From Cohaesibacter gelatinilyticus (GTDB lineage Bacteria; Pseudomonadota; Alphaproteobacteria; Rhizobiales; Cohaesibacteraceae): 64,000 nucleotides of DNA. The notes beneath the pieces were generated by a model. The model searched no databases, had not been told where the DNA came from, and saw nothing but the letters and a program-made list of their open reading frames with translations. Shown in pieces: positions 1 to 64,000 of the stretch (the first letter of the stretch is position 1; every line of letters starts with the position of its first letter). Both the position numbers and the translations under genes were made by a program. The DNA is taken from positions 1 to 64,000 of the forward strand of contig NZ_OBEL01000009.1 of NCBI RefSeq assembly GCF_900215605.1, in the 5' to 3' direction.

Positions 1-145
1 AAAAACAACAAATCAAAACTTTTTCCCGATTAAAATCTCGCACCCAACCAAAACAATAAAAATAACCAACCAAAAAATAGCAAAAATACAAGAAAATAAA
101 CGGGATAAAGGCAGACCTTCATATGAAGTAACAAACGAGGAAAAG

Positions 146-222
146 TGGTGACCCCGGCGCGAGTCGAACGCGCGACCTACCGCTTAGGAGGCGGTTGCTC
201 TATCCATCTGAGCTACGGGGCC
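146..222 (-). tRNA. tRNA-Arg (anticodon CCT)
   Basis: Read on the minus strand this is a complete cloverleaf. The acceptor arm GGCCCCG pairs with CGGGGTC. The D-arm contains AGCTCAGATGGATAGAGC. The anticodon stem ACCGC/GCGGT encloses loop CTCCTAA, giving anticodon CCT, which reads the arginine codon AGG. The T-arm carries GTTCGACTC. The 3' CCA is encoded in the DNA at 146-148 after discriminator A at 149. Confidence 0.97.
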
Positions 223-308
223 AAAACATGCATCAAATAATTTGGCTGACAGCAATCTGATGCTTTACTACCATCTCCTGATTGCAAGAGAAACAGGTCC
301 GTCGTCCG

Positions 309-1166
309 ATGTCACATTTTTTTCATAGATCTATTTGTAAACCTCCCGTGCCACCACCATCCATCCAACACCCCATCATTTGCGCTTTCCTGATCGCCTT
401 TGCTCCCTTCGCACCTGTTCATGCGAACGGGATCAAACAGCATCCCTGCTTATCAAAGCTCAAAGTATCCAAATTCCAGTCTGTCAGTGAGGCAAATGCA
501 ACTTGGTACCCATTGGGGCTTTTGATTGAACCCCTTGCTACCAAAGAGCTGAATGCAAGCAGGCAGGTTGCGGCGGCCAAATGGTTTACCCGAGAAAAAA
601 GGCCCGCACCTTTCCCGATTATCACAATCTACGGCAATCCAAAGCAAAAAGCGGATCGCTTCGGTCGCAAAGCTCTCCTGCCAATGAAACTGAATGAGAG
701 TTTACAGGAATATCTGCTAAGGCAAGGATTGGCGCGAGCAGATATCAATACTCTTTCTTTGCCTTGCGCAAAACACTTTCTTGAAATCGAAGCGGAAGCC
801 CGCCAGAGCCGCCTTGGTCTATGGGCACACAAGGTTTATCAGTTGCGAAATGCACGCTCGCTCCACCTTTCTGACAAAGTTTCCACCTATCAACTGGTCG
901 TGGGGACGATTAAGTCCATATCTCGAAACCCTAAAAGAATCAGCTATCTGAACTTTGGCAACTACTGGAAAGAAGATTTCACCGTGACGCTCTCGGCCCG
1001 CTCACTGAAAATTTGGGAGCAACAAGGTCATTCTTTAGATGAATTAAAAGGGCAGACTGTATATGTTCGAGGGTGGATTGAGAATCGGGATGGGGCGCTG
1101 ATTCGCATCAAGCATCCGCAACAATTGCAATACGAATTCAAGGATCAGGTCCGTGAAGCGCGATAG
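309..1166 (+). CDS. Secreted thermonuclease-fold (SNase-like) protein, possibly not catalytic
   Basis: A 285-residue protein from the ATG at 309; a TTG at 282 in the same frame would add nine residues, and neither start has a convincing ribosome site. A hydrophobic stretch ending in PVHA-NG looks like a signal peptide, so export is likely. The middle part follows the staphylococcal-nuclease pattern: a DRFGR motif, LQEYLLRQGLA, a cysteine, an E-x-E-A-R stretch and SRLGLW. The C-terminal third resembles an OB-like extension with ends such as GQTVYVRGWIE. The acidic D-x-P-E motif that normally precedes these in active enzymes is not evident, so catalysis is doubtful. The stop overlaps the start of the M48 protease gene by 14 bases, suggesting translational coupling. 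Confidence 0.75.
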   Translation: MSHFFHRSICKPPVPPPSIQHPIICAFLIAFAPFAPVHANGIKQHPCLSKLKVSKFQSVSEANATWYPLGLLIEPLATKELNASRQVAAAKWFTREKRPAPFPIITIYGNPKQKADRFGRKALLPMKLNESLQEYLLRQGLARADINTLSLPCAKHFLEIEAEARQSRLGLWAHKVYQLRNARSLHLSDKVSTYQLVVGTIKSISRNPKRISYLNFGNYWKEDFTVTLSARSLKIWEQQGHSLDELKGQTVYVRGWIENRDGALIRIKHPQQLQYEFKDQVREAR

Positions 1167-2625
1167 CTTGGCCTTATATATGCGACACATTACTCTGGCT
1201 GGCACACTTTTATTGCTGGCTGGCTGCCAGACAATTCTGACCAACAATAGTTCATCTGTTGGTGGTGTGTCACCTGCCGTCACTTCGCCTGTGGCATCAG
1301 TCGAACGTGAAATTGGTGCACGCGAACATCCGAAGATCATCAAGTCCTATGGTGGGCTCTATTCCAATTCAAAATTGGAAAATATGCTGTCGAAGCTGGT
1401 AGGACGCTTGGTTGCAGCATCGCCGGAACCAAGTCGCCCCTATCGGGTTACCATTTTGAATTCTCCATCCATCAATGCATTTGCCCTACCCGGTGGATAT
1501 CTCTATGTCACTCGCGGTCTTCTGGCGCTTGCCAATGACAAGTCAGAACTTGCGGCTGTACTTGCACATGAAATGGCTCACGTCACCTCACGTCATGCGC
1601 TGGAGCGTGCGAAGGCAAAGCAACAGAGTGAACTTGTTTCACGAGCTTTGAAAAATATGGTAGGCGACAAAACCCAAGCTGCGCGTATCAAGGTACAAAA
1701 TCTGGTCACCCTGGCCAGTTTTTCGCAAGTTCAGGAATTGGAAGCAGACCGGTTGGGAATTGAAACCGCTTTTCGTGCGGGACTGGATCCCTTCGCAGCG
1801 GGCCGTTTCCTGAAAAGTATGGGTGCCTATGCGCAATTCCTGACCGGTCGCGCCGATAATGATCCAAAAGCCAACTTTCTATCGTCACATCCGACAACGC
1901 CTGAACGCATACAAGCGGCAACCTTTGCTGCGAGACGCTTCTCAGGCCCCAATGTTGGCAACCGGGAGCAGGAGGAATATCTGAATGCTCTGGACGGCAT
2001 GCTGTTTGGCGATTCCCCTGATGAAGGCTTCGTGCGTGGACGTTCCTATATTCATCCTCATTTGAGAATCGCTTTCACATTGCCCCAAGGATATCGCCTC
2101 GAGAATACCTCCAAGGCGGTGCTGGCCGTTGCCAAAAATGGTACAGCTATGCGCTTCGACGGAGTGAGTGTCAGCCGCGACGTGCCTTTGACCAACTATC
2201 TGACATCAGGCTGGGTAACAGGCCTTCTGACTGGCTCCATTCGCCAGCAACAGATCAATGGCAATGAGGCTGTAATGGCCACGGCCAAGGCAAAAGGCTG
2301 GACCTTCCGGATAGCCGTCATTCGCATCCAGTCAGCAACCTATCGCTTTGTCTTTGCCACCACCAAGCCAAATGCTGCCTTTGAAAGCAATGTTGCGGAA
2401 ACCTTCCAATCGTTCCGCAAGTTGACTGCCCAACAAGCAATGGACTTCAAACCGTTGACGATCAAAATCATCACGGCCCCGCAAGCAGCGCCCGCCACCA
2501 CCTATGCTGCACAAATGCAGGGTAGTGATCAGCCAGAACGCCTGTTCCGTCTGCTCAACAACGTATCAGGCAACACACGCATCAAGAAAAACCAACTGGT
2601 CAAACTGGTGATTCAACAACGATAG
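1153..2625 (+). CDS. M48-family metalloprotease, lipoprotein
   Basis: A 490-residue zinc protease of the outer-membrane-associated M48 type (BepA/YfgC-like). The GTG start at 1153 lies inside the previous gene. A signal peptide ends in the lipobox LLAGC (Cys 25), so the protein should be lipid-anchored in the periplasm. The zinc motif HEMAH is at residues 139-143, with the distal glutamate in QELEADRLG near residue 197. The upstream segment PGGYLYVTRGLL is also typical. The C-terminal 200 residues form the extension seen in alphaproteobacterial members of the family. Known relatives degrade misfolded outer-membrane proteins; that role here is inferred. It is transcribed with the thermonuclease-like gene and ends just before a bidirectional terminator. 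Confidence 0.93.
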   Translation: MKRDSLALYMRHITLAGTLLLLAGCQTILTNNSSSVGGVSPAVTSPVASVEREIGAREHPKIIKSYGGLYSNSKLENMLSKLVGRLVAASPEPSRPYRVTILNSPSINAFALPGGYLYVTRGLLALANDKSELAAVLAHEMAHVTSRHALERAKAKQQSELVSRALKNMVGDKTQAARIKVQNLVTLASFSQVQELEADRLGIETAFRAGLDPFAAGRFLKSMGAYAQFLTGRADNDPKANFLSSHPTTPERIQAATFAARRFSGPNVGNREQEEYLNALDGMLFGDSPDEGFVRGRSYIHPHLRIAFTLPQGYRLENTSKAVLAVAKNGTAMRFDGVSVSRDVPLTNYLTSGWVTGLLTGSIRQQQINGNEAVMATAKAKGWTFRIAVIRIQSATYRFVFATTKPNAAFESNVAETFQSFRKLTAQQAMDFKPLTIKIITAPQAAPATTYAAQMQGSDQPERLFRLLNNVSGNTRIKKNQLVKLVIQQR

Positions 2626-2653
2626 AACGCGCTCTGCCTGCAACGATGCTCAA

Positions 2654-2692
2654 ACAAAAAGCCATGGTCGGTGACCATGGCTTTTTGTTTGG
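2654..2692. terminator. Bidirectional intrinsic terminator between M48 gene and carD
   Basis: GCCATGGTC at 2661-2669 pairs perfectly with GACCATGGC at 2673-2681 around a three-base loop. A-rich sequence lies on the left and T-rich on the right, so it can stop both convergent transcripts. Confidence 0.9.
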
Positions 2693-2713
2693 ATCTATCC
2701 GCAAGGATCAGAA

Positions 2714-3268
2714 TCAGGCGGCAGCTTCCTGTCCGCTTTTGGTCGCGCCACGTCGTGGACTTTTTGCCAAGTTTTTCTCGATCAAATGCACAGCTTCGGT
2801 GCCTGACAGCTTCCGAATAGCAGCCACTTCCCGTGCCATCCGGTCCAGAGCTGCTTCGTAAAGTTGGCGCTCGGAATAGGATTGCTCCGGCTGGCTCTCG
2901 GACCGAAAAAGATCGCGCACAACTTCAGCAATTGACTGCAGGTCGCCAGAATTGATCTTGGCTTCATATTCCTGCGCACGACGGCTCCACATTGTGCGTT
3001 TGATACGGGCTCGACCGGTAACTGTGGTCAAAGCCTTCTCGACGGTTTCTTCATCAGACAGCTTACGCATGCCAACAGAGGCAATCTTGCCTATCGGTAC
3101 CCGCAAGGTCATCTTGTCTTGCTCGAAATTGATGACAAAAAGCTCCAGAGACAATCCGGCAACTTCCTGTTCTTCGATATTGATGATTTGACCAACACCA
3201 TGTGCTGGATAGACAATGAACTCGTTAATCTTAAAGCCCTGACGTTGGGTGGCTTTTTTGATGGCCAT
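2714..3268 (-). CDS. carD: CarD-family transcription regulator
   Basis: A 184-residue RNA-polymerase-binding regulator. The CarD/CdnL domain covers about residues 14-75 (FKINEFIVYPAHGVGQI at its start), followed by a helical C-terminal half rich in charged residues, such as TMWSRRAQEYEAKINSGDL. CarD proteins bind the RNAP beta subunit and stabilise the open complex, often at ribosomal RNA promoters. The start ATG is preceded by GGGAG about ten bases upstream. fdxA lies upstream on the same strand behind its own terminator, and a promoter-like element and an early hairpin lie in the leader (separate entries). Confidence 0.95.
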   Translation of the reverse strand: MAIKKATQRQGFKINEFIVYPAHGVGQIINIEEQEVAGLSLELFVINFEQDKMTLRVPIGKIASVGMRKLSDEETVEKALTTVTGRARIKRTMWSRRAQEYEAKINSGDLQSIAEVVRDLFRSESQPEQSYSERQLYEAALDRMAREVAAIRKLSGTEAVHLIEKNLAKSPRRGATKSGQEAAA

Positions 3269-3481
3269 ACGCTTGAAACTCCCGCGTCATCTTGCAAAGC
3301 AGTTCAGACGGAACTGCCTTCATAACCGGCGAAATGAGGCTCTTGGAACCCCCTTCTCTGGTCCGGAAAATCGACACACAACCCGAAGGGTTCCGCGCCT
3401 TTTCGACATCGTTCAACCAATAAGTCCAGAGGGATATGTGAATTACGCAAAAAGCCATTGAATTGGATGGCAAATGCGCAT

Positions 3482-3503
3482 AAAAAAACTCCTAACGAGG
3501 AGC
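3482..3503 (-). terminator. Terminator-like hairpin upstream of carD
   Basis: On the minus strand CTCCT, loop CGTT, AGGAG is followed directly by seven T residues (complement of 3482-3488). It lies more than 200 bases before the carD start and does not follow any gene end, so it fits an attenuator or the end of a very short RNA. Confidence 0.6.
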
Positions 3504-3536
3504 AAACGGACCTTCCCTTATCAGTCGATAGAGGGG

Positions 3537-3565
3537 AGCATAACATATTTTTGTTGTAATTCCAA
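3537..3565 (-). promoter_or_regulatory. Candidate sigma-70-type promoter upstream of carD
   Basis: On the minus strand TTGGAA (3565-3560) and TATGCT (3542-3537) are separated by exactly 17 bases. Transcription would begin near 3530 and run into the hairpin at 3482-3503 before reaching carD. Nothing else gene-like is seen in 3269-3762 apart from the fdxA terminator. Confidence 0.45.
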
Positions 3566-3698
3566 TGAAAGATGCAATCAATTTGTCATCTTTCGTAAAC
3601 AGTCCTTGTGATCTTCCTGAAAACAAAGAGAAATCCCGCTCCTGCGAATCCTGCTGCATTGCAGCAAAAGCATTCCTTTTTTAACAACTTCCAATAAA

Positions 3699-3731
3699 CA
3701 ATGGCCTGACAGGGAACCCCGCAGGCCATTG
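3699..3731 (-). terminator. Intrinsic terminator of fdxA
   Basis: A ten-base stem, CAATGGCCTG/CAGGCCATTG, encloses a 13-base loop. On the minus strand it is followed by TTTATT. It starts about 30 bases after the fdxA stop. Confidence 0.75.
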
Positions 3732-3762
3732 AATTCTTATGAGATCAATCAACTGGAAACAC

Positions 3763-4098
3763 TCAATCGCCTTCCCCTGGTTCCGGGGAAAGGAATTGCA
3801 GCTTGTTTTCAACGCCATCCCATTTATCGGATTCGGGCATTGGATCTTTCTTGACCGTGATATTCGGCCAAATTTCAGAATATTTGGTATTGAGCTTGAT
3901 CCAGTCTTCAAGACCTGGCTCAGTATCGGGCTTAATAGCTTCCGCCGGACATTCCGGTTCACAAACGCCGCAATCGATACATTCATCTGGATTGATTACC
4001 AACCAGTTTTCGCCTTCATAGAAGCAATCAACAGGACAGACTTCTACGCAGTCTGTGTATTTACAGCGAATACAGTTGTCCAAGACGACATAAGTCAT
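3763..4098 (-). CDS. fdxA: Seven-iron ferredoxin FdxA
   Basis: A 111-residue low-potential electron carrier. The first cluster region has Cys 9, Cys 12, Cys 17 and Cys 21-Pro; the second has C40-x2-C43-x2-C46-x3-C50-Pro. This is the [3Fe-4S]/[4Fe-4S] arrangement of FdxA ferredoxins, with a long C-terminal tail containing [19 protein letters not shown], also typical. I chose the ATG at 4098 because GTGGAG sits just upstream as a ribosome site and family members begin MTYVV; a GTG at 4110 would add four residues. It is flanked by its own terminator on one side and by a 319-base gap on the other. Confidence 0.96.
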
Positions 4099-4417
4099 TG
4101 TGATCTCCACAACAGGTGGTCAGCGGTTGTTTCCGCATATTGGTCTCTCAGCCGATTTGCTATCGCTTTTGGCAAAGCGTTGCAAGGCGTTGCATTGCGT
4201 ATTATCCGCGCTAGATGAAACAAATTTCCCCAATGTGATCGATCGTCACAATATGGTCTGATAGGGAAAGATTTTGTTACATCTAACAAGCACTCAGAGG
4301 GTGATCTTTGAGTTTCCGCAAATCTGGCAAAATAAATACCTGTTATTTCCAGAAAATCCAGAGCACAAACTGCCACACCTGTCAGCGCGGCATATTTGCG
4401 CCATGCATCTACAAAAA
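4099..4417. other. Gap upstream of fdxA, no gene seen
   Basis: This 319-base AT-rich stretch separates the S4-protein gene from fdxA. It presumably holds the fdxA promoter, but I could not pick a convincing pair of promoter boxes. A minus-strand open frame here (4095-4421) runs into fdxA and has no family resemblance, so I do not call it. Confidence 0.5.
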
Positions 4418-4804
4418 TCAATCCCCGTTTTTGAATCGCATGATCTGTCTGCGATCGCGCTTTGTCGGTCGGCCCGCTCCTGCATCACGTTTATCAACAA
4501 CAGGTTCCGGTGACTTAGCAGTCTTTTCCACCACCGGAGTCAAATCTTCATAGAGCAATTGCGCCTCAGAGGCAGGTCCTCGCCGTTCTCCAAGCGCGGC
4601 AATTTTCAATATGCGAATGCGACTGTCCCGGGCGATGGTCAGTACATCACCCTCCTTTACTCCGAACTTCGCAGCCAGAATCTTTTCACTATTCACTCGC
4701 ACATGACCAGATCCCACAAGTTTGGCAGCCAGAGTGCGCGTTTTCGCAACCCTGGCATACCAAAGCCATTTATCAATCCGGAGTTTGACGGTTGGGTCCT
4801 GCAT
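4418..4804 (-). CDS. S4-domain RNA-binding protein (Hsp15/HslR-like)
   Basis: A 128-residue protein with an S4 RNA-binding fold at about residues 6-65: LRIDKWLWYARVAKTRTLA, then GHVRVN and VKEGDVLTI. The C-terminal part is basic and disordered (residues 95-128, rich in Lys, Arg and Pro). E. coli Hsp15 binds stalled 50S subunits carrying peptidyl-tRNA; a similar role here is inferred. The ATG at 4804 was chosen; a TTG at 4819 is in the same frame. It follows the helicase gene by about 25 bases on the same strand and is very likely cotranscribed with it. Confidence 0.88.
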   Translation of the reverse strand: MQDPTVKLRIDKWLWYARVAKTRTLAAKLVGSGHVRVNSEKILAAKFGVKEGDVLTIARDSRIRILKIAALGERRGPASEAQLLYEDLTPVVEKTAKSPEPVVDKRDAGAGRPTKRDRRQIMRFKNGD

Positions 4805-4829
4805 GGAATGCCCAAACAAGCCCCAAGGC

Positions 4830-7800
4830 TTATTTGTCCTGTCCCATATTGGCTTTCAGTGCAGCCAATGCAGCAAATGGGGAATCTGGGTCGGCCACTT
4901 TTTCCTTGCGAGGTACAGCGGAGCGTTGTGGCTTACGGGATTTCTCGCCAGGCTTACCGCGACCTTTGCCACCTTCACCACGGCCACCATTACGGTTGGA
5001 GCCGAATTTGCCCTTGCCAGCATCCTTGAAACCACCTTTGCGCCCAGCAGGGCGAGGACCCTTGCGCTCTCCGCGACCAGCAGGACGCCAGATTTCAAGC
5101 CACTTTTCTTCTTCCACTTCAGCTTCAGCTTCTGTGGATGCTTCATCAAGCGTCTCAGCGGACTCAATTTCGGCTTCTGGTGCTACAGCGGCTTCGTCTT
5201 CAACCTTTGTTTCAGAAGCAATAGTTTCCTCAGATTTTGGTTCTTCCTCGATTTTGCGGCGTTCAACCCGGTAACCAAGAGACTTTAAAATTGTGGAGAA
5301 ATCTTCGCCAGCGCAACCAAGCAGGGATGTCATGGCCACTGTTACGGTGAACCCACGCTCCATTGCACCTTCTGGCGGCTCCGGAGATTCTTCACTTGGA
5401 CGCCAGCTAAGCAGCGGACGAATGAGATCAGCAAGACGCTCCAGAATATCGATACGGACGGCTCGTTTGCCATAAACGCCAAAGCCAACAGTCTTATAAA
5501 GCGCTGGCGTGATGCTCTCATCAATCGGAATGGAAGTACGTCCAGAAGCTGACAAAGCCGGTACTTCAACAATTCCAGCCTGATCCAAGCCACCATTCTG
5601 CAAGGCCCACATCATAACGAGCAACGTGCTGGGGGCAGGTTTCAGAAGAACAGGAATATAAATATGATAGGCACCAAAGCGTACGCCGAACTTGCGCAGG
5701 GAAGCACGGGCATCCTGATCAAGTGCGCGGACATCTTCGGCAACCGAGCGGCGATCCAGAATACCAAGATTCTCGACCAACTGGAACGCCAGACCTTTTG
5801 CAATGCCTTCCAGCTCGGCTGTATTGGCCAGATCCACCAATGGCTGAAGCAAAAGATTGATATGATTGGTCAGCCATAAATTGATGCGAGACTGAACCGC
5901 ATCCAGAGCTGCACCAGTCAGACCTTCATCAGCCAGCACCATCAGGCGCGGGCGCAATGCCTCATCACCTGCAACCAACTTGGCGATAGGAGCACCTTGC
6001 CAACGCAACAGACCATCACCAGACAACAGGAACTGGTCATTCGCCGCTCCCGCTATTCTTTCGGATCTGCTTTCGAATTCGACAGACAAGACCTTCTGCG
6101 CTGCGGCGCGAATGGCTTTGGCATCCTGGCCTTCAGCACTCACATCGGGCGCAAAGCGAAATCCTTGCAATTGTCCAACATGCTGACCTTCCACCAGCAC
6201 ATCACCGGTAGCAGTAATTTCCGCTTCGAGCATTGCTTTTTCTCTCAGACGTTTCATCAATACACTTGTGCGCCGATCTACAAAGCGCTTGGTTAACCGC
6301 TCATGAAGAGCGTCAGACAGACGATCTTCAACAGCTCTGGTTCGTTCTTGCCACAAAAAGGGATCCTCTAGCCACCCCTTTTTATTCGCAATGAACGTCC
6401 AAGTTCGGATATGTGCAATTCTATTGGCCAATGTGTCAATATCACCATCCGTCCGATCTGCAAAAGAAAGCTGCGAAGACAGCCATTCTGTGGCCAAATG
6501 GCCACGTTTATGCAACTGGGTGAAGACTTTGGCGATCAATTCCGCATGGTTTGTCGGTGCTATCTTGCGATAGTCAGGTACCTGGCACACATCCCATAAC
6601 AGACGCAGACTGTCTTCTTCTCCAATCTGTCGTCTAATCGTGACATCTTTATAAAGCAATTCCAGCGCTTGTACATCACTGGCAGGCAAGGCTTTCGTCA
6701 ATCCTTGCCTGTTAGGAACTTCTTCCAAGGATTTGATCAGAGATCGATAGGAAGAAAAATCCAGAATCCGGTTGCGCCATTGCAGTAATTTCAGCGGTTG
6801 GAAGATGTGACATTCCAATTGCTCTACCAACTCATCCTCAAAGGGCTGCACGCGCCCGGTCACCCCAAAGGTGCCATCACGCGTATGACGTCCTGCACGC
6901 CCGGCCACCTGCGCCAGTTCGGCTGCAGTCAGACGGCGATATTGGAAGCCATCAAATTTTTGCTCGGATGCAAAAGCCACATGGTCCACGTCCAGATTGA
7001 GCCCCATACCGACGGCATCCGTCGCAATCAGATAATCCACATCGCCATTCTGAAACAATTCCACCTGAGCATTACGGGTCCGGGGAGAAAGACTGCCCAT
7101 CACCACAGCGGCTCCGCCCCGCTGGCGACGAACCAGCTCGGCAATGGCATAAACATCATTGACAGAAAAGGTGACAATGGCAGAACGACGCGACAGACGG
7201 GATACTTTCTTGGCTCCTGCATAAGTCAACTGCGACATGCGTGGACGCGTCACGATATTTGCATGGGGCAAAAGCTGCTCAATCATGGGCCGCATCGTTT
7301 CAGCACCCAACAGCAATGTCTCCTCCCGCCCGCGCAGGTGCAGCAGTCGGTCGGTAAAGACATGACCACGCTCAAAGTCTGCCGCCAGCTGGATCTCATC
7401 AATAGCAACAAAGGCGACATCTGCTTTTGCGGGCATCGCTTCGACTGTACAGACATGATAGCGGGCCTTGGCAGGAACAATCCGCTCCTCCCCCGTATGC
7501 AGTGCCACCTGCTCCTTACCCACCTTGGCAACAATCTTGCCATAGACTTCACGAGCCAAAAGCCGCAATGGCAATCCGATCAAACCGGAGGAATGTCCCA
7601 CCATCCGCTCGATCGCCATATGGGTCTTGCCTGTATTGGTCGGGCCCAGAACGGCGGTGATCTTGCCCTTTGCCACATCCAAGTGCGCAGGTGTCAGAGA
7701 GGTCTCATCAGACAATTCCACACCAAAAGCCTTGGCAGCGAACTGGTCGATATCATTTTTCTCAGCTTTTGCGGTCATAGCCGGGCGACGAAAATTCTGA

Positions 7801-7937
7801 TCCATCGCTTGCTGCTGATGTTCCTTGGCACGTTCCACCAACCGGGCAGCATCCGGACTGATCTTTGGCTTAACCGGATCAATCTTCAAATTCGCCAATT
7901 TTTCAAAAGGAGAGGAAATATCTTTGCGCTTCGTCAT
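4830..7937 (-). CDS. SUV3-like DExH RNA/DNA helicase
   Basis: A 1035-residue superfamily 2 helicase of the mitochondrial SUV3/alphaproteobacterial type. The Walker A motif GPTNTGKT is at residues 98-105, and motif II is DEIQ at 180-183. The LAQVAGRAGR motif VI lies in the second RecA-like domain near residue 345. A SUV3-type C-terminal helical region follows. Residues about 880-960 are acidic and Glu-rich, and residues about 965-1010 are an RGG-like, Gly/Lys/Arg-rich tail, suggesting a flexible RNA-binding end. SUV3 unwinds RNA for degradation with PNPase; an equivalent bacterial job is inferred. It begins the helicase-S4 gene pair and its upstream neighbour is a 0.9 kb gene-free region. Confidence 0.92.
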   Translation of the reverse strand: MTKRKDISSPFEKLANLKIDPVKPKISPDAARLVERAKEHQQQAMDQNFRRPAMTAKAEKNDIDQFAAKAFGVELSDETSLTPAHLDVAKGKITAVLGPTNTGKTHMAIERMVGHSSGLIGLPLRLLAREVYGKIVAKVGKEQVALHTGEERIVPAKARYHVCTVEAMPAKADVAFVAIDEIQLAADFERGHVFTDRLLHLRGREETLLLGAETMRPMIEQLLPHANIVTRPRMSQLTYAGAKKVSRLSRRSAIVTFSVNDVYAIAELVRRQRGGAAVVMGSLSPRTRNAQVELFQNGDVDYLIATDAVGMGLNLDVDHVAFASEQKFDGFQYRRLTAAELAQVAGRAGRHTRDGTFGVTGRVQPFEDELVEQLECHIFQPLKLLQWRNRILDFSSYRSLIKSLEEVPNRQGLTKALPASDVQALELLYKDVTIRRQIGEEDSLRLLWDVCQVPDYRKIAPTNHAELIAKVFTQLHKRGHLATEWLSSQLSFADRTDGDIDTLANRIAHIRTWTFIANKKGWLEDPFLWQERTRAVEDRLSDALHERLTKRFVDRRTSVLMKRLREKAMLEAEITATGDVLVEGQHVGQLQGFRFAPDVSAEGQDAKAIRAAAQKVLSVEFESRSERIAGAANDQFLLSGDGLLRWQGAPIAKLVAGDEALRPRLMVLADEGLTGAALDAVQSRINLWLTNHINLLLQPLVDLANTAELEGIAKGLAFQLVENLGILDRRSVAEDVRALDQDARASLRKFGVRFGAYHIYIPVLLKPAPSTLLVMMWALQNGGLDQAGIVEVPALSASGRTSIPIDESITPALYKTVGFGVYGKRAVRIDILERLADLIRPLLSWRPSEESPEPPEGAMERGFTVTVAMTSLLGCAGEDFSTILKSLGYRVERRKIEEEPKSEETIASETKVEDEAAVAPEAEIESAETLDEASTEAEAEVEEEKWLEIWRPAGRGERKGPRPAGRKGGFKDAGKGKFGSNRNGGRGEGGKGRGKPGEKSRKPQRSAVPRKEKVADPDSPFAALAALKANMGQDK

Positions 7938-8811
7938 CTTATCACTATTTAGGACGTAAACTCATTGAGCGCCCATGACCTTGGGGTGTCTATGTTCAGG
8001 CGGGATACATCACATCAGCCGGGTATTGCAAATTCCACCCTCTCTTTGCAAACGTCCTTCAACAAGCTCCAATTTTAACTTTTGGAACGAGTCTGGAACG
8101 AATCGGGGCCGAATCGGCGACACCTTTATGTTCTCATTTTGTTTCTAGCACATTTTGTAAGGAATAGTACCAATCCTACCAGATCTTGAGACAAGGCCCA
8201 ATCAATTCCTTATCAGCAACATCTGATCGTCACCATCCTCTCGATTTTTGTTAATATCTCTGATCCAATCTGAAACAACAATATCTTTTCAAAAAGTTAC
8301 TCATTGATCGAGAGAAATGATCATCCCCATTAACTTTTTGAACGCAGCGAGAACAAACTCGGCACGAATCATTGACCAATACAAGTTCATAATTTGTTCA
8401 CACTAGATTTAGATGACTTTGTTCAAAAGCCTACGAAATATCGATAGCTTGATTAACCAGTTCAGCTAGATATCAGAACGCTACTACAAGCTCATTAACC
8501 ATTGATCCCATTTTGGGACACATTTCCTCTCAAGGTTATTCGACGCTTGTGCGTCGGCCTGCAGGGGCACGGACCATCCCTGTCGATATGCTTATCATCT
8601 CGTTTAAGCTCGATGGCGTATCTTGTAAGCTGCGGTCGCTTATCTGATTCCGGAGGAAGCGCGACGCTTCCGCCGAATTCTTTTATCCTTGAGAGATTGC
8701 TTTGGGAAAAGACACCAGAAAAGGAAATCCTTCCTTTTCTGACGGACGATACGCATTAAAGTGCGCGCCCGTCTCGAGCTTTGATCGCAAAATCAGGAAT
8801 AGCGTTAAGAT
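7938..8811. other. Gene-free region with clustered perfect hairpins
   Basis: No convincing protein gene lies in these 874 bases. From about 8500 onward there are several clean inverted repeats. TCCCA/TGGGA is at 8506-8518. CGACGC/GCGTCG with a TTGT loop is at 8541-8556. CAGGG/CCCTG spans 8562-8582. GGAAGCG/CGCTTCC is at 8655-8671. An 11-base stem with a four-base loop is at 8716-8741. The density suggests a structured RNA or a regulatory region, but it matches no RNA family that I recognise. Confidence 0.4.
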
Positions 8812-8835
8812 AAAAAAGGGACCCGAAGGTCCCTT
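8812..8835 (-). terminator. Intrinsic terminator of the DUF3108 gene
   Basis: On the minus strand AAGGGACC, loop TTCG, GGTCCCTT is followed by a run of T. It sits about 28 bases past the stop of the DUF3108 gene. A UUCG tetraloop closing an eight-base stem is a classic strong terminator. Confidence 0.93.
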
Positions 8836-8862
8836 CAATCTCAAATTAAATCGGAGAACTAA

Positions 8863-9780
8863 TCAGTTCACTTGCCAATTTCTGGCTTGCAACACCAGAC
8901 GACCGACCATGGTGCCGATCTGCAAGCGATAGACAGCAACGACTGGTTCATTACCAACTGGTACGAACCAGACTTCCAAATCCTTGTTTCTTTCCATGAA
9001 TTTGGTGCTTTTCTTATTCGGACGATGCCCCGCAACAAAGCGCAACCGTGCACCGCATTTGGTTACGGGACCTGTATATCCCTTTTTGTTGCTGGCCCGC
9101 ACATCCTGCTTACCTTTGTAATAAAGCTCGATATTGTAACGCCAACGACCGTCAAACATGCGAACCGTGCGATTGCAGACGCTCTTGCCAACACGATCCT
9201 TCAAAGACTTGGTCGATAGTAACAGGCCGCTTAGCGGATCAACAATACCGCGTGTATGAACTCGCTTCAAAGGAATCCGATCCGAGACCTTGGATGGCGG
9301 AGGAGATGCAGAGAAATCCTTCACATTGCCGGAGCGCATGGCGATCTGCACGACATTGCGAATTTTGTTTTCCTTGGAATTCAAAGCATAGGAACTTGGC
9401 ATCAGCTTGTCGCCGCGAAAGCGGCCCTTACTGACAGCACGGCCCTTGCTATCAATGAACATACGAGACACACCTGAGGTTTTGGCAAACCCGTCAATCG
9501 TATAATTCCGACCTTTGATCGTTGCGCTGACGCCGCCCTTGCCAACCGGAATCCCGGCGATGGACATACCAAAACTGGCTTTGACGTCAGCAGCATTGGC
9601 AGAAACTTCCTGCCCTATCCATGCCAGTCCTGCAACCAGCATGGAACAAACCAGCCTTGCAGATCGCATCTCCATCTTGGAGATGTTAATTGCGGATTGA
9701 CGTGCATATTCATTTCGGGCCATTTGTTGCATCTCGACTCTGGCTGATTTGGCAGCCGCAAATTGATTGATCAAACCCAT
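8863..9780 (-). CDS. DUF3108 domain exported protein
   Basis: A 305-residue protein with a DUF3108 domain over about residues 75-305. The matching segments include FGMSIAGIPVGKGGVSA, SGVSRMFIDSKGR, VDPLSGLL and a Cys-containing stretch YTGPVTKCGARL. A hydrophobic segment, SARLVCSMLVAGLAWIG, ending in SANA suggests a signal peptide, unusually far from the N-terminus. I chose the ATG at 9780 because GGGGG lies six bases upstream; an internal start at 9675 would give a normal-length signal peptide and is a real alternative. DUF3108 proteins are periplasmic beta-rich proteins of unknown function. It stands alone between its terminator and the rpmB leader. Confidence 0.85.
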   Translation of the reverse strand: MGLINQFAAAKSARVEMQQMARNEYARQSAINISKMEMRSARLVCSMLVAGLAWIGQEVSANAADVKASFGMSIAGIPVGKGGVSATIKGRNYTIDGFAKTSGVSRMFIDSKGRAVSKGRFRGDKLMPSSYALNSKENKIRNVVQIAMRSGNVKDFSASPPPSKVSDRIPLKRVHTRGIVDPLSGLLLSTKSLKDRVGKSVCNRTVRMFDGRWRYNIELYYKGKQDVRASNKKGYTGPVTKCGARLRFVAGHRPNKKSTKFMERNKDLEVWFVPVGNEPVVAVYRLQIGTMVGRLVLQARNWQVN

Positions 9781-10324
9781 AAAAACCCCCAATGTCGCCA
9801 GTGAGCGGTATGCCTGCAAAGCGGCAACGTCTTATCCAATCTTCCAAATAATAAAGACTGGCAACAGACCCCGAATTATAAAACCCGAGCCCCCACAACG
9901 CCATTTTCTACTTGCCTCAGTTTTCCCTCAATATGGTTAACAATTTGCACCCTGCCGGATATAAGGGCGATAATAAGGCGAATTTAAGGGCTCATCTGTT
10001 ACAAGGCTACGTGCCATAAGCAGGCAGCCCACGAACACGCGTCTGCAACCATTGAATATTGATGGTCCAGATTCGGTCACTTGCCATTTATCAAGACCGG
10101 ATTCGTGTAACAGATTCAGTCACCGGAAAAGAAAAACTGACTATATTCACCGCTTTTCCAATGATTCTGCGCCAAGAGAGCCCAAGACTCACTTGACTGG
10201 CCGTCCAATGATCACTATACCGAGGCAACTTTCCATCAGGCTGCGCCCGGCGCATCCGGTTGGATACCTGAATTCATTTGCACGGACGCCTGTTGGCGTC
10301 CGAATAAGTTTGTGAGGTACTCCC
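9781..10324. other. Gene-free region and rpmB leader
   Basis: About 540 bases between the divergent DUF3108 and rpmB genes with no supported gene. The left part is upstream of the DUF3108 gene. The right end holds a perfect eight-base stem, CGGACGCC/GGCGTCCG with loop TGTT, at 10283-10302, then GTGAGG as the rpmB ribosome site. The hairpin is 22 bases before the rpmB start and may influence its translation. Confidence 0.5.
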
Positions 10325-10615
10325 ATGGCACGGCGCTGTGAATTGACCGGCAAAGGCGTACAGTCCGGTAACAATGTGAGCCACGCGAAAAACAGAACTC
10401 GTCGCCGTTTTCTGCCTAACCTGGTCAACGTGACCCTGTTGAGCGAAACTCTCGGCACCGGTGTCAAGATGCGCATCAGCGCTCATGCACTGCGTTCTGT
10501 TGAGCATCGCGGTGGCCTTGATGCATTCTTGGCAAAAGCGAAAGATGCCGAACTGTCTACTGGTGCTCTGGCTATCAAGCGTAAGATCGAAAAGGCTCAG
10601 GTAGCTGCTTCTTAA
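10325..10615 (+). CDS. rpmB: 50S ribosomal protein L28
   Basis: A 96-residue ribosomal protein beginning [20 protein letters not shown], the typical alphaproteobacterial L28 N-terminus. The sequence then has [15 protein letters not shown] and a central segment, [19 protein letters not shown]. It has one cysteine (Cys 5) and lacks the four-cysteine zinc ribbon of some L28 proteins. GTGAGG lies about seven bases before the start. It is a single-gene unit between a leader hairpin and a strong terminator. Confidence 0.98.
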
Positions 10616-10639
10616 GACGCACTTAAAAGTCGATATTTC

Positions 10640-10670
10640 AAAAGCAGCGCCTCATGGCGCTGCTTTTTTT
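10640..10670 (+). terminator. Intrinsic terminator of rpmB
   Basis: AAAGCAGCGCC, loop TCAT, GGCGCTGCTTT and a run of T, 25 bases past the rpmB stop. Confidence 0.95.
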
Positions 10671-10725
10671 CTGACCGATCACAGTGGGCTATTCTCCCGC
10701 TTGTGACAAACAAGGAGAGTGACAT

Positions 10726-11367
10726 ATGGTTGCTTCCCGCAATGGCCTCATCCTGGCCACTCTGGCAATGGCGCTGACCGTTGTTGCCTCAAACTATCTG
10801 GTGCAGTTTCCATTCGCACCTTTGGGCTTGCAGGATCTTCTCACCTGGGGTGCCTTTACCTATCCAATTGCCTTTCTGGTGACCGATCTGACCAATCGCA
10901 AGTTCGGTGCGCACTCGGCGCGCAAAGTGGTCTTCGTTGGCTTCGCTCTTGCTGTTATCTGGTCCATCTGGGTCGCAACACCGCGCATTGCAATTGCCTC
11001 TGGCACCGCCTTTCTCACGGCGCAATTGCTAGACATCTTCGTCTTCAACAAGCTTCGTGAAAGCCGTTGGTGGCAGGCTCCTCTGATCTCATCTTTCCTA
11101 GGCTCAAGCCTTGATACCTTGCTCTTCTTTGGCATGGCCTTCGCAACCAGCTTTGCACTTCTGGATACCAGCTTTGGCATGCAGGCAGATGCTTTTCCCT
11201 CTGACACGGCCCCCTTCCTTTTGATGGAAGCTGTACAGGCGCCACGCTGGATCAGCTGGGCCATCGGTGACTATGTCGTCAAGCTGCTGGTCTCACTGGC
11301 CATGCTTGCCCCTTATCGCGCTCTGATCAACCGTTCTGACAAAACCGACAATATGGCTGCGGCCTGA
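10726..11367 (+). CDS. Queuosine precursor transporter (YhhQ/VUT family)
   Basis: A 213-residue inner-membrane protein with about six hydrophobic segments. Family hallmarks are LTWGAFTYPIAFLVTDLTNRKFG in the first third and LLDIFVFNKLRESRWWQAPLISSFLGSSLDT in the middle, with conserved polar residues inside the membrane. E. coli YhhQ takes up the 7-deazaguanine precursors preQ0 and preQ1 for tRNA queuosine modification. AAGGAGAG lies about eight bases before the ATG. No other queuosine gene is visible nearby, so the substrate rests on family membership. Confidence 0.92.
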   Translation: MVASRNGLILATLAMALTVVASNYLVQFPFAPLGLQDLLTWGAFTYPIAFLVTDLTNRKFGAHSARKVVFVGFALAVIWSIWVATPRIAIASGTAFLTAQLLDIFVFNKLRESRWWQAPLISSFLGSSLDTLLFFGMAFATSFALLDTSFGMQADAFPSDTAPFLLMEAVQAPRWISWAIGDYVVKLLVSLAMLAPYRALINRSDKTDNMAAA

Positions 11368-11382
11368 TCTCAATCGCGCGCA

Positions 11383-11412
11383 AAAAAGCCGACATCTTTG
11401 TGAATGCCGGCT
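11383..11412 (-). terminator. Probable terminator of the phytase-like gene
   Basis: On the minus strand AGCCG-g-CAT, an eight-base loop, ATG-t-CGGCT and six T. It lies about 130 bases after the stop at 11541, on the correct strand. Confidence 0.65.
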
Positions 11413-11540
11413 CAGTATGTAGTCTCACAGATGAGGCCACATACTCACCTTCTGTCCCCGCAGACAGATGAAGATAAGCGGGAGTTAAAAAGCAGCAACT
11501 ATCTCTCGCTTATCTTTTCTACACTCTCTTCTCAATTCTT

Positions 11541-12545
11541 TCACTGAGCAAGGCTGAATTGCAGCAAAAGTGTCCGCTGCAGGCTATTGAAATTATCATC
11601 TGATATGAGCGTCAGAATAGAAGACCCGTCCGGCATCGACTGAACCGCCAGACCTTCGATATTATCCAGTTCATAACGCAAATCCCCACGAAACAGGGTC
11701 TCGATATTGGAAATAGTGCCAGGTAGAAGATTTTTAGCCAGAATGCGACGCAGCTGAATTTTCAGTCCACCCAGAAACGAAAAAGACCGCTCGACGATCA
11801 CCAAATCTCCGTTGGCAAGAAAAGCCGCATCCGTTGGCCTCAAATTATCCACCTGCGGCATGGTGAAAGCATGATAGACACCCTGTTTGAGGATCCAGCC
11901 ACGAACCGTCTTCTTGGTCACATTCTCTGAGAGAATGACCACAGATCCGGCATGGGCACTACCATCTGGCCCAACAGCAATGGATTCGAACCCTTTATTA
12001 CCCTTGTTCAAACGGGCAATCGCCTTACCCGGAAAGAGGGTCTTGCCAAGAGATAGCTTGCCGGAAGAATTCGGGTGATAAATTGCCAGCCTGTCAGAGC
12101 CTTCGTAGCTTACCCAGATTCGGTTTCCGACTATATCAAGTCCTTCGGAGTCTCTCTTGAAATATCTCTTATCCTTGGCCACTGGCGGCAACTTGTTCAT
12201 ACGCGCCTGATCAATTCCAATCGGGCGCCCACCTGAAAGCATCAACCGCGCGCTTACATACCGCCCTTCATCAGAGATGGCGACAAATCGATCTGCCGAC
12301 TGCCATGAGAAACCGGACAAACCACCAAACGCCTCATTATCAGGACTGGTTAGTTCCAATCCGCCGATGAATTGCAACTTACCGAAAATATCGCGATCTG
12401 GCTGCAAACGATCAAAATGAGAGATCACCTCCGATTGGATGGTAAAAGGCGTAGCCTTCGTATCTGCTACCAAACCAAAACAGAGCATCAGAGCAGATAA
12501 GATCGACTTCAGAAAACGAGCAGACAAGGAACGAACTTTCAACAA
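11541..12545 (-). CDS. Exported esterase-like/phytase-like beta-propeller protein
   Basis: A 334-residue protein of the family usually labelled 'esterase-like activity of phytase'. A signal peptide covers about residues 1-32 (SALMLCFGLVADTKA). Family segments are FGGLSGFSWQSADRFVAISDEGRY near residue 80, RDSEGLDIVGNRIWVSYEG near 135 and NKGFESIAVGPDG near 185. These blades with conserved Glu and Asp are typical of a calcium-binding propeller. The biochemical function is not established for most members. It lies just downstream of cobT but behind a terminator, so is probably transcribed separately. Confidence 0.85.
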   Translation of the reverse strand: MLKVRSLSARFLKSILSALMLCFGLVADTKATPFTIQSEVISHFDRLQPDRDIFGKLQFIGGLELTSPDNEAFGGLSGFSWQSADRFVAISDEGRYVSARLMLSGGRPIGIDQARMNKLPPVAKDKRYFKRDSEGLDIVGNRIWVSYEGSDRLAIYHPNSSGKLSLGKTLFPGKAIARLNKGNKGFESIAVGPDGSAHAGSVVILSENVTKKTVRGWILKQGVYHAFTMPQVDNLRPTDAAFLANGDLVIVERSFSFLGGLKIQLRRILAKNLLPGTISNIETLFRGDLRYELDNIEGLAVQSMPDGSSILTLISDDNFNSLQRTLLLQFSLAQ

Positions 12546-12560
12546 ACAAGGCTTTCCTGC

Positions 12561-12600
12561 AAAAAATGGTGCCGCACCTGATCACTCAGTCGTGGCACCA
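12561..12600 (-). terminator. Intrinsic terminator of cobST
   Basis: On the minus strand TGGTGCC and GGCACCA bracket a loop and are followed by six T. It sits about 45 bases past the cobT stop and ends before the phytase-like gene starts. Confidence 0.85.
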
Positions 12601-12644
12601 TTATGGCAATAAAATTGCTGAAATCAAAATTTCATTCGCCAGCG

Positions 12645-14546
12645 TTAACGCCGTGAGCGAACCCGACCCGCACCTTTTTCCCATCGCATATCGGAAACAT
12701 TTTCATCAAACATTTCCGCCAGTTTCTCGGTCATCGCACCACCCAGCTCTTCTGCATCAATGATGGTCAAAGCACGTTTGTAATAGCGGGTCACATCATG
12801 ACCGATACCAATCGCCAGCAGATTGACAGGAGAGCGATTTTCAATTTCCTCAATCACATCGCGCAGATGCTTTTCAAGATAATTGCCCGGATTGACTGAC
12901 AAGGTGGAATCATCCACCGGTGCACCGTCTGAAATCATCATCAGGATCTTGCGTTGCTCGGGCCTTTGCAGCAAACGTTTATGCGCCCAATCCAGCGCTT
13001 CTCCATCTATATTCTCTTTCAGCAAGCCTTCACGCATCATAAGGCCTAAATTCCGCCGTGCGCGACGCCATGGACTATCCGCAGACTTATAGATAATATG
13101 GCGCAAATCGTTCAAACGACCGGGATTGGCTGGCTTTTCTGCCTTCATCCATGCCTCGCGGGATTGCCCGCCTTTCCACGCCTTGGTGGTGAAGCCCAAA
13201 ATTTCGACCTTCACATTGCACCGCTCCAACGTACGCGCCAGGATATCGGCGCATGTAGCAGCGATGGAAATTGGACGCCCGCGCATGGACCCCGAGTTAT
13301 CGATCAGCAAGGTCACGACGGTATCGCGAAACTCGGTGTCACGCTCCCATTTGAAGGAAAGCGGGCGCATCGGGTCGGTCACTACACGGGTCAGGCGTGC
13401 CGTATCCAGCAAGCCCTCTTCCAGATCAAAATCCCAACCACGGTTCTGTTGAGCCAGCAACCGGCGCTGCAAGCGGTTGGCAAGGCGCGCCACAACGCTG
13501 TGCAAATTCTGCAACTGTTTGTCGAGCTGCGCGCGCAAGCGATCCAACTCGGCAGCTTCACACAATTCCTCGGCGGAGATAATCTCGTCAAAAGCCTTGC
13601 TGTAGACCTTGTAGCCACTTTCAGGTTCATTGCGACCATAATCCTTGGGCTGCAGCGTCTCACCGCTCTCATCACCCACTTGATCATCAATATCCTGCAT
13701 GTCTTGCGAGAATTGTTCTTCCGACTCACTCTCGCCTGCTTCCATTTCTTCGGCAGATTGTTCCGCCTGCTCTTCTTGTTCCTGCTCGCCGCTGTTTGCA
13801 TCTTCCGATGTCTGATCCTGCTGTGCATCTTCGTTATTGCCGCTATCAGTATCGTCTGAATTCTCGTCACTATCTTCCGGGTCGCCCCCCATGTCATCGG
13901 CGACATCCAGATCAGCCAGCACCCGGCGCAAACGACGGGCGAAACGGGCCTGATCGTTAATATCCTCTTCCAGCTTCTCCAGGCTGTCACCAGCCATTTG
14001 CTCCACCCAGTCACGCCATTGTGTGACCAGATTCTGGGCAGACGGAGGAATAGGCATACCTGTCAGACGCTCGCGAACCAGCAACGACAACACATGATCA
14101 AGTGGAGCTTCTTCCGGGCGCGAACTGTCAGGTGGCGCAATACGGCTATAGCGATCTTCCAGCATGGCAGAAACATTGCTTGCCAAGCCTTCCATCTGCC
14201 GGGCACCAATGCTTTCAACGCGAGCAAACTCCACCGCATCAAACACATTTTTTGCGCGTGACCCTTCGGGTGCGTGTTTGGCATGCACTTGAGAATTGTG
14301 ACAAGCGACCCGTAAAGCGAGCGAATCCGCCTGCCCTCGCAGAATAGCAGCTGCTTCCGGGCTTAACTTGCGCGGGGGTTCGGGCAACCGGACCTGCCCC
14401 TGTGTCAGAATTGGCCGATCGGCAGAAAAATGCACCTCAAGATCCACATGTCCGGCAATTGCCTTCAATGTGCCTCCCACCGAACGCTTCAAGCGCTCAT
14501 TGGGCTCTATCTGACCATGCAATTTGTGATGCGGCTTGCCTGACAT
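12645..14546 (-). CDS. cobT: Cobaltochelatase subunit CobT
   Basis: A 633-residue subunit of the aerobic, ATP-dependent cobalt chelatase that inserts cobalt into hydrogenobyrinic acid a,c-diamide (with CobN and CobS). The N-terminal domain is followed by an acidic low-complexity linker at about residues 215-290, rich in Asp, Glu and Ser. A C-terminal von Willebrand A domain begins near residue 410 with the metal site DNSGS (D416, S418, S420). This layout and length match Brucella and Pseudomonas CobT. cobS lies 63 bases upstream on the same strand, giving a cobS-cobT operon; cobN is not in the window. Confidence 0.97.
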
Positions 14547-14609
14547 CGAACCTAACTCTCCGGAACGTCTAACAACAAAGCGAGTGGAATGGAGCGGAAG
14601 CTGCCTGCC

Positions 14610-15584
14610 TTAGCTGACAGCAACATTCAATGCAGATTCCGGCAGTTCTTCGCCAAAGCAGCGCTGATAGAATTCCGCCACCAAAGGCTGTTCCAGCTCA
14701 TCGCATTTGTTCAAGAAAGTCACACGGAAGGCAAAGCCAATATCGCCAAAGATGTCAGCATTCTCACCCCAGGTGATAACGCTGCGCGGGCTCATCACGG
14801 TGGAAAGATCGCCATTCATGAAGGCATTACGGGTCAGGTCTGCAACACGTACCATCTTGGACGCAACATCATCGGACAGGGTCTTGACCTTGGCACGAAC
14901 GATCCCGACTTCATTGTCATGAGGCAGATAATTCAGTGTGGTGACAATGGACCAACGATCCATCTGGCCCTGGTTGATCTGCTGGGTACCATGATACAGA
15001 CCGGACGTATCGCCCAAACCAACGGTGTTGGCAGTCGCGAACAGGCGGAATGATGGATGCGGACGGATCACGCGATTTTGGTCAAGCAGGGTCAAGCGAC
15101 CTGCCACTTCCAGAACACGCTGAATCACGAACATTACGTCAGGGCGACCGGCATCATATTCATCGAATACCAGAGCCACATTATTCTGCAATGCCCACGG
15201 CAGGATACCATCACGGAATTCCGTGATCTGCTTGCCATCTTTAAGAACGATGGCGTCCTTGCCCACCAGATCGATCCGAGAAATATGGCTATCCAGATTC
15301 ACACGGACACAAGGCCAGTTCAAACGGGCTGCAACCTGCTCGATATGAGAGGATTTCCCCGTGCCGTGATAACCTGAAATCATCACACGACGATTATGGG
15401 TGAAGCCTGCCAGAATCGCCAAGGTGGTTTCACGATCAAACAGATAATCCGGATCAAGATCTGGCACATGATCACTGGCTTTGGAGAAAGCCGGAACCAT
15501 CAAATCCACATCCAGACCAAAAACCTCCCGAACAGAAACTTCGGTATCAGGCATATTGGCGATTTCTTGACTCATGTGATTCAT
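14610..15584 (-). CDS. cobS: Cobaltochelatase subunit CobS (AAA+ ATPase)
   Basis: A 324-residue MoxR-type AAA+ ATPase that powers cobalt insertion with CobT and CobN. Walker A is GYHGTGKS at about residues 71-78, Walker B is LVFDEYD near residue 140, and FATANTVG is the sensor-1 region. The N-terminus [18 protein letters not shown] is a CobS signature. I chose the ATG at 15584 because it gives the usual length; an ATG at 15575 and a longer frame reaching 15635 are alternatives. It is the first gene of the cobST operon. Confidence 0.97.
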
Positions 15585-15800
15585 TTCATTGCTCTGGGTA
15601 ACATTTCGCCTGCTCCCATTCCGAGCAGCTTTCAAATATCTGCAATGGGTAGGCGAATAGGAAGTGGGTCATTCTTTGAGCGGCAACTTAATCCAAACAA
15701 CGCCTAAAGTGAAACATAATCCGCTATTGATTAGATATTTTGATCAGTCACCGTGACTTTGAAACATCATTCAGCGCAATTTGAGATCAAAGGCATAAAG

Positions 15801-15841
15801 AAAATGCCGCAATATCAACATCTGTGATCTTGCGGCATTCA
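15801..15841 (-). terminator. Terminator of the DnaJ-domain gene
   Basis: A ten-base stem, AATGCCGCAA/TTGCGGCATT, with a 17-base loop, followed on the minus strand by TTCTTT. It starts about 25 bases past the stop at 15867. Confidence 0.8.
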
Positions 15842-15866
15842 AAAGTCAAATCGAGTAGCATTTCTA

Positions 15867-16496
15867 TCAGGCGTATCCGCCAGCTTTGAGCGTGTTATAG
15901 GCAGCAATAACCGCCTGCAAGCGCTCCTCGCAAGCGCGATCACCCTTGTTCAGATCAGGATGATTTTCCTTCAGAAGCCGCTTATAAGCACGCTTCACAT
16001 CGTCATTGGAGGCGGGGAGTTCCAGACCCAGTGTCGCAAATGCCTTGGCTTCCAGCGGGCGCAGTTTGCGGGTCTGGGTAGAATGACGAGACCTGCGTCT
16101 TTCCCGCTCGGCGGCCCGCTGGCGATGACCATCGGAAAACCCGCTGGCTTCCCAGCTTTTGCCGCGTGTCTCTCCTGCCTTATGGGTTTCATTTCCCCAG
16201 GCATTCACCCCCATTTTCCAGGTCGGACGCTCGCCAGTTGCAGTATCTTTGGTCAGATCTGCGGTTTCGTCGTCGTCCATCCCGGAGAAATAGTCGTAGT
16301 TCACATTGAATTCTCGCGCATGAGCAGCGCAGAAATTGTGGAATTCTTTTGGGCCGCCACCACGTTTGGGAGCCTTGCAGCCACCTTGTTTATCACAGCC
16401 GGGCCATTCGCATTTTTCCGCTTGTTCTTGCTTTTTGCGACGTTCGACCGCAGGCTTGATGCGAATCGAGTCGAAGAGTTTCGAGTCCAGTTTCAT
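15867..16496 (-). CDS. DnaJ-domain protein with N-terminal Cys motif
   Basis: A 209-residue protein whose C-terminus (about 145-209) is a J domain with the HPD motif at residues 179-181, which stimulates Hsp70/DnaK ATPase. The N-terminal half has cysteines at 29, 34, 40 and 56 and a conserved YDYFSGM segment; the spacing suggests a small metal site, which is unproven. It lacks the G/F and zinc-finger domains of DnaJ itself. It is divergent from bolA across 87 bases. Together with cobS-cobT this matches the usual Rhizobiales gene order. Confidence 0.92.
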   Translation of the reverse strand: MKLDSKLFDSIRIKPAVERRKKQEQAEKCEWPGCDKQGGCKAPKRGGGPKEFHNFCAAHAREFNVNYDYFSGMDDDETADLTKDTATGERPTWKMGVNAWGNETHKAGETRGKSWEASGFSDGHRQRAAERERRRSRHSTQTRKLRPLEAKAFATLGLELPASNDDVKRAYKRLLKENHPDLNKGDRACEERLQAVIAAYNTLKAGGYA

Positions 16497-16583
16497 CTAT
16501 CTAGTTTTGTTCCCGCAACACCAGTTTCTAAGGGCGACAAATCACCCAGGAAATTAAAGTCCAACAATTCACCACTGTTAGCC

Positions 16584-16844
16584 ATGACCGTCAAGCATAC
16601 AATCGAGAAAAAACTCAATCATCAACTACAGCCTGACTTCCTTGAAGTCATCGACGAATCTGAAAAGCACCATGGCCATGGTGGCTGGCGCGAAGGAGGG
16701 CAAACCCATTTCGCCGTCAAAATCCAAGCCAAAGCATTTACAGATCTGTCAAGAGTTCAGGCTCACAGATTGGTCCACGAAATCATAGCCGAAGAATTGG
16801 CAGGTCCTGTCCATGCCCTTCGTCTTGAGATCATCAAACCCTGA
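16584..16844 (+). CDS. bolA: BolA-family protein
   Basis: An 86-residue BolA-fold protein beginning MTVKHTIEKKLNHQLQPDFL. It has the pattern ESEKHHGH, then SHF-like QTHFAVKIQA and a helix with RVQAHRLVHEII, ending in HALRLEI. BolA proteins pair with monothiol glutaredoxins in iron-sulfur trafficking, or act in cell-shape and stress responses. The start ATG is internal to a longer open frame; upstream residues have no BolA similarity. It is divergent from the DnaJ-domain gene. Confidence 0.95.
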   Translation: MTVKHTIEKKLNHQLQPDFLEVIDESEKHHGHGGWREGGQTHFAVKIQAKAFTDLSRVQAHRLVHEIIAEELAGPVHALRLEIIKP

Positions 16845-16945
16845 CATCAGCCTTGAAGACACATAGTCTATCACAAACAAGACAATGATGGTAATTTTTG
16901 CTGTCTGGTTCCCGATACCAAAAATAAACTGTACCAATCTGCTGG

Positions 16946-18208
16946 TCAGCGAACCGGCGTCACGCGCAAAGATGTAATTCGATTGCGCTCCTTGCGCAAC
17001 ACACGAAACCGGAAGTTATAGAAAGTAAAACCTTGTCCTGGCTCGGGAATTTGCCGAGCCTCATGGATAACCAATCCAGCAATCGTGGTCGCCTCTTCTT
17101 CCGGCAGGTTCCAGTCGAAGGCACGGTTCAAATCACGAGTCGGTACTGATCCATCGACAATTACGGACCCATCAGGTTCAGTCTTAACACCTTTCATGTC
17201 GATATCATGTTCGTCAGAGATATCACCGACAATCTCCTCGATGATATCTTCCAGCGTGACAAGCCCCATCACTTCGCCATATTCATCCACCACCAGCGCA
17301 AAATGGCTTTTGCGTTTCAAAAAGGCATTGAGCTGCGCTTTCAGATTTGTGGTGTCAGGCACGAACCATGGCTCGATGGCCTCACCCATGATATCGAGTT
17401 TTGAGACATCACCTTTTACACGTGCCAAGGCTCGCAACAGATCCTTGGCATGCAGAACACCTACGAAATTATCCTGCTCGTCCTGCCAAAGCGGAATACG
17501 TGTATAGGGGCTTTTCAACACCTGCTCGACAATGGCTTCCGCGCCCTCATCAATATCAATGGACAACATATTGGTGCGATGAACCATGATATCTTCGACA
17601 TCCAATTCTTCCAGATCCAGCAAACCGTCAAAACGGTCACGGTCATCCTTGACCACACTGCCTTCCATATGCAGCAGATCCACGGCACCGCGCAGTTCAT
17701 CCTGACCGGACAGGATCGGTGTATTTTTGGTATCGACACCAAGCAGACGAAGCAAACGTACCACAACCCATTCCACAGCAATCACAAAAGGTCCGAACAC
17801 CAGCGTAATCACACGCACGAAGGGAGCAACACGCAGAGCAAAGGAATCGGGGTTGGAAATCGCCCAGGTTTTGGGCAGCACCTCTGCAAAAACCAAAACC
17901 ACCAGCGTCATGACAAGCGTGGCATAGACCACACCAGCTTCGCCAAACAAAACCAGGAACAGGCTGGTTGCCAGAGCTGAAGCCAGAATATTGACCAGAT
18001 TGTTGCCGAGCAAAAGCGAGCCAATCAGGCGCTCACGCATCTGCAGGAGCTGATTGACCACCTTGGCTCGTTCTTCACCGCCTTTTTCCTTCTGACGCAT
18101 ACGAGCACGCGAGGCAGCGGTCAAAGCCGTTTCAGAGCCGGAGAAGAAACCGGAAATGGCAATCAAAACCAGTATGGCTATTAGCGTGAACCACAAAGTC
18201 GCTTCCAT
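16946..18208 (-). CDS. CorC/HlyC-family CBS-domain membrane protein
   Basis: A 420-residue inner-membrane protein. Residues about 1-190 form the DUF21/CNNM transmembrane domain, starting LIAILVLIAISGFFSGSETA. A pair of CBS domains follows (about 205-330; VEDIMVHRTNMLSID begins it), and a C-terminal CorC_HlyC domain (about 345-415) contains VDGSVPTRDLNRAF. Members act in magnesium or cobalt handling and were once called haemolysins. aroB lies 72 bases upstream on the same strand and aroK beyond it, so all three probably form one transcript. Confidence 0.93.
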   Translation of the reverse strand: MEATLWFTLIAILVLIAISGFFSGSETALTAASRARMRQKEKGGEERAKVVNQLLQMRERLIGSLLLGNNLVNILASALATSLFLVLFGEAGVVYATLVMTLVVLVFAEVLPKTWAISNPDSFALRVAPFVRVITLVFGPFVIAVEWVVVRLLRLLGVDTKNTPILSGQDELRGAVDLLHMEGSVVKDDRDRFDGLLDLEELDVEDIMVHRTNMLSIDIDEGAEAIVEQVLKSPYTRIPLWQDEQDNFVGVLHAKDLLRALARVKGDVSKLDIMGEAIEPWFVPDTTNLKAQLNAFLKRKSHFALVVDEYGEVMGLVTLEDIIEEIVGDISDEHDIDMKGVKTEPDGSVIVDGSVPTRDLNRAFDWNLPEEEATTIAGLVIHEARQIPEPGQGFTFYNFRFRVLRKERNRITSLRVTPVR

Positions 18209-18280
18209 TTTCCACTTTCTCCAGCATGTCAGATGGCATCAAAGACCAAATCAATCCCGCACATAGTGATTTGCAGGCAA

Positions 18281-19417
18281 TTATGCCAGTTTCTCGGTCA
18301 AGAAATCCTTCACGGCCACCGGATCAACACTTTTTTCGACATAGGATTGGCCAAGGCCGCGGGTCAGAATGAAGGTAAGATTACCACGAGAGACTTTCTT
18401 GTCCTGGGCAATGAAGTCCATCAGAAGCTCTGCGTTTGGCTTTTGTCCCGGAATTTCATCAATGCCTGTTGGTAGACCCACATCCTTCAGATGCGCAATT
18501 ACACGGTCGGTCACCGCAGGATCGCACAAGCCCAGGCGCACAGAAAATTCATGCGCCAGCACCATACCGATCGCAACGCCTTCCCCATGCACCAGACGCT
18601 CAGCGTCATATTCTGCCATGCCTTCCAGCGCATGACCAAATGTGTGACCCAGATTAAGCAGGGCGCGCTGACCATTTTCCAGCTCATCAGCCGCAACAAC
18701 GTCGGCTTTTGCCTGACAGGAGCGAGCGATGGCTTCTTCTCTCGCTGAGCCACCAGCAAACACATCCTGCCAGTTTGCCTCAAGCCATACAAAAAAATCA
18801 GGATCATTGATAAGGCCATATTTGGCCATTTCTGCATAGCCCGCAGCAAAATCACGACGCGGCAAGGTATCCAACACCGCCGTATCGGCCAGAACCAAGC
18901 TTGGCTGATGGAAAAGGCCAATCAAATTCTTGCCGTGGCCGCTATTGATGCCGGTCTTGCCACCGACAGAGCTATCGACCTGTGACAGCAATGTGGTTGG
19001 AATTTGCACAAAGCGCATGCCACGACGAATAATGCCAGCAACAAAGCCAGCCAGATCCCCAATAACACCGCCACCAAGCGCAATTACCAGATCGCCGCGT
19101 TCAAGGCGGGTATCCAAGACCGCATCACAAGCGAAGGTCAGACCATCATAGCTTTTGGTCTTCTCACCTGCAGGCAGTTCGATGGCATGATACTCGACGC
19201 CTGCCTTGGAGAGAGAGGCTTCAACTGTCTCCAGATGCAGACCGGCAACTGTGTTGTCCGTGATGATGGCTGCTTTGGCTCCAGGAAAGAGAGAGGTAAA
19301 CTTTTCACCAATCTTGGGCAGAAGATCGCGGCCAATTTCAATATCATAGCTGCGATCGGCCAGTTCTACGCGCACCAAGCGGCAATTTTCGGCTTCCGCC
19401 ACCGACCTATGAGACAT
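18281..19417 (-). CDS. aroB: 3-dehydroquinate synthase
   Basis: A 378-residue NAD-dependent enzyme that closes DAHP to 3-dehydroquinate, step two of the shikimate pathway, in the cytoplasm. It has the GGGVIGDLAGFVAGIIRRG nucleotide-binding segment, then QIPTTLLSQVDSSVGGKTGIN, and metal-ligand histidines in NLGHTFGHALE and LVHGEGVAIG. I chose the ATG at 19417 because AGGAAGAAG precedes it; the frame extends to 19489 without similarity. It sits between aroK (upstream, 74 bases) and the CorC/HlyC gene. Confidence 0.98.
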   Translation of the reverse strand: MSHRSVAEAENCRLVRVELADRSYDIEIGRDLLPKIGEKFTSLFPGAKAAIITDNTVAGLHLETVEASLSKAGVEYHAIELPAGEKTKSYDGLTFACDAVLDTRLERGDLVIALGGGVIGDLAGFVAGIIRRGMRFVQIPTTLLSQVDSSVGGKTGINSGHGKNLIGLFHQPSLVLADTAVLDTLPRRDFAAGYAEMAKYGLINDPDFFVWLEANWQDVFAGGSAREEAIARSCQAKADVVAADELENGQRALLNLGHTFGHALEGMAEYDAERLVHGEGVAIGMVLAHEFSVRLGLCDPAVTDRVIAHLKDVGLPTGIDEIPGQKPNAELLMDFIAQDKKVSRGNLTFILTRGLGQSYVEKSVDPVAVKDFLTEKLA

Positions 19418-19491
19418 TTCTTCTTCCTCAATCCTGGCAATCATATTATGCGCTTGATCCCATCCTTGGAAGATGGACCAATTTCGCAATA

Positions 19492-20076
19492 TTAAGACGG
19501 GTTGGCTTTCACATAGTCTTCCAAAGCATCGACCACAGCCCCCACAATGGCCTCATGTGGCACATCACGTGACATGACCGTCAGATCGGCCTCGGCATAA
19601 ACCGGATAACGCTCATCGATCAGACGATGCATTACCCCTTCCGGATCCGGATCTTGCAACAAAGGTCGATGAGACCGACGGCGAACCCGTTCCATCAAAA
19701 TATCAAACTCGGCCTTCAGCCACACAGAAACCCCGCGCCCCTTGACGGTCGACCGGGTTTCCTCATTCATCCAGGCTCCGCCGCCCGTGGCCAGAACATG
19801 GGTTCCTTGCTCCAGCAGGCGAGCAATGACTTTCTTCTCACCATCGCGAAAATGTGCTTCTCCATGCTGGGAGAAGATTTCAGCCACGCTCAAATTGGCA
19901 GCCGCTTCAATCTCGTGATCTGCATCACGGAAAGGGATGGACAATCTCTTGGCCAAGCGCCTGCCAATCGTGGTTTTGCCAGCTCCCATCAAACCAATCA
20001 GAATGATGGGGCGACCATTAAGGGCTTTCACCAAAGCAGCTTCCTGCTCCGAACCTGACAGCTTTTTAGACACCAC
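19492..20076 (-). CDS. aroK: Shikimate kinase
   Basis: A 194-residue kinase that phosphorylates shikimate to shikimate-3-phosphate. The Walker A motif GLMGAGKT is at residues 28-35. The shikimate-binding elements are FRDADHEIE and VLATGGGAW, and the adenine lid is RRRSHRPLL. Length and motifs are normal for AroK. It heads the aroK-aroB-corC order on the minus strand and is divergent from the small membrane-protein gene at 20279. Confidence 0.98.
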   Translation of the reverse strand: MVSKKLSGSEQEAALVKALNGRPIILIGLMGAGKTTIGRRLAKRLSIPFRDADHEIEAAANLSVAEIFSQHGEAHFRDGEKKVIARLLEQGTHVLATGGGAWMNEETRSTVKGRGVSVWLKAEFDILMERVRRRSHRPLLQDPDPEGVMHRLIDERYPVYAEADLTVMSRDVPHEAIVGAVVDALEDYVKANPS

Positions 20077-20278
20077 GCTGTTCTGTCCTTACCTTCAAAA
20101 ACAATCTCGCCCTCTCATTGGCTGGTTTGCAGCCCACCTGTCAAGCAAGCAATCGAACAGATTGCCTCCATTCAGCCAATCGAGAAGAAGGAAGAGGAAA
20201 AAAATGGCATTTTTAAATCAAAGGATGCTATGTAAAAGCTATTAACCTCAATTGATTTCGGTCCACAAGAGGGATGCA

Positions 20279-20419
20279 ATGCCATCTATTGTGAAATTTC
20301 TTCTCATCCTTTTGTTCCTTGCCGGTGCTGGATATGCGGGCATGTTTGCCCTTGCCAATTTTGTCGAACCGCAACCGAAGGAAATGACCATCCGCATTCC
20401 TGCCAAAGATCTGCGATGA
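20279..20419 (+). CDS. 46-residue single-span membrane protein
   Basis: A short frame starting at an ATG preceded by AGAGGGATG, so it has a ribosome-site-like sequence about seven bases upstream. The protein begins MPSIVKFLLILLFLAGAG, giving one hydrophobic helix at about residues 5-27, then a short polar tail with FVEPQPKEMTIRIPAKDLR. I do not know a function. It ends 56 bases before xerD on the same strand and could be cotranscribed. The proline-then-IRIPA tail after one helix looks like a real protein and not chance. Confidence 0.7.
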   Translation: MPSIVKFLLILLFLAGAGYAGMFALANFVEPQPKEMTIRIPAKDLR

Positions 20420-20475
20420 TAACATCCAACGATCCGTCATCAACCCCATAAACGGGCTTCCCAAAGAGACGTCTC

Positions 20476-21435
20476 TTGGCCAATTCTGATCTCAGGCTCA
20501 TCAAACTCTATCTCGATATGCTCAGTGCCGAACGCGGGGCGGCGTTGAATACACTGGATGCCTATCGACGAGATCTGGAAGATCTATCTGATTTCCTGTC
20601 CCGTCGGAAAAGCAATTTTGAACAGGCAAATTCGGATCATCTACGCGATTTTCTCGCAGATTTGAGTGTTCAAGGCATTGCCGCTTCCAGTGCAGCCAGA
20701 AAACTCTCTTCCCTTCGTCAACTCTTCCGCTTTCTCTATCGCGAAGGGATGCGTGAAGATGACCCCTCCACATCCTTGCAGGCTCCCAAACGTCACCGGC
20801 CCTTGCCCAAGATTCTGACCATTGAAGAAGTGGATCGACTGATTGAGGCTGCACGCTTCAATGCCAGTCTGGAAGGCCCGACGCCCAAACGCCAAATTCG
20901 CGCACTGCGTCACTATGTTTTGCTGGAAGTCCTTTATGCCACTGGTTTGCGGGTCTCCGAACTTGTTTCACTTCCTGCCGCTGCCGCTCATCAAGATGCG
21001 CAATTTCTCTCCGTTATCGGTAAAGGCAGCAAGGAACGATTGGTACCGCTCTCTGATCGGGCAAAGGATGCCATGATCCACTATCAGGCAATGCTCGCAT
21101 CCCAACTGAAAGCCAAGGGCACCACAGAGGACAAGAAGTGGCTCTTTCCATCCTTTGGCAAGAGCGGTCATTACACCCGTCAGGCCTTTGGTCGTGAGCT
21201 GAAAAGTCTCGCTGATGATGTCGGGCTGGACGCAAAATCCGTCTCACCTCATGTATTGCGCCATGCCTTTGCCAGCCATTTGCTGCAAAATGGTGCCAAT
21301 TTACGCATGCTGCAAAAACTGCTCGGCCATGCCGATATTTCCACCACTCAGATTTATACCCATGTCATGGATGAGAAGCTGCGCGAGCTGGTGGAACAGC
21401 ATCATCCACTGGCTTCAAAAGCACAAAAATCTTGA
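20476..21435 (+). CDS. xerD: Tyrosine recombinase XerD
   Basis: A 319-residue site-specific recombinase that resolves chromosome dimers at dif with XerC and FtsK. The N-terminal SAM-like core-binding domain is about residues 5-95. The catalytic set is R159 (TGLRVSEL), H259 and R262 (PHVLRHAFASHLL), H285 (LLGHADIST) and nucleophile Y294 (TQIYTH). It starts at a TTG at 20476. The position between aroK and accA matches the housekeeping XerD location in this order, and no integrated element is adjacent, so it is not a phage integrase. Confidence 0.96.
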   Translation: MANSDLRLIKLYLDMLSAERGAALNTLDAYRRDLEDLSDFLSRRKSNFEQANSDHLRDFLADLSVQGIAASSAARKLSSLRQLFRFLYREGMREDDPSTSLQAPKRHRPLPKILTIEEVDRLIEAARFNASLEGPTPKRQIRALRHYVLLEVLYATGLRVSELVSLPAAAAHQDAQFLSVIGKGSKERLVPLSDRAKDAMIHYQAMLASQLKAKGTTEDKKWLFPSFGKSGHYTRQAFGRELKSLADDVGLDAKSVSPHVLRHAFASHLLQNGANLRMLQKLLGHADISTTQIYTHVMDEKLRELVEQHHPLASKAQKS

Positions 21436-21650
21436 AGTGCCACAATTTCTACACAAATAAGGACAATGAGCCCCTTGATCCTGACTGACGCTTTAACTCT
21501 AACGGGCAAATACGACAGGATTGCTTGACACAGCGATGACAAAGGTTCAGGGTCGCGCCAATCTTGGCAAGCGCCCCGTTCATCACGAGACGCGCTACCG
21601 AAAAGCCCTGCAAGGGGGGCTAAAAAAGAGAGACATCGGACAAACCGACT

Positions 21651-22604
21651 ATGCATAGCTATCTGGAATTTGAAAAACCCGTTGCCGATCTCGAAGGCAA
21701 GGTACAGGAATTGCTCTCCATGCAAGAAAATGGGGAAGCGGTTGATGTAGGCGATGAAATCTCTCGCCTGCAGGCAAAAGCGCAAAGCGCCATGGTCGAT
21801 ATTTATGCCAATCTCACCCCTTGGCACAAAACCCAGATCGCACGTCATCCGGATCGTCCGCATTTCCGCGAATATGTCAATCAGCTGATCGAAGAATTCA
21901 CCCCCTTGGCTGGTGATCGCAAATTCGCCGATGACGAAGCCATTCAGGCTGGCTTTGGCCGCTTCGAAGGCAAACCCGTAGCCATCATGGGCCACGAAAA
22001 AGGCCATGATACCGAAAGCCGTCTGCGTCATAATTTTGGCATGGCTCGCCCGGAAGGCTATCGCAAAGCTGTTCGCATCATGGAATTGGCCGAACGCTTC
22101 AATTTGCCGCTCATTACATTCGTTGATACAGCAGGTGCATATCCCGGCATTGGCGCGGAAGAGCGCGGGCAGGCAGAAGCTATTGCACGCTCGACTGATG
22201 CTTGCCTTGCGATGAATACCCCCAATGTATCCTTGATCATTGGAGAAGGTGGTTCTGGTGGTGCAATTGCAATCGCTGCAGCCAACAAGGTCTTCATGCT
22301 TGAGCATGCCATCTATAGCGTGATCTCTCCGGAAGGTGCAGCCTCCATTCTGTGGCGCGATTCAACCCGTGCTCAGGACGCTGCCACATCCATGAAGATA
22401 ACCGCACAGGATCTGAAAGAATTCAAAGTCATCGATGATATCGTTGGTGAGCCTGTTGGTGGGGCCCATCGCAACCCGGAAAGCGTCATCGCACAAGCTG
22501 GCAGCTTGATTTCCAGCGCACTAGCCGAATATGAAGGCATGTCCGCTCAGGAAATCCGCAAGGCGCGGCGTGATCGTTTCCTGGCCATTGGCCGTACTTT
22601 GTAA
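21651..22604 (+). CDS. accA: Acetyl-CoA carboxylase carboxyltransferase subunit alpha
   Basis: A 317-residue subunit which, with AccD, transfers CO2 from carboxybiotin to acetyl-CoA to make malonyl-CoA, the first step of fatty-acid synthesis. It starts with the coiled ...YLEFEKPVADLEGKVQEL segment and has RHPDRPHFREYV, FVDTAGAYPGIGAEERGQAE and IGEGGSGGAIAI, all AccA hallmarks. Spacing and length are normal. A TTGACA box lies upstream near 21523. The gene ends before an intrinsic terminator. Confidence 0.98.
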   Translation: MHSYLEFEKPVADLEGKVQELLSMQENGEAVDVGDEISRLQAKAQSAMVDIYANLTPWHKTQIARHPDRPHFREYVNQLIEEFTPLAGDRKFADDEAIQAGFGRFEGKPVAIMGHEKGHDTESRLRHNFGMARPEGYRKAVRIMELAERFNLPLITFVDTAGAYPGIGAEERGQAEAIARSTDACLAMNTPNVSLIIGEGGSGGAIAIAAANKVFMLEHAIYSVISPEGAASILWRDSTRAQDAATSMKITAQDLKEFKVIDDIVGEPVGGAHRNPESVIAQAGSLISSALAEYEGMSAQEIRKARRDRFLAIGRTL

Positions 22605-22657
22605 AAAGCAAAAGATTGACTAAATGATCATCTTTCTGATGGATCATGACTACATAC

Positions 22658-22687
22658 AAAGGCGATGCAGTGCATCGCCTTTTTTGC
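22658..22687 (+). terminator. Intrinsic terminator of accA
   Basis: GGCGAT and ATCGCC arms, flanked by a short GC-rich loop, then six T residues, about 55 bases after the accA stop. Confidence 0.85.
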
Positions 22688-22871
22688 TTTCCAATCGCAA
22701 TTCTTCCGTAAAATCAAGGCTTAATGGCTGCCCTAATTTTGCCCTTACTGCCCACTATCACTGTGCGTTGGGTTGGGCACGGTAACAGACTGTCAATCTG
22801 TTTACGTTACGCTTCGTTAAGAATAAACTCGGCATCAAACCGGGCATGTAGATCAGTAAGCAGGCGAGTGA

Positions 22872-24080
22872 ATGCTTAAAAACCGCAAATGGCAAAGTTT
22901 AGCAACAACAGCATTGCTGTTGACCCTTGCAGCTTGTAACGCCGAACAATGGGGCGACAACAAGCATCTTCAGCCACTGAGCAGCAAGATCAAATCCGAG
23001 ATCAAGGATATTGGTTCCACCAAAAATGCGCCGCTCTATATCCGTATTTTCAAAAAAGAAGCGGTTCTGGAAGCTTGGAAACAGAAAAAAGATGGCACCT
23101 ATGCCCTGCTGAAGACCTATCCCATTTGCGCTTATTCTGGTGAGGTGGGTCCAAAGAAGAAGGAAGGTGACCGTCAGGCGCCGGAAGGCTTCTATGCCAT
23201 CACTCCTGGCCAGATGAATCCGAATTCCAGTTATTATCTCTCTTTCAATCTTGGCTATCCGAACAAGTTTGATCGCTCTTATGGCCGTACCGGCAAACAT
23301 TTGATGGTGCATGGTTCCTGCTCATCCCGTGGCTGCTATGCCATGGAAGATGAGCCAATTGCAGAAATTTACGCTTTGGGTCGTGAAGCCTTTGAAGGAG
23401 GGCAACGCTCTTTCAAGGTCCATGCCTTCCCGTTTCGCATGACACCAGAAAACATGGCCAAACATCGCAAGAGCGAACATTTCCCATTCTGGGTCAATTT
23501 GAAAAATGGCTATGACCATTTTCAGGTGACCAAGAAACCACCCAATGTGGAAGTCTGCAACCGTACCTATGTCTTCAACCCACAAGGCGGCGGAAGTTTC
23601 AACGCCCAGGGACCCTGCCCGGATTATACCATCGAACCAAGTTTGATGGCTGCCCTGCAGTCAAAGCGTTCGGCTGAGGAAATCCAGTTCCAGAAAGCCA
23701 TCAGGGCACTAGAAGAAAAAGCAGCTGAAAAACAAGCGGATGATCTGGAAACGATTGCGGATGCTCAACGCGATATTCTGACTCGGCGCAAGCGCATTTC
23801 TGAGGGCAAAAATCCCGATGGCTTCATTGCGGGCCTGATACAGGGAAATCCAACAACACCTGGATCAACTGCCCCTACAGTGGCCTCACAAGCTCCTGTT
23901 TCTGGCCAGGCTGTTCCAGCATCTGCTCAGACACCAGCTCAGCCAGGTGGCGTCAGCGGTTTCTTCGAATCCATCTCTTCAGGAATTTCCAATCCGTTCA
24001 AGAAGACACCACCCGCACCTGTGGCCACGCCTGCAGCAGAAGCCGTGACACTTCCTGCAACACCGAAGCCCAAAAGCTAG
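22872..24080 (+). CDS. Lipoprotein L,D-transpeptidase (YafK type)
   Basis: A 402-residue periplasmic enzyme. The lipobox LTLAAC gives lipidated Cys 22. The YkuD catalytic domain spans about residues 53-220, with the active-site motif HGSCSSRGC at 147-155; Cys 155 should be the nucleophile. The C-terminal region from about 270 has a charged helix (EKAAEKQADDLE) and a Pro/Ala/Thr-rich tail. YafK-type enzymes cut or form peptidoglycan links to lipoproteins or 3-3 crosslinks; which applies here is not visible. It is convergent with the RpiR gene 22 bases away. Confidence 0.9.
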   Translation: MLKNRKWQSLATTALLLTLAACNAEQWGDNKHLQPLSSKIKSEIKDIGSTKNAPLYIRIFKKEAVLEAWKQKKDGTYALLKTYPICAYSGEVGPKKKEGDRQAPEGFYAITPGQMNPNSSYYLSFNLGYPNKFDRSYGRTGKHLMVHGSCSSRGCYAMEDEPIAEIYALGREAFEGGQRSFKVHAFPFRMTPENMAKHRKSEHFPFWVNLKNGYDHFQVTKKPPNVEVCNRTYVFNPQGGGSFNAQGPCPDYTIEPSLMAALQSKRSAEEIQFQKAIRALEEKAAEKQADDLETIADAQRDILTRRKRISEGKNPDGFIAGLIQGNPTTPGSTAPTVASQAPVSGQAVPASAQTPAQPGGVSGFFESISSGISNPFKKTPPAPVATPAAEAVTLPATPKPKS

Positions 24081-24102
24081 CCACCGGTTACAATCCGACT
24101 GA

Positions 24103-25005
24103 TCAGACAAATTTGCGGAAAAGTCTTGTTTCATCAAACAAGGCTTCAAGCACCTGCATCCGATCCTTGGTATCTCCCCAGTTTTCGGTTTGCACTGCTG
24201 CAATCATGGTCTCGATTACGAACATTATGACCACCGAGCTATCCCATGCCGACGGCACTTCAATTCTGCAATTAAAACAATAATCTGCCACCTCGGAAAC
24301 CGGCGAACTCCATTGATCGGTGAACAGAATCACCTGAACACCGCGATCCCGCGCCATCTGCGCAAGTTTTCGGATATCACGCTCATAGCGACGAATATCG
24401 AAAATGACCAATACGTCGCCTTCTTTCATATTCAAAACATAATGCGGCCAGGCATTCGAGTTGGACGCAATCAATGTCACGTCCTGTCGGATCACTTGCA
24501 TATGGGTAAAAAAGTAATCTGCCAATGCTCGCGATATGCGTCCGCCCACTATGTGAACAGAACGTTTTGTATCTGCCAGAAGGTTGGCCGCATTATCAAA
24601 ATCATCGACGTCGATCTGAGCAAGGGTCTGGCGCATATTCTGCATTACAGAATCAGCGAAACGATTGAGTATATGCGTATCCGGTGCCGCCTCGCTCCAG
24701 CGATCATGCTTGGCAATCGGGTCCGAGATCTTGGCTTCCAGTTCGCTATGCAAGCAGGCCTGAAATTCGGGATATCCCTTGAAGCCCAGCTTCTGAACCA
24801 TCCGAGCGACAGTGGGTGTTGAGACCTTGGCATTCTCAGCCAGCGTCGTAATACTGCCAAGACCCGAAACCGGGTAATTTTCCAGCAAGCAATTTGCCAA
24901 CTGACGCTCAGCGCGGGTCAGGTCATCAAAATTATTACGCAGCAATTCCGCGATGGTTTTTGAGCGATCAGACAAAAGGCTCCTCGCTTTCCGAGTTGAT
25001 TCCAT
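24103..25005 (-). CDS. RpiR-family transcription regulator (HTH plus SIS domain)
   Basis: A 300-residue regulator. An N-terminal RpiR-type helix-turn-helix covers about residues 15-90 (TTLAENAKVSTPTVARMVQK is the recognition region). A C-terminal SIS sugar-isomerase-like sensing domain lies at about 130-265 (SVHIVGGRISRALADYFF; LVIFDIRRYERD). Such proteins sense phosphosugars or other small anionic ligands. It is divergent from the amidohydrolase-TRAP-ligase operon. The gap between them contains a perfect 20-base palindrome, so it most likely controls that operon. Confidence 0.93.
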   Translation of the reverse strand: MESTRKARSLLSDRSKTIAELLRNNFDDLTRAERQLANCLLENYPVSGLGSITTLAENAKVSTPTVARMVQKLGFKGYPEFQACLHSELEAKISDPIAKHDRWSEAAPDTHILNRFADSVMQNMRQTLAQIDVDDFDNAANLLADTKRSVHIVGGRISRALADYFFTHMQVIRQDVTLIASNSNAWPHYVLNMKEGDVLVIFDIRRYERDIRKLAQMARDRGVQVILFTDQWSSPVSEVADYCFNCRIEVPSAWDSSVVIMFVIETMIAAVQTENWGDTKDRMQVLEALFDETRLFRKFV

Positions 25006-25042
25006 TCAGCTAATTGTTACAGATTTTTGCAGCAAATCGCAA

Positions 25043-25062
25043 TCTGAAAAGATTTTTTCAGA
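25043..25062. promoter_or_regulatory. Perfect palindrome, candidate RpiR operator
   Basis: TCTGAAAA, spacer GATT, TTTTCAGA: eight-base arms with no mismatch, inside the 126-base divergent gap. It lies just upstream of a TTGACA box at 25070-25075. The TGAAA/TTTCA half-site type is common for RpiR-family proteins. Confidence 0.7.
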
Positions 25063-25069
25063 AACTCTA

Positions 25070-25096
25070 TTGACAAACAGATCCATCCTGAACAAT
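25070..25096 (+). promoter_or_regulatory. Candidate promoter of the catabolic operon
   Basis: TTGACA at 25070-25075 is a consensus -35 box. A weaker -10 candidate, AACAAT at 25091-25096, has a short 15-base spacer. The palindrome at 25043-25062 lies just upstream. Confidence 0.4.
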
Positions 25097-25131
25097 TCTT
25101 TACAAAAATCCAACAGGATCAGGGATCATCC

Positions 25132-25953
25132 GTGCCACATTCTGCTTCAAATCAGAACAAAATGACCGTCTTGCAGACCGGAGAGCCCTCCCCGGTGACA
25201 TTGATCCATGCGCAAGCAGCTGGCGACATCCTATTGATTTGCGAACATGCCTCAAATCATTTCCCGAAATCACTCGGCAGCCTGGGATTGAATGAGGAAG
25301 CAACCAGGAGCCATGTTGCCTGGGATCCGGGTGCATTGGGTGTGTCACTACACTTAAGCAAATTGCTGGATGCCAGCTTCATCCATCAGAATTACTCACG
25401 CCTCGTTTATGATTGCAATCGTCCACCAAGTGCTCACGATGCCATGCCAGCGCGTAGTGAAGTCTTCGATATTCCCGGCAATCATAATCTCTCACAAGAT
25501 GATAGAGATGCGCGTACCAATGCCATCTATCGTCCGTTTGAGACAGCACTCGCAGACTTCATCAAGGCGCGCAGAGAAGCGAGTCGTCCACCCTTCATCA
25601 TCACAATCCATTCCTTCACGCCCATCTATCACGGCAAGAAACGTGAGGTGGAATTGGGCATTCTTTTCGATCAGGACACCCGCCTTGCCAATGCTATTCT
25701 GCGATCAAGCACGGACGAAAACGATTTGATCATCCGTGCCAACGAACCATACAGTCCAACGGATGGCGTGACCCATACCCTTCAAACCCATGCCCTTCCC
25801 TTCGGCCTTCACAATGTGATGATCGAAATCCGCAATGATCTGATTGAAACAGAAGATCAGCAAAGGGCTATGGCTGAAAAATTATCCCGGCTGTTCACTG
25901 CAGCCATCGCCCAGATATCCGCGCAAGACGGATCCCGGACAACGGGGGCATAA
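25132..25953 (+). CDS. N-formylglutamate amidohydrolase-family hydrolase
   Basis: A 273-residue zinc-dependent hydrolase of the N-formylglutamate amidohydrolase family. The segments ICEHASNHFP, HVAWDPGALG, YSRLVYDCNRPP and HSFTPIYHG are the family pattern and hold the likely metal and carboxylate-binding residues. I chose the GTG at 25132 because AGGG lies about seven bases upstream; an ATG at 25162 is possible. Classic members free glutamate from N-formylglutamate in histidine breakdown, but no hut gene is nearby. Being first in an operon with a glutamine-synthetase-like ligase, it may instead hydrolyse a gamma-glutamyl amide. Confidence 0.88.
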   Translation: MPHSASNQNKMTVLQTGEPSPVTLIHAQAAGDILLICEHASNHFPKSLGSLGLNEEATRSHVAWDPGALGVSLHLSKLLDASFIHQNYSRLVYDCNRPPSAHDAMPARSEVFDIPGNHNLSQDDRDARTNAIYRPFETALADFIKARREASRPPFIITIHSFTPIYHGKKREVELGILFDQDTRLANAILRSSTDENDLIIRANEPYSPTDGVTHTLQTHALPFGLHNVMIEIRNDLIETEDQQRAMAEKLSRLFTAAIAQISAQDGSRTTGA

Positions 25954-25999
25954 CCAACATGCAATCCCGCAATCGCCACCTGCCAATGGGGAGCAGATC

Positions 26000-26527
26000 G
26001 TGCCAAATGCGATAACAGCCTTTGTCAGATATGTGAATGTGATGAACCGTCATGTCGGTACCATCGCTATGTATCTGATTTTTGTGATGATGGGAATTCT
26101 GCTCTATTCCTCCATCTCCAAGACTTTTTTCACACCTTCCATCTGGACGTTGGAAATGGCCCAGTTCGTCATGGTGGCCTACTATCTTTTGGGTGGTGGC
26201 TATTCCATGCAGCTCGATGCCCATGTTCGTATGGATCTGTTCTATGGCAGCTGGTCACCAAAGACCCGAATGCTAATGGACTGCTTCACTGTTCTACTGC
26301 TTATCTTCTATCTGTTCATGTTGCTCTATGGCGGCATTTCGTCCACCGAATATGCTCTCAAATATGGCGAGCAGAGCTATTCCGCCTGGGCTCCTCAAAT
26401 GGCTCCCATCAAAATCATCATGTGCATCGGTATCTTCCTGATGTTGCTACAGGCCATTGCAGCCTTCTTTCATGATCTTGGTCGTCTGCGCGGCGTGGAT
26501 ATTCTGACCGGGGAGGACATCGGATGA
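26000..26527 (+). CDS. TRAP transporter small permease DctQ
   Basis: A 175-residue membrane protein with four hydrophobic segments, the DctQ layout (residues about 20-40, 50-70, 95-115, 140-160). I chose the GTG at 26000 because GGGGAG sits seven bases before it; upstream residues in this frame overlap the amidohydrolase gene and look non-coding. It supports the large permease in sodium-driven uptake of small organic anions or zwitterions. It overlaps dctM by four bases (ATGA) and follows the amidohydrolase in the same operon. Confidence 0.92.
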   Translation: MPNAITAFVRYVNVMNRHVGTIAMYLIFVMMGILLYSSISKTFFTPSIWTLEMAQFVMVAYYLLGGGYSMQLDAHVRMDLFYGSWSPKTRMLMDCFTVLLLIFYLFMLLYGGISSTEYALKYGEQSYSAWAPQMAPIKIIMCIGIFLMLLQAIAAFFHDLGRLRGVDILTGEDIG

Positions 26528-27846
26528 GCTATGAAATGATTGCCCTTTTGATGTTCAGCACCATGATGGTCATGTTGCTGACAGGACAACGTGTCTTTGG
26601 CGCCATCGGCTTTGTCGCAGCAGGTGCAGCTTTGCTGCTTTGGGGAACCGGTGGATCGGAAATGGCCTTTTCCGCATCCATGAAGCTGATGAAATGGTAT
26701 CCGCTCCTCACCCTGCCATTGTTCATTTTCATGGGCTATATGCTGTCCGAATCCGGCATTGCGGAAGATCTTTACAAGATGTTCCATGTCTGGATGGGTC
26801 CGCTTCCCGGCGGCCTTGCAGTCGGCACCATCGGTCTGATGGTCATCATCTCGGCCATGAATGGTCTGTCCGTTGCTGGTATGGCGATTGGCGCAACCAT
26901 CGCGCTGCCAGAGCTGTTACGCCGCGGTTATGACAAGATCATGGTTACCGGCGTCATTCAGGCAGGCTCTTCCCTTGGCATTCTGGTGCCACCATCCGTC
27001 GTTCTGGTTCTCTATGGCATGATCGCCCGCCAGCCAGTTGGCAAGCTATGGCTCGGCGGCGTGTTTCCTGGTCTCATTCTGGCGGCCATGTTCATCGCCT
27101 ATATCGTGATCCGCTGCAAAATGCAGCCCAATCTTGGTCCAGCACTGCCAAAAGAAGAGCGTGACATGCCAATGAGCGAAAAGCTCAAGCTGCTACGCGC
27201 TGGCATTCTACCCTTGATCATCTTCTTCCTGATGACCGGACTGTTCCTGATGGGAGTTACATCCCTGGTCGAAAGCTCCGCGGTCGGTGCGGCTTCCGCC
27301 ATGGGTGCTGCCGCCATCAAGGGGTTGCTGAACAAGCAATTGATCGAGTCCACCGTTCGCAAGACCCTTGGCATTTCCTGCATGTTCATGTGGATCATCC
27401 TTGCGGCCCTTTGCTTTGGTGCCGTGTTTGACGGTCTGGGTGCAGTGCGTGCCATCCGCACCCTGTTCCTGGATGATCTGGGCCTCGGTCCATGGGAAAT
27501 CCTGATCATGATGCAGCTCTCCTACATCCTGATGGGCATGTTCCTGGATGACACCGCAATGCTTGTGATTGTGGCCCCGCTCTTCATTCCGCTTGTCGGA
27601 TCTCTCGGTTTCGATCTCATCTGGTATGGCGTTCTCTACACCATCACCTGTCAGATCGCCTATATGACACCACCCTTTGGCTACAACCTGTTCCTGATGC
27701 GCGCCATGGCGCCCCCAACGATATCCCTGATCGATATCTATCGTTCCGTGGTGCCTTTCGTTGCCATCATGGTGCTGGGATTGGCCTTAGTTACCATCTT
27801 CCCCGAGCTGGCCACCTGGCTACCGGAGAAAGTCTATGCCCGCTAA
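26524..27846 (+). CDS. TRAP transporter large permease DctM
   Basis: A 440-residue protein with about twelve hydrophobic helices forming the translocation channel. It contains the DctM signatures GIAEDLYKMFHVWMGPLPGG, GSSLGILVPPSVVLVLYGM and FLDDTAMLVIVAPLFIPL. ATGA overlap with dctQ indicates coupled translation. It differs clearly from the two DctM proteins near 52 and 58 kb, which resemble each other more. Confidence 0.95.
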   Translation: MSYEMIALLMFSTMMVMLLTGQRVFGAIGFVAAGAALLLWGTGGSEMAFSASMKLMKWYPLLTLPLFIFMGYMLSESGIAEDLYKMFHVWMGPLPGGLAVGTIGLMVIISAMNGLSVAGMAIGATIALPELLRRGYDKIMVTGVIQAGSSLGILVPPSVVLVLYGMIARQPVGKLWLGGVFPGLILAAMFIAYIVIRCKMQPNLGPALPKEERDMPMSEKLKLLRAGILPLIIFFLMTGLFLMGVTSLVESSAVGAASAMGAAAIKGLLNKQLIESTVRKTLGISCMFMWIILAALCFGAVFDGLGAVRAIRTLFLDDLGLGPWEILIMMQLSYILMGMFLDDTAMLVIVAPLFIPLVGSLGFDLIWYGVLYTITCQIAYMTPPFGYNLFLMRAMAPPTISLIDIYRSVVPFVAIMVLGLALVTIFPELATWLPEKVYAR

Positions 27847-27856
27847 TGCGAGCTCC

Positions 27857-27884
27857 GATCTTGCCGGGAAGACCTGGCAAGATC
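27857..27884 (+). promoter_or_regulatory. Intercistronic hairpin between dctM and dctP
   Basis: Perfect nine-base arms GATCTTGCC/GGCAAGATC with a ten-base loop, 10 bases after the dctM stop. No T-run follows, so it fits an mRNA processing or stability element better than a terminator. Confidence 0.5.
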
Positions 27885-27979
27885 TCCCACGATAAGAAAG
27901 GGCAAAAGCCCATAACACCTGACAAACCACCACCATCCCTTCTGACCCCAACGGGTCGGAATTCCAGAGGAGAAGATCA

Positions 27980-29032
27980 ATGACCAACAGACGTGATTTT
28001 CTGAAAAAAGCAGGCATGGTTACTGCCGCAGCCGGGGCTTCCACCCTTGCGGCGCCTGCAGTCCATGCAGCAGGCAAGCCAATCAAGTGGCGCTTGCAGA
28101 CCTATGCCGGTGCAGCCCTTGCCGAGCATGTGATCAAGCCATCCATCGATGCCTTCAACAAGGCAGCCAATGGCGAGATGGAAATCGAGCTCTACTTTGC
28201 CGATCAGCTGGTTCCGACCGGCGAATTGTTCCGTGCCATGCAGCGCGGCACCATCGATGCGGTACAGTCCGATGACGATTCCATCGCTGCCCCGGTTGAT
28301 GTATCCGTGTTCGGCGGTTACTTCCCCTTCGCTTCCCGTTACAGCCTCGACGTTCCAGCTCTCTTCAACCATTGGGGTCTGAAGGAAATCTGGGAAGAAG
28401 CCTATAATGAAGTGGAAGGCGTTACCTGGCTCTCTGCTGGCGCATGGGATCCATGCCACTTTGCCACCAAAGACCCGATCAACAGCCTGGCAGATCTCAA
28501 AGGCAAGCGGGTCTTTACCTTCCCAACCGCTGGTCGCTTCCTGTCCCGCTTTGGCGTTGTCCCTGTCACTCTGCCTTGGGAAGACATCGAAGTCGCCATG
28601 CAGACCGGGGAGCTGGACGGCATCGCATGGTCCGGTATCACCGAAGACTATACCGTTGGCTGGGCTGATGTGACCAACTACTTCCTGACCAACAACATTT
28701 CCGGTGCCTGGGCTGGTTCCTACTTCGCAAATTCCGAGCGTTGGGACGAGCTGCCTGAGCATCTGAAAACCCTGTTCAAGCTCTGCATGGACAGCTCTCA
28801 CTATTATCGTCAGCACTGGTATTGGGCAGGTGAAGCCAAGCTGCGCACCCAAGGTACAAAGATGAAGCTGACTTCCATCCCTGATGAAGAATGGGCGACG
28901 GTTGAAGCCGAAGCACATAAATTCTGGGATGAAATTGCAGCCAAGTCCGACCGCAATGCTCGGGTTGTGAAAATCCTCAAGGATTATAACGCATCCATGG
29001 ATAAAGCTGGTCGTCCTTATCGCTATAGCTGA
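27980..29032 (+). CDS. TRAP transporter substrate-binding protein DctP, Tat-type signal
   Basis: A 350-residue periplasmic binding protein. The N-terminus has twin arginines (RRDFLKKAG) and a hydrophobic stretch ending AAPAVHA-AG, so export is probably by the Tat route. The body shows the DctP pattern: ELFRAMQRGTIDAVQSD, LKGKRVFTFPTAGRF, PWEDIEVAMQTGELDGIAWS and NISGAW. The ligand-contact arginine region differs from the AICCT-type binding proteins further along the window, so the substrate differs. AGAGGAGAAG lies just before the ATG. It follows dctQM in the operon. Confidence 0.95.
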   Translation: MTNRRDFLKKAGMVTAAAGASTLAAPAVHAAGKPIKWRLQTYAGAALAEHVIKPSIDAFNKAANGEMEIELYFADQLVPTGELFRAMQRGTIDAVQSDDDSIAAPVDVSVFGGYFPFASRYSLDVPALFNHWGLKEIWEEAYNEVEGVTWLSAGAWDPCHFATKDPINSLADLKGKRVFTFPTAGRFLSRFGVVPVTLPWEDIEVAMQTGELDGIAWSGITEDYTVGWADVTNYFLTNNISGAWAGSYFANSERWDELPEHLKTLFKLCMDSSHYYRQHWYWAGEAKLRTQGTKMKLTSIPDEEWATVEAEAHKFWDEIAAKSDRNARVVKILKDYNASMDKAGRPYRYS

Positions 29033-29050
29033 TAGCGTGGCATACACATT

Positions 29051-29077
29051 CCAGTCCCGAAACAGATTCGGGGCTGG
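29051..29077 (+). promoter_or_regulatory. Intercistronic hairpin after dctP
   Basis: CCAGTCCCGAA and TTCGGGGCTGG form an 11-base stem (one T-G pair) with a five-base loop, 18 bases after the dctP stop. There is no T-run, so it may stabilise the dctP mRNA end and raise binding-protein level. Confidence 0.5.
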
Positions 29078-29163
29078 ACCTTGAACAAGAAGCTGGCCCA
29101 AGCCAGTCCGACAATTACCCAAACAGATTTCGGTCAACCGACCACAGACGGAGAATTGCTACC

Positions 29164-30534
29164 ATGTCCGGTACCTTGTCTTTCGATCAACTCAAAGCCC
29201 TCACTGATAGCGGCGAGATTGATACCGTTCTGGCCTGCCAGGTCGACATGCAAGGTCGCCTGATGGGCAAGCGTTTTCACGCCTCCTATTTCTGCAAAAG
29301 CGCCTATGAGGAAACCCATAGCTGTAACTATCTGCTCGCCACCGACATGGAAATGGAAACCGTCGAGGGTTACAAATCAACGAGCTGGGAATCGGGCTAT
29401 GGCGATTATGTGATGAAACCCGACCTTGAGACGATCCGTCTGGTTCCATGGCTGGAAAAAACCGCCTTCATCATGTGCGATGTGCTGGACCACAATACTC
29501 ATAAGCCGGTTCCGCATTCCCCTCGCGCAGTCTTGCAAGCACAGATCAAACGCCTGAATGACCTTGGCATGACCGCTTTCATGGCTACCGAGCTGGAATT
29601 TTTCCTGTTCGAGCAAAGTTTTGAAGAAGCACACGAAGGTGGCTATCACGGCCTGAAAACCTGGGGCAAATATAATGAGGATTACCATATCTTCCAGACC
29701 ACCAAGGAAGAGAGCGTCATGCGCGCCATCCGCAATGGTCTGCATGATGCTGGCATCGAGGTAGAATGCTCCAAAGGTGAAGCAAGCGCCGGTCAAGAAG
29801 AAATCAATGTCAAGTATGCCGATGCCCTGACCACTGGCGATAACCATGCCTTTGTCAAAAATGCCTGCAAGGAAATCGCCTGGGCGCAAGGCCGTGCCCT
29901 CACCTTCCTTGCCAAATGGAGCAATGAGGCTGCGGGCTCTTCGTCCCATGTGCATCAGTCTCTTTGGTCAATCGACGGCAAGACCCCGCTCTTCTATGAC
30001 GAGAACCGCAAATATGGCATGTCCGAACTGATGGAACAGTATGTAGCCGGTCTGTTGCATAACGCCTCTGACATCACCTATTTCCTTGCGCCTTATATCA
30101 ACTCCTACAAGCGTTTTGCGGAAGGCACCTTCGCGCCAACCAAAGCCATCTGGTCCAAGGACAACCGTACCGCTGGCTATCGCATCTGTGGCGATGGCAC
30201 CAAAGGTGTGCGCGTCGAATGCCGAGTTGGTGGATCCGATCTCAATCCATATCTGGCCATGGCAGCCCTTCTGGCCGCTGGTATTGATGGGATTGAAAAC
30301 AAACGCGAACTGGAACCTGAATTCTCTGGCGATGCTTATGCTGCCAGTGATGCCCGCTCCATTCCGTCCACCCTGCGTGAGGCAACCAGTGTGTTGAATG
30401 ACTCAGCCATGCTGCGTGCTGCGATGGGCGATGAAGTCATCAACCATTATGTACGTTGTGCCGGCTGGGAACAGGAAATCTTTGACAAGCAGGTCACCGA
30501 TTGGGAAGTCGCGCGCGGCTTCGAACGGGCCTGA
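29164..30534 (+). CDS. Glutamine-synthetase-family ligase (probable gamma-glutamyl-amine synthetase)
   Basis: A 456-residue member of the glutamine synthetase family. The beta-Grasp N-terminus (VACQVDMQGRLMGKRFH at about 20-35) precedes the catalytic domain. That domain has metal ligands in ATELEFFLF, SSHVHQSLW, the arginine/NSYKRF loop and ECRVGGSDLNPYLAMAA. Ordinary GlnA lacks this N-terminal form and is normally found near glnB, absent here. Relatives such as PuuA, IpuC and the GlnA-like ethanolamine ligase join glutamate to amines. Its setting with aldehyde and alcohol dehydrogenases and an amidohydrolase supports such a ligase role; the amine is not known. Confidence 0.88.
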   Translation: MSGTLSFDQLKALTDSGEIDTVLACQVDMQGRLMGKRFHASYFCKSAYEETHSCNYLLATDMEMETVEGYKSTSWESGYGDYVMKPDLETIRLVPWLEKTAFIMCDVLDHNTHKPVPHSPRAVLQAQIKRLNDLGMTAFMATELEFFLFEQSFEEAHEGGYHGLKTWGKYNEDYHIFQTTKEESVMRAIRNGLHDAGIEVECSKGEASAGQEEINVKYADALTTGDNHAFVKNACKEIAWAQGRALTFLAKWSNEAAGSSSHVHQSLWSIDGKTPLFYDENRKYGMSELMEQYVAGLLHNASDITYFLAPYINSYKRFAEGTFAPTKAIWSKDNRTAGYRICGDGTKGVRVECRVGGSDLNPYLAMAALLAAGIDGIENKRELEPEFSGDAYAASDARSIPSTLREATSVLNDSAMLRAAMGDEVINHYVRCAGWEQEIFDKQVTDWEVARGFERA

Positions 30535-30571
30535 TAAAAGCCAGGGTCCCTCCCTGAATTAAAACCCGCAA

Positions 30572-31969
30572 ATGATGAGCCAAATCATGAGCAAGACTCT
30601 TCAATGTATCTCCCCCATTGACGGGAGCGTCTTTGCAGAACGGCAAACCCTTGATGGTGATGCCGCAAATGCCGTTGTCACCAAACTGACCAACGCCCAG
30701 AAAGCCTGGGCCGCCCGTCCCCTGAAGGAACGGATCGATCTGGTCATGGCCGGTGTCGCCAAAGTTGGCGAAATGAATGACGATATCGTTCCTGAGCTGG
30801 CCAGGATGATGGGCCGCCCGGTCCGCTATGGCGGCGAGTTTGGTGGTTTCAACGAACGCGCCTCGCACATGGCCACCATTGCCGAAGAATCGCTGGCTCC
30901 AATCGTGGTGGAAGAGAGCGACAAGTTCGAGCGCCGCATCCTAAAGGAACCCCATGGCGTGGTGCTGGTCATCGCCCCATGGAACTATCCTTTCATGACG
31001 GCCATCAACACCGTGGCTCCAGCACTGATTGCTGGCAACACCGTGATGCTGAAGCATTCCACCCAGACCATTCTGGTGGGTGAACGCATGGCAAAAGCCT
31101 TCCATGCAGCGGGCGTGCCAGAAGAGGTCTTCCAGAATGTCTTCCTGGATCATGACACCACCTCCAGTCTGATTGCCTCCAAAGCCTTCGGTTTTGTCAA
31201 CTTCACCGGTTCCGTCGGTGGTGGCAGGGCGATTGAAACCGCAGCTGCTGGCACCTTCTCCGGTGTTGGGCTTGAGCTGGGCGGCAAAGATCCTGGCTAT
31301 GTCATGGATGATGCCGATGTGGATGCAGCCGTTGATACCCTGATTGATGGTGCCATGTTCAATTCCGGTCAATGCTGTTGTGGCATAGAGCGTATCTATG
31401 TTCATGCTTCCAAATATGACGAATTTGTCGAAAAAGCCGTCAAGATCGTCTCCGGCTACAAGCTCGGCAACCCGCTGGATGAAGCCACCACCATGGGCCC
31501 GATGGCGCACAAACGCTTTGCTGAGGAAGTTCGCAGCCAAACTGATGAAGCAATCGAGGCTGGCGCCAAGGCTCTGATTGATCCATCCCTCTTCCCGGAA
31601 GATAATGGCGGCGCCTATCTGATGCCTCAGATCCTGGTGGACGTGAACCACGACATGCGGGTCATGCACGACGAGAGCTTTGGCCCTGTCGTTGGCATCA
31701 TGAAAGTGGAAAGCGATGAAGAAGCCATTGCGCTGATGAATGACAGCGAGTTCGGCCTGACCGCATCCCTTTGGACGCAGGATCCGGAGCGTGCAGCCAA
31801 TATTGGCGCTCAGATTGAGACCGGAACCATCTTCATGAACCGGGCTGATTATCTCGATCCGGGCCTGTGCTGGACCGGCTGCAAAAATACCGGACGCGGT
31901 GGCGCACTCTCCGTTATCGGTTATCAGAACCTGACCCGTCCAAAATCCTATCACCTGAAGAAGGCATAA
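30572..31969 (+). CDS. Aldehyde dehydrogenase
   Basis: A 465-residue NAD(P)-dependent aldehyde dehydrogenase. The catalytic base is E235 in LELGGKDP and the nucleophile C269 in NSGQCC. The cofactor loop is FTGSVGGG, and the C-terminal FMNRADYLDP is conserved. It probably oxidises the aldehyde made by the iron-type alcohol dehydrogenase that follows four bases later. It starts 37 bases after the ligase gene. A second ATG at 30587 is also possible as start. Confidence 0.94.
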   Translation: MMSQIMSKTLQCISPIDGSVFAERQTLDGDAANAVVTKLTNAQKAWAARPLKERIDLVMAGVAKVGEMNDDIVPELARMMGRPVRYGGEFGGFNERASHMATIAEESLAPIVVEESDKFERRILKEPHGVVLVIAPWNYPFMTAINTVAPALIAGNTVMLKHSTQTILVGERMAKAFHAAGVPEEVFQNVFLDHDTTSSLIASKAFGFVNFTGSVGGGRAIETAAAGTFSGVGLELGGKDPGYVMDDADVDAAVDTLIDGAMFNSGQCCCGIERIYVHASKYDEFVEKAVKIVSGYKLGNPLDEATTMGPMAHKRFAEEVRSQTDEAIEAGAKALIDPSLFPEDNGGAYLMPQILVDVNHDMRVMHDESFGPVVGIMKVESDEEAIALMNDSEFGLTASLWTQDPERAANIGAQIETGTIFMNRADYLDPGLCWTGCKNTGRGGALSVIGYQNLTRPKSYHLKKA

Positions 31970-31973
31970 CTCC

Positions 31974-33119
31974 ATGACGCTTAGTGCAAACTGGGGCTAC
32001 CCCACTCCTATCCGCTTCGGCGCTGGCCGCATCAAGGAAATCGGCGAGGCTTGTGAAGCCGCTGGCATGAAAAAGCCATTGCTCGTTACCGACAAGGGCC
32101 TTGCCAATCTGCCAATCACCTTGTCTACTCTCGATCTGATGGAAGAAGCTGGTCTTGGCCGTGGTCTCTTTGGAGATGTTGATCCAAACCCGACCGAGAA
32201 AAATCTCGAAGCTGGTGTAAAGGTCTTTCGCGATGGCAACCATGATGGTGTGATTGCCTTTGGCGGCGGTTCCGGTTTGGACCTTGCCAAGCTCATCGCT
32301 TTTCAGGCAGATCAAACCCGCCCAATCTGGGATTTCGAAGATATTGGTGACTGGTGGACCCGTGCGGATGCTGATGCCATCTATCCAAACATTGCCATTC
32401 CGACCACAGCTGGCACAGGTTCCGAAGTTGGCCGTGCAGGTGTGCTGACCAATTCCGAGAGCCACGTTAAAAAGATCATCTTCCATCCAAAGATGCTGCC
32501 AAGCGTCGTGATCTGTGATCCCGAACTGACCGTTGGCATGCCTCAGATGATCACTGTCGGCACCGGCATGGATGCTTTCATCCATTCGCTGGAGGCTTAC
32601 AGCTCCCCGCATTATCATCCAATGAGCCAGGGCATTGCTCTGGAAGGCATGCGCCTTGCCTGGGAAAATCTGCCAAAGGTTGCCAAAGACCCAAACGACA
32701 TCGAAGCACGTGGTCATATGATGGCCTCTGCTGCCATGGGTGCAACCGCTTTCCAGAAGGGTCTGGGTGCCATGCATGCCCTCTCCCATCCAATTGGCGC
32801 AGTCTTCAACACTCACCATGGCATGACCAATGCGATCGTGATGCCTGCAGTGCTGAACTATAACCGTCCAGCCATTGAAGAACGGATCGAAGCTCTGGCT
32901 CGCTATCTCAATATCGAAGGTGGCTTTGATGGTTTCTTTGCTGCTTTGATGAAGCTGAGCGAAGAGCTGGGGGTTCCAAAGAAATTGTCTGAGTTAGGCG
33001 TTACCGCAGATCGCATTCCAGATCTCGCAGCCATGGCGATCGAAGATCCAAGCTGCGGCGGCAACCCTCTTCCTGTGACACTGGAAGTCGCAACCAAGCT
33101 TTTGGAAGAAAGCGTCTAA
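31974..33119 (+). CDS. Iron-containing alcohol dehydrogenase
   Basis: A 381-residue group III alcohol dehydrogenase. NAD-binding GGGSGLDLAKLIAF is near residue 97, the PTTAGTGSEV segment follows, and metal ligands lie in GTGMDAFIHSLEAY and AMHALSHPIGAVFNTHHG. It is the last gene of the operon and starts four bases after the aldehyde dehydrogenase stop, so translation is coupled. In this setting it likely oxidises a terminal alcohol group of the imported or glutamylated compound. Confidence 0.95.
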   Translation: MTLSANWGYPTPIRFGAGRIKEIGEACEAAGMKKPLLVTDKGLANLPITLSTLDLMEEAGLGRGLFGDVDPNPTEKNLEAGVKVFRDGNHDGVIAFGGGSGLDLAKLIAFQADQTRPIWDFEDIGDWWTRADADAIYPNIAIPTTAGTGSEVGRAGVLTNSESHVKKIIFHPKMLPSVVICDPELTVGMPQMITVGTGMDAFIHSLEAYSSPHYHPMSQGIALEGMRLAWENLPKVAKDPNDIEARGHMMASAAMGATAFQKGLGAMHALSHPIGAVFNTHHGMTNAIVMPAVLNYNRPAIEERIEALARYLNIEGGFDGFFAALMKLSEELGVPKKLSELGVTADRIPDLAAMAIEDPSCGGNPLPVTLEVATKLLEESV

Positions 33120-33125
33120 TCTCCA

Positions 33126-33152
33126 AAAGGCACCTCCATTGGGGTGGCCTTT
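33126..33152 (+). terminator. Weak hairpin after the alcohol dehydrogenase gene
   Basis: AAAGGCACC and GGTGGCCTTT arms, imperfect by one base, just after the stop. It precedes the stronger terminator at 33179. Confidence 0.5.
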
Positions 33153-33178
33153 AGGTCATCTCCTGCCTTTAGAGACGG

Positions 33179-33212
33179 AACGGCAAAGTCCCCGCTTTGC
33201 CGTTCTTTCTAT
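33179..33212. terminator. Shared convergent terminator
   Basis: AACGGCAAAG/CTTTGCCGTT ten-base perfect stem with a six-base loop, then TCTTTCTATTTTT. It closes the catabolic operon from the left and abuts the stop of the nucleotidyltransferase gene from the right. Confidence 0.88.
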
Positions 33213-33214
33213 TT

Positions 33215-33730
33215 TTACGTCCTAAATCTGGGCGGTAAAGGCAAATCAAAGGCGGCGCACAATGCCCGCACATCTGCCAAATCTTTCTCGGCCAACTCAT
33301 AGCCGCTATCGTGGGACAGAACCTGATAGGCCGCACTGAGGCACCGAACATTCCGGCCGGTTATATTGCCAATATCGGTAAAGCCGGATGCTGGATAGGC
33401 GTCACCATTTTCCGCCGGGCCATAAATTCCGTTGCCAGCCTCATCGAACACGATCACATGGAAATCGATGACCCGGCCATCTTCATGAGCCATCACGAAG
33501 TTCCAGTCACGCCGATCCTCACTTGGTGCATCTACAAAGCCCTGACTGCCTAGATAGGTGAGAGCTGCAGCCAGATGTCGTTGCTCGATGACGATATCGA
33601 GATCCTTATGCTTGCGGCTCTGAGATCCGAGCAAGGCATCGACACCCCATCCTCCATCAAACCAAAAGGGGACACCAGCCCCCTCCAATTCGTCATATAG
33701 ATGTATCACGTCTTCAGCACTCATTGCCAT
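33215..33730 (-). CDS. Nucleotidyltransferase (lincosamide/aminoglycoside-type fold)
   Basis: A 171-residue member of the small nucleotidyltransferase family related to LinA-type lincosamide and ANT(2'')-type enzymes. The hallmark GGWGVDALLG near residue 23 is followed by the acidic HKDLDIVIE, the two-metal aspartates. A third acidic site may be in RVIDFHVIVFDE. The start at 33730 has GAGG about nine bases upstream; a longer frame to 33769 overlaps the chemoreceptor stop. A natural resistance function is only a possibility, since many homologues have unknown substrates. Confidence 0.82.
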   Translation of the reverse strand: MAMSAEDVIHLYDELEGAGVPFWFDGGWGVDALLGSQSRKHKDLDIVIEQRHLAAALTYLGSQGFVDAPSEDRRDWNFVMAHEDGRVIDFHVIVFDEAGNGIYGPAENGDAYPASGFTDIGNITGRNVRCLSAAYQVLSHDSGYELAEKDLADVRALCAAFDLPLPPRFRT

Positions 33731-33737
33731 TGGTGCC

Positions 33738-35264
33738 TCAATCAGTCCGATAGCCCATCCGCAGACCACCCCAATGGCGTCCTCGCACGGTGATCGGAGC
33801 TGAGAGATCTTTCATCAGCACAAAATTGCCGCCGCCCATATCCCGACGATAGGTTTGCAGCAGGAACTTCTCCGTATTGCGACCTGCAGCCAGACCAACC
33901 CGGTCATCAAAGATACGACGATTGCGGCAATTGGCGGCATTCCAGACTTCGTCCTTACCCTGTGGCTTGGAAAAGACTTTGTTATGGGTTGGCAGATAGC
34001 CATTCTTGTCGACCGCCGCCACAAAGGCAATTTCCTTATGTTTGGCAACAATCGGTTCCTGAATGTCCGGCATCACGCGATCGGTCATGGCTGTGAATGG
34101 AGCCACAACCTGTTGCGGATTGGTCCCCTCAATTGGTGTATAGCTCTGATCAAACAGATCTTTCTCGGAAATGCGGCCAGAGCGCAATTCTTCTTCAAAC
34201 GTCTCCGATACTCGATGTGCGAGCTCCTCAATAGTCTGGATGTAGAAGGTATTCTCAGTCTCCAATCCTCCCAAGGAGGACGTCGCTACCAACTTATCGG
34301 ACGTTCTGGCAGCAGATACCATACGATCGGATGCTGAATTCAAGCCCTCCTGGTTGGTCTCGAAAGCACCATGAACTGAATTCACCTCATCGACCAAAGA
34401 TCGCAAGGATTGGTTGTTCTCGGCAACGCCACTTTCAATCTCCTGCGAAGATTGACGAATGGTTTGGAAAGCAGTGTCCAAACCTTGCAAGACTTCATGC
34501 ACGGAGGCTGAACTGGTTTCCACATCCCCCATTGCACCCGTTGCTTCAGCGCTCAACTCAATCAGCAATTCAGCCTCCTTGTCCAAATCGGAGAGCGTGT
34601 CTCCAATCGTCTCGGTTGCCTTACTGGTCTGGGCGGCGAGTTGCTTCACCTCACTTGCCACCACCGCAAAACCTTTGCCAGCTTCACCAGCACGGGCGGC
34701 CTCAATCGTGGCATTCAAAGCCAACAAATTGGTCTGACGAGCAATCGCATCAATGGCACCAGCTACATCACGTACAGATCCAAAGGCTTCCTGCAAACCT
34801 TGCAGTTGCGTGCTGATACCACTGACTGCTCGCATCAATTCCGCAACTTTGAGATTGGTCGTCTCAACCATCTCACGACTTCGGGCCATATCGACAGATG
34901 TCTGCTCCGCTACTTCAAAGGAAGCGCTCGCTGCAGCGTGGATACGATCATTGGACTCCTGAACCATGCCAGCAGAGGATTTCAATTGTGAGAAGGAATG
35001 AAAAACTTCATTGGTCTCACTGCTGAGCTGCTCAATCTCTCCTGCAACGTCAGCCAGTTCCTGACCCAACCCATTCAGATCATGAACCACATTGCGAAAC
35101 AGGCCCTCATCAAATTGTGTTGTCTTGGCAGCAACAGATTGTCCCATATCTGTTGTCATCGTTTCATTTTGTCCCACCTCAGAGTGATCCTGAGCCGGGC
35201 CAGCATGTTCCCGCTGCTGGCGCCGCTTGAAGTTTAGCATCACAGTCTCAATCATCTTCATCAA
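33738..35264 (-). CDS. Cytoplasmic methyl-accepting chemotaxis protein with C-terminal sensor
   Basis: A 508-residue chemoreceptor without any hydrophobic membrane segment. The signalling coiled coil covers about residues 45-340. Its tip, [20 protein letters not shown], is at about 174-194. A C-terminal domain (about 355-508) follows the coiled coil and resembles a Cache-like ligand domain ([32 protein letters not shown]). This reversed order, signalling first and sensing second, is unusual but known in soluble receptors. The gene ends immediately before the nucleotidyltransferase start on the same strand. Confidence 0.9.
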
Positions 35265-35508
35265 ATTTGCATGTTATTAAACATTCACTCTGACCAAGGA
35301 CAGTTAACAAACCCCAAAGAAACCGCCATTCTTGCGGACTTTTGCCATCACCATAGGTGTTATGACTTATGTCCAAAATACTGATGACTTATTCTGGTGC
35401 TAATTAATTTCGCAATTCCCGCCTTCTATCACCATTGATCTCCAGTCATAGGCCTTGCAGAAGCGTTTCATTCATATCTTGACAAACTGCCACGGAAGGG
35501 AATATCTG

Positions 35509-35530
35509 GTACGTTATAACATAACATATT
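35509..35530 (+). promoter_or_regulatory. Candidate Zur box upstream of znuA
   Basis: The sequence GTACGTTATAACATAACATA lies 14 bases before the znuA start. It resembles the alphaproteobacterial zinc-uptake-regulator box, an AT-rich palindrome around GTTATAA/TATAAC. A site at this place fits repression of znuA when zinc is plentiful. Confidence 0.7.
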
Positions 35531-35543
35531 TGGAATTTTTCAA

Positions 35544-36755
35544 ATGATGACGCTTAAAGCCTCCTCCCTCGGCTTCACGAAATTGGCCGGCAAGATTGTC
35601 CTTCCCGCACTGTTGTTGGCAGGTATCGCGAGTACGAGCTCCGCGACCGCTGCTCCAAAAGTTGTTGCCACCATTGCCCCAGTTCATTCCATCACTCAAG
35701 CCATTCTTGGTGATGTGGGCAAAGCGGACATGCTGGTGCCTCAAAATGCATCCCCGCACAGTACAGATTTCCGCCCATCACAGGCAAAAGCCCTGCAGGA
35801 AGCGGATTTGGTCGTCTGGGTAGGTCCCGATATCGAGACATTTCTGATCGACCCTCTCAAAACACTCGCTGGCAAGGCCCATGTTTTGGAGTTGATGGAT
35901 GCAAAAGACATCATACGTCTGCCATTGCGCTCTGGAGGCGATTGGGAAAAGCATAATCACGATCATGATGAACATGATGATCATGACCATGATAAAGATG
36001 CCAAGCACGATGATCATGACGACCATAAGGACCATGATCACGACAAAGATGCCAAGCACGATGATCATGACGACCATAAGGACCATGATCATGACAAAGA
36101 GGCCAAGCACGATGATCATGACGACCATAAGGACCATGATCACGACAAAGAGGCCAAGCACGATGATCATGACGACCACAAGGATCATGATCACGACAAA
36201 GAAGCCAAGCAGGATGATCACGGCCATGACGAAGGTGGCATGGACAACCATATCTGGCTGGACCCACAAAACGGTATCGCCATGGCCAATGCCATTGCTG
36301 CGGAACTAGTAGAAATTGATCCAGACAATGCCAAGGTCTATGAGCAAAACAAGGATGCATTTGTCAAAAAGCTGAATGCCTTGATCGAGGAAGGCAAGAA
36401 AGAGCTCGCACCATTGTCAAAACGCCCATTCCTTGTCTTCCATGACGCTTATCAATATCTGGAAGCGCGCTTTGATCTGAGTGCAACCGGCTCCATCATG
36501 CTGCAGCCAGGTGTTTCACCCGGTGCTGCCCGTGTGAAAGAAGTGCGCAAGAAACTCACTGATCTGAAAGCGATCTGCCTGTTCACCGAACCACAATTCT
36601 CGGACAAGATCGTCCCGGTTCTGCTGGAAAACACACCGGCCAAGCTCGGCACGCTGGATCCGATTGGTGCGACAGAAAAAGCGGGATCAAATCTCTACAT
36701 CAACCTGATCCGCAACAATATCAAAGCTTTGAAAGATTGCCTTTCAACGACTTGA
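35544..36755 (+). CDS. znuA: Zinc ABC transporter binding protein ZnuA with long His/Asp loop
   Basis: A 403-residue periplasmic zinc-binding protein. A signal peptide ends near residue 37 (SSATAAP). Probable zinc ligands are His 48 (IAPVHSI), His 72 (PHSTDF), a His in NHIWLDP and an Asp near the C-terminus. Between them residues about 137-232 form a loop extremely rich in His and Asp, built from a 17-residue repeat. Such loops capture zinc and pass it to the main site. A Zur-like box precedes the gene. No znuB or znuC lies beside it, so the ATPase and permease must be elsewhere. Confidence 0.95.
   Translation: MMTLKASSLGFTKLAGKIVLPALLLAGIASTSSATAAPKVVATIAPVHSITQAILGDVGKADMLVPQNASPHSTDFRPSQAKALQEADLVVWVGPDIETFLIDPLKTLAGKAHVLELMDAKDIIRLPLRSGGDWEKHNHDHDEHDDHDHDKDAKHDDHDDHKDHDHDKDAKHDDHDDHKDHDHDKEAKHDDHDDHKDHDHDKEAKHDDHDDHKDHDHDKEAKQDDHGHDEGGMDNHIWLDPQNGIAMANAIAAELVEIDPDNAKVYEQNKDAFVKKLNALIEEGKKELAPLSKRPFLVFHDAYQYLEARFDLSATGSIMLQPGVSPGAARVKEVRKKLTDLKAICLFTEPQFSDKIVPVLLENTPAKLGTLDPIGATEKAGSNLYINLIRNNIKALKDCLSTT
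36001..36225 (+). repeat. 51-bp tandem repeat in the znuA metal-binding loop
   Basis: Four complete 51-base units begin at 36001, 36052, 36103 and 36154, each starting CCAAGCACGATGATCATG, with a partial copy after 36205 and a degenerate copy before. They encode 17-residue units such as KHDDHDDHKDHDHDKEA. Differences are single bases, mostly silent. Confidence 0.95.
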
Positions 36756-36830
36756 ACTCCCGTACTCGGTCATTGAACGGCAAGGAAAAGGGGCGGTTTA
36801 TCCGCCTCTTTTTCGTGACCAGGATCAACA

Positions 36831-37679
36831 CTATTCCGATCCATGTAGAAATGCCGGACCATGCCCCAGAATATTGGGATCAATCTCGCCAATGGCCTCT
36901 TCATCCTTGCCATCATAATTCAGATTGAGCAACAGATAGCGCATCATGTTCAGGCGCGCCCGGCGTTTGTCATTGGCCCGCAAGATGGTCCATGGACTAT
37001 GGGATGTGTGCGTATGCTTAAGCATCAGATTACGGGCATCAGTATAAGCGCCCCACTTATCTAGCGCCTTGATATCAATAGGCGATAGTTTCCAATGTTT
37101 CAGGCGACTGTGGCGGCGATCATGAAAACGCTTGAGCTGCATTTCCTGCCCGATATTGAGCCAGAACTTGAACAGCTTGGTCCCACTGTCCAAGATCATA
37201 TCTTCGAAGCGTGGGGCATCTTTCAGAAATTTTTCAGTCTGCTCCGGAGTACAAAAGCCCATGACAGGCTCAACGCCTGCCCGGTTGTACCAGGAACGAT
37301 CAAACAGGACGATCTCGCCTTGGGTCGGCAATTGCTTGGCATAGCGCTGGAAATACCATTGGCCGCGTTCCACGTCACTTGGCTTGGACAATGCCACCAC
37401 CCGTACATGGCGTGGATTGGTATATTGGGTCAGCGCCTTGATTGAGCCGCCCTTACCTGCTGCATCCCGGCCTTCAAAGACAATGACAATACGTTCATCC
37501 TTGGCACGCACCCACTCCTGTACCTTGACCATCTCGATTTGCAGCTGCTCCAGCTCTTCTTCATAGCGAGAGCGCTTGAGCTTCTTGTCATACGGATAGC
37601 CACCGCTATTCATCATCCGCTCTTCAAGTTTCTGCGGAAAGTCCGAATCATTGAGATCGAACTGATCAAGCACGGTCAT
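36831..37679 (-). CDS. ppk2: Polyphosphate kinase 2 (PPK2)
   Basis: A 282-residue enzyme moving phosphate between polyphosphate and nucleotides. Walker A is GRDAAGKGG (about residues 70-78), Walker B/lid residues are in LFDRSWYNRAG, and KHWKLSPIDIKALDKWG is the family's lid segment. The single-domain length fits class I PPK2. I chose the ATG at 37679 because AGAGG lies six bases upstream; the frame extends to 37712. It is convergent with znuA and divergent from the MscS gene. Confidence 0.94.
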   Translation of the reverse strand: MTVLDQFDLNDSDFPQKLEERMMNSGGYPYDKKLKRSRYEEELEQLQIEMVKVQEWVRAKDERIVIVFEGRDAAGKGGSIKALTQYTNPRHVRVVALSKPSDVERGQWYFQRYAKQLPTQGEIVLFDRSWYNRAGVEPVMGFCTPEQTEKFLKDAPRFEDMILDSGTKLFKFWLNIGQEMQLKRFHDRRHSRLKHWKLSPIDIKALDKWGAYTDARNLMLKHTHTSHSPWTILRANDKRRARLNMMRYLLLNLNYDGKDEEAIGEIDPNILGHGPAFLHGSE

Positions 37680-37868
37680 ATCACTGCCTCTTTTCTCAAT
37701 CATGTATCGCACAATGCCAACTTACGCACGAACCGAGCGAATGGGAAGTACTGGATGAATATGTAAGACAATTGAATATCGTCCCTGCTCCCCCTAAGCT
37801 GTTCCAATGATTTGGTTTCAATCACGCAATGCTCTGTCAATGTATTTGGCGGACACCAACAGGCTGAT

Positions 37869-40538
37869 ATGAATTACGTTCCTGCTACTTTTATGTCCCG
37901 ATCCCGCATGTCCCTCCTTCGATTGTGCCTGCTGACTGTGCTCAGTGTTGCCACATTGCCTGGCTTGGGGAGCACTCCGACGCTGGCACAAAGTGCATCG
38001 CAGTCAACGAGTGAAGCCAGCAATCAGCAGACTGCCAGAATCTCTGATCTAACCAAGCGTTTGGACAAGGTCGAGAAATCTTTGGGACTTAAGCATATAA
38101 GTGCTGAAGGATTGAATGATCTTCAGGACGAGATTGCAGACATCAAGGCCAAAGCCAGTCAACTGGAGGCCAATCTGGCTCCTCAAGCGGCCGAGGCCAA
38201 GGCCCGTCTGGATGCATTGACCCCGGTTGAAGAGAAAGCCAAAACAGATCCGAAAGCAGATGCAAAAGAGCCCGGAAAACCAGAAGAAACATTACCAACG
38301 CAAGAAAGTGGCGGCGGCGCACCTGCAGCACAAAGCGATACCACACAAGAAGAAAAACAGCTTCAAACTCAACGTGACGATTTGGGCAAGATTTACGCCA
38401 ATCTGCAAAGCCAGTTGACGCTGATACGTGCCAGTATCGTGCGGGCAGATCTTTTGCAAAATCGCATCACGCTTTCATTGCAAGATCGCTTTACCAGCGA
38501 ACTGCTGGAACGCAGCGGAACCATTCTGAACCCCATTCTCTGGGCACGCGGTTTGTCCGGTATAGGCACCTTGTGGGATAACACATTCTTACTATCCTCC
38601 GATTGGATGTCCTACTTGTCCAACAAGGCCGAAGATAGAATCTGGGAGGTCTTTGGCATGATCTTCCTGGTGGCACTCCTGATTATTGGCCCCTTACGAT
38701 ATCTGCTCTTTTCGGGCATCGCACGTCTGGCAAGACTGGAACATCCAACCCCGTTGCAACGCTCCAGTCATGCGCTCTGGTCAATCTTCGTCTATACGTT
38801 CGTGCCTTTTGCCATTCTTGTGGGTGGAACCATCATTCTCGAGAATGCATCTCTGCTACCCTTCCGAATTGAGCAGATTATCGAACTTTTATTGGCTGTT
38901 GTCTTCATCAGTGCCCTTTCCTATGGCACTCTACGCGCCTTGCTCGCTCCTCAAAAGCCGACCTATCGACTGGTAAACTATCGCACTCCCAGAGCCACCA
39001 AATTGTTTGGCATCGGTCTGCTCCTGATCACGACCTATGCGATCCAAGCTACCGTGAGCGCCTTTGGTGAAGTCCTGATCGGTCGTTTGGAAACCACCAT
39101 CATGATCCGAGGAGCCTCTTCCATCATCTCGGCAATTCTCATCTGGATTGCCTTGAAGCTGGTCGTGGGTGCCGCAGCCAGATCGGATACCCCCCAAACA
39201 TCAAATGAGCAGGATTATCAAAATCCAAGTTTTGCCCTTCCTACATTTTTGCTCTGGTTGCGACCATTGGTCTGGTTAAGCTGTATCGTTATTATAGCAG
39301 CGCCAATTCTGGGCTATGTCTCGCTTGGTTTCTTTCTATCCGAGCAGTTGTTGCGAATTTTCCTGACCCTCGGCCTTTTGGGCATTCTGACCGGTTTCAT
39401 CGATAATTTCCTTCTTGAGAATATTGATCCCAATACCGACAAAGTGCGCAAACTGGCTACCTCCATGGGTCTGAAAGCCAAAACTCTTGGCCAGATCAGC
39501 GTACTCTTCAATGGTGTGCTCCGCATTCTTCTTTACTGTGCCACCGCTTTGTTGATCTTTGCACCATGGGGGCTGCGTTCGACCGACTTTTTCACCGCGA
39601 TCAAGACGGGTGCGCTTCAGTTGCAATTTGGAGATTTGCAAATTTCACCAGTCGGCATTCTTGGTTCAATTCTGGTCTTCATCATTGCGCTGGTTCTTGT
39701 AAAAGGCGTTCAGCGCTGGATGGAAAGACGACTGCTTCCTAGCACCAATCTGGACACAGGCCTCAAAAACTCCATCCAGACCAGCGTAGGATATGTCGGC
39801 TTCATTATTGCGGTGATGTTAGCCTTCTCCTATCTGGGGATTGATCTGTCCAATCTGGCGCTGGTTGCAGGTGCTCTATCCGTGGGTATCGGTTTTGGCC
39901 TGCAAAGCATCGTCAACAATTTCGTCTCCGGCCTTATCCTGCTCGTCGAACGCCCGATCAAGACAGGTGACTGGGTCGTTGTAGGGGCGGATCAGGGCTA
40001 TGTGAAAAAAATCTCCGTTCGCGCCACCAAGATCGAAACTTTCGACCGAGCGACGGTGATTGTGCCTAATTCGGACCTCATCTCCAACAGGGTCATGAAT
40101 TGGATGCATAATGGCTCCATGGGCCGCATCATCATTCCTGTTGGCGTCTCCTACGATGCCGATCCAGAGCAAGTACGAGAGATCCTTCTCAAGATTGCAG
40201 AAGAGTCCGAGCATATAGCAAGCTACCCATCGCCAACCGTCTATTTCATGGACTTTGGTGCCTCATCACTGGATTTTCAATTGCGTTGCTATATCCAGAA
40301 TATCGACAACAGCCTATCCGCCAAAAGTGCTTTGCGCTTCGCCATTTTCAAAGCCCTGAAAGAGGCGAATATTGAAATCCCCTTCCCACAGCAGGATATT
40401 CATGTGCGTTCCATCTCCGCGGAAGATGATGATTTGGAAATCATCCAGCCAAAGCGCCCAACAAAAGCCGCAAAAACCAAACATGAGATGACCTCGGATG
40501 AGGCCGATCTTGAGGGGGATGCAGATGGTTCCTATTAA
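37869..40538 (+). CDS. MscS-family mechanosensitive channel with DUF3772 domain
   Basis: An 889-residue large MscS-type channel. A signal peptide (residues about 9-40) is followed by a coiled-coil, charged periplasmic region (about 45-190) belonging to the DUF3772 class. About eight or more transmembrane helices follow from residue 250 on. The pore-lining helix and beta domain are recognisable in LALVAGALSVGIGFGLQSIV and GDWVVVGADQGYVKKISVRAT near residue 700. The C-terminal tail is charged. Such channels release solutes on osmotic downshock. Start at 37869 is favoured by AGG upstream; 37893 is an alternative. The 3' end overlaps the next gene by 14 bases. Confidence 0.92.
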   Translation: MNYVPATFMSRSRMSLLRLCLLTVLSVATLPGLGSTPTLAQSASQSTSEASNQQTARISDLTKRLDKVEKSLGLKHISAEGLNDLQDEIADIKAKASQLEANLAPQAAEAKARLDALTPVEEKAKTDPKADAKEPGKPEETLPTQESGGGAPAAQSDTTQEEKQLQTQRDDLGKIYANLQSQLTLIRASIVRADLLQNRITLSLQDRFTSELLERSGTILNPILWARGLSGIGTLWDNTFLLSSDWMSYLSNKAEDRIWEVFGMIFLVALLIIGPLRYLLFSGIARLARLEHPTPLQRSSHALWSIFVYTFVPFAILVGGTIILENASLLPFRIEQIIELLLAVVFISALSYGTLRALLAPQKPTYRLVNYRTPRATKLFGIGLLLITTYAIQATVSAFGEVLIGRLETTIMIRGASSIISAILIWIALKLVVGAAARSDTPQTSNEQDYQNPSFALPTFLLWLRPLVWLSCIVIIAAPILGYVSLGFFLSEQLLRIFLTLGLLGILTGFIDNFLLENIDPNTDKVRKLATSMGLKAKTLGQISVLFNGVLRILLYCATALLIFAPWGLRSTDFFTAIKTGALQLQFGDLQISPVGILGSILVFIIALVLVKGVQRWMERRLLPSTNLDTGLKNSIQTSVGYVGFIIAVMLAFSYLGIDLSNLALVAGALSVGIGFGLQSIVNNFVSGLILLVERPIKTGDWVVVGADQGYVKKISVRATKIETFDRATVIVPNSDLISNRVMNWMHNGSMGRIIIPVGVSYDADPEQVREILLKIAEESEHIASYPSPTVYFMDFGASSLDFQLRCYIQNIDNSLSAKSALRFAIFKALKEANIEIPFPQQDIHVRSISAEDDDLEIIQPKRPTKAAKTKHEMTSDEADLEGDADGSY

Positions 40539-41136
40539 ATCCCGATCAAACGTGAAAAAAACAGCATTCGCCTGCACGTTGTTTCTGTCCGTAATCACGC
40601 TGTCAGGCTGCCTTTCCTCCAGTCAACCCGAGCAACCAGCCTTCTATCAACGGCTTGATCAATCCTACAAACCGGTTGATCAGCAGGCAGCTCTGTCTCT
40701 GATCAACACCTACCGACAAGGCAAAGGGTTGAAGCCGTTACAGCTGGACCCGCGCCTCACCGCAGCAGCACAAGAGCAAGCCGATGGCATGGCCGAGGCT
40801 GGACAGGTGCGCCATAGCCTGAAGAAGACCCAAACCCTGCCAAAGCGTCTTGCACGCGCCAATTATGCTTATGCCTACACGGCAGAGAATATCTCCGCAG
40901 GCTATTGGACTCTGGCAGAAGCTTTTTCCGGTTGGCGGGATTCCAAACGACATAATAAAAACATGCTCAATGAAAATGTGACCCATATGGGCATCGCAAC
41001 TCGCTACAACCCAAATGTGAAATACAAGGTTTATTGGGCGCTGGTATTAGCCGCCGAGCAAGCAGCACCACTCCCAAGACCGAAGAACCAGGCCCAACCA
41101 AGCACTGAGTTCGTCAAGTTGTTGGGTCAACCATAA
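40525..41136 (+). CDS. CAP-domain (SCP-like) lipoprotein
   Basis: A 203-residue exported protein. The lipobox ITLSGC marks a lipid-anchored Cys near residue 30. A CAP domain covers about residues 60-180: LINTYRQGKGLKPLQLDPRL begins it, followed by a HS-like RHSL, AENIS and a GWRDSKRHNKNML segment with the conserved His. Bacterial CAP proteins have unknown roles. I chose the ATG at 40525, with AGGGGG about six bases upstream. It overlaps the MscS stop, so the two are translationally coupled. Confidence 0.9.
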   Translation: MVPIKSRSNVKKTAFACTLFLSVITLSGCLSSSQPEQPAFYQRLDQSYKPVDQQAALSLINTYRQGKGLKPLQLDPRLTAAAQEQADGMAEAGQVRHSLKKTQTLPKRLARANYAYAYTAENISAGYWTLAEAFSGWRDSKRHNKNMLNENVTHMGIATRYNPNVKYKVYWALVLAAEQAAPLPRPKNQAQPSTEFVKLLGQP

Positions 41137-41238
41137 CCCCACATTTGGTCGCATATCCGCCTTTTCTCTTGTTGGTATTCAAAGACCTGCTAATGTTGCA
41201 TCGCAACATCTATCGCAAAGACAACGAGGACGGGCGGA

Positions 41239-42864
41239 ATGCTTACCCCGGCAGACAATTATCCTGATCTCTACAGGAATTTCGAGTGGAAGATCCCCGA
41301 ATTCTATAATATCGGGCATGATGTCTGTGACAAATGGGCCGAACAGGATCCCAACCGCATCGCGCTGTATCACCGTCTGGATGATGGCTCCCTCACACCC
41401 ATCAGCTATGGCAGCTTGCGCGAACAATCCAATCAACTCGCCAATTGCCTTCAACGCGCTGGGTTGAAGCCAGAAGACCGCGTCGCTCTGTTGCTCCCTC
41501 AATGTCCGCAAACGCTGATCGCCCATATCGCTCTCTATAAGCTTGGTGCAATTGCTGTTCCCATCGCCATGCTGTTTGGCGAGGATGCACTTGATTATCG
41601 CTTGCGTGACAGTGGCGCGAAAATGATCATCACTGCCCATGATCAGCTAAATCGTGTCAACCGCCTGCGAGGCCGCCTGCCGGAGTTGACGCATTGCCTA
41701 AGCATCGATGAGGGCAGTCAAGATGCAGATCTGGTTTGGCAACAGGATGTCGTGAACCAGCCAACCGGTTTTGACCTTCACCAAAGCCGCCCCGATGACC
41801 CCGCCCTGATGATTTACACATCTGGCACCACTGGCCGCGCCAAAGGTGCTTTACATGGCCATAGAGTGCTTTTGGGACACCTGCCCGGTGTTCAGATGCC
41901 TCATAATTTTCTGCCACAAGAAGACGATCTCTTCTGGACGCCATCTGATTGGGCCTGGGCTGGCGGCCTTCTGAATTGTCTGTTGCCATGCCTGCATTTT
42001 GGTGTGCCTGTCATTGCCTATAAATTTCCCAAATTCGATGCAGAGGCGGCTTTTGCACTGATGGACGAATTGAAGATCCGCAATACCTATATGCCGCCGA
42101 CCGCAATTCGCATGCTCAAGCAAGTCAGGAATCCAAGCGCTCGTTACAATCTGGTTCTGCGCTCCTTTGGCTCGGGTGGCGAAAGCCTCGGCAAAGAAGT
42201 GTTGCAATGGGCTCAGAAGGAACTGGGCATCACCATCAACGAATCCTACGGCCAAACAGAGTGTAATCTGATGTTGGGATCCTGTGCCGAAATCGGTGTT
42301 TCCCGCCCTGGTGCCATCGGCAAACAGATTCCCGGTCACCGTGTCGCAATCATTGATGATAAAGGCCAGGAGCTTCCGGCTAATAGCCTTGGCAATATCG
42401 CCGTTCATCGACCCAACCCCGTCATGTTCCTTCGTTATTGGAACAATGACAAAGCCACACAGGAGAAATTCATCGACGATTGGCTGCTCACAGGGGATCA
42501 AGGCTATCAGGATGAGGATGGTTATATTTTTTTTGTGGGCCGTGATGATGATGTCATCAACTCCGCCGGTTATCGGATCGGCCCGGGAGAGATTGAAGAT
42601 TGCCTCACCAGCCATCCCGCAGTAGCTCTTTGCGCTGTTGTCGGCAAGGCCGATCCTGAACGGACCCAGATCGTCAAGGCCTATATCGTTCTTCAGGAAG
42701 ATGAAAAACCAAGTGAGACACTCACCAAAGACATCCAGCACTTTGTTAAAACGCGTCTCGCAGCACATGAATATCCGCGCGAAATCAGTTATCTCAGGGA
42801 ATTGCCAATGACAACAACAGGCAAGATCATTCGTCGCAAGCTCAAGGAAGATCCCAGAGCGTGA
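41239..42864 (+). CDS. AMP-forming acyl-CoA synthetase
   Basis: A 541-residue enzyme that activates a carboxylic acid with ATP and CoA. Motifs are YTSGTTGRAKGA (phosphate loop) near residue 193, SYGQTECN near 336, GDQGYQDEDGYIFFVGRDDD and a C-terminal lysine in MTTTGKIIRRKLK. The general layout resembles medium-chain ACSM-type enzymes, but the substrate is unknown. It has no obvious operon partner; the next gene is convergent. Confidence 0.93.
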   Translation: MLTPADNYPDLYRNFEWKIPEFYNIGHDVCDKWAEQDPNRIALYHRLDDGSLTPISYGSLREQSNQLANCLQRAGLKPEDRVALLLPQCPQTLIAHIALYKLGAIAVPIAMLFGEDALDYRLRDSGAKMIITAHDQLNRVNRLRGRLPELTHCLSIDEGSQDADLVWQQDVVNQPTGFDLHQSRPDDPALMIYTSGTTGRAKGALHGHRVLLGHLPGVQMPHNFLPQEDDLFWTPSDWAWAGGLLNCLLPCLHFGVPVIAYKFPKFDAEAAFALMDELKIRNTYMPPTAIRMLKQVRNPSARYNLVLRSFGSGGESLGKEVLQWAQKELGITINESYGQTECNLMLGSCAEIGVSRPGAIGKQIPGHRVAIIDDKGQELPANSLGNIAVHRPNPVMFLRYWNNDKATQEKFIDDWLLTGDQGYQDEDGYIFFVGRDDDVINSAGYRIGPGEIEDCLTSHPAVALCAVVGKADPERTQIVKAYIVLQEDEKPSETLTKDIQHFVKTRLAAHEYPREISYLRELPMTTTGKIIRRKLKEDPRA

Positions 42865-42874
42865 CATCTGGAAC

Positions 42875-43954
42875 CTAGCGTTTCAGGAGTGTCTTGGCCC
42901 GCGCTTTCAATTGATCGTGCCCTTCATAATAAAGCTTTGCCAGCTTGACCGAACGCAAACCCGATGCTTTCAGTGGGATGAGCAGATTGGAAATCGTTCT
43001 GCGCCCTGCCCAGAGATGATCGATCATTGGATGATTAGCGGTTGCCAGACTATCGATATAGTCGATGGATGGGTCCTCTATTGCCTGTCGACTGACGTGC
43101 AGCATGATCTGTACGCCGACAGAAGATTTCGCAAATGCGGGATCTGAGGCAATCTTCCAGCTGAATAGTCCCGATCCAGCTCGGAGCGATATCAGACCTG
43201 CTACAGCCTTGCCATCAACACTTAGCCAGTCTATCCGAGCTTTGCCATCCTTGGCCATGGCCGGCAGACATGCGCGAGCAAAGTCCGCTGTTTGAGGATC
43301 ACAAATCAGAGCGGAACCACGTTCTCCCTTCCACCCCAGCGCTTCAAGTTTCAGAAATATTTCCAAAGCATGCGCAAAGTCATCCCCCGTCCCTGCATGA
43401 CAAAACTGTATTGATCCCAGATCATTCAACCGACGTAACTGCCGACCATATTCCTTCTTCTTCTTGGAACGAAGTACCAGCCCTTGCGCCCCACCATTCC
43501 CATCAATAGCTGTTCCATCTGAAGCTCGTTCAATGATACAGATCGCTCGTTCATGAACACGCAATCGCTCGAAAGCATTCAAACCTCGCTCATTCAGCCA
43601 TTGCTCGATCCAGTCGGTGAAGGGAGCATTGTCAGGAAAGAAAGGCCAGACAAGCAGACTTGCATTGCTTTGGTCGGCAAGTTGATTCAGAAGAGTGCAA
43701 AATTCATCATAGTAGTTACGGACATCCAGCCCTTTCGCCGCACAAGCAAGGAGACCACCCAAAGGGGCATATTCATGAGCCCAGACCCGCACCATTTGCC
43801 CCCCCAGCAAATAGACCGGACGTAAGTCTTCATATACGAGCTCAACTTCCCCTGTCCGTAGCTGGTTCAACAAACCCTGACCGCTAAGTTTTAATCCATG
43901 TCTAACAAAGTCAGGATGTAAAAATGGACTATATCCAAGATTGGTTGTAGGCAC
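42875..43954 (-). CDS. BioF2/CelD-like GNAT acyltransferase
   Basis: A 359-residue protein with a BioF2-type acetyltransferase domain over about residues 155-310, where SKKKKEYGRQLRRL, LEALGWKGERGSALIC and WLSVDGKAVAGLISLRAGS are typical. Members modify cell-envelope polymers or cell-wall peptides, but this one's substrate is not known. It ends ten bases from the acyl-CoA synthetase stop (convergent) and stands alone on its strand. Confidence 0.8.
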   Translation of the reverse strand: MPTTNLGYSPFLHPDFVRHGLKLSGQGLLNQLRTGEVELVYEDLRPVYLLGGQMVRVWAHEYAPLGGLLACAAKGLDVRNYYDEFCTLLNQLADQSNASLLVWPFFPDNAPFTDWIEQWLNERGLNAFERLRVHERAICIIERASDGTAIDGNGGAQGLVLRSKKKKEYGRQLRRLNDLGSIQFCHAGTGDDFAHALEIFLKLEALGWKGERGSALICDPQTADFARACLPAMAKDGKARIDWLSVDGKAVAGLISLRAGSGLFSWKIASDPAFAKSSVGVQIMLHVSRQAIEDPSIDYIDSLATANHPMIDHLWAGRRTISNLLIPLKASGLRSVKLAKLYYEGHDQLKARAKTLLKR

Positions 43955-44232
43955 GTATGGCTTCCTTCACTCTAGTCACATCAGCAAATCTAGTGCCTCA
44001 ACCTTAATGTTCAGCAAATAGACAAGATATGTACTTATAACTTACTAACCAAAATTCACAATCTGACAGTGAAAACTCAAGAAATACAATCAAATATAAA
44101 TGAAAATCTAACCAATAATACTTATTTTAGTCAATTTGTGTCAAAACGGTAACATCATATTAACCCCGACAGCCAAGGCTGATTAGGAAATGAGCCCCAT
44201 GCACAAAACCAGCTAAAGCAAGGACCAGTGGC

Positions 44233-46368
44233 ATGTTCAAGTCAATGAAAGATATTCGCCTCGCCATCAAACTACCTGTCGTGATATCGGCGATAACCTT
44301 GACCATGGCACTCTCGTTAGGAATCTATAACTATGTTTCCACCCAGACCATGGTATCTGAACTCACGACCGAGCGTATGCAAGGTGCAGCAGCCATTCGA
44401 AGCGAGGCGATCAAATCCTATCTGAAATCCATTGATCAGGACTTGATGATTACCGCAAATAGCCCCTTTGTAAAACAGGCGACGCTGGACTTCACCCGGA
44501 CATGGGAGCAGCTGGGTGATGAAGCCGAAACGACACTGCAAAAAGCCTATATTCATGAAAACCCGCATCCTACCGGCAGCAAGGACAAGTTGATGCAAGG
44601 TGGGGAGCGGAGCTATGACTTCGTCCATGTGCAATATCATCCATGGTTTCAGACCATGCTCACGACCCGTGGCTATTACGATATTTTCCTGTTCGACATG
44701 GATGGGAATCTGATTTATTCCGTCTTCAAGGAAGCGGATTATGCTACCAATCTGGTAAAGGGTAAATGGAGCGATACTGATCTTGGAAGTATCTTTCAGC
44801 AAGCTAAGGATAAAGCTGAAGGAGAGATTGCTTTTCTTGATTTCCGCCCCTATGCACCAAGCAATGATGCCCCTGCCAGCTTCATTGCAACACCAGTCTT
44901 TGAAGAAGGCAAAAAGGTTGGTGTGCTCGCCTTCCAGATGCCAATCGATGCAATCAATTCGATCATGTCCGCTGACGCCAAACTTGGAGAGACCGGTGAG
45001 ACCTTGCTGGTTGGCTCAGATAGCCTGATGCGGAACGATTCCTCCTTTACCAAGGACCAGAATGATATTCTCACTGCAAAAATTGAACCAGTCAAAACAT
45101 CCGACACCGGCGCAACTGGTATTTTGCAAGGCTATCGCAATGACAAATTCTTGTCTGTCAGCCAAGGTTTCAGCTTCCATAACACACCTTATGAAGTGAT
45201 TGCCATCCAGGCATTGAATGAGATCAATGCGCCACTCATTGGCCAGCGCAATGCAACCATCCTGATCACCTCGCTGATCCTGTTGGGAGCCATTATTGCT
45301 GCTATATTCTTCTCCAGAACGATCGCCAATCCGATCAAGCTCTTGGTAGAGCGGGCCCGTGAACTGGCAAATGGCAACACACAAATTTCCTTCGAAGGAC
45401 TAGATCGCAAGGATGAGATCGGTTCCATCGCCAGTGCCATTGGTGCATTCCGAAACAATGTGGAAGAGCAGAACAAACTGGCACAGGAAAGTGAAGAAGC
45501 GACCCGTGTACAAATGGCCCGCCAGCAGCAGATTGATGGCCTGATTGATGGCTTCAAGAATGAAGTATCAAGCCGGCTGGGCAATCTCTCAGAAAATGCA
45601 ACTTCCATGAATAATGTTGCATCAAACCTGTCCGATCAAGCGCGTCAGACATCGTCTCTGTCGACCAATGTGTCAGCTTCTTCTGAAGAGGCCTCCACCA
45701 ATGTGCATACTGTCGCCGCAGCGGCAGAAGAGCTATCAGCTTCCATCGAGGAAATCAGCTCCCAGATTGCGCAAACCAACAATATTGTGGCACAGGCATC
45801 TCAAACCACCGAAATCACCAACGCCAAGGTGATGGAACTGACAGATGCATCACAGAAAATCGGATCGGTCATTTCTCTTATCCAAGACATTGCCGAGCAA
45901 ACCAATCTGCTGGCTCTGAACGCCACCATTGAGGCGGCTCGTGCTGGTGAAATGGGCAAAGGCTTTGCCGTTGTTGCATCCGAAGTTAAGGAACTTGCTA
46001 CCCAAACCTCCAAAGCCACAGAGGAAATCTCACAACAGATCTCGGGCATTCAAACTTCCACCGGTGAGGCCGCTGAAAACATTCAAGGCATTACGCAAGT
46101 GATGGAGGAAGTGCAGAACTTCACCTCTGCCATTGCAGAAGCGGTAGAACAGCAAGGTGCTGCGACCATTGAGATCAGTCAGAATGTTCAGCAGGCTGCC
46201 ATTGGCACCCAGTCGGTCACCGAGAATATTCTGGGCGTAAACAATGCCATTGAGGAAACATCACAATCGGCTGATACTGCGCTGGAATCATCACAAAATG
46301 TCACCACAGAGACCGATCAGTTGCGCAGCGCCATCAATGACTTCCTGACCAGGGTAGCAGCGGCCTAG
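44233..46368 (+). CDS. Methyl-accepting chemotaxis protein, membrane type with Cache sensor
   Basis: A 711-residue chemoreceptor. Transmembrane helix 1 is near residues 12-32. A long periplasmic sensor (about 33-340; [19 protein letters not shown] is the Cache signature) follows, then transmembrane helix 2 near 341-362. A HAMP region is at about 363-415 and the signalling domain covers 430-705, with the tip [20 protein letters not shown] near 555. It is a single-gene unit that ends at a bidirectional terminator. The ligand is unknown. Confidence 0.95.
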
Positions 46369-46393
46369 TAATTGAATTGAAAGACAGATCAAT

Positions 46394-46431
46394 AAAAATC
46401 CCGGTTTGCATCAGCAAAGCCGGGATTTTTG
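46394..46431. terminator. Bidirectional intrinsic terminator
   Basis: AAAAATCCCGGTTTGC and GCAAAGCCGGGATTTTT form a long stem with one bulge. A and T runs lie on both flanks, so it stops the chemoreceptor from the left and the DUF924 gene from the right. Confidence 0.93.
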
Positions 46432-46455
46432 GTACTCAGAATCGAGGCATCTTTT

Positions 46456-46992
46456 CTAACCGGAAAATCCGCCTTCATCCAGGAAGTCCTGTTCTTCTGC
46501 ACTGGTCAGGCGACCAAGCAGCTCGTTGCGATGGGGAAAACGGCCAAAACGCTCGATAATTTCCAGATGGACCTTGGCATAATGGATCGAACTTTCCTGC
46601 CCAATCATTTCCATATGCTTCAGGCAGTCCTGTTGATCCTGCAAATTCTCCGAATGCATCATCGGCATGACTGCAAACATCTTTCGTGTATCGTCCAGCT
46701 CATCCCATTGCTGCGATTTTACAATCCGCTTGCTAAGGGTCAGCGCATAAGCATCGGTTGCAAAGGCCTCGCCTGATCCCCGATAGAGGTTACGTGAGAA
46801 CTGATCCAACACGATAATCAACGCTAGCAAACCATCCTGTGCCTCTTCCCAATCCACCAATTCGCCTTGGCGAGCTTGCTCAAGAGTGATAGCAAATTTC
46901 TCTTTAATCTGCGTATCGAAATCATCATCCTTGGCAAACCAAAAGCGAGGCTCTGCCCCAAACCAAAAATCCAGAACAGCCTGCGGCGTCAT
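46456..46992 (-). CDS. DUF924 family protein
   Basis: A 178-residue helical protein. It has the family pattern AVLDFWFGAEPRFWFAKDDDFD at the start, LALIIVLDQFSRNLYRGSGEAFATD and MPMMHSENLQDQQ, then RFGRFPHRNELLGR. The fold is TPR-like; no enzyme activity is established. I chose the ATG at 46992 with GGGAG upstream. A convergent neighbour ends at the shared terminator. Confidence 0.92.
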   Translation of the reverse strand: MTPQAVLDFWFGAEPRFWFAKDDDFDTQIKEKFAITLEQARQGELVDWEEAQDGLLALIIVLDQFSRNLYRGSGEAFATDAYALTLSKRIVKSQQWDELDDTRKMFAVMPMMHSENLQDQQDCLKHMEMIGQESSIHYAKVHLEIIERFGRFPHRNELLGRLTSAEEQDFLDEGGFSG

Positions 46993-47175
46993 TCCACTCA
47001 CTCCCTTCCAAAATCCCAAGGGCTACGACTTTAGGCTCATAAATTTCAGAAAACAACCTGCCCCTTTTCCAGCGTCGTTCCAATATGGACAGGAATTGAC
47101 TTCACCTGCAATATCCAGTTGATTAACCGCAAAATCTGGAAGGGCCAGAAATACTGGCGGAAGCAAGGAACAAGA

Positions 47176-47436
47176 ATGGCATTCTCTATCACGCAAAGTC
47201 TGGATTTGACTGGCTTGAAATGCCCGTTGCCGGTGTTACAAGCCGGCAAGAGGCTACGCGAATTGCAGCCCGGTGACATTGTGGAAGTGATCTGTACCGA
47301 TCCCATGTCCAGCATCGACCTACCCCATTTTTGCAACCAGAAAAATCACACCCTGCTGGAAATGGAGCAATCAGGCGAGCAATATCGCTATGTCATTGAA
47401 AAAGGCTCTGAGACCTCAAACACCGAGCCTGATTAA
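47176..47436 (+). CDS. tusA: TusA-family sulfurtransferase
   Basis: An 86-residue sulfur carrier. The motif LDLTGLKCPLPVLQAGK contains the active cysteine (C16), followed by the typical GDIVEVICTDP beta strand. TusA proteins relay sulfur to molybdenum cofactor or tRNA thiolation pathways; which applies is unknown. I chose the ATG at 47176 with AAGGAA seven bases upstream; the open frame extends to 47119 without similarity. Its stop overlaps that of the convergent carboxypeptidase gene by four bases. Confidence 0.93.
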   Translation: MAFSITQSLDLTGLKCPLPVLQAGKRLRELQPGDIVEVICTDPMSSIDLPHFCNQKNHTLLEMEQSGEQYRYVIEKGSETSNTEPD

Positions 47437-48689
47437 GGCTTTGGTTTTGGCAAACTGATCAATCCGCCAGACTGTGCTTTGCGCAACTGTGTCAATTTCA
47501 AAGGCCCCTTGGCACGCGGAGCCGCAAGTGGCAAATGCACCAATTGGGCAGGCATTACTACCCGCCCCTTTTTCTTCTTGATACCAGCATAAACCCGCAC
47601 CGGATCCATCAGCTTGAAGCGCGGCTCCAAATAACTGCCGATCACTTTGACCCGACCCGACCATTTGGGATTGGAGCGTTTGGTGCAGATTTCAGGGCGC
47701 ATATTGATCGGTTCCAGTTGTGGTCCAAAAGAAGCCGATTGCGCAATGGAAAGGCCGCGACCGGATACCATGTTAGGTTGGGTAAAACCGCGATTGAGCA
47801 AATAGGCAGCCGTCTCTGCCCTAGACTGGGTATTGGGAGCGCCAAGCACCACTGCCACCAATTGCCGCCCATTGCGATTGGCTGCTGCTACCAAATTGAA
47901 GCCGGATGCACATACAAAGCCGGTCTTCATGCCATTTGTGCCAGCATAGCTTTCCAGCAACTTGTTGTAGGAGCGCAGAATCCGTTTGCCATGACGAATG
48001 GCCGGGATCTGAAAGAGTGGTCGATATTGTGGGAATTCGATCAGAATGGCTCTCGCCAGAACGGCCATGTCACGAGCAGAACTTTTCTGACCCGGACGGT
48101 GAATGCCGTTGGCATTGACAAAATTTGACGACACCATGCCAAGACGACGCGCCTCGTCATTCATGCGTCGCGCAAAAGCGGCTTCACTTCCAGATACGCG
48201 CTCTGCCAAAGCGGCAGCTATATCATTGGCGGATTTGACGATCACCATCTTCAGGGCATTGTCGACAGTCAGGCGCGTGCCGACCTTGAACCCCATTTTT
48301 GACGGCGGGTAGGATAATGCATGGGGGGAAATCTCAACCAGAGAATCGGGATGCAACTCACCAGATGCAATAGCGCGGAAAGTGACATAAGCCGTCATCA
48401 TCTTGGTCAGCGATGCCGGATACCATTTCTGATTGCCATTGCGGTGATACAGAACCTTGCCAGTATCAACATCCAGAAGCAGCATCGGATTGGGCGAGAG
48501 AATCTCATCAACCGAAACTTCCGGCAATGGGGCTTTCTTTTTGCTCTTCTTCTTGGCAGCTTCAGCTCCAAGATCCATCCCGGCACCGAGTATAAGGCTG
48601 GCAGACAGAAAGGCAAAGACACCAAACCGCTTGGCTTTCTGTGTCAGCTTACGCATTCTCTTATCTGCAAATCCGCTTAACACACCCAT
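47433..48689 (-). CDS. D-alanyl-D-alanine carboxypeptidase (S11)
   Basis: A 418-residue penicillin-binding protein of the DacA/DacF type. The catalytic motif is SLTKM (Ser-x-x-Lys) near residue 90, SAND gives the SxN motif and KTG (GMKTGF) the third. A signal peptide is at the start (FGVFAFLSASLILGAGMDLGAEA), followed by a basic stretch. It trims D-Ala from peptidoglycan. The C-terminus is an extra domain ending in a Pro/Lys-rich tail. Start choice is not certain; ATG at 48689 or 48656 is possible. Confidence 0.94.
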   Translation of the reverse strand: MGVLSGFADKRMRKLTQKAKRFGVFAFLSASLILGAGMDLGAEAAKKKSKKKAPLPEVSVDEILSPNPMLLLDVDTGKVLYHRNGNQKWYPASLTKMMTAYVTFRAIASGELHPDSLVEISPHALSYPPSKMGFKVGTRLTVDNALKMVIVKSANDIAAALAERVSGSEAAFARRMNDEARRLGMVSSNFVNANGIHRPGQKSSARDMAVLARAILIEFPQYRPLFQIPAIRHGKRILRSYNKLLESYAGTNGMKTGFVCASGFNLVAAANRNGRQLVAVVLGAPNTQSRAETAAYLLNRGFTQPNMVSGRGLSIAQSASFGPQLEPINMRPEICTKRSNPKWSGRVKVIGSYLEPRFKLMDPVRVYAGIKKKKGRVVMPAQLVHLPLAAPRAKGPLKLTQLRKAQSGGLISLPKPKP

Positions 48690-48885
48690 ATTGCTGCCCC
48701 ATATCCCTATGCACAAAATATAAGTTCCTTGCATAGCTGATTTGAATAGGACTGGCCATCGCTAATCCTCATCACAGCAGCTTATCCAAACTGTCTGCCA
48801 GGTCACAACACTAAGCATTGCTCTATCCCAAAAGAGTGATTAGTCTTGATCTCTCCCGCCTACACAATCCCCAAAAGGTTTTTCA

Positions 48886-50055
48886 ATGCCCGTAATCAAT
48901 CGCCTTGCTGACTATCAAGCCGACATTGCCGCCATCCGTCAGGACCTGCACGAATATCCCGAACTGCAATATGATCTGCCAAGAACAACCGCCAAGGTGG
49001 TTGAACATCTGAAATCATTCGGCATTGAAGAAATCACCACCAATATCGGCCAATCCGGCATCGTCGCCGTGATCGAGGGCAAAACCAATATATCCGGCAA
49101 GACCATCGGTCTGCGTGCTGATATGGATGCTCTACCTTTGCAGGAAACTTCCGGCGTCGCTCATAGCTCCAAGACCGAAGGCAAAATGCATGCCTGTGGT
49201 CATGATGGCCACACCTCCATGCTGCTGGGCGCGGCACGTTATCTGAATGAGACCCGCAATTTTGACGGTCGTGTTGTTCTGATTTTCCAGCCCGCCGAAG
49301 AAGGTGGTGGCGGTGCCAAAGCCATGATCGATGACGGTCTTATGGATCGTTGGGAGATTGACGAAGTCTATGGCATGCACAATTGGCCGGGTCTGCCGCT
49401 CGGTGATTTCGCCCTGCGCGATGGCGCTCTGATGGCATCAGCTGATCGAATTCGCATTGAGGTGGAAGGCAAAGGTTGTCATGCAGCAAAGCCGCATCAG
49501 GGCGTCGATACCATTGTTGTTCTGTCTGCCATCGTACAGGCCGTTCAAACCATTCCATCCCGCAACATTGATCCACAAAAACCAGTTGTGATTTCCCTTT
49601 GCAAGATCGAAGCTGGCTTTACCGACAATGTGGTGCCACAGACAGGTTCGATTCTCGGCACTGTTCGTACGCTTGACCCACAAACCCGCGACTATGCCGA
49701 AAAGCGCCTTGCTGAAGTCGTTGAGCGCACAGCCGAGCTTTATGGTGCAACCGCCAAACTTACCTATCACCGCGACTATCCGGTGACCGTAAACCACACG
49801 GCAGAAGCCAAGAAAGCGGCAAACATTGCCCGCGACATTGTGGGCGCAGACAGAGTGAGCGAATCCATGGTAGCCTCCATGGGCTCGGAAGACTTCTCTT
49901 TCATGCTGCAAGCACGTCCGGGTGCCTTTATTTTTGTGGGCAATGGTGACACTGCATCGCTTCACCATCCCGACTATGATTTCAACGATGATCTGCTTCC
50001 TATCGGTGCATCCTATTGGATCAAGCTGGTGGAAACCTCGTTACCAAAAGCATAG
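48886..50055 (+). CDS. M20-family metal amidohydrolase (hippurate hydrolase-like)
   Basis: A 389-residue hydrolase. Metal-binding residues are in LRADMDALPLQE, MHACGHDGHTSMLLGAA, FQPAEEGGGGAK and YGMHNWPGLP, with GSEDFSFMLQ near the C-terminus. Such enzymes cleave N-acyl amino acids or hippurate. It lies 19 bases before a TauE/SafE gene, so these two are probably one operon. Across the next gap a racemase is convergent. Confidence 0.95.
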   Translation: MPVINRLADYQADIAAIRQDLHEYPELQYDLPRTTAKVVEHLKSFGIEEITTNIGQSGIVAVIEGKTNISGKTIGLRADMDALPLQETSGVAHSSKTEGKMHACGHDGHTSMLLGAARYLNETRNFDGRVVLIFQPAEEGGGGAKAMIDDGLMDRWEIDEVYGMHNWPGLPLGDFALRDGALMASADRIRIEVEGKGCHAAKPHQGVDTIVVLSAIVQAVQTIPSRNIDPQKPVVISLCKIEAGFTDNVVPQTGSILGTVRTLDPQTRDYAEKRLAEVVERTAELYGATAKLTYHRDYPVTVNHTAEAKKAANIARDIVGADRVSESMVASMGSEDFSFMLQARPGAFIFVGNGDTASLHHPDYDFNDDLLPIGASYWIKLVETSLPKA

Positions 50056-50074
50056 ATAAAAGACATAGATAGCT

Positions 50075-50845
50075 GTGATTGAAAGCCTGCCTTTTTTTGT
50101 TGATACCGGCCTGTCCAGTTGGGTCCTTTATGGCCTGATTGCTGCCTCCTTCATGACCTCCGCCCTCACGGCCGCTTTCGGCATTGGCGGCGGGGTTGCA
50201 CTGCTCGCCATCATGTCCATGGCCATGCCCGTGGCAACATTGATACCGGTACATGGTATCGTGCAGATGGGGTCGAATGCAGGTCGGTCATGGCATTTCA
50301 AGCGATTCATCCAATGGCCCTTCATCTTGGCCTTCGCCATCGGAGCGGCCATTGGCACAGCCATCGGCTCTCAGTTCGTCGTGGCACTCCCCGACAATCT
50401 GCTCAAACTCATTCTGGCGCTTTTCGTGCTGTTTCTGGTTTGGGGTCCCAAGCCAAAGCGGGTAAGAGGCGGTAATGGTGCCATAGCCATGGGTGGTGGA
50501 CTGTCATCTCTGGCTGGCATGTTTGTCGGGGCCACTGGTCCATTGGTCGGTGCCATCGTGGCAGGCCGCGCCGATGAGCGCCAGGCCATCGTTGCCACCC
50601 ATGCCTGTGCCATGACCTTGCAGCATGGACTTAAAATTCTCGCCTTTGGCGCAATCGGCTTTGCCTTTCAAACCTGGCTCGGTCTCCTAATTGCCATGAT
50701 TGCCTCAGGTTACGCCGGAACGATTGTCGGTGGAGCTATCCTGAAACGCATGCCGGATCATTATTTCCGTGTCATTTTCAAAGGCCTGCTGACCTTGCTG
50801 GCCTTGATGATGCTGGGCAAAGCATTGTTAGGCTTTGCGGAGTAA
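50075..50845 (+). CDS. TauE/SafE-family sulfite exporter-type permease
   Basis: A 256-residue membrane protein with about eight hydrophobic segments and the TauE/SafE signature in the two repeats: TAAFGIGGGVALLAIMSM and GLSSLAGMFVGATGPLVGA. It is GTG-started at 50075. Family members export sulfite, sulfonates or other organic acids. Position after the M20 hydrolase hints it exports a hydrolysis product, but this is inference. Confidence 0.9.
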   Translation: MIESLPFFVDTGLSSWVLYGLIAASFMTSALTAAFGIGGGVALLAIMSMAMPVATLIPVHGIVQMGSNAGRSWHFKRFIQWPFILAFAIGAAIGTAIGSQFVVALPDNLLKLILALFVLFLVWGPKPKRVRGGNGAIAMGGGLSSLAGMFVGATGPLVGAIVAGRADERQAIVATHACAMTLQHGLKILAFGAIGFAFQTWLGLLIAMIASGYAGTIVGGAILKRMPDHYFRVIFKGLLTLLALMMLGKALLGFAE

Positions 50846-50860
50846 CTCCCCGCATAAGCC

Positions 50861-51979
50861 TCAGGTTACGATCCGGGGATTGCGGTGCCCCCAATCCGTA
50901 CAAAGATCCGCCATGATCGTTCCTGACAGATCTTCCATTGTCCGAACGTTTATGGCCTCTTCGCCATAAGCGCCAAAGACCACCACCTCATCACCGACTT
51001 GCGCATCCGTCAACGCACTGACATCGACAACAATCGTATTCATGGAAATCTTGCCCAGAACCGGTAGCTGCTTACCCCGAACCAGAACCTGACTACGGTC
51101 GGAAAAGCGACGGCTATAACCGTTGGCATAGCCAATCGAAATATTGGCCAGCATTTTGTCTTCCGACAGCAAGCTCGAGCGATCATAGCCAATGGTACTG
51201 CCTTGCGGATAGCGACCGATGGATGTGATGCGCGCTTTCAGGGTCATGGTCGGTTGAAAACCGAGATCCTGCCGAACCAATCCATATAGAACTGCCCCAC
51301 AGCGCATCATATCAGTTCCCACTTTTTGTCCAGACACAAGGGTCAAAGAACTTCCCCCATGAACGAGAATATCTTCACGTCTGAGCGATGAGTTGCGGAA
51401 GACCCAATTCACATCATGATGAAAGCGGGTAATGCTGATCTGCAACTCCTCAGTCAGATTGGATGGAAAATGGGTACAGATACCGACAATATTGTCCCCA
51501 ACCAGCGAAATGATTCTGGCAAAACTCTCCCGCCCCGACGTAATGGAAAGCTCCAATCCATCGCGAGACATGCCTCCCGCATTGAGCGATAGGTGAAGCG
51601 GGATCACAAGGTCGCGCTTCTTAATCAGCCCTGCAAAAGCCTGGGCAGCTTCAACCGTGCTGACTTGCTCTTCGACATCAAAGGGCAGCGCATTCACCGC
51701 CTCGTCAAACGTCGCAGTACGCAAACGCATGATGGTGCCCCCAAACCCTGCTTCACGCACGGCCATGGCCTCCGAGTTGGAGGTGATCCCCACATAGCCG
51801 ATCTTGTGGCTGAGCAAAATCGGCACCACATTCTCGATCCCGTGGCCATAGGCATCGGCCTTGAGCACGACACAAAAACGGCTTCCAGCCGGAAGAATAT
51901 CCAGCGCAATTCGCAGATTTTGCTCGATTTTGGCGCAAGAAATCTCGCACCACGACGAATGGAGTGGCGTTGTCTTCAT
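50861..51979 (-). CDS. PLP-dependent amino-acid racemase (alanine racemase/Bsr-type)
   Basis: A 372-residue fold-type III PLP racemase. K40 in VVLKADAYGHG binds PLP, and Y265 in STIGYDRSS is the second catalytic base. The usual alanine-racemase segment KVDTGM is replaced by LSLNAGGMSRDG, as in the broad-spectrum racemase (Bsr) group, so substrates beyond alanine are likely. It lacks a signal peptide, unlike many Bsr enzymes. It lies 73 bases downstream of a TRAP dctPQM set on the same strand, implying that imported amino acids are racemised. Confidence 0.88.
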   Translation of the reverse strand: MKTTPLHSSWCEISCAKIEQNLRIALDILPAGSRFCVVLKADAYGHGIENVVPILLSHKIGYVGITSNSEAMAVREAGFGGTIMRLRTATFDEAVNALPFDVEEQVSTVEAAQAFAGLIKKRDLVIPLHLSLNAGGMSRDGLELSITSGRESFARIISLVGDNIVGICTHFPSNLTEELQISITRFHHDVNWVFRNSSLRREDILVHGGSSLTLVSGQKVGTDMMRCGAVLYGLVRQDLGFQPTMTLKARITSIGRYPQGSTIGYDRSSLLSEDKMLANISIGYANGYSRRFSDRSQVLVRGKQLPVLGKISMNTIVVDVSALTDAQVGDEVVVFGAYGEEAINVRTMEDLSGTIMADLCTDWGHRNPRIVT

Positions 51980-52052
51980 CTTAAACGACCGGTAAGTCTA
52001 TGGAAACGTGAAAATATCAGCGGTGGCGATCATGCCACCGAAACCAAATCTG

Positions 52053-53342
52053 CTAGCTGAACATCAAATCGGGCAACCAGAGAGCGACTTGCGGAATAAA
52101 GGTTGTGATCAACAATGTCGGCAACCAAGCAAAAACAATCATGATCAAGGTCGGCTTCATCATCACATTGACCGGCGTGTCGGTGACTCGCGCCCCCAGA
52201 TAGAGCAGTGGAGCCGTTGGCGGCGTGATGTTGGCCATACCCAGATTGACGCCAAGGACAGCGGCAAAATGAACGGGGTCCATGCCCACGCTTTGCACAA
52301 TCGGCAACAGCAAGGGAGCAGACAAAAGCAGACCCGAAATATCGTCCATCAGCATGCCAATCAGGATCATCACCAGATTGACCATCAGCAAAACAATGAT
52401 CGGATTGTCCGAGACCGAATAGATCAGTTCCTTCGCGATAGCCGGAATATTCTCAAAGACCAAAAACTGGGAAACGATCAGCACGATGAGAACCATCATC
52501 ATCACCACGCCAATGGTGGTGCCTGCATAGCGAAGCGTGGGAAAGAAATTCTCCCGGGTCAACCCCTTATAAACAAAGAAGCCAATTGGAATGGCATAAA
52601 CCACAGCAACACCGGCGGCCTCGGTTGGAGTCATGACGCCCCCATAAATTCCACCCAAAATGATCACCGGCATCAGCAAGGCGGGCATGGCCTTGATGCC
52701 ACGCTTGCGCAACTCAAACCTGAAACTTCCCTCATGGCGGTCGGTTTTCAGATCTTTCACATTGCGCAGCATGACAAAGTTCACGATACAAAGCAGCAAG
52801 ATGAGGATAAGCCCTGGCACAACGGTCGCCAAAAAACACTTCAAAACGGACTGCTGTGTGACCCAGGCATAAAGAATTTGCGAAGAGCTTGGTGGGATCA
52901 GCAACCCCAAAGGGCTGGCGCTGACGATCAAGGCAGCTGCCAGACCATCTGGATAGTTGGCCTTGCGCAAATGCGGCATCATGATCGAGCCAATGCAGGT
53001 CAACGTCGCCGCAGCCGAGCCGGAAATCGCCCCGAAAATACCGCTGGCAACGACGGAAGCTGCGCTCAACCCACCACGGATGTGGCCGACCATCAATTCC
53101 GCCAGGGCAACCAATGGTGCAGCAATCCGGCCCCGCTCCATGATGGCACCTGCCAGAATGAAAAGCGGGATCGCCAGTAGAACAAGTGAGCTGATTTTCC
53201 AATGTCCGGTCGGCATGAAGCCACTGACATCATGGCCGCCAAAGAAGGCGATGAACATCAAAACCGCACCAAAGGCCATCGGAACACTGACGCCAATGAT
53301 CAGCATGACGCAGATCAGGATAAGACTTCCCAAAATAATCAT
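52053..53342 (-). CDS. TRAP transporter large permease DctM (first paralogue)
   Basis: A 429-residue membrane protein with about twelve hydrophobic helices. It has the DctM signatures GAISGSAAATLTCIGSIMMP, GLLIPPSSSQILYAWV and GVMTPTEAAGVAVVYAIP. It is strikingly similar to the DctM at 58039-59328 along the whole length. It follows dctQ by 12 bases and precedes the racemase gene. Confidence 0.96.
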   Translation of the reverse strand: MIILGSLILICVMLIIGVSVPMAFGAVLMFIAFFGGHDVSGFMPTGHWKISSLVLLAIPLFILAGAIMERGRIAAPLVALAELMVGHIRGGLSAASVVASGIFGAISGSAAATLTCIGSIMMPHLRKANYPDGLAAALIVSASPLGLLIPPSSSQILYAWVTQQSVLKCFLATVVPGLILILLLCIVNFVMLRNVKDLKTDRHEGSFRFELRKRGIKAMPALLMPVIILGGIYGGVMTPTEAAGVAVVYAIPIGFFVYKGLTRENFFPTLRYAGTTIGVVMMMVLIVLIVSQFLVFENIPAIAKELIYSVSDNPIIVLLMVNLVMILIGMLMDDISGLLLSAPLLLPIVQSVGMDPVHFAAVLGVNLGMANITPPTAPLLYLGARVTDTPVNVMMKPTLIMIVFAWLPTLLITTFIPQVALWLPDLMFS

Positions 53343-53354
53343 CTGACGGGATCC

Positions 53355-53903
53355 TCAAGAATTGGATGCAGATTTGCTATCGAGCGTTGGTTTGCACCTG
53401 AACAGAACAATCAAATGCAGCAGGCTGTAGAACGCCATCAGGCCAAAACCAACCAGCATGGCAAGACGGGGTACAAAGAAAGGAATACGAAGAGCAATCG
53501 TCGTCCGCCAGCGTGGATAGCTCTCAATCTCGTCAATCAGCATCAGGGTCGACCAATAGACCAGGGCCAACGCCACGATCAGTTCAATGGATCCAACAAT
53601 AATGGAACGCAGATGTGCCATGTGCGGATCCTTGATGACATAGGTCAGCAAATCCGCATTCACATGCGTCCCATCATGGGTCCCCATCGCGCTACCGGCA
53701 AAATAGAGCCAGAAACAGATGATCAGCAGCCATTCTTCATAGGCAAACAAATCCGCCCCAAAACCATAGCGAAAAACCACGACGAAGAAGAAAGTCCCGG
53801 CCATGATCAGGCAGCCAATGACCAGCATCCATGATTTGATGACAATCAATCGGTCGATGAAGCGGGCCATACCCGGAGAGAAATGCTGGGAGAGATTGGT
53901 CAT
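53355..53903 (-). CDS. TRAP transporter small permease DctQ (first paralogue)
   Basis: A 182-residue membrane protein with the four-helix DctQ layout. FFFVVVFRYGFGADLFAYEEWLLIICFWLYFAG and the GTHDGTHVNADLL loop are shared with the DctQ at 59319. It lies between dctP and dctM of the racemase-linked TRAP system. A C-terminal polar tail of about 15 residues follows the last helix. Confidence 0.94.
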   Translation of the reverse strand: MTNLSQHFSPGMARFIDRLIVIKSWMLVIGCLIMAGTFFFVVVFRYGFGADLFAYEEWLLIICFWLYFAGSAMGTHDGTHVNADLLTYVIKDPHMAHLRSIIVGSIELIVALALVYWSTLMLIDEIESYPRWRTTIALRIPFFVPRLAMLVGFGLMAFYSLLHLIVLFRCKPTLDSKSASNS

Positions 53904-53989
53904 GACAGCCCTCTAACCTCTATATGCAAGATGAACAGGACAGGCAACCACGATAGACCGCCTATCCTCTTGCTGATTTTCGGTAAGGA

Positions 53990-54985
53990 CTATTTGGCAG
54001 CCATCAGCTTGTCGATCACATCCTGACCAACGATTTCGGCAATCTGCGGCCAAACATCAGCCCGAACTTTCTTGGCGATGGTAGCACGATCTGCATCAGA
54101 AACCTCTACGACCTGATAGCCACTTTCGCTCAGTTTCTTGACATATTCAGCCTCATTGTTGCGGCCCCAGGCTGCATAGTCTTTTGCAGCTTTGTCGAAC
54201 GCCGCCTGAACCGCTTTCTGCTGCGCTTCATTCATCTTGCCCCAGCTTTTCTTGGAAGCATAATAAGTGGTGTTCTCGACCACCGCATTATAGGGAATGA
54301 AGGCCTTGCCAACGCCGGACGTTGCAAAAGCACTGTACGCCAACTGAGCGGTACAGCAAATGGCACCATCAACGGTGCCAGACTGAATGGCCGGGAAGAC
54401 TTCGCCCCAGTTCATGGTGGTGGATTTGAAGCCCATGGCATTGACGGTGGATTTGATCACCTGAGAGCTCCAGACACGAATATTCATGTCTTTGCTATCA
54501 GTGTTGGTCGCATTGGCTGGTACGCCTTTGGCGACAACCCCGATGAAGCCTTCCGGCGCATTGGCCAGCAATTTGAGGCCCAAGCCATCCAGACGCTCGG
54601 CAAAGATAGTGTTGAACGGGCTGTCTTTTTTCAGATAGGTCTTTTCCGCATCATCCCAGCTCGAGACCAGATATGGCAGGGAATTGATTTCCAGAACCGG
54701 GTCATTGTGGGCGTAAACAACAGAGTGAACCAGATCCACGTTGCCGCGAGACGCCGCTTCGAACAATTCCTCACCAGAGCCAAGCTGGCCGGCCGGGAAG
54801 AGATTGACTGTCACATCCACATTGGCCGCTTCAATATCCTTCTTGATCTGATCCAGCAATGTATTGCCGAAATGCTCGACCGGAACCACACCAGCCAGTT
54901 TCAAGGTGATGTTGTCTGCAGCAGCAGAACCGGCAAGACAGACACCCAATGCAGTCGCAGCCAGCAATTTCGTAAGATTGGTCAT
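53990..54985 (-). CDS. TRAP transporter substrate-binding protein DctP (first paralogue)
   Basis: A 331-residue periplasmic binding protein with a normal Sec signal (LLAATALGVCLAGSAAA). The conserved arginine is in IRVWSSQ and the substrate-pocket segment is GTVDGAICCT, with two adjacent cysteines. GGAGGAAAC precedes the ATG. It is the first gene of the TRAP-racemase operon and is divergent from a LysR regulator 165 bases away. The substrate may be an amino acid, judging from the linked racemase. Confidence 0.96.
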   Translation of the reverse strand: MTNLTKLLAATALGVCLAGSAAADNITLKLAGVVPVEHFGNTLLDQIKKDIEAANVDVTVNLFPAGQLGSGEELFEAASRGNVDLVHSVVYAHNDPVLEINSLPYLVSSWDDAEKTYLKKDSPFNTIFAERLDGLGLKLLANAPEGFIGVVAKGVPANATNTDSKDMNIRVWSSQVIKSTVNAMGFKSTTMNWGEVFPAIQSGTVDGAICCTAQLAYSAFATSGVGKAFIPYNAVVENTTYYASKKSWGKMNEAQQKAVQAAFDKAAKDYAAWGRNNEAEYVKKLSESGYQVVEVSDADRATIAKKVRADVWPQIAEIVGQDVIDKLMAAK

Positions 54986-55110
54986 AAGTTTCCTCCGTTG
55001 ATGCGCTTTTGGTCATTTGAGAAAGGAGAAATCCGGTCTCGCCTGAAGTGACCACCTCCCTCGACTTGCGCCTTGGGGCTATTGGACCAAGACTAGACAT
55101 ATTACACAAG

Positions 55111-55155
55111 TTCATATAATTAATGCCGATATAAATCAGGATTATATTATATGAA
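55111..55155. promoter_or_regulatory. 45-base inverted repeat overlapping the LysR start, candidate operator
   Basis: TTCATATAAT at 55111-55120 is exactly repeated as the inverted ATTATATGAA at 55146-55155, with 25 bases between. The right arm contains the LysR start codon at 55151. It lies in the divergent gap between dctP and the regulator, so binding could control both. Confidence 0.65.
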
Positions 55156-56110
55156 CCGCACCGATCTGGAACGCTTCTGCCATAACCTGGACTGGAACCT
55201 GCTGCATACCTTTCTGGTCATTGTCGAAGAACGAGGTGTCACACGCGCTGCAAAGCGCCTGCTGGTTACACAACCTGCTGTCACCAACGCCTTGAAAAGA
55301 CTTGAAGTCCAGTTCGATTGTACCCTCATAGATCGGGGAGAAAACGACTTCACTCTGACCAAAGCCGGGCAGCTTCTTTATGAAGAATGTCAGGAGGTAT
55401 ATAGCGGTGTATCTCGCATGGCAGAGCTTCTGAAAGATGTGCGTGAAGAAGTCACTGGCCATGTCTCAATTGCAGCTGCAACCCATTGCAGATCCCCTGT
55501 CATTGATGTCGCACTGGCTCGTTTTCATCGCGAAAATCCCAAGGCAACGCTCTCCATTCAGGTCGTTACCAGTGGAGATGTCGTCACCCTGGTCAAACGA
55601 AAAACCGCCTCCTGCGGCTTTGCTCTGACAACAGCAAGCGCTGCGGGTCTGGTCTCTGACGTAATTTTCCGTTCGCACTTTTCACTTTATTGCGGCAAGG
55701 AATGCGAGCTATTCGGACGCAATGACATCACCCTGGAAGAAGTCGTCGCCCAACCCTATGTCACCTATCCGACGGATCAATCAGGATCAGAGATGGCGCG
55801 CCTGACCCGTGCGCGTCAGGAAATCAATTTCGACAAGCTGCCAGTTGGCCGCTCTTACCATCTGGAAGAGCTGGTCCGCATGGTTGAGATCGGCATAGGT
55901 ATTGGCCCCTTTCCAGTCCATGTTGCTCAGCCCCTGGTTGATGAAGGGCGCCTCTGGCGCCTGCCTTGCTTTAAAGAACTTCCTGTTTTTGATGTCTCAC
56001 TGGTGACCAATCCCAAGACGAGACGAAATGGAGCAGAAAGCGCCTTCATCAAGATCCTTCTCGATGAAATTGCCAGAACCCCAATGGAAGAGCGGAGCTA
56101 TCTGAATTAG
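55151..56110 (+). CDS. LysR-family transcription regulator
   Basis: A 319-residue LysR protein. The winged helix-turn-helix covers about residues 12-75 (FLVIVEERGVTRAAKRLLVTQ is the recognition region). The substrate-binding domain has TGHVSIAAATHCRSPVIDVAL near 100 and a periplasmic-binding-like fold to about 305. It is divergent from the TRAP-racemase operon, its likely target. AGGATT precedes the ATG, which lies inside the inverted repeat described at 55111-55155. Confidence 0.95.
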   Translation: MNRTDLERFCHNLDWNLLHTFLVIVEERGVTRAAKRLLVTQPAVTNALKRLEVQFDCTLIDRGENDFTLTKAGQLLYEECQEVYSGVSRMAELLKDVREEVTGHVSIAAATHCRSPVIDVALARFHRENPKATLSIQVVTSGDVVTLVKRKTASCGFALTTASAAGLVSDVIFRSHFSLYCGKECELFGRNDITLEEVVAQPYVTYPTDQSGSEMARLTRARQEINFDKLPVGRSYHLEELVRMVEIGIGIGPFPVHVAQPLVDEGRLWRLPCFKELPVFDVSLVTNPKTRRNGAESAFIKILLDEIARTPMEERSYLN

Positions 56111-56319
56111 GCCGTCAGCACGATCCATTTCCAACTCGAAGAAACGAAGGATTGGTGGTTTTCATATATTGGACATAATGGGACAAATCAGCAAAGCCCC
56201 CGCGAGAATACAATTCTTGACTATCGGCAAAGAAAACAGGACTGGAAGTCGGCAGCATTGCAATTGTTTCGACGATGGTTCGATGAGAAATCAATTTATG
56301 TTTGTTTGGCAGCTGTTTC

Positions 56320-56937
56320 CTAATATTGAATACTCATCCATAGAGTTCGTGAATTCTGATTGGGTGTAGCGGTTTCGTGGTTTTGGAAACCTCGTTTCGC
56401 CCAAAACCTGATTGCACGAGAATTGTCTTTGTTAACTCCCACATGAAACGCAGCTGCATCTAAATCGCGGGCATTATTTTTCCATACTTCAAACAACCTA
56501 TTCCCTACACCTTGGCCTTGAATTTCAGGCAAAAGATTTAAATGGAGATGTGCTGGATAAGCCTCGCACAGATCCTTTGGAGGGATTTGGGGATTATGAA
56601 TCATATAGGCTCTGCGCTGATCCGCATCCCAAGTCGAACGAGATGTTTTCGATGGTTTTGGGTATTTCCGCCTTAAAGCAGGCCACCACTGTTTTTCTTG
56701 CCTGCACGCAAACTCATACGTATCCAATGTACCCACACAAAAGCCCAAAACCTTTTCTTGATGCTCGATCACAAATGCCAGATCGGGTTCAAGCATCAGA
56801 TAAGGGCCTGAATAGATATGCCCCATCATGTCAGGATCAACATATAGAGTTTGAGCATCACCACCCAGATGTCCCGTTTTTAGTGATATTGAATATAGGC
56901 TACCAAGGTCATCATCCCGCGCTTTACGAATTTCCAT
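56320..56937 (-). CDS. GNAT-family N-acetyltransferase
   Basis: A 205-residue GNAT acyltransferase. The acetyl-CoA motif is in LNLLPEIQGQGVGNRLFEVW (about residues 130-150), followed by the C-terminal FHVGVNKDNSRAIRFWAKRGF. An inserted segment, WWPALRRKYPKPS, is near residue 85. The substrate is unknown. The gene sits in an AT-rich patch between two TRAP systems and may have come in by transfer. Confidence 0.88.
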   Translation of the reverse strand: MEIRKARDDDLGSLYSISLKTGHLGGDAQTLYVDPDMMGHIYSGPYLMLEPDLAFVIEHQEKVLGFCVGTLDTYEFACRQEKQWWPALRRKYPKPSKTSRSTWDADQRRAYMIHNPQIPPKDLCEAYPAHLHLNLLPEIQGQGVGNRLFEVWKNNARDLDAAAFHVGVNKDNSRAIRFWAKRGFQNHETATPNQNSRTLWMSIQY

Positions 56938-57139
56938 ATATCCAAACCAAGTCAGAAAACAATATATTTGATAGCCAAATCTACTCTAGCTACAAGACGG
57001 CATGCAAATTGTTTGGACCGTGATTTACCACCAATCTTTGGACGTAAAACTCATCCAGATGAACTGCGACAAATCACTCGAGACGTTTGTTCCACACCAC
57101 TTGGAAACGTCAATCCTCGCATGCAAGTGATCGATTCAA

Positions 57140-57754
57140 CTAGCCCTTTTGACGCGAATTTCTGAGCATCCATTCGAAAATTCTGCGCCCAGGTAAAGGC
57201 GTGAGATCTGAGCTTCTGGTGTCTGCAACTTCGCGAAAGCCAGTTTTCTTTAACACGTTGATTGACGCCACATTATCGCTGGCCACATCTGCAAGTAACT
57301 GACGACGTTTAAAATGTTGAAGCGATGACCCTCGATATAAATTCAGCAGCTTTGTGCCGTATCCTTGGCCTTGAAAAGGTGCCCCAAGCCAATAACTCAA
57401 GCCTATGCGATCTGCGTCAATTTCATAGGAGCCGATTGATCCAATAAGTTTATCTGCGTCCAATAACCCGACCCCAAACACACAAGGTGTTTGCTCAATC
57501 TGATTTTCAAGAGAATATTCAAATTTCTCATACAGCTCTTCGATTGAACAATCTGACAATAGTCTGACCCCGGATCCTGGCCGGATCTCACCCTTTAGTG
57601 AACCCGATACTCTAGGATCTGACAGAAGGTGGCAGTAATCTATCTTATCATCGATACTCAACGGTTGAACAAAGATACATCCATCAGACATACGCATAGG
57701 CTTGATCCGTATATATGGGAAAACGCTCCTCTCAACGATAAGAAAGCTATCCAT
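57140..57754 (-). CDS. GNAT-family N-acetyltransferase (RimJ/RimL-like)
   Basis: About 204 residues from the ATG at 57754; other starts at 57772 (TTG), 57697 and 57691 are possible. The core resembles the RimJ/RimL group: VQPLSIDDKIDYCHLLSDPRV near the start, then IGLSYWLGAPFQGQGYGTKLL and SDNVASINVLKKTGFREV. It lies 202 bases from another GNAT gene on the same strand and in the same AT-rich setting. The substrate is unknown. Confidence 0.82.
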   Translation of the reverse strand: MDSFLIVERSVFPYIRIKPMRMSDGCIFVQPLSIDDKIDYCHLLSDPRVSGSLKGEIRPGSGVRLLSDCSIEELYEKFEYSLENQIEQTPCVFGVGLLDADKLIGSIGSYEIDADRIGLSYWLGAPFQGQGYGTKLLNLYRGSSLQHFKRRQLLADVASDNVASINVLKKTGFREVADTRSSDLTPLPGRRIFEWMLRNSRQKG

Positions 57755-58038
57755 TCCCCTTATGATATTCAAGCTAAACGAGCCCTGAAATCCTTGAATT
57801 ACAGGGATATTATCTGCCCATTTGGTGGTCGTATCGAATAATCTCGCCCCTGTTCATAAGCACCTTTGATCACTTCAAAGATAGCCAACAAGATCACGGA
57901 TGGATTGGATGAAGGATTCTCCAAATTCACATCCGGTATTCTTCATCTTCGATTACGTCATGATAACCTCCTTAAAAGCTATCATGACGTCAATCTCAAA
58001 TGATTTGGGAACCCAGATTCTTAAAAGAGCCCCAATAC

Positions 58039-59328
58039 CTATTCGAAGAAGAAATTTGGCAGGAACATTGGTATTTGAGGGATATATGTGATCAGCATCA
58101 ATGTTGGCAACCATGCGAAGGTGATGAAGATCAATGTTGGCTTCATCATCGCTTGGACAGAAACACCGGTCACTCGTGATCCCAAAAACAAAAGAGGCGC
58201 GGTCGGAGGCGTGATATTTCCCATGCCCATATTGACGCCCAACACCGCCGCAAAATGAACCGGATCCATTCCCGTACTGACAGCAATGGGGGTCAGCAAA
58301 GAGGCGCTTAGGACAAGTCCACTAAAATCATCCATAAGCATGCCGATTAGGATCATCACAACATTGATCATCAATAGAACAACAACTGGATTGTCAGATA
58401 CCGAATAAATCATGTTGCGGGCAATTGTAGGTACATCCTCAAAAATGAGGAACTTACTCACAATTAGCACCATGAAGATCATCACCATTACCACACCAAT
58501 GGTGACACTCGACTCTTTCAAGGTTTCCCAAAAGATTTTCCAGGTCAGCCCTTTGTAAATCCAGAAACCAACAGGGATCGAGTATATCGCAGCAACACCC
58601 GCAGCCTCGGTTGGCGTCATGACACCGCCATATATGCCGCCCAGAATAACAACCGGCATCAAAATCGCCGGCACAGCGTTAAAGGTAGATTTTCCCAATG
58701 CTACAAACGGACTTCCATCGATTTTGGTCAGCTCGATATTTTTGGCATTTCTCAGCATAACAAAGTTGACGATGATCAGGAAAATGGTGAGTAACAATCC
58801 CGCTGCCAATGCTGCCAAGAAACACTTGAGAACAGACTGCTGTGTCAGCCAGGCATAGATCAATTGTGCTCCACTTGGAGGAATGAGCAAACCAAGAGGA
58901 CTGGCACAAACCAAAAGAGCAGCTGAAAACCCTTCTGGGTACCTGTTACGGCGAAGATGCGGGAACATTATAGAGCCAATACAAGTCAGCGTAGCAGCGC
59001 CGCTGCCTGAAATAGCCCCAAACATGGCGCTAGCGAGAACGCAAGCGCCACTGAGTCCACCTTTAATTCGCCCCAACAACAATTCGGCAATAGCAACGAT
59101 GGGGCCAGCGATTTTACCCCGTTGCATAAGATCTCCTGCCACAATGAACAGCGGGATGACCAGAATGATGATCGTGTTCATTTTCCAATGACCGGTTCCC
59201 ATAAAGGCCGAGATATTGTGATCACCCAATAGCGCAATCAAAATCAACACCCCACCAAATGCCATGGGCACTGCAACGCCAGCGATCAGCAATGCGACGA
59301 CAAGGAAAATTGAAAGCCCTAGCAACAT
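58039..59328 (-). CDS. TRAP transporter large permease DctM (second paralogue)
   Basis: A 429-residue twelve-helix permease that matches the DctM at 52053 nearly throughout (GAISGSGAATLTCIGSIMFP, GLLIPPSGAQLIYAWLTQQS, GGVMTPTEAAGVAAIYSIP). I chose the ATG at 59328, overlapping dctQ by ten bases; the frame extends to 59352. It is the last gene of the second TRAP operon. Confidence 0.95.
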   Translation of the reverse strand: MLLGLSIFLVVALLIAGVAVPMAFGGVLILIALLGDHNISAFMGTGHWKMNTIIILVIPLFIVAGDLMQRGKIAGPIVAIAELLLGRIKGGLSGACVLASAMFGAISGSGAATLTCIGSIMFPHLRRNRYPEGFSAALLVCASPLGLLIPPSGAQLIYAWLTQQSVLKCFLAALAAGLLLTIFLIIVNFVMLRNAKNIELTKIDGSPFVALGKSTFNAVPAILMPVVILGGIYGGVMTPTEAAGVAAIYSIPVGFWIYKGLTWKIFWETLKESSVTIGVVMVMIFMVLIVSKFLIFEDVPTIARNMIYSVSDNPVVVLLMINVVMILIGMLMDDFSGLVLSASLLTPIAVSTGMDPVHFAAVLGVNMGMGNITPPTAPLLFLGSRVTGVSVQAMMKPTLIFITFAWLPTLMLITYIPQIPMFLPNFFFE

Positions 59329-59894
59329 TGTTCTTCCCCCATCAATTTGCACTGAACTGGGCTTGGCTCCCGGATCATTTGCGGTCCAAATCTCACAAGA
59401 ACATAGACATGCAACAAACCATAGAAAGCCATGAAGAAAACCCCGAGAAAGATGCCCAGATGGGCAACAAAGAACGGAATTTTGAGGGCAATTGTTTTCT
59501 GCCAGTACGGATATTGCGCAATGCCGCTATCCAACAAAAGATAGGTCCAATACAGCATGACAAAGCAGATCAGTGTTTCCACGACATGCAGGCATAGTCG
59601 CCTGAGCCAAATGGCGCGCGCAGATTTGAAATAGGATTCAAGAATGTCAGCCCGGATCTGGGTATCTTGATAACTTCCTACACCACAGGCCAGAAAATAG
59701 AGCCAAAATGAGATTGGTAGCAACCATTCTTCATATGCGAAGAGATCCCAATGCAGGATATATCTAAAGATAACAACCATAAGAAAGGTCAGGGGAAGAA
59801 TAAGCGTCGCAATCGCACTCATTGCCAGTTTCGCGGTCACCAGTTTTCGAACCAATCTCCCAAATCTGGGCGGTAATCCATCCGCTAGTTCCAT
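59319..59894 (-). CDS. TRAP transporter small permease DctQ (second paralogue)
   Basis: A 191-residue DctQ with four hydrophobic helices, matching the DctQ at 53355 (FAYEEWLLPISFWLYFLACG and YQDTQIRADIL). It overlaps dctM. It is separated from dctP by 71 bases that hold a strong terminator-like hairpin. Confidence 0.93.
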   Translation of the reverse strand: MELADGLPPRFGRLVRKLVTAKLAMSAIATLILPLTFLMVVIFRYILHWDLFAYEEWLLPISFWLYFLACGVGSYQDTQIRADILESYFKSARAIWLRRLCLHVVETLICFVMLYWTYLLLDSGIAQYPYWQKTIALKIPFFVAHLGIFLGVFFMAFYGLLHVYVLVRFGPQMIREPSPVQCKLMGEEQCC

Positions 59895-59913
59895 ATCAAA
59901 GCAGCCTTTCAGT

Positions 59914-59948
59914 AAAAAAACGCGCTCAGGCCTAACGACCTGAGCGCG
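59914..59948 (-). terminator. Intercistronic terminator/attenuator between dctP and dctQ
   Basis: On the minus strand CGCGCTCAGG, an eight-base loop, CCTGAGCGCG and seven T residues: a perfect ten-base GC-rich stem. It lies 17 bases past the dctP stop and 20 before the dctQ start. It should stop most transcripts after the binding-protein gene, making binding protein in excess of permease. Confidence 0.9.
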
Positions 59949-59965
59949 AATATTTGTTTGATGTT

Positions 59966-60958
59966 TTACTTGCTCAGTCGGTCAAGAAAATCCTGACCAA
60001 TGACATCTGCGACAGATGGCCAGATTTTTTCCTTTACGACAGCTTTGATTGCGGCGCGTTCCTCTGGGGTGAATGTGACAATCTCCCAGCCTTTTTCCTT
60101 GAGCTTACCCATGATCACATCGGTACGCTCCAAGGCTTCATCGGACATACGTCTTGCTGCTTTGCTTGCAGCTGTCTGAATAACTTCCTTCTGTTTCTCG
60201 GATAGTTTCGCCCATTTTCCGCCATTCATATAAATGAGCTGATTCTCGGTGAAGGCTGCATAGTCGAGATAAACGCTCCCAACATCACTGGCAGCAAAAG
60301 CAGTGTAAGCAAGTTCAGGAGTACAACAGATCGCTCCATCAATTGTGCCAGCTTGAACAGCGGGGAAAACCTCAGCCCAGTTCATGGTAGTTGTTTGATA
60401 GCCCAGAAGATCCATGGTCGATTTCGCCAACTGGGAACTCCAGACACGGAGGGTTGTTTTCTGGTTTCCAATACCACGCGGATTTGCAGGCATTTTGGTC
60501 GCAACAGCTCCAATCAGCCCTTCGACGACAGTAGACAAGTGTTTGATGCCGTGCTGCTCAAGAATCTCTGTGTAGAGCTTGTTATATTCAGCATTCGGGT
60601 TTTGGGTGATTTTGCGAATGTCGTCCGCGCCACCAACAAGAAATGGAAGACTTTGGAAATCAATACGGGGGTCAGCGACAGCATAAACACTGGCATGCAC
60701 CATATCTACATTGCCAAACTTGGCATCATCCAACAATTCTTCACCAGACCCAAGCTGCCCTGCAGGGAAAAACTTAATATCAATCCCTACATTTGCCCCT
60801 TCAATTTCAGCAATCATATCTTCGAGAACACGATTGCTGGCATGCGCTTCTGGTAGGGTTCCTGCCAATTTCAAAGTGACATCAGCAGCCACAGCAGGAA
60901 CTGCCAAGGTTGCAAGCACGGTCGCACTTACGAGGGTTTTGCGAATTTTCCGAAACAT
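59966..60958 (-). CDS. TRAP transporter substrate-binding protein DctP (second paralogue)
   Basis: A 330-residue periplasmic binding protein. A Sec signal ends LAVPAVAA-D. LRVWSSQ and GTIDGAICCT match the DctP at 53990, including the adjacent cysteines, so the two probably bind related ligands. GGAGGAAAT precedes the ATG at 60958; the frame extends to 61006. It is first in the operon and divergent from an Lrp/AsnC gene. Confidence 0.95.
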   Translation of the reverse strand: MFRKIRKTLVSATVLATLAVPAVAADVTLKLAGTLPEAHASNRVLEDMIAEIEGANVGIDIKFFPAGQLGSGEELLDDAKFGNVDMVHASVYAVADPRIDFQSLPFLVGGADDIRKITQNPNAEYNKLYTEILEQHGIKHLSTVVEGLIGAVATKMPANPRGIGNQKTTLRVWSSQLAKSTMDLLGYQTTTMNWAEVFPAVQAGTIDGAICCTPELAYTAFAASDVGSVYLDYAAFTENQLIYMNGGKWAKLSEKQKEVIQTAASKAARRMSDEALERTDVIMGKLKEKGWEIVTFTPEERAAIKAVVKEKIWPSVADVIGQDFLDRLSK

Positions 60959-61605
60959 TATTTCCTCCCAAATATAATGAGTTTCAGGAACAAGTTCCCT
61001 GCTCATTTATAGAATTGCCAGTTTTTGCTGCATCTGGCCGGGAGTGATTTTTATCTCTATACCTGTTTGAAAATACCCTTGCTTGAAACAAGCAAATTTC
61101 CTTCAGACAAGTACAAAAGATATACAATATCTAATAGATGAGGGAATCTCCCTCTCCATTTTCATGGGTCCCAGCCAGGTTATTAACTACCCGGATGTTG
61201 AGAAACCTGACAGCACCACATGTCCTCTCGTGCTCTTTTCTTCTTCAACATCCCGGCGCTAGAATCCTAGCGGGATCGACAAAGCGATATGTGCCAAATT
61301 CTCCTGTTTTCAATTAAATTTCGACACAAATCATGCATTTGGAAATAAAATTTGGCATTAAATGTCAAAACAAAAAACGCTCTTTTATGTTGACCATCTC
61401 TGCATCCCGTACTGGTCGCCAGTGGATTGCACGTTATTGATGGGAGGGACGTCTGTCATTGGAATTGAAGGAATGCATGAAAACCATGCCATTGTGAACA
61501 AAGATTTTTATGTTTAGATTGACCGACCTCTCCCTTTGCTCACCTCGCCTCCATTATCTGATTATGATAATGTTCAATGGTGTTCACTGGATGCGGAGAG
61601 TGCAA
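60959..61605. other. Divergent regulatory gap between dctP and the Lrp/AsnC gene
   Basis: About 650 bases without a supported gene. The stretch holds an AT-rich segment around 61320-61370 and an inverted repeat, CGCTAG-AATC-CTAGCG, at 61257-61272 with further TCCC/GGGA pairing outside. Regulators of the Lrp/AsnC family bind such long AT-rich gaps. I could not define one operator. Confidence 0.5.
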
Positions 61606-62064
61606 ATGGACGTCAAGGATCGCCAGATCATACGGGCTTTACAGGAAAACGGACGTCAAACCAATTCTGAGATCGCAGATCTAGTCAATTTGTCTCCCTC
61701 CCCCTGTTTACGCCGGATTCGCAATCTTGAGAAATCTGGCGCAATACGTGGTTATTCGGCAGATGCGGATCCAGTAATGTACGGGCTGTCGGAAACTGTC
61801 TTTGTCCGTATCAAACTGGAATGCCATAACAAGGATGGTGTGAAACAATTTGAGCAGAAAATTCAAAATATCGATGAAATATTGGAATGCCACTTGTTAA
61901 CCGGTCCGATGGACTATCAATTGAAGGTGGTGGTTCCAAACATGGTTTCTTATGAAAACTTTATTCGAAGGAGCCTGCACCCCATACCGGGTGTTGTAAC
62001 CATCGATACCTGTTTTGTTTATGGCACGATCAAAAAGAAAGCAGCCTTTCCAGAACTTGGCTGA
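61606..62064 (+). CDS. Lrp/AsnC-family transcription regulator
   Basis: A 152-residue regulator. The N-terminal HTH (about residues 5-55) begins MDVKDRQIIRALQENGRQTN and includes DLVNLSPSPCLRRIRNLE; the C-terminal RAM/effector domain covers 68-145 (LTGPMDYQLKVVV). I chose the ATG at 61606, with GGAGAG upstream; a 33-residue N-terminal extension to 61510 has no similarity. It is divergent from the second TRAP operon, which it probably controls, and amino acids are likely effectors. Confidence 0.94.
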   Translation: MDVKDRQIIRALQENGRQTNSEIADLVNLSPSPCLRRIRNLEKSGAIRGYSADADPVMYGLSETVFVRIKLECHNKDGVKQFEQKIQNIDEILECHLLTGPMDYQLKVVVPNMVSYENFIRRSLHPIPGVVTIDTCFVYGTIKKKAAFPELG

Positions 62065-62206
62065 TGCCATCAAAAGACAAGAAATCCACTCCAATCGGCG
62101 TCATGACCAGGCAATTAGCATTGAGTGAGCATGGGCTGCAGGACGAATGGTTCGGGGCAAGGAACGCTGCAAAGGATCGCACCCAATCCGTCGTTTATGC
62201 AACTGA

Positions 62207-62851
62207 TCAATTTACTCTGTGTTCTTGCATGTCTTTGGATCTATATTGCAAAAACTTGATTATCAGATTTCGCTCTTTTTTCGACAAACCAGCTCTTGAA
62301 GCCATGGCTTTCACATTCGAGGTCCATTGGTTTGCAGTATATCGACCAGGGACACGACGCTCATGACATGCGGTGCATTTCATGCTGAAAAGCTTATCGG
62401 CACGCGCCCATATTGCTTCGGCATCGGTCGTTAACATGTTGCTTGCGACCCAGCCATCCAATGTTGCTCGATGCCAGACAAGGCCTGTTTCAGGATCGGT
62501 ACTGGCTTCCTTCTCAACAATCGAAACCGCTGCTTTTTTCTTAATAGCCAGATCAAGGATCCGCCTTCCCTGTACTGCATATAGCACTCGCTTGGTACCA
62601 TGCTGATACCAGCCTTCAATTCTGATCTTTGCTTTGGACCCTTGCTGTTTCAGCAAGATCAGCTTGGCTCCGACCGTCAACAAGCCGATTGCTTTTGCAT
62701 TGGGCTGATTGGTTTTAAAAATGGCAATATCAGAAACCGGATAAACAACCTTTTCATCAAATGCTCTCGCCATGGCTACCCCACAGCCCACATATGCTAA
62801 TGCGGTCAGGCAACAACAGACCAATCCCATAAAGGCAGCTTTGAGTTTCAT
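62207..62851 (-). CDS. Free-standing TorC C-terminal-type monohaem c cytochrome
   Basis: A 214-residue exported protein. A signal peptide ends near MARA-F. The central part resembles the SH3-like region in the C-terminal half of TorC (VYPVSDIAIFK and DPETGLVWHRATLDGWV). The haem-binding motif CTACH lies at about residues 159-163, followed by WTSNVKAMASRAGLSKKER and LQYRSKDM. TorC joins this domain to a multihaem NapC-like part; here only the C-terminal domain is present. The ATG at 62851 has GGA seven bases upstream; a second ATG at 62863 is possible. It lies downstream of a TorA/DorA-type reductase gene on the same strand. Confidence 0.82.
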   Translation of the reverse strand: MKLKAAFMGLVCCCLTALAYVGCGVAMARAFDEKVVYPVSDIAIFKTNQPNAKAIGLLTVGAKLILLKQQGSKAKIRIEGWYQHGTKRVLYAVQGRRILDLAIKKKAAVSIVEKEASTDPETGLVWHRATLDGWVASNMLTTDAEAIWARADKLFSMKCTACHERRVPGRYTANQWTSNVKAMASRAGLSKKERNLIIKFLQYRSKDMQEHRVN

Positions 62852-63289
62852 TCTTGCTTCCATGTGGTTGTTTGCAACAAGAAGATTGAACCAGTCGTGT
62901 CAGAATGCGCGATCCCCACCGCTCCCGACTTCGACCGGTTCACCTTTGTGGATCTTGTCAAAAATGGGAGGCCAAGTTTTCGATCTTGATAATGCGATGC
63001 TGGTACCAAGTGAAACATGCTACCTCAAACCATACCGATATCTTGCAGATTGACTGATAATCAGTCGCATTACCCACGATCAATATGGTCTCTGGACGTC
63101 GTATCGCGCCTTGAACTCGTCAGCGACCGAAACCCACCTACTCTTTTTTGCAATCAGATTCAGAACAAGCCGTCTGCCTTGCTTTCGTTCTATCCATGAA
63201 GAGGGGGCGTGCCCCCTCTTCTTCTTCTAAAATTTGTTGGTTATGGCGACAGGGATCTGCTGCCATAACCTTGTCGTGGAGAACCTGTA
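62852..63289. other. Gap between reductase and monohaem gene with strong hairpin
   Basis: No supported gene in these 438 bases. A perfect inverted repeat at 63198-63221, GAAGAGGGGG/CCCCCTCTTC around CGTG, lies about 70 bases past the reductase stop. On the plus strand it runs into TTCTTCT; on the minus strand no T-run follows. It may be a terminator or an mRNA-end structure. Confidence 0.5.
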
Positions 63290-64000
63290 TCAACCATTAA
63301 CCGGAGTATTGAAGACCGTCACAGCTGGCACATCACCCTTAAACTTCTCGACATCAGCAATCGCAGTATGCCCACAATTGCCCTGCGCCAGTTTGGAGGT
63401 GCTGCGATTATCGGTCAGATTGTTGATGTCTCCATAGGAGCACAATTTTCCCATAGGAGTTTTGACCGGATCATACCATGCACCTTCACAGACCCGGATC
63501 ACACCTTTTCGGATGTCATCTGTGACTACAGCACCTGCAAGGCATTGTCCTCGGTCGTTAAAGACTCGAACCACATCTCCATCAACGATGTCACGCGCCT
63601 TCGCATCTGCTGGATTGATCAGGCATGGTTCACGATCTGCGACAGTGTATTTTTCGCGCAGTTTGGTGCCACACAATTGACTGTGCAGACGATGTTTCGG
63701 ATGGCTTGTCGTTACGTGAAGTGGGAATTTGGCATCGGGGCCATCAAGGCGTTCAAATGGTTCCATCCACATTGGATGTGGGGGACAATCATCGTAACCC
63801 ATTTTCTCGATGTTGCGAGAATAGATTTCTATCAATCCAGATGGCGTCCCCAAAGGCTCCAATAATGGATCTTCGCGGAAGTCTCCATATCTGACATAAT
63901 TTTTACCTTCATCAGTGATGGGGTAAAGAACATGGCCTTTTTCCCAGAAGGCATCGAAATCAGGCATATCAATGCCGGAGGAGTCCGCCTGATCATAAGC
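63290..64000 (-). CDS. TMAO/DMSO reductase catalytic subunit, C-terminal end (partial)
   Basis: The last 236 residues of a molybdopterin oxidoreductase of the TorA/DorA/BisC group; the gene continues past the window edge. The segment has QADSSGIDMPDFDAFWEKG, SGLIEIYSRNIE, HPKHRLHSQLCG, CLINPADAKARDIVDGDVVRVFNDRGQCLAG and TPVNG near the end, as expected for the C-terminal cofactor-binding domain. It reduces S- or N-oxides in the periplasm. A monohaem TorC-like protein follows on the same strand. TorA and DorA cannot be told apart from this part. Confidence 0.92.
   Translation of the reverse strand, partial: AYDQADSSGIDMPDFDAFWEKGHVLYPITDEGKNYVRYGDFREDPLLEPLGTPSGLIEIYSRNIEKMGYDDCPPHPMWMEPFERLDGPDAKFPLHVTTSHPKHRLHSQLCGTKLREKYTVADREPCLINPADAKARDIVDGDVVRVFNDRGQCLAGAVVTDDIRKGVIRVCEGAWYDPVKTPMGKLCSYGDINNLTDNRSTSKLAQGNCGHTAIADVEKFKGDVPAVTVFNTPVNG

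Follow-up and report, generated by a model that had tools for sequence, protein, structure and literature searches.

A probable eto-type operon for the conversion of ethanolamine to glycine by transient glutamylation in Cohaesibacter gelatinilyticus

In the EutBC ammonia-lyase route, ethanolamine is deaminated to acetaldehyde with no glutamylation. The Csal_0678 ethanolamine TRAP system of Chromohalobacter salexigens was reportedly described by Vetting in 2015. In Phaeobacter sp. MED193 the eto operon is ordered RpiR-GGAH-EtoV-EtoW-EtoX-ETAGA-GAADDH-GETADH (MED193_10021 to 10056), with GGAH assigned as a gamma-glutamylglycine amidohydrolase and an ethanolamine gamma-glutamylase followed by two dehydrogenases (PMC10132767). 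According to that paper, five operon products are up on phosphorylethanolamine, EtoX is also up without phosphorus and has a Kd for ethanolamine of 7.9 uM, and the work builds on Chromohalobacter salexigens and Agrobacterium tumefaciens studies, the gene set being traced to 2015 work.

The window analysed here, a stretch of 64,000 nucleotides from Cohaesibacter gelatinilyticus, carries by open reading frame (ORF) analysis seven co-directional genes on the plus strand at 25132-33119, beside a divergent RpiR regulator. An earlier note had described an RpiR-linked set of an FGase, a TRAP importer, a glutamine-synthetase-like ligase, an aldehyde dehydrogenase and an iron-type alcohol dehydrogenase; both the ORF positions and the Pfam families confirm that set, and all Pfam assignments of the eight genes exceed their family cut-offs. 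The features are as follows.

24103..25005, minus strand: MurR/RpiR-family regulator, divergent (Pfam SIS 72 bits, HTH_6 55); equated with RpiR (MED193_10021) by gene order, not sequence.
25043..25062, no strand: candidate operator between regulator and operon, perfect palindrome TCTGAAAA-N4-TTTTCAGA.
25132..25953, plus strand, GTG start: FGase-family (PF05013) hydrolase (Pfam 139 bits), proposed gamma-glutamylglycine amidohydrolase after the published role of the gene at the equivalent position.
26000..26527, plus strand: TRAP small membrane subunit DctQ (EtoV; Pfam DctQ 75 bits), start set at GTG 26000 (listed ORF starts at 25844).
26524..27846, plus strand: TRAP large membrane subunit DctM (EtoW; Pfam DctM 221 bits).
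27980..29032, plus strand: TRAP substrate-binding protein (SBP, EtoX), DctP, with twin-arginine signal (Pfam DctP 73 bits; 75% identical to 4uab_A).
29164..30534, plus strand: glutamine-synthetase-like ligase (Pfam Gln-synt_C 330 bits), proposed ethanolamine gamma-glutamylase.
30572..31969, plus strand: aldehyde dehydrogenase (ALDH; Pfam Aldedh 388 bits), proposed to form gamma-glutamylglycine from the aldehyde.
31974..33119, plus strand: iron-type alcohol dehydrogenase (Fe-ADH; Pfam Fe-ADH 159 bits), proposed to oxidise gamma-glutamylethanolamide.

We read 25132-33119 as an eto-type ethanolamine-utilisation operon that would convert ethanolamine to glycine via transient glutamylation, with a probability of roughly 0.93. 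Cohaesibacter itself shows which genes are present, how they are ordered and conserved, which families they belong to and which key residues they carry; ethanolamine binding and the pathway come from papers about other organisms, and the transport, catalytic and regulatory steps that we infer for Cohaesibacter would run as follows. Ethanolamine would be taken up by the TRAP importer and joined to glutamate by the ligase, with ATP, to give gamma-glutamylethanolamide. The Fe-ADH is predicted to oxidise the alcohol of this intermediate to the aldehyde, the ALDH would then yield gamma-glutamylglycine, and the FGase-family enzyme would split this product into glycine and glutamate. The glutamate would return to the cycle, the glycine would probably enter the glycine cleavage system, and RpiR is probably the operon regulator; glycine decarboxylase is present in the genome. 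This mechanism was outlined in the earlier note as import, amino-alcohol gamma-glutamylation, oxidation of alcohol to aldehyde to acid, and hydrolysis by the FGase-type enzyme to free glutamate and an amino acid. It is very probably right, and it agrees gene by gene with the published assignment, in which ethanolamine is the substrate and glycine the product (PMC10132767).

Against the NCBIfam model for type I glutamine synthetase (TIGR00653) the ligase scores 244.8 bits where the cut-off is 429.15, and Phe323 replaces the flap Glu of glutamine synthetase, as does a Phe in 46/46 relatives; we therefore rejected its assignment as GlnA. Residues tested at the metal and ATP sites are retained. 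Streptomyces GlnA4 is reported to have Phe at the flap position as well (PMC6529630). Two residues count against the ethanolamine reading: position Y179 is still Tyr in the window ligase, unlike in GlnA4, and the glutamate-site position N264 is Ala. The Asp50 column falls in a gappy region of the alignment. The ligase also matches the gamma-glutamylputrescine synthetase model (GGputSyn, NF045547), as a Puu- or Ipu-like amine pathway would predict, with the dehydrogenases then acting on other substrates. The match, however, reaches only 205.5 bits against a cut-off of 650, for which reason PuuA was rejected, and by Pfam the eight operon genes include no amine oxidase, so that such a pathway is almost certainly not what this locus encodes.

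Taken by family names alone, the locus might instead be a loose nitrogen cluster, pairing an ordinary glutamine synthetase paralogue with an N-formylglutamate hydrolase of histidine breakdown. Several observations make this extremely unlikely: a separate GlnA with the usual motifs lies elsewhere in the genome, the operon ligase is without the flap Glu, the neighbourhood is conserved in relatives (see below), and contig C4 carries a HutH-family (PF00221) match with another FGase, of higher score, about 160 bases downstream. This is the sole PF00221 match in the genome and lies away from the window's contig, and since the other FGase adjoins it, N-formylglutamate does not obviously call for the operon FGase. 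Identification of the operon FGase as HutG was rejected on the same grounds, namely its lack of linkage to histidine-degradation genes. Ligase scores and residues, Pfam content and the HutH-FGase pair on contig C4 together led us to discard three readings: a route of the amine-oxidase type, ordinary glutamine synthesis, and histidine degradation. The sole PDB match of the operon FGase at E<=1e-5 is 2odf_A (Atu2144), and it has no NCBIfam family match at E<=0.001; the operon ALDH matches no PDB chain at E<=1e-80.

The binding protein is identical to PDB chain 4uab_A at 242/323 positions (75%, E=5e-171), the sole strong match in the PDB (next, E=2e-16). We take 4uab to be Csal_0678 of Chromohalobacter salexigens; its sequence is also present as a second PDB entry, 4xf5, presumably holding 2-amino-1-propanol. 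Csal_0678 binds ethanolamine and is without the carboxylate-binding Arg (PMC4646407). In an alignment with 4yzz, from which we read the Arg column, window Phe179 occupies the position of this Arg, and of 29 aligned SBPs, the window's included, 25 have Phe at the equivalent position and the other 4 have Tyr. Judged from its sequence, the window SBP is close to the ethanolamine-binding type, with the carboxylate Arg absent. The same chemistry could serve a different amino alcohol, such as 2-amino-1-propanol or 3-aminopropanol, and give another amino acid; the computed evidence leaves chain length unfixed, and the presumed ligand of 4xf5 points in this direction. Against it stand the 75% identity to 4uab_A, a gene order as in the phosphorylethanolamine-induced operon (PMC10132767) and two genomes in which EutBC adjoins the importer, and we consider a different amino alcohol highly improbable.

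A second SBP in the Cohaesibacter genome, 68% identical, lies within a glycerol-type cluster, so other small alcohols may also be ligands of the EtoX-type SBP family, which counts against the ethanolamine reading. In an all-residue comparison, three core positions (86, 92, 110) differ among all three paralogues. A broader version is in our judgement very unlikely: in the genus Cohaesibacter the operon would serve chiefly for some amino alcohol besides ethanolamine, and would be one branch of a larger EtoX-type TRAP family that handles small uncharged or cationic alcohols, with the second copy in the genome devoted to a glycerol-like substrate.

Comparison of gene order in related genomes, a check set by the earlier note, found the neighbourhood conserved, though not everywhere. 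The full eight-gene order occurs in 21/46 loci of ligase-bearing relatives (ligase at E<=1e-100) and in 25/80 named loci retrieved through the binding protein, 22 of them matching exactly and 3 containing one additional hit, the two sets overlapping by two records; this recurrence indicates that the neighbourhood is more than chance. Three of the 46 ligase loci (L038, L050, L072) have no other operon enzyme near the ligase. Among 101 genomes, the ligase is found in 34/40 with the SBP versus 13/61 without it (Fisher p = 2e-10, overstated because the genomes are related), leaving 6/40 SBP-bearing relatives without a ligase at E<=1e-100 and 13/47 ligase-bearing relatives without the SBP. As to the candidate operator, the motif TGAAA-N2..6-TTTCA occurs in 10/64 regulator-FGase gaps versus 0.08 expected from mononucleotide shuffles, the gaps being related, hence not independent, and two records being counted twice; it is absent from the other 54/64. 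In one relative, FGase and ligase flank a gene resembling an ethanolamine permease (359 bits, below the 381.75 cut-off), which speaks for the ethanolamine reading. In three relatives an in-operon permease has the general amino-acid permease as its best family, which counts against the ethanolamine reading.

The importer also occurs without the ligase, which argues against a strict link between the two. The ligase is missing from 23/80 importer loci and present elsewhere (E<=1e-100) in only 7/23 of those genomes. EutB, sought in 20 of the 23, was found in 2/20, both times directly after the importer. Both genomes are distant ones, and in each the same importer stands immediately ahead of EutB and EutC, an independent pointer to ethanolamine. 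Beyond these 2 and the 7 with the ligase elsewhere, the other 14 comprise 13 EutB-negative genomes and L143, several being metagenome-assembled or cut contigs. Among ten ORFs taken from seven of the ligase-less loci, no common neighbour gene was found.

Against known systems, the locus would share its substrate with the EutBC route; EutB was not found in the Cohaesibacter genome. The Streptomyces coelicolor GlnA4 pathway, for which the same chemistry is proposed, likewise combines a ligase, a dehydrogenase, an ALDH and an amidohydrolase of the FGase family; its orf2, however, is a short-chain dehydrogenase where Cohaesibacter has an Fe-ADH, its putative transporter and regulator differ, and orf5 is labelled glutamine amidotransferase in the figure legend (PMC6529630). 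The Csal_0678 system shares the Arg loss with the window SBP (PMC4646407) and belongs to another bacterial class. Modest new leads are the pairing of the importer with EutBC in two genomes and the importer paralogue in a glycerol-type cluster. The earlier note knew of no described pathway combining exactly these genes; this has been overtaken, the identical set and order having been published in 2023 (PMC10132767), so that the locus no longer counts as a candidate new pathway. The MED193 eto operon, from a different organism, matches Cohaesibacter in all eight functions and their order, RpiR included, a likeness of gene order and function. The eto pathway is already known, and its probable presence in Cohaesibacter would extend the published marine route from ethanolamine to glycine to one more genus, adding to the evidence of its wide spread.

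The ORF listing and Pfam bear out the coordinates and families that the earlier note had assigned to seven genes and a divergent regulator in the window. The genome measures 5.2 Mb, and the window opens its contig C9. The operon genes are closely packed: those for DctQ and DctM overlap, and 4 bases separate the aldehyde dehydrogenase (ALDH) gene from that for the iron-type alcohol dehydrogenase (Fe-ADH).

24103-25005, minus strand: RpiR regulator
25043-25062: perfect palindrome between RpiR and the N-formylglutamate amidohydrolase-family (FGase) gene
25132-33119, plus strand: FGase, DctQ, DctM, DctP, glutamine-synthetase-like ligase, ALDH, Fe-ADH
33215-33769, minus strand: nucleotidyltransferase, lincosamide/aminoglycoside nucleotidyltransferase-like (best score 106 bits against a curated resistance cut-off of 325)
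35544-36755, plus strand: read by eye as a ZnuA-like metal-binding protein that contains a long stretch of repeats rich in His and Asp

Ligase neighbourhoods from all 46 other ligase-bearing genomes, together with those of two 40-43% paralogues, were searched with the eight operon proteins. The expectation that these genes are kept together in relatives holds in part: the full eight-gene order recurs at 21 of 46 ligase loci, and at least one of FGase, ALDH and Fe-ADH lies in the locus in 43, but none of the three is found at L038, L050 and L072. Under length and identity thresholds, and with contigs that stop within the operon included, FGase is present at 34 of the 46 loci, ALDH at 36, Fe-ADH at 39 and the binding protein at 28. 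The eight-protein search of the two paralogue loci returned ligase-type matches only. In certain loci that lack the TRAP genes, FGase and ligase are instead separated by a permease gene; at L085:6438-7931 it is ethanolamine-permease-like (best match TIGR00908, under cut-off), and at L064, L047 and L051 its best family is general amino-acid permease. A toxin-antitoxin-like pair, one DUF7662 and one PIN-domain protein, interrupts the operon between ligase and ALDH at two loci (L076:5674-6540 and L079:9494-10298), and L044 has a pair of similar appearance.

At E<=1e-100, the ligase is present in 47 of 101 genomes (its own among them) and in 6 of the 17 relatives of the same genus; its distribution is therefore patchy. 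One same-genus genome (G005) holds an operon copy on a 46735-base contig, the same record as L057 and L092. At the same threshold the binding protein occurs in 40 of the 101 genomes, accompanied by the ligase in 34 and without it in six (G006, G016, G025, G065, G075 and G095); 13 genomes have the ligase without the binding protein. The binding-protein alignment (29 sequences) brought in named loci, and the best 80 of the matches listed were taken; judged by title, these include an Opitutaceae MAG that lacks the ligase and a Desulfopila, besides Alpha- and Gammaproteobacteria. The exact eight-gene order appears in 22 of the 80, with 3 more carrying one extra match. The ligase lies within 57 of these 80 loci; the 23 that lack it, only 7 of which have it elsewhere in the genome (E<=1e-100), are evidence against a strict importer-ligase link.

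The PDB chains nearest to the ligase, 5dm3_A and 11zs_A, are both deposited as glutamine synthetase, a name that, taken alone, runs against its reading as an ethanolamine gamma-glutamylase. The ligase falls under the cut-offs of the NCBIfam models for GlnA, type III glutamine synthetase and gamma-glutamylputrescine synthetase. Compared with the genome's own GlnA, in the numbering of PMC6529630 and with our placement of the motifs, the ligase retains equivalents of the metal ligands E129, E131, E212, E220, H269 and E357, of the ATP residues H271 and R344, and of G265, R321, R339 and R359, as well as Tyr179. The flap Glu position is occupied by Phe323 (Phe in 46/46 relatives), and the N264 position by Ala (relatives: Ala 41/46, Val 5/46). 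The Asp50 column, where the alignment is gappy, has Glu in the window ligase and is variable across relatives. Family models name neither dehydrogenase, since both score below the cut-off of their best NCBIfam model: Fe-ADH against 4-hydroxybutyrate dehydrogenase (336 bits versus 500) and ALDH against succinic semialdehyde dehydrogenase (294 versus 521). No PDB chain matches ALDH at E<=1e-80.

The sole strong PDB match of the binding protein is 4uab_A (E=5e-171; next 2e-16), with 242 of 323 aligned positions identical; we take 4uab to be Csal_0678 with ethanolamine. Phe179 of the window protein, in a column of 25 Phe and 4 Tyr among the 29 aligned binding proteins, aligns with an Arg of 4yzz, presumably the selectivity-filter residue by our reading of the motif. 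Csal_0678 lacks the usual Arg and binds ethanolamine (PMC4646407), a ligand called a surprise among those of TRAP systems in PMC5812351. Independent support for ethanolamine as substrate comes from one MAG each of Zoogloeaceae and Opitutaceae (L151:10141-12436 and L160:10206-12597), where EutB (PF06751, 729 and 741 bits) and EutC (PF05985, 264 and 282 bits) directly follow EtoX-type TRAP genes, an arrangement that pairs such an importer with the ammonia-lyase route. EutB has no match in the whole Cohaesibacter genome, with an E. coli control positive; glycine decarboxylase is found.

The same genome encodes a second EtoX-type TRAP system (G000:C1:1957573-1958610; L172:8574-9617) with a binding protein 68% identical. 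Grouped with it are a regulator of GlpR-like type, a kinase resembling glycerol kinase and an enzyme resembling glycerol-3-phosphate oxidase, each scoring below model cut-offs. Kinase and oxidase are likewise present at a same-genus locus, L173, and L174 looks similar by eye. This second system may take glycerol, or some small alcohol related to it, as substrate. FGase-family genes occupy five places in the genome. Contig C4 carries one of them, about 160 bases downstream from the sole HutH-family (PF00221) match, and we infer that this copy is the true hydrolase of the histidine pathway.

Of 64 gaps between regulator and FGase genes, 10 contain a TGAAA...TTTCA palindrome, against 0.08 expected, and 54 lack it; because the expectation derives from mononucleotide shuffles, two records enter the count twice and the gaps are related to one another, the enrichment is a lead only, and the window palindrome is a candidate regulatory site.

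The earlier note knew of no described pathway with this gene set, a claim that does not survive the literature. PMC10132767 lists the series MED193_10021 to 10056, five products of which were higher on phosphorylethanolamine, gives EtoX a Kd for ethanolamine of 7.9 uM and, with Vetting et al. 2015 as its reference, calls these genes close relatives of those demonstrated to form an ethanolamine pathway in C. salexigens and A. tumefaciens; a figure title terms the pathway "predicted". The same chemistry is given for Streptomyces (PMC6529630; review PMC9397018), and the review has the steps as proposed for C. salexigens. On these accounts the pathway is therefore already described, at least as predicted or proposed steps, and the window operon is one more member of the published operon type.
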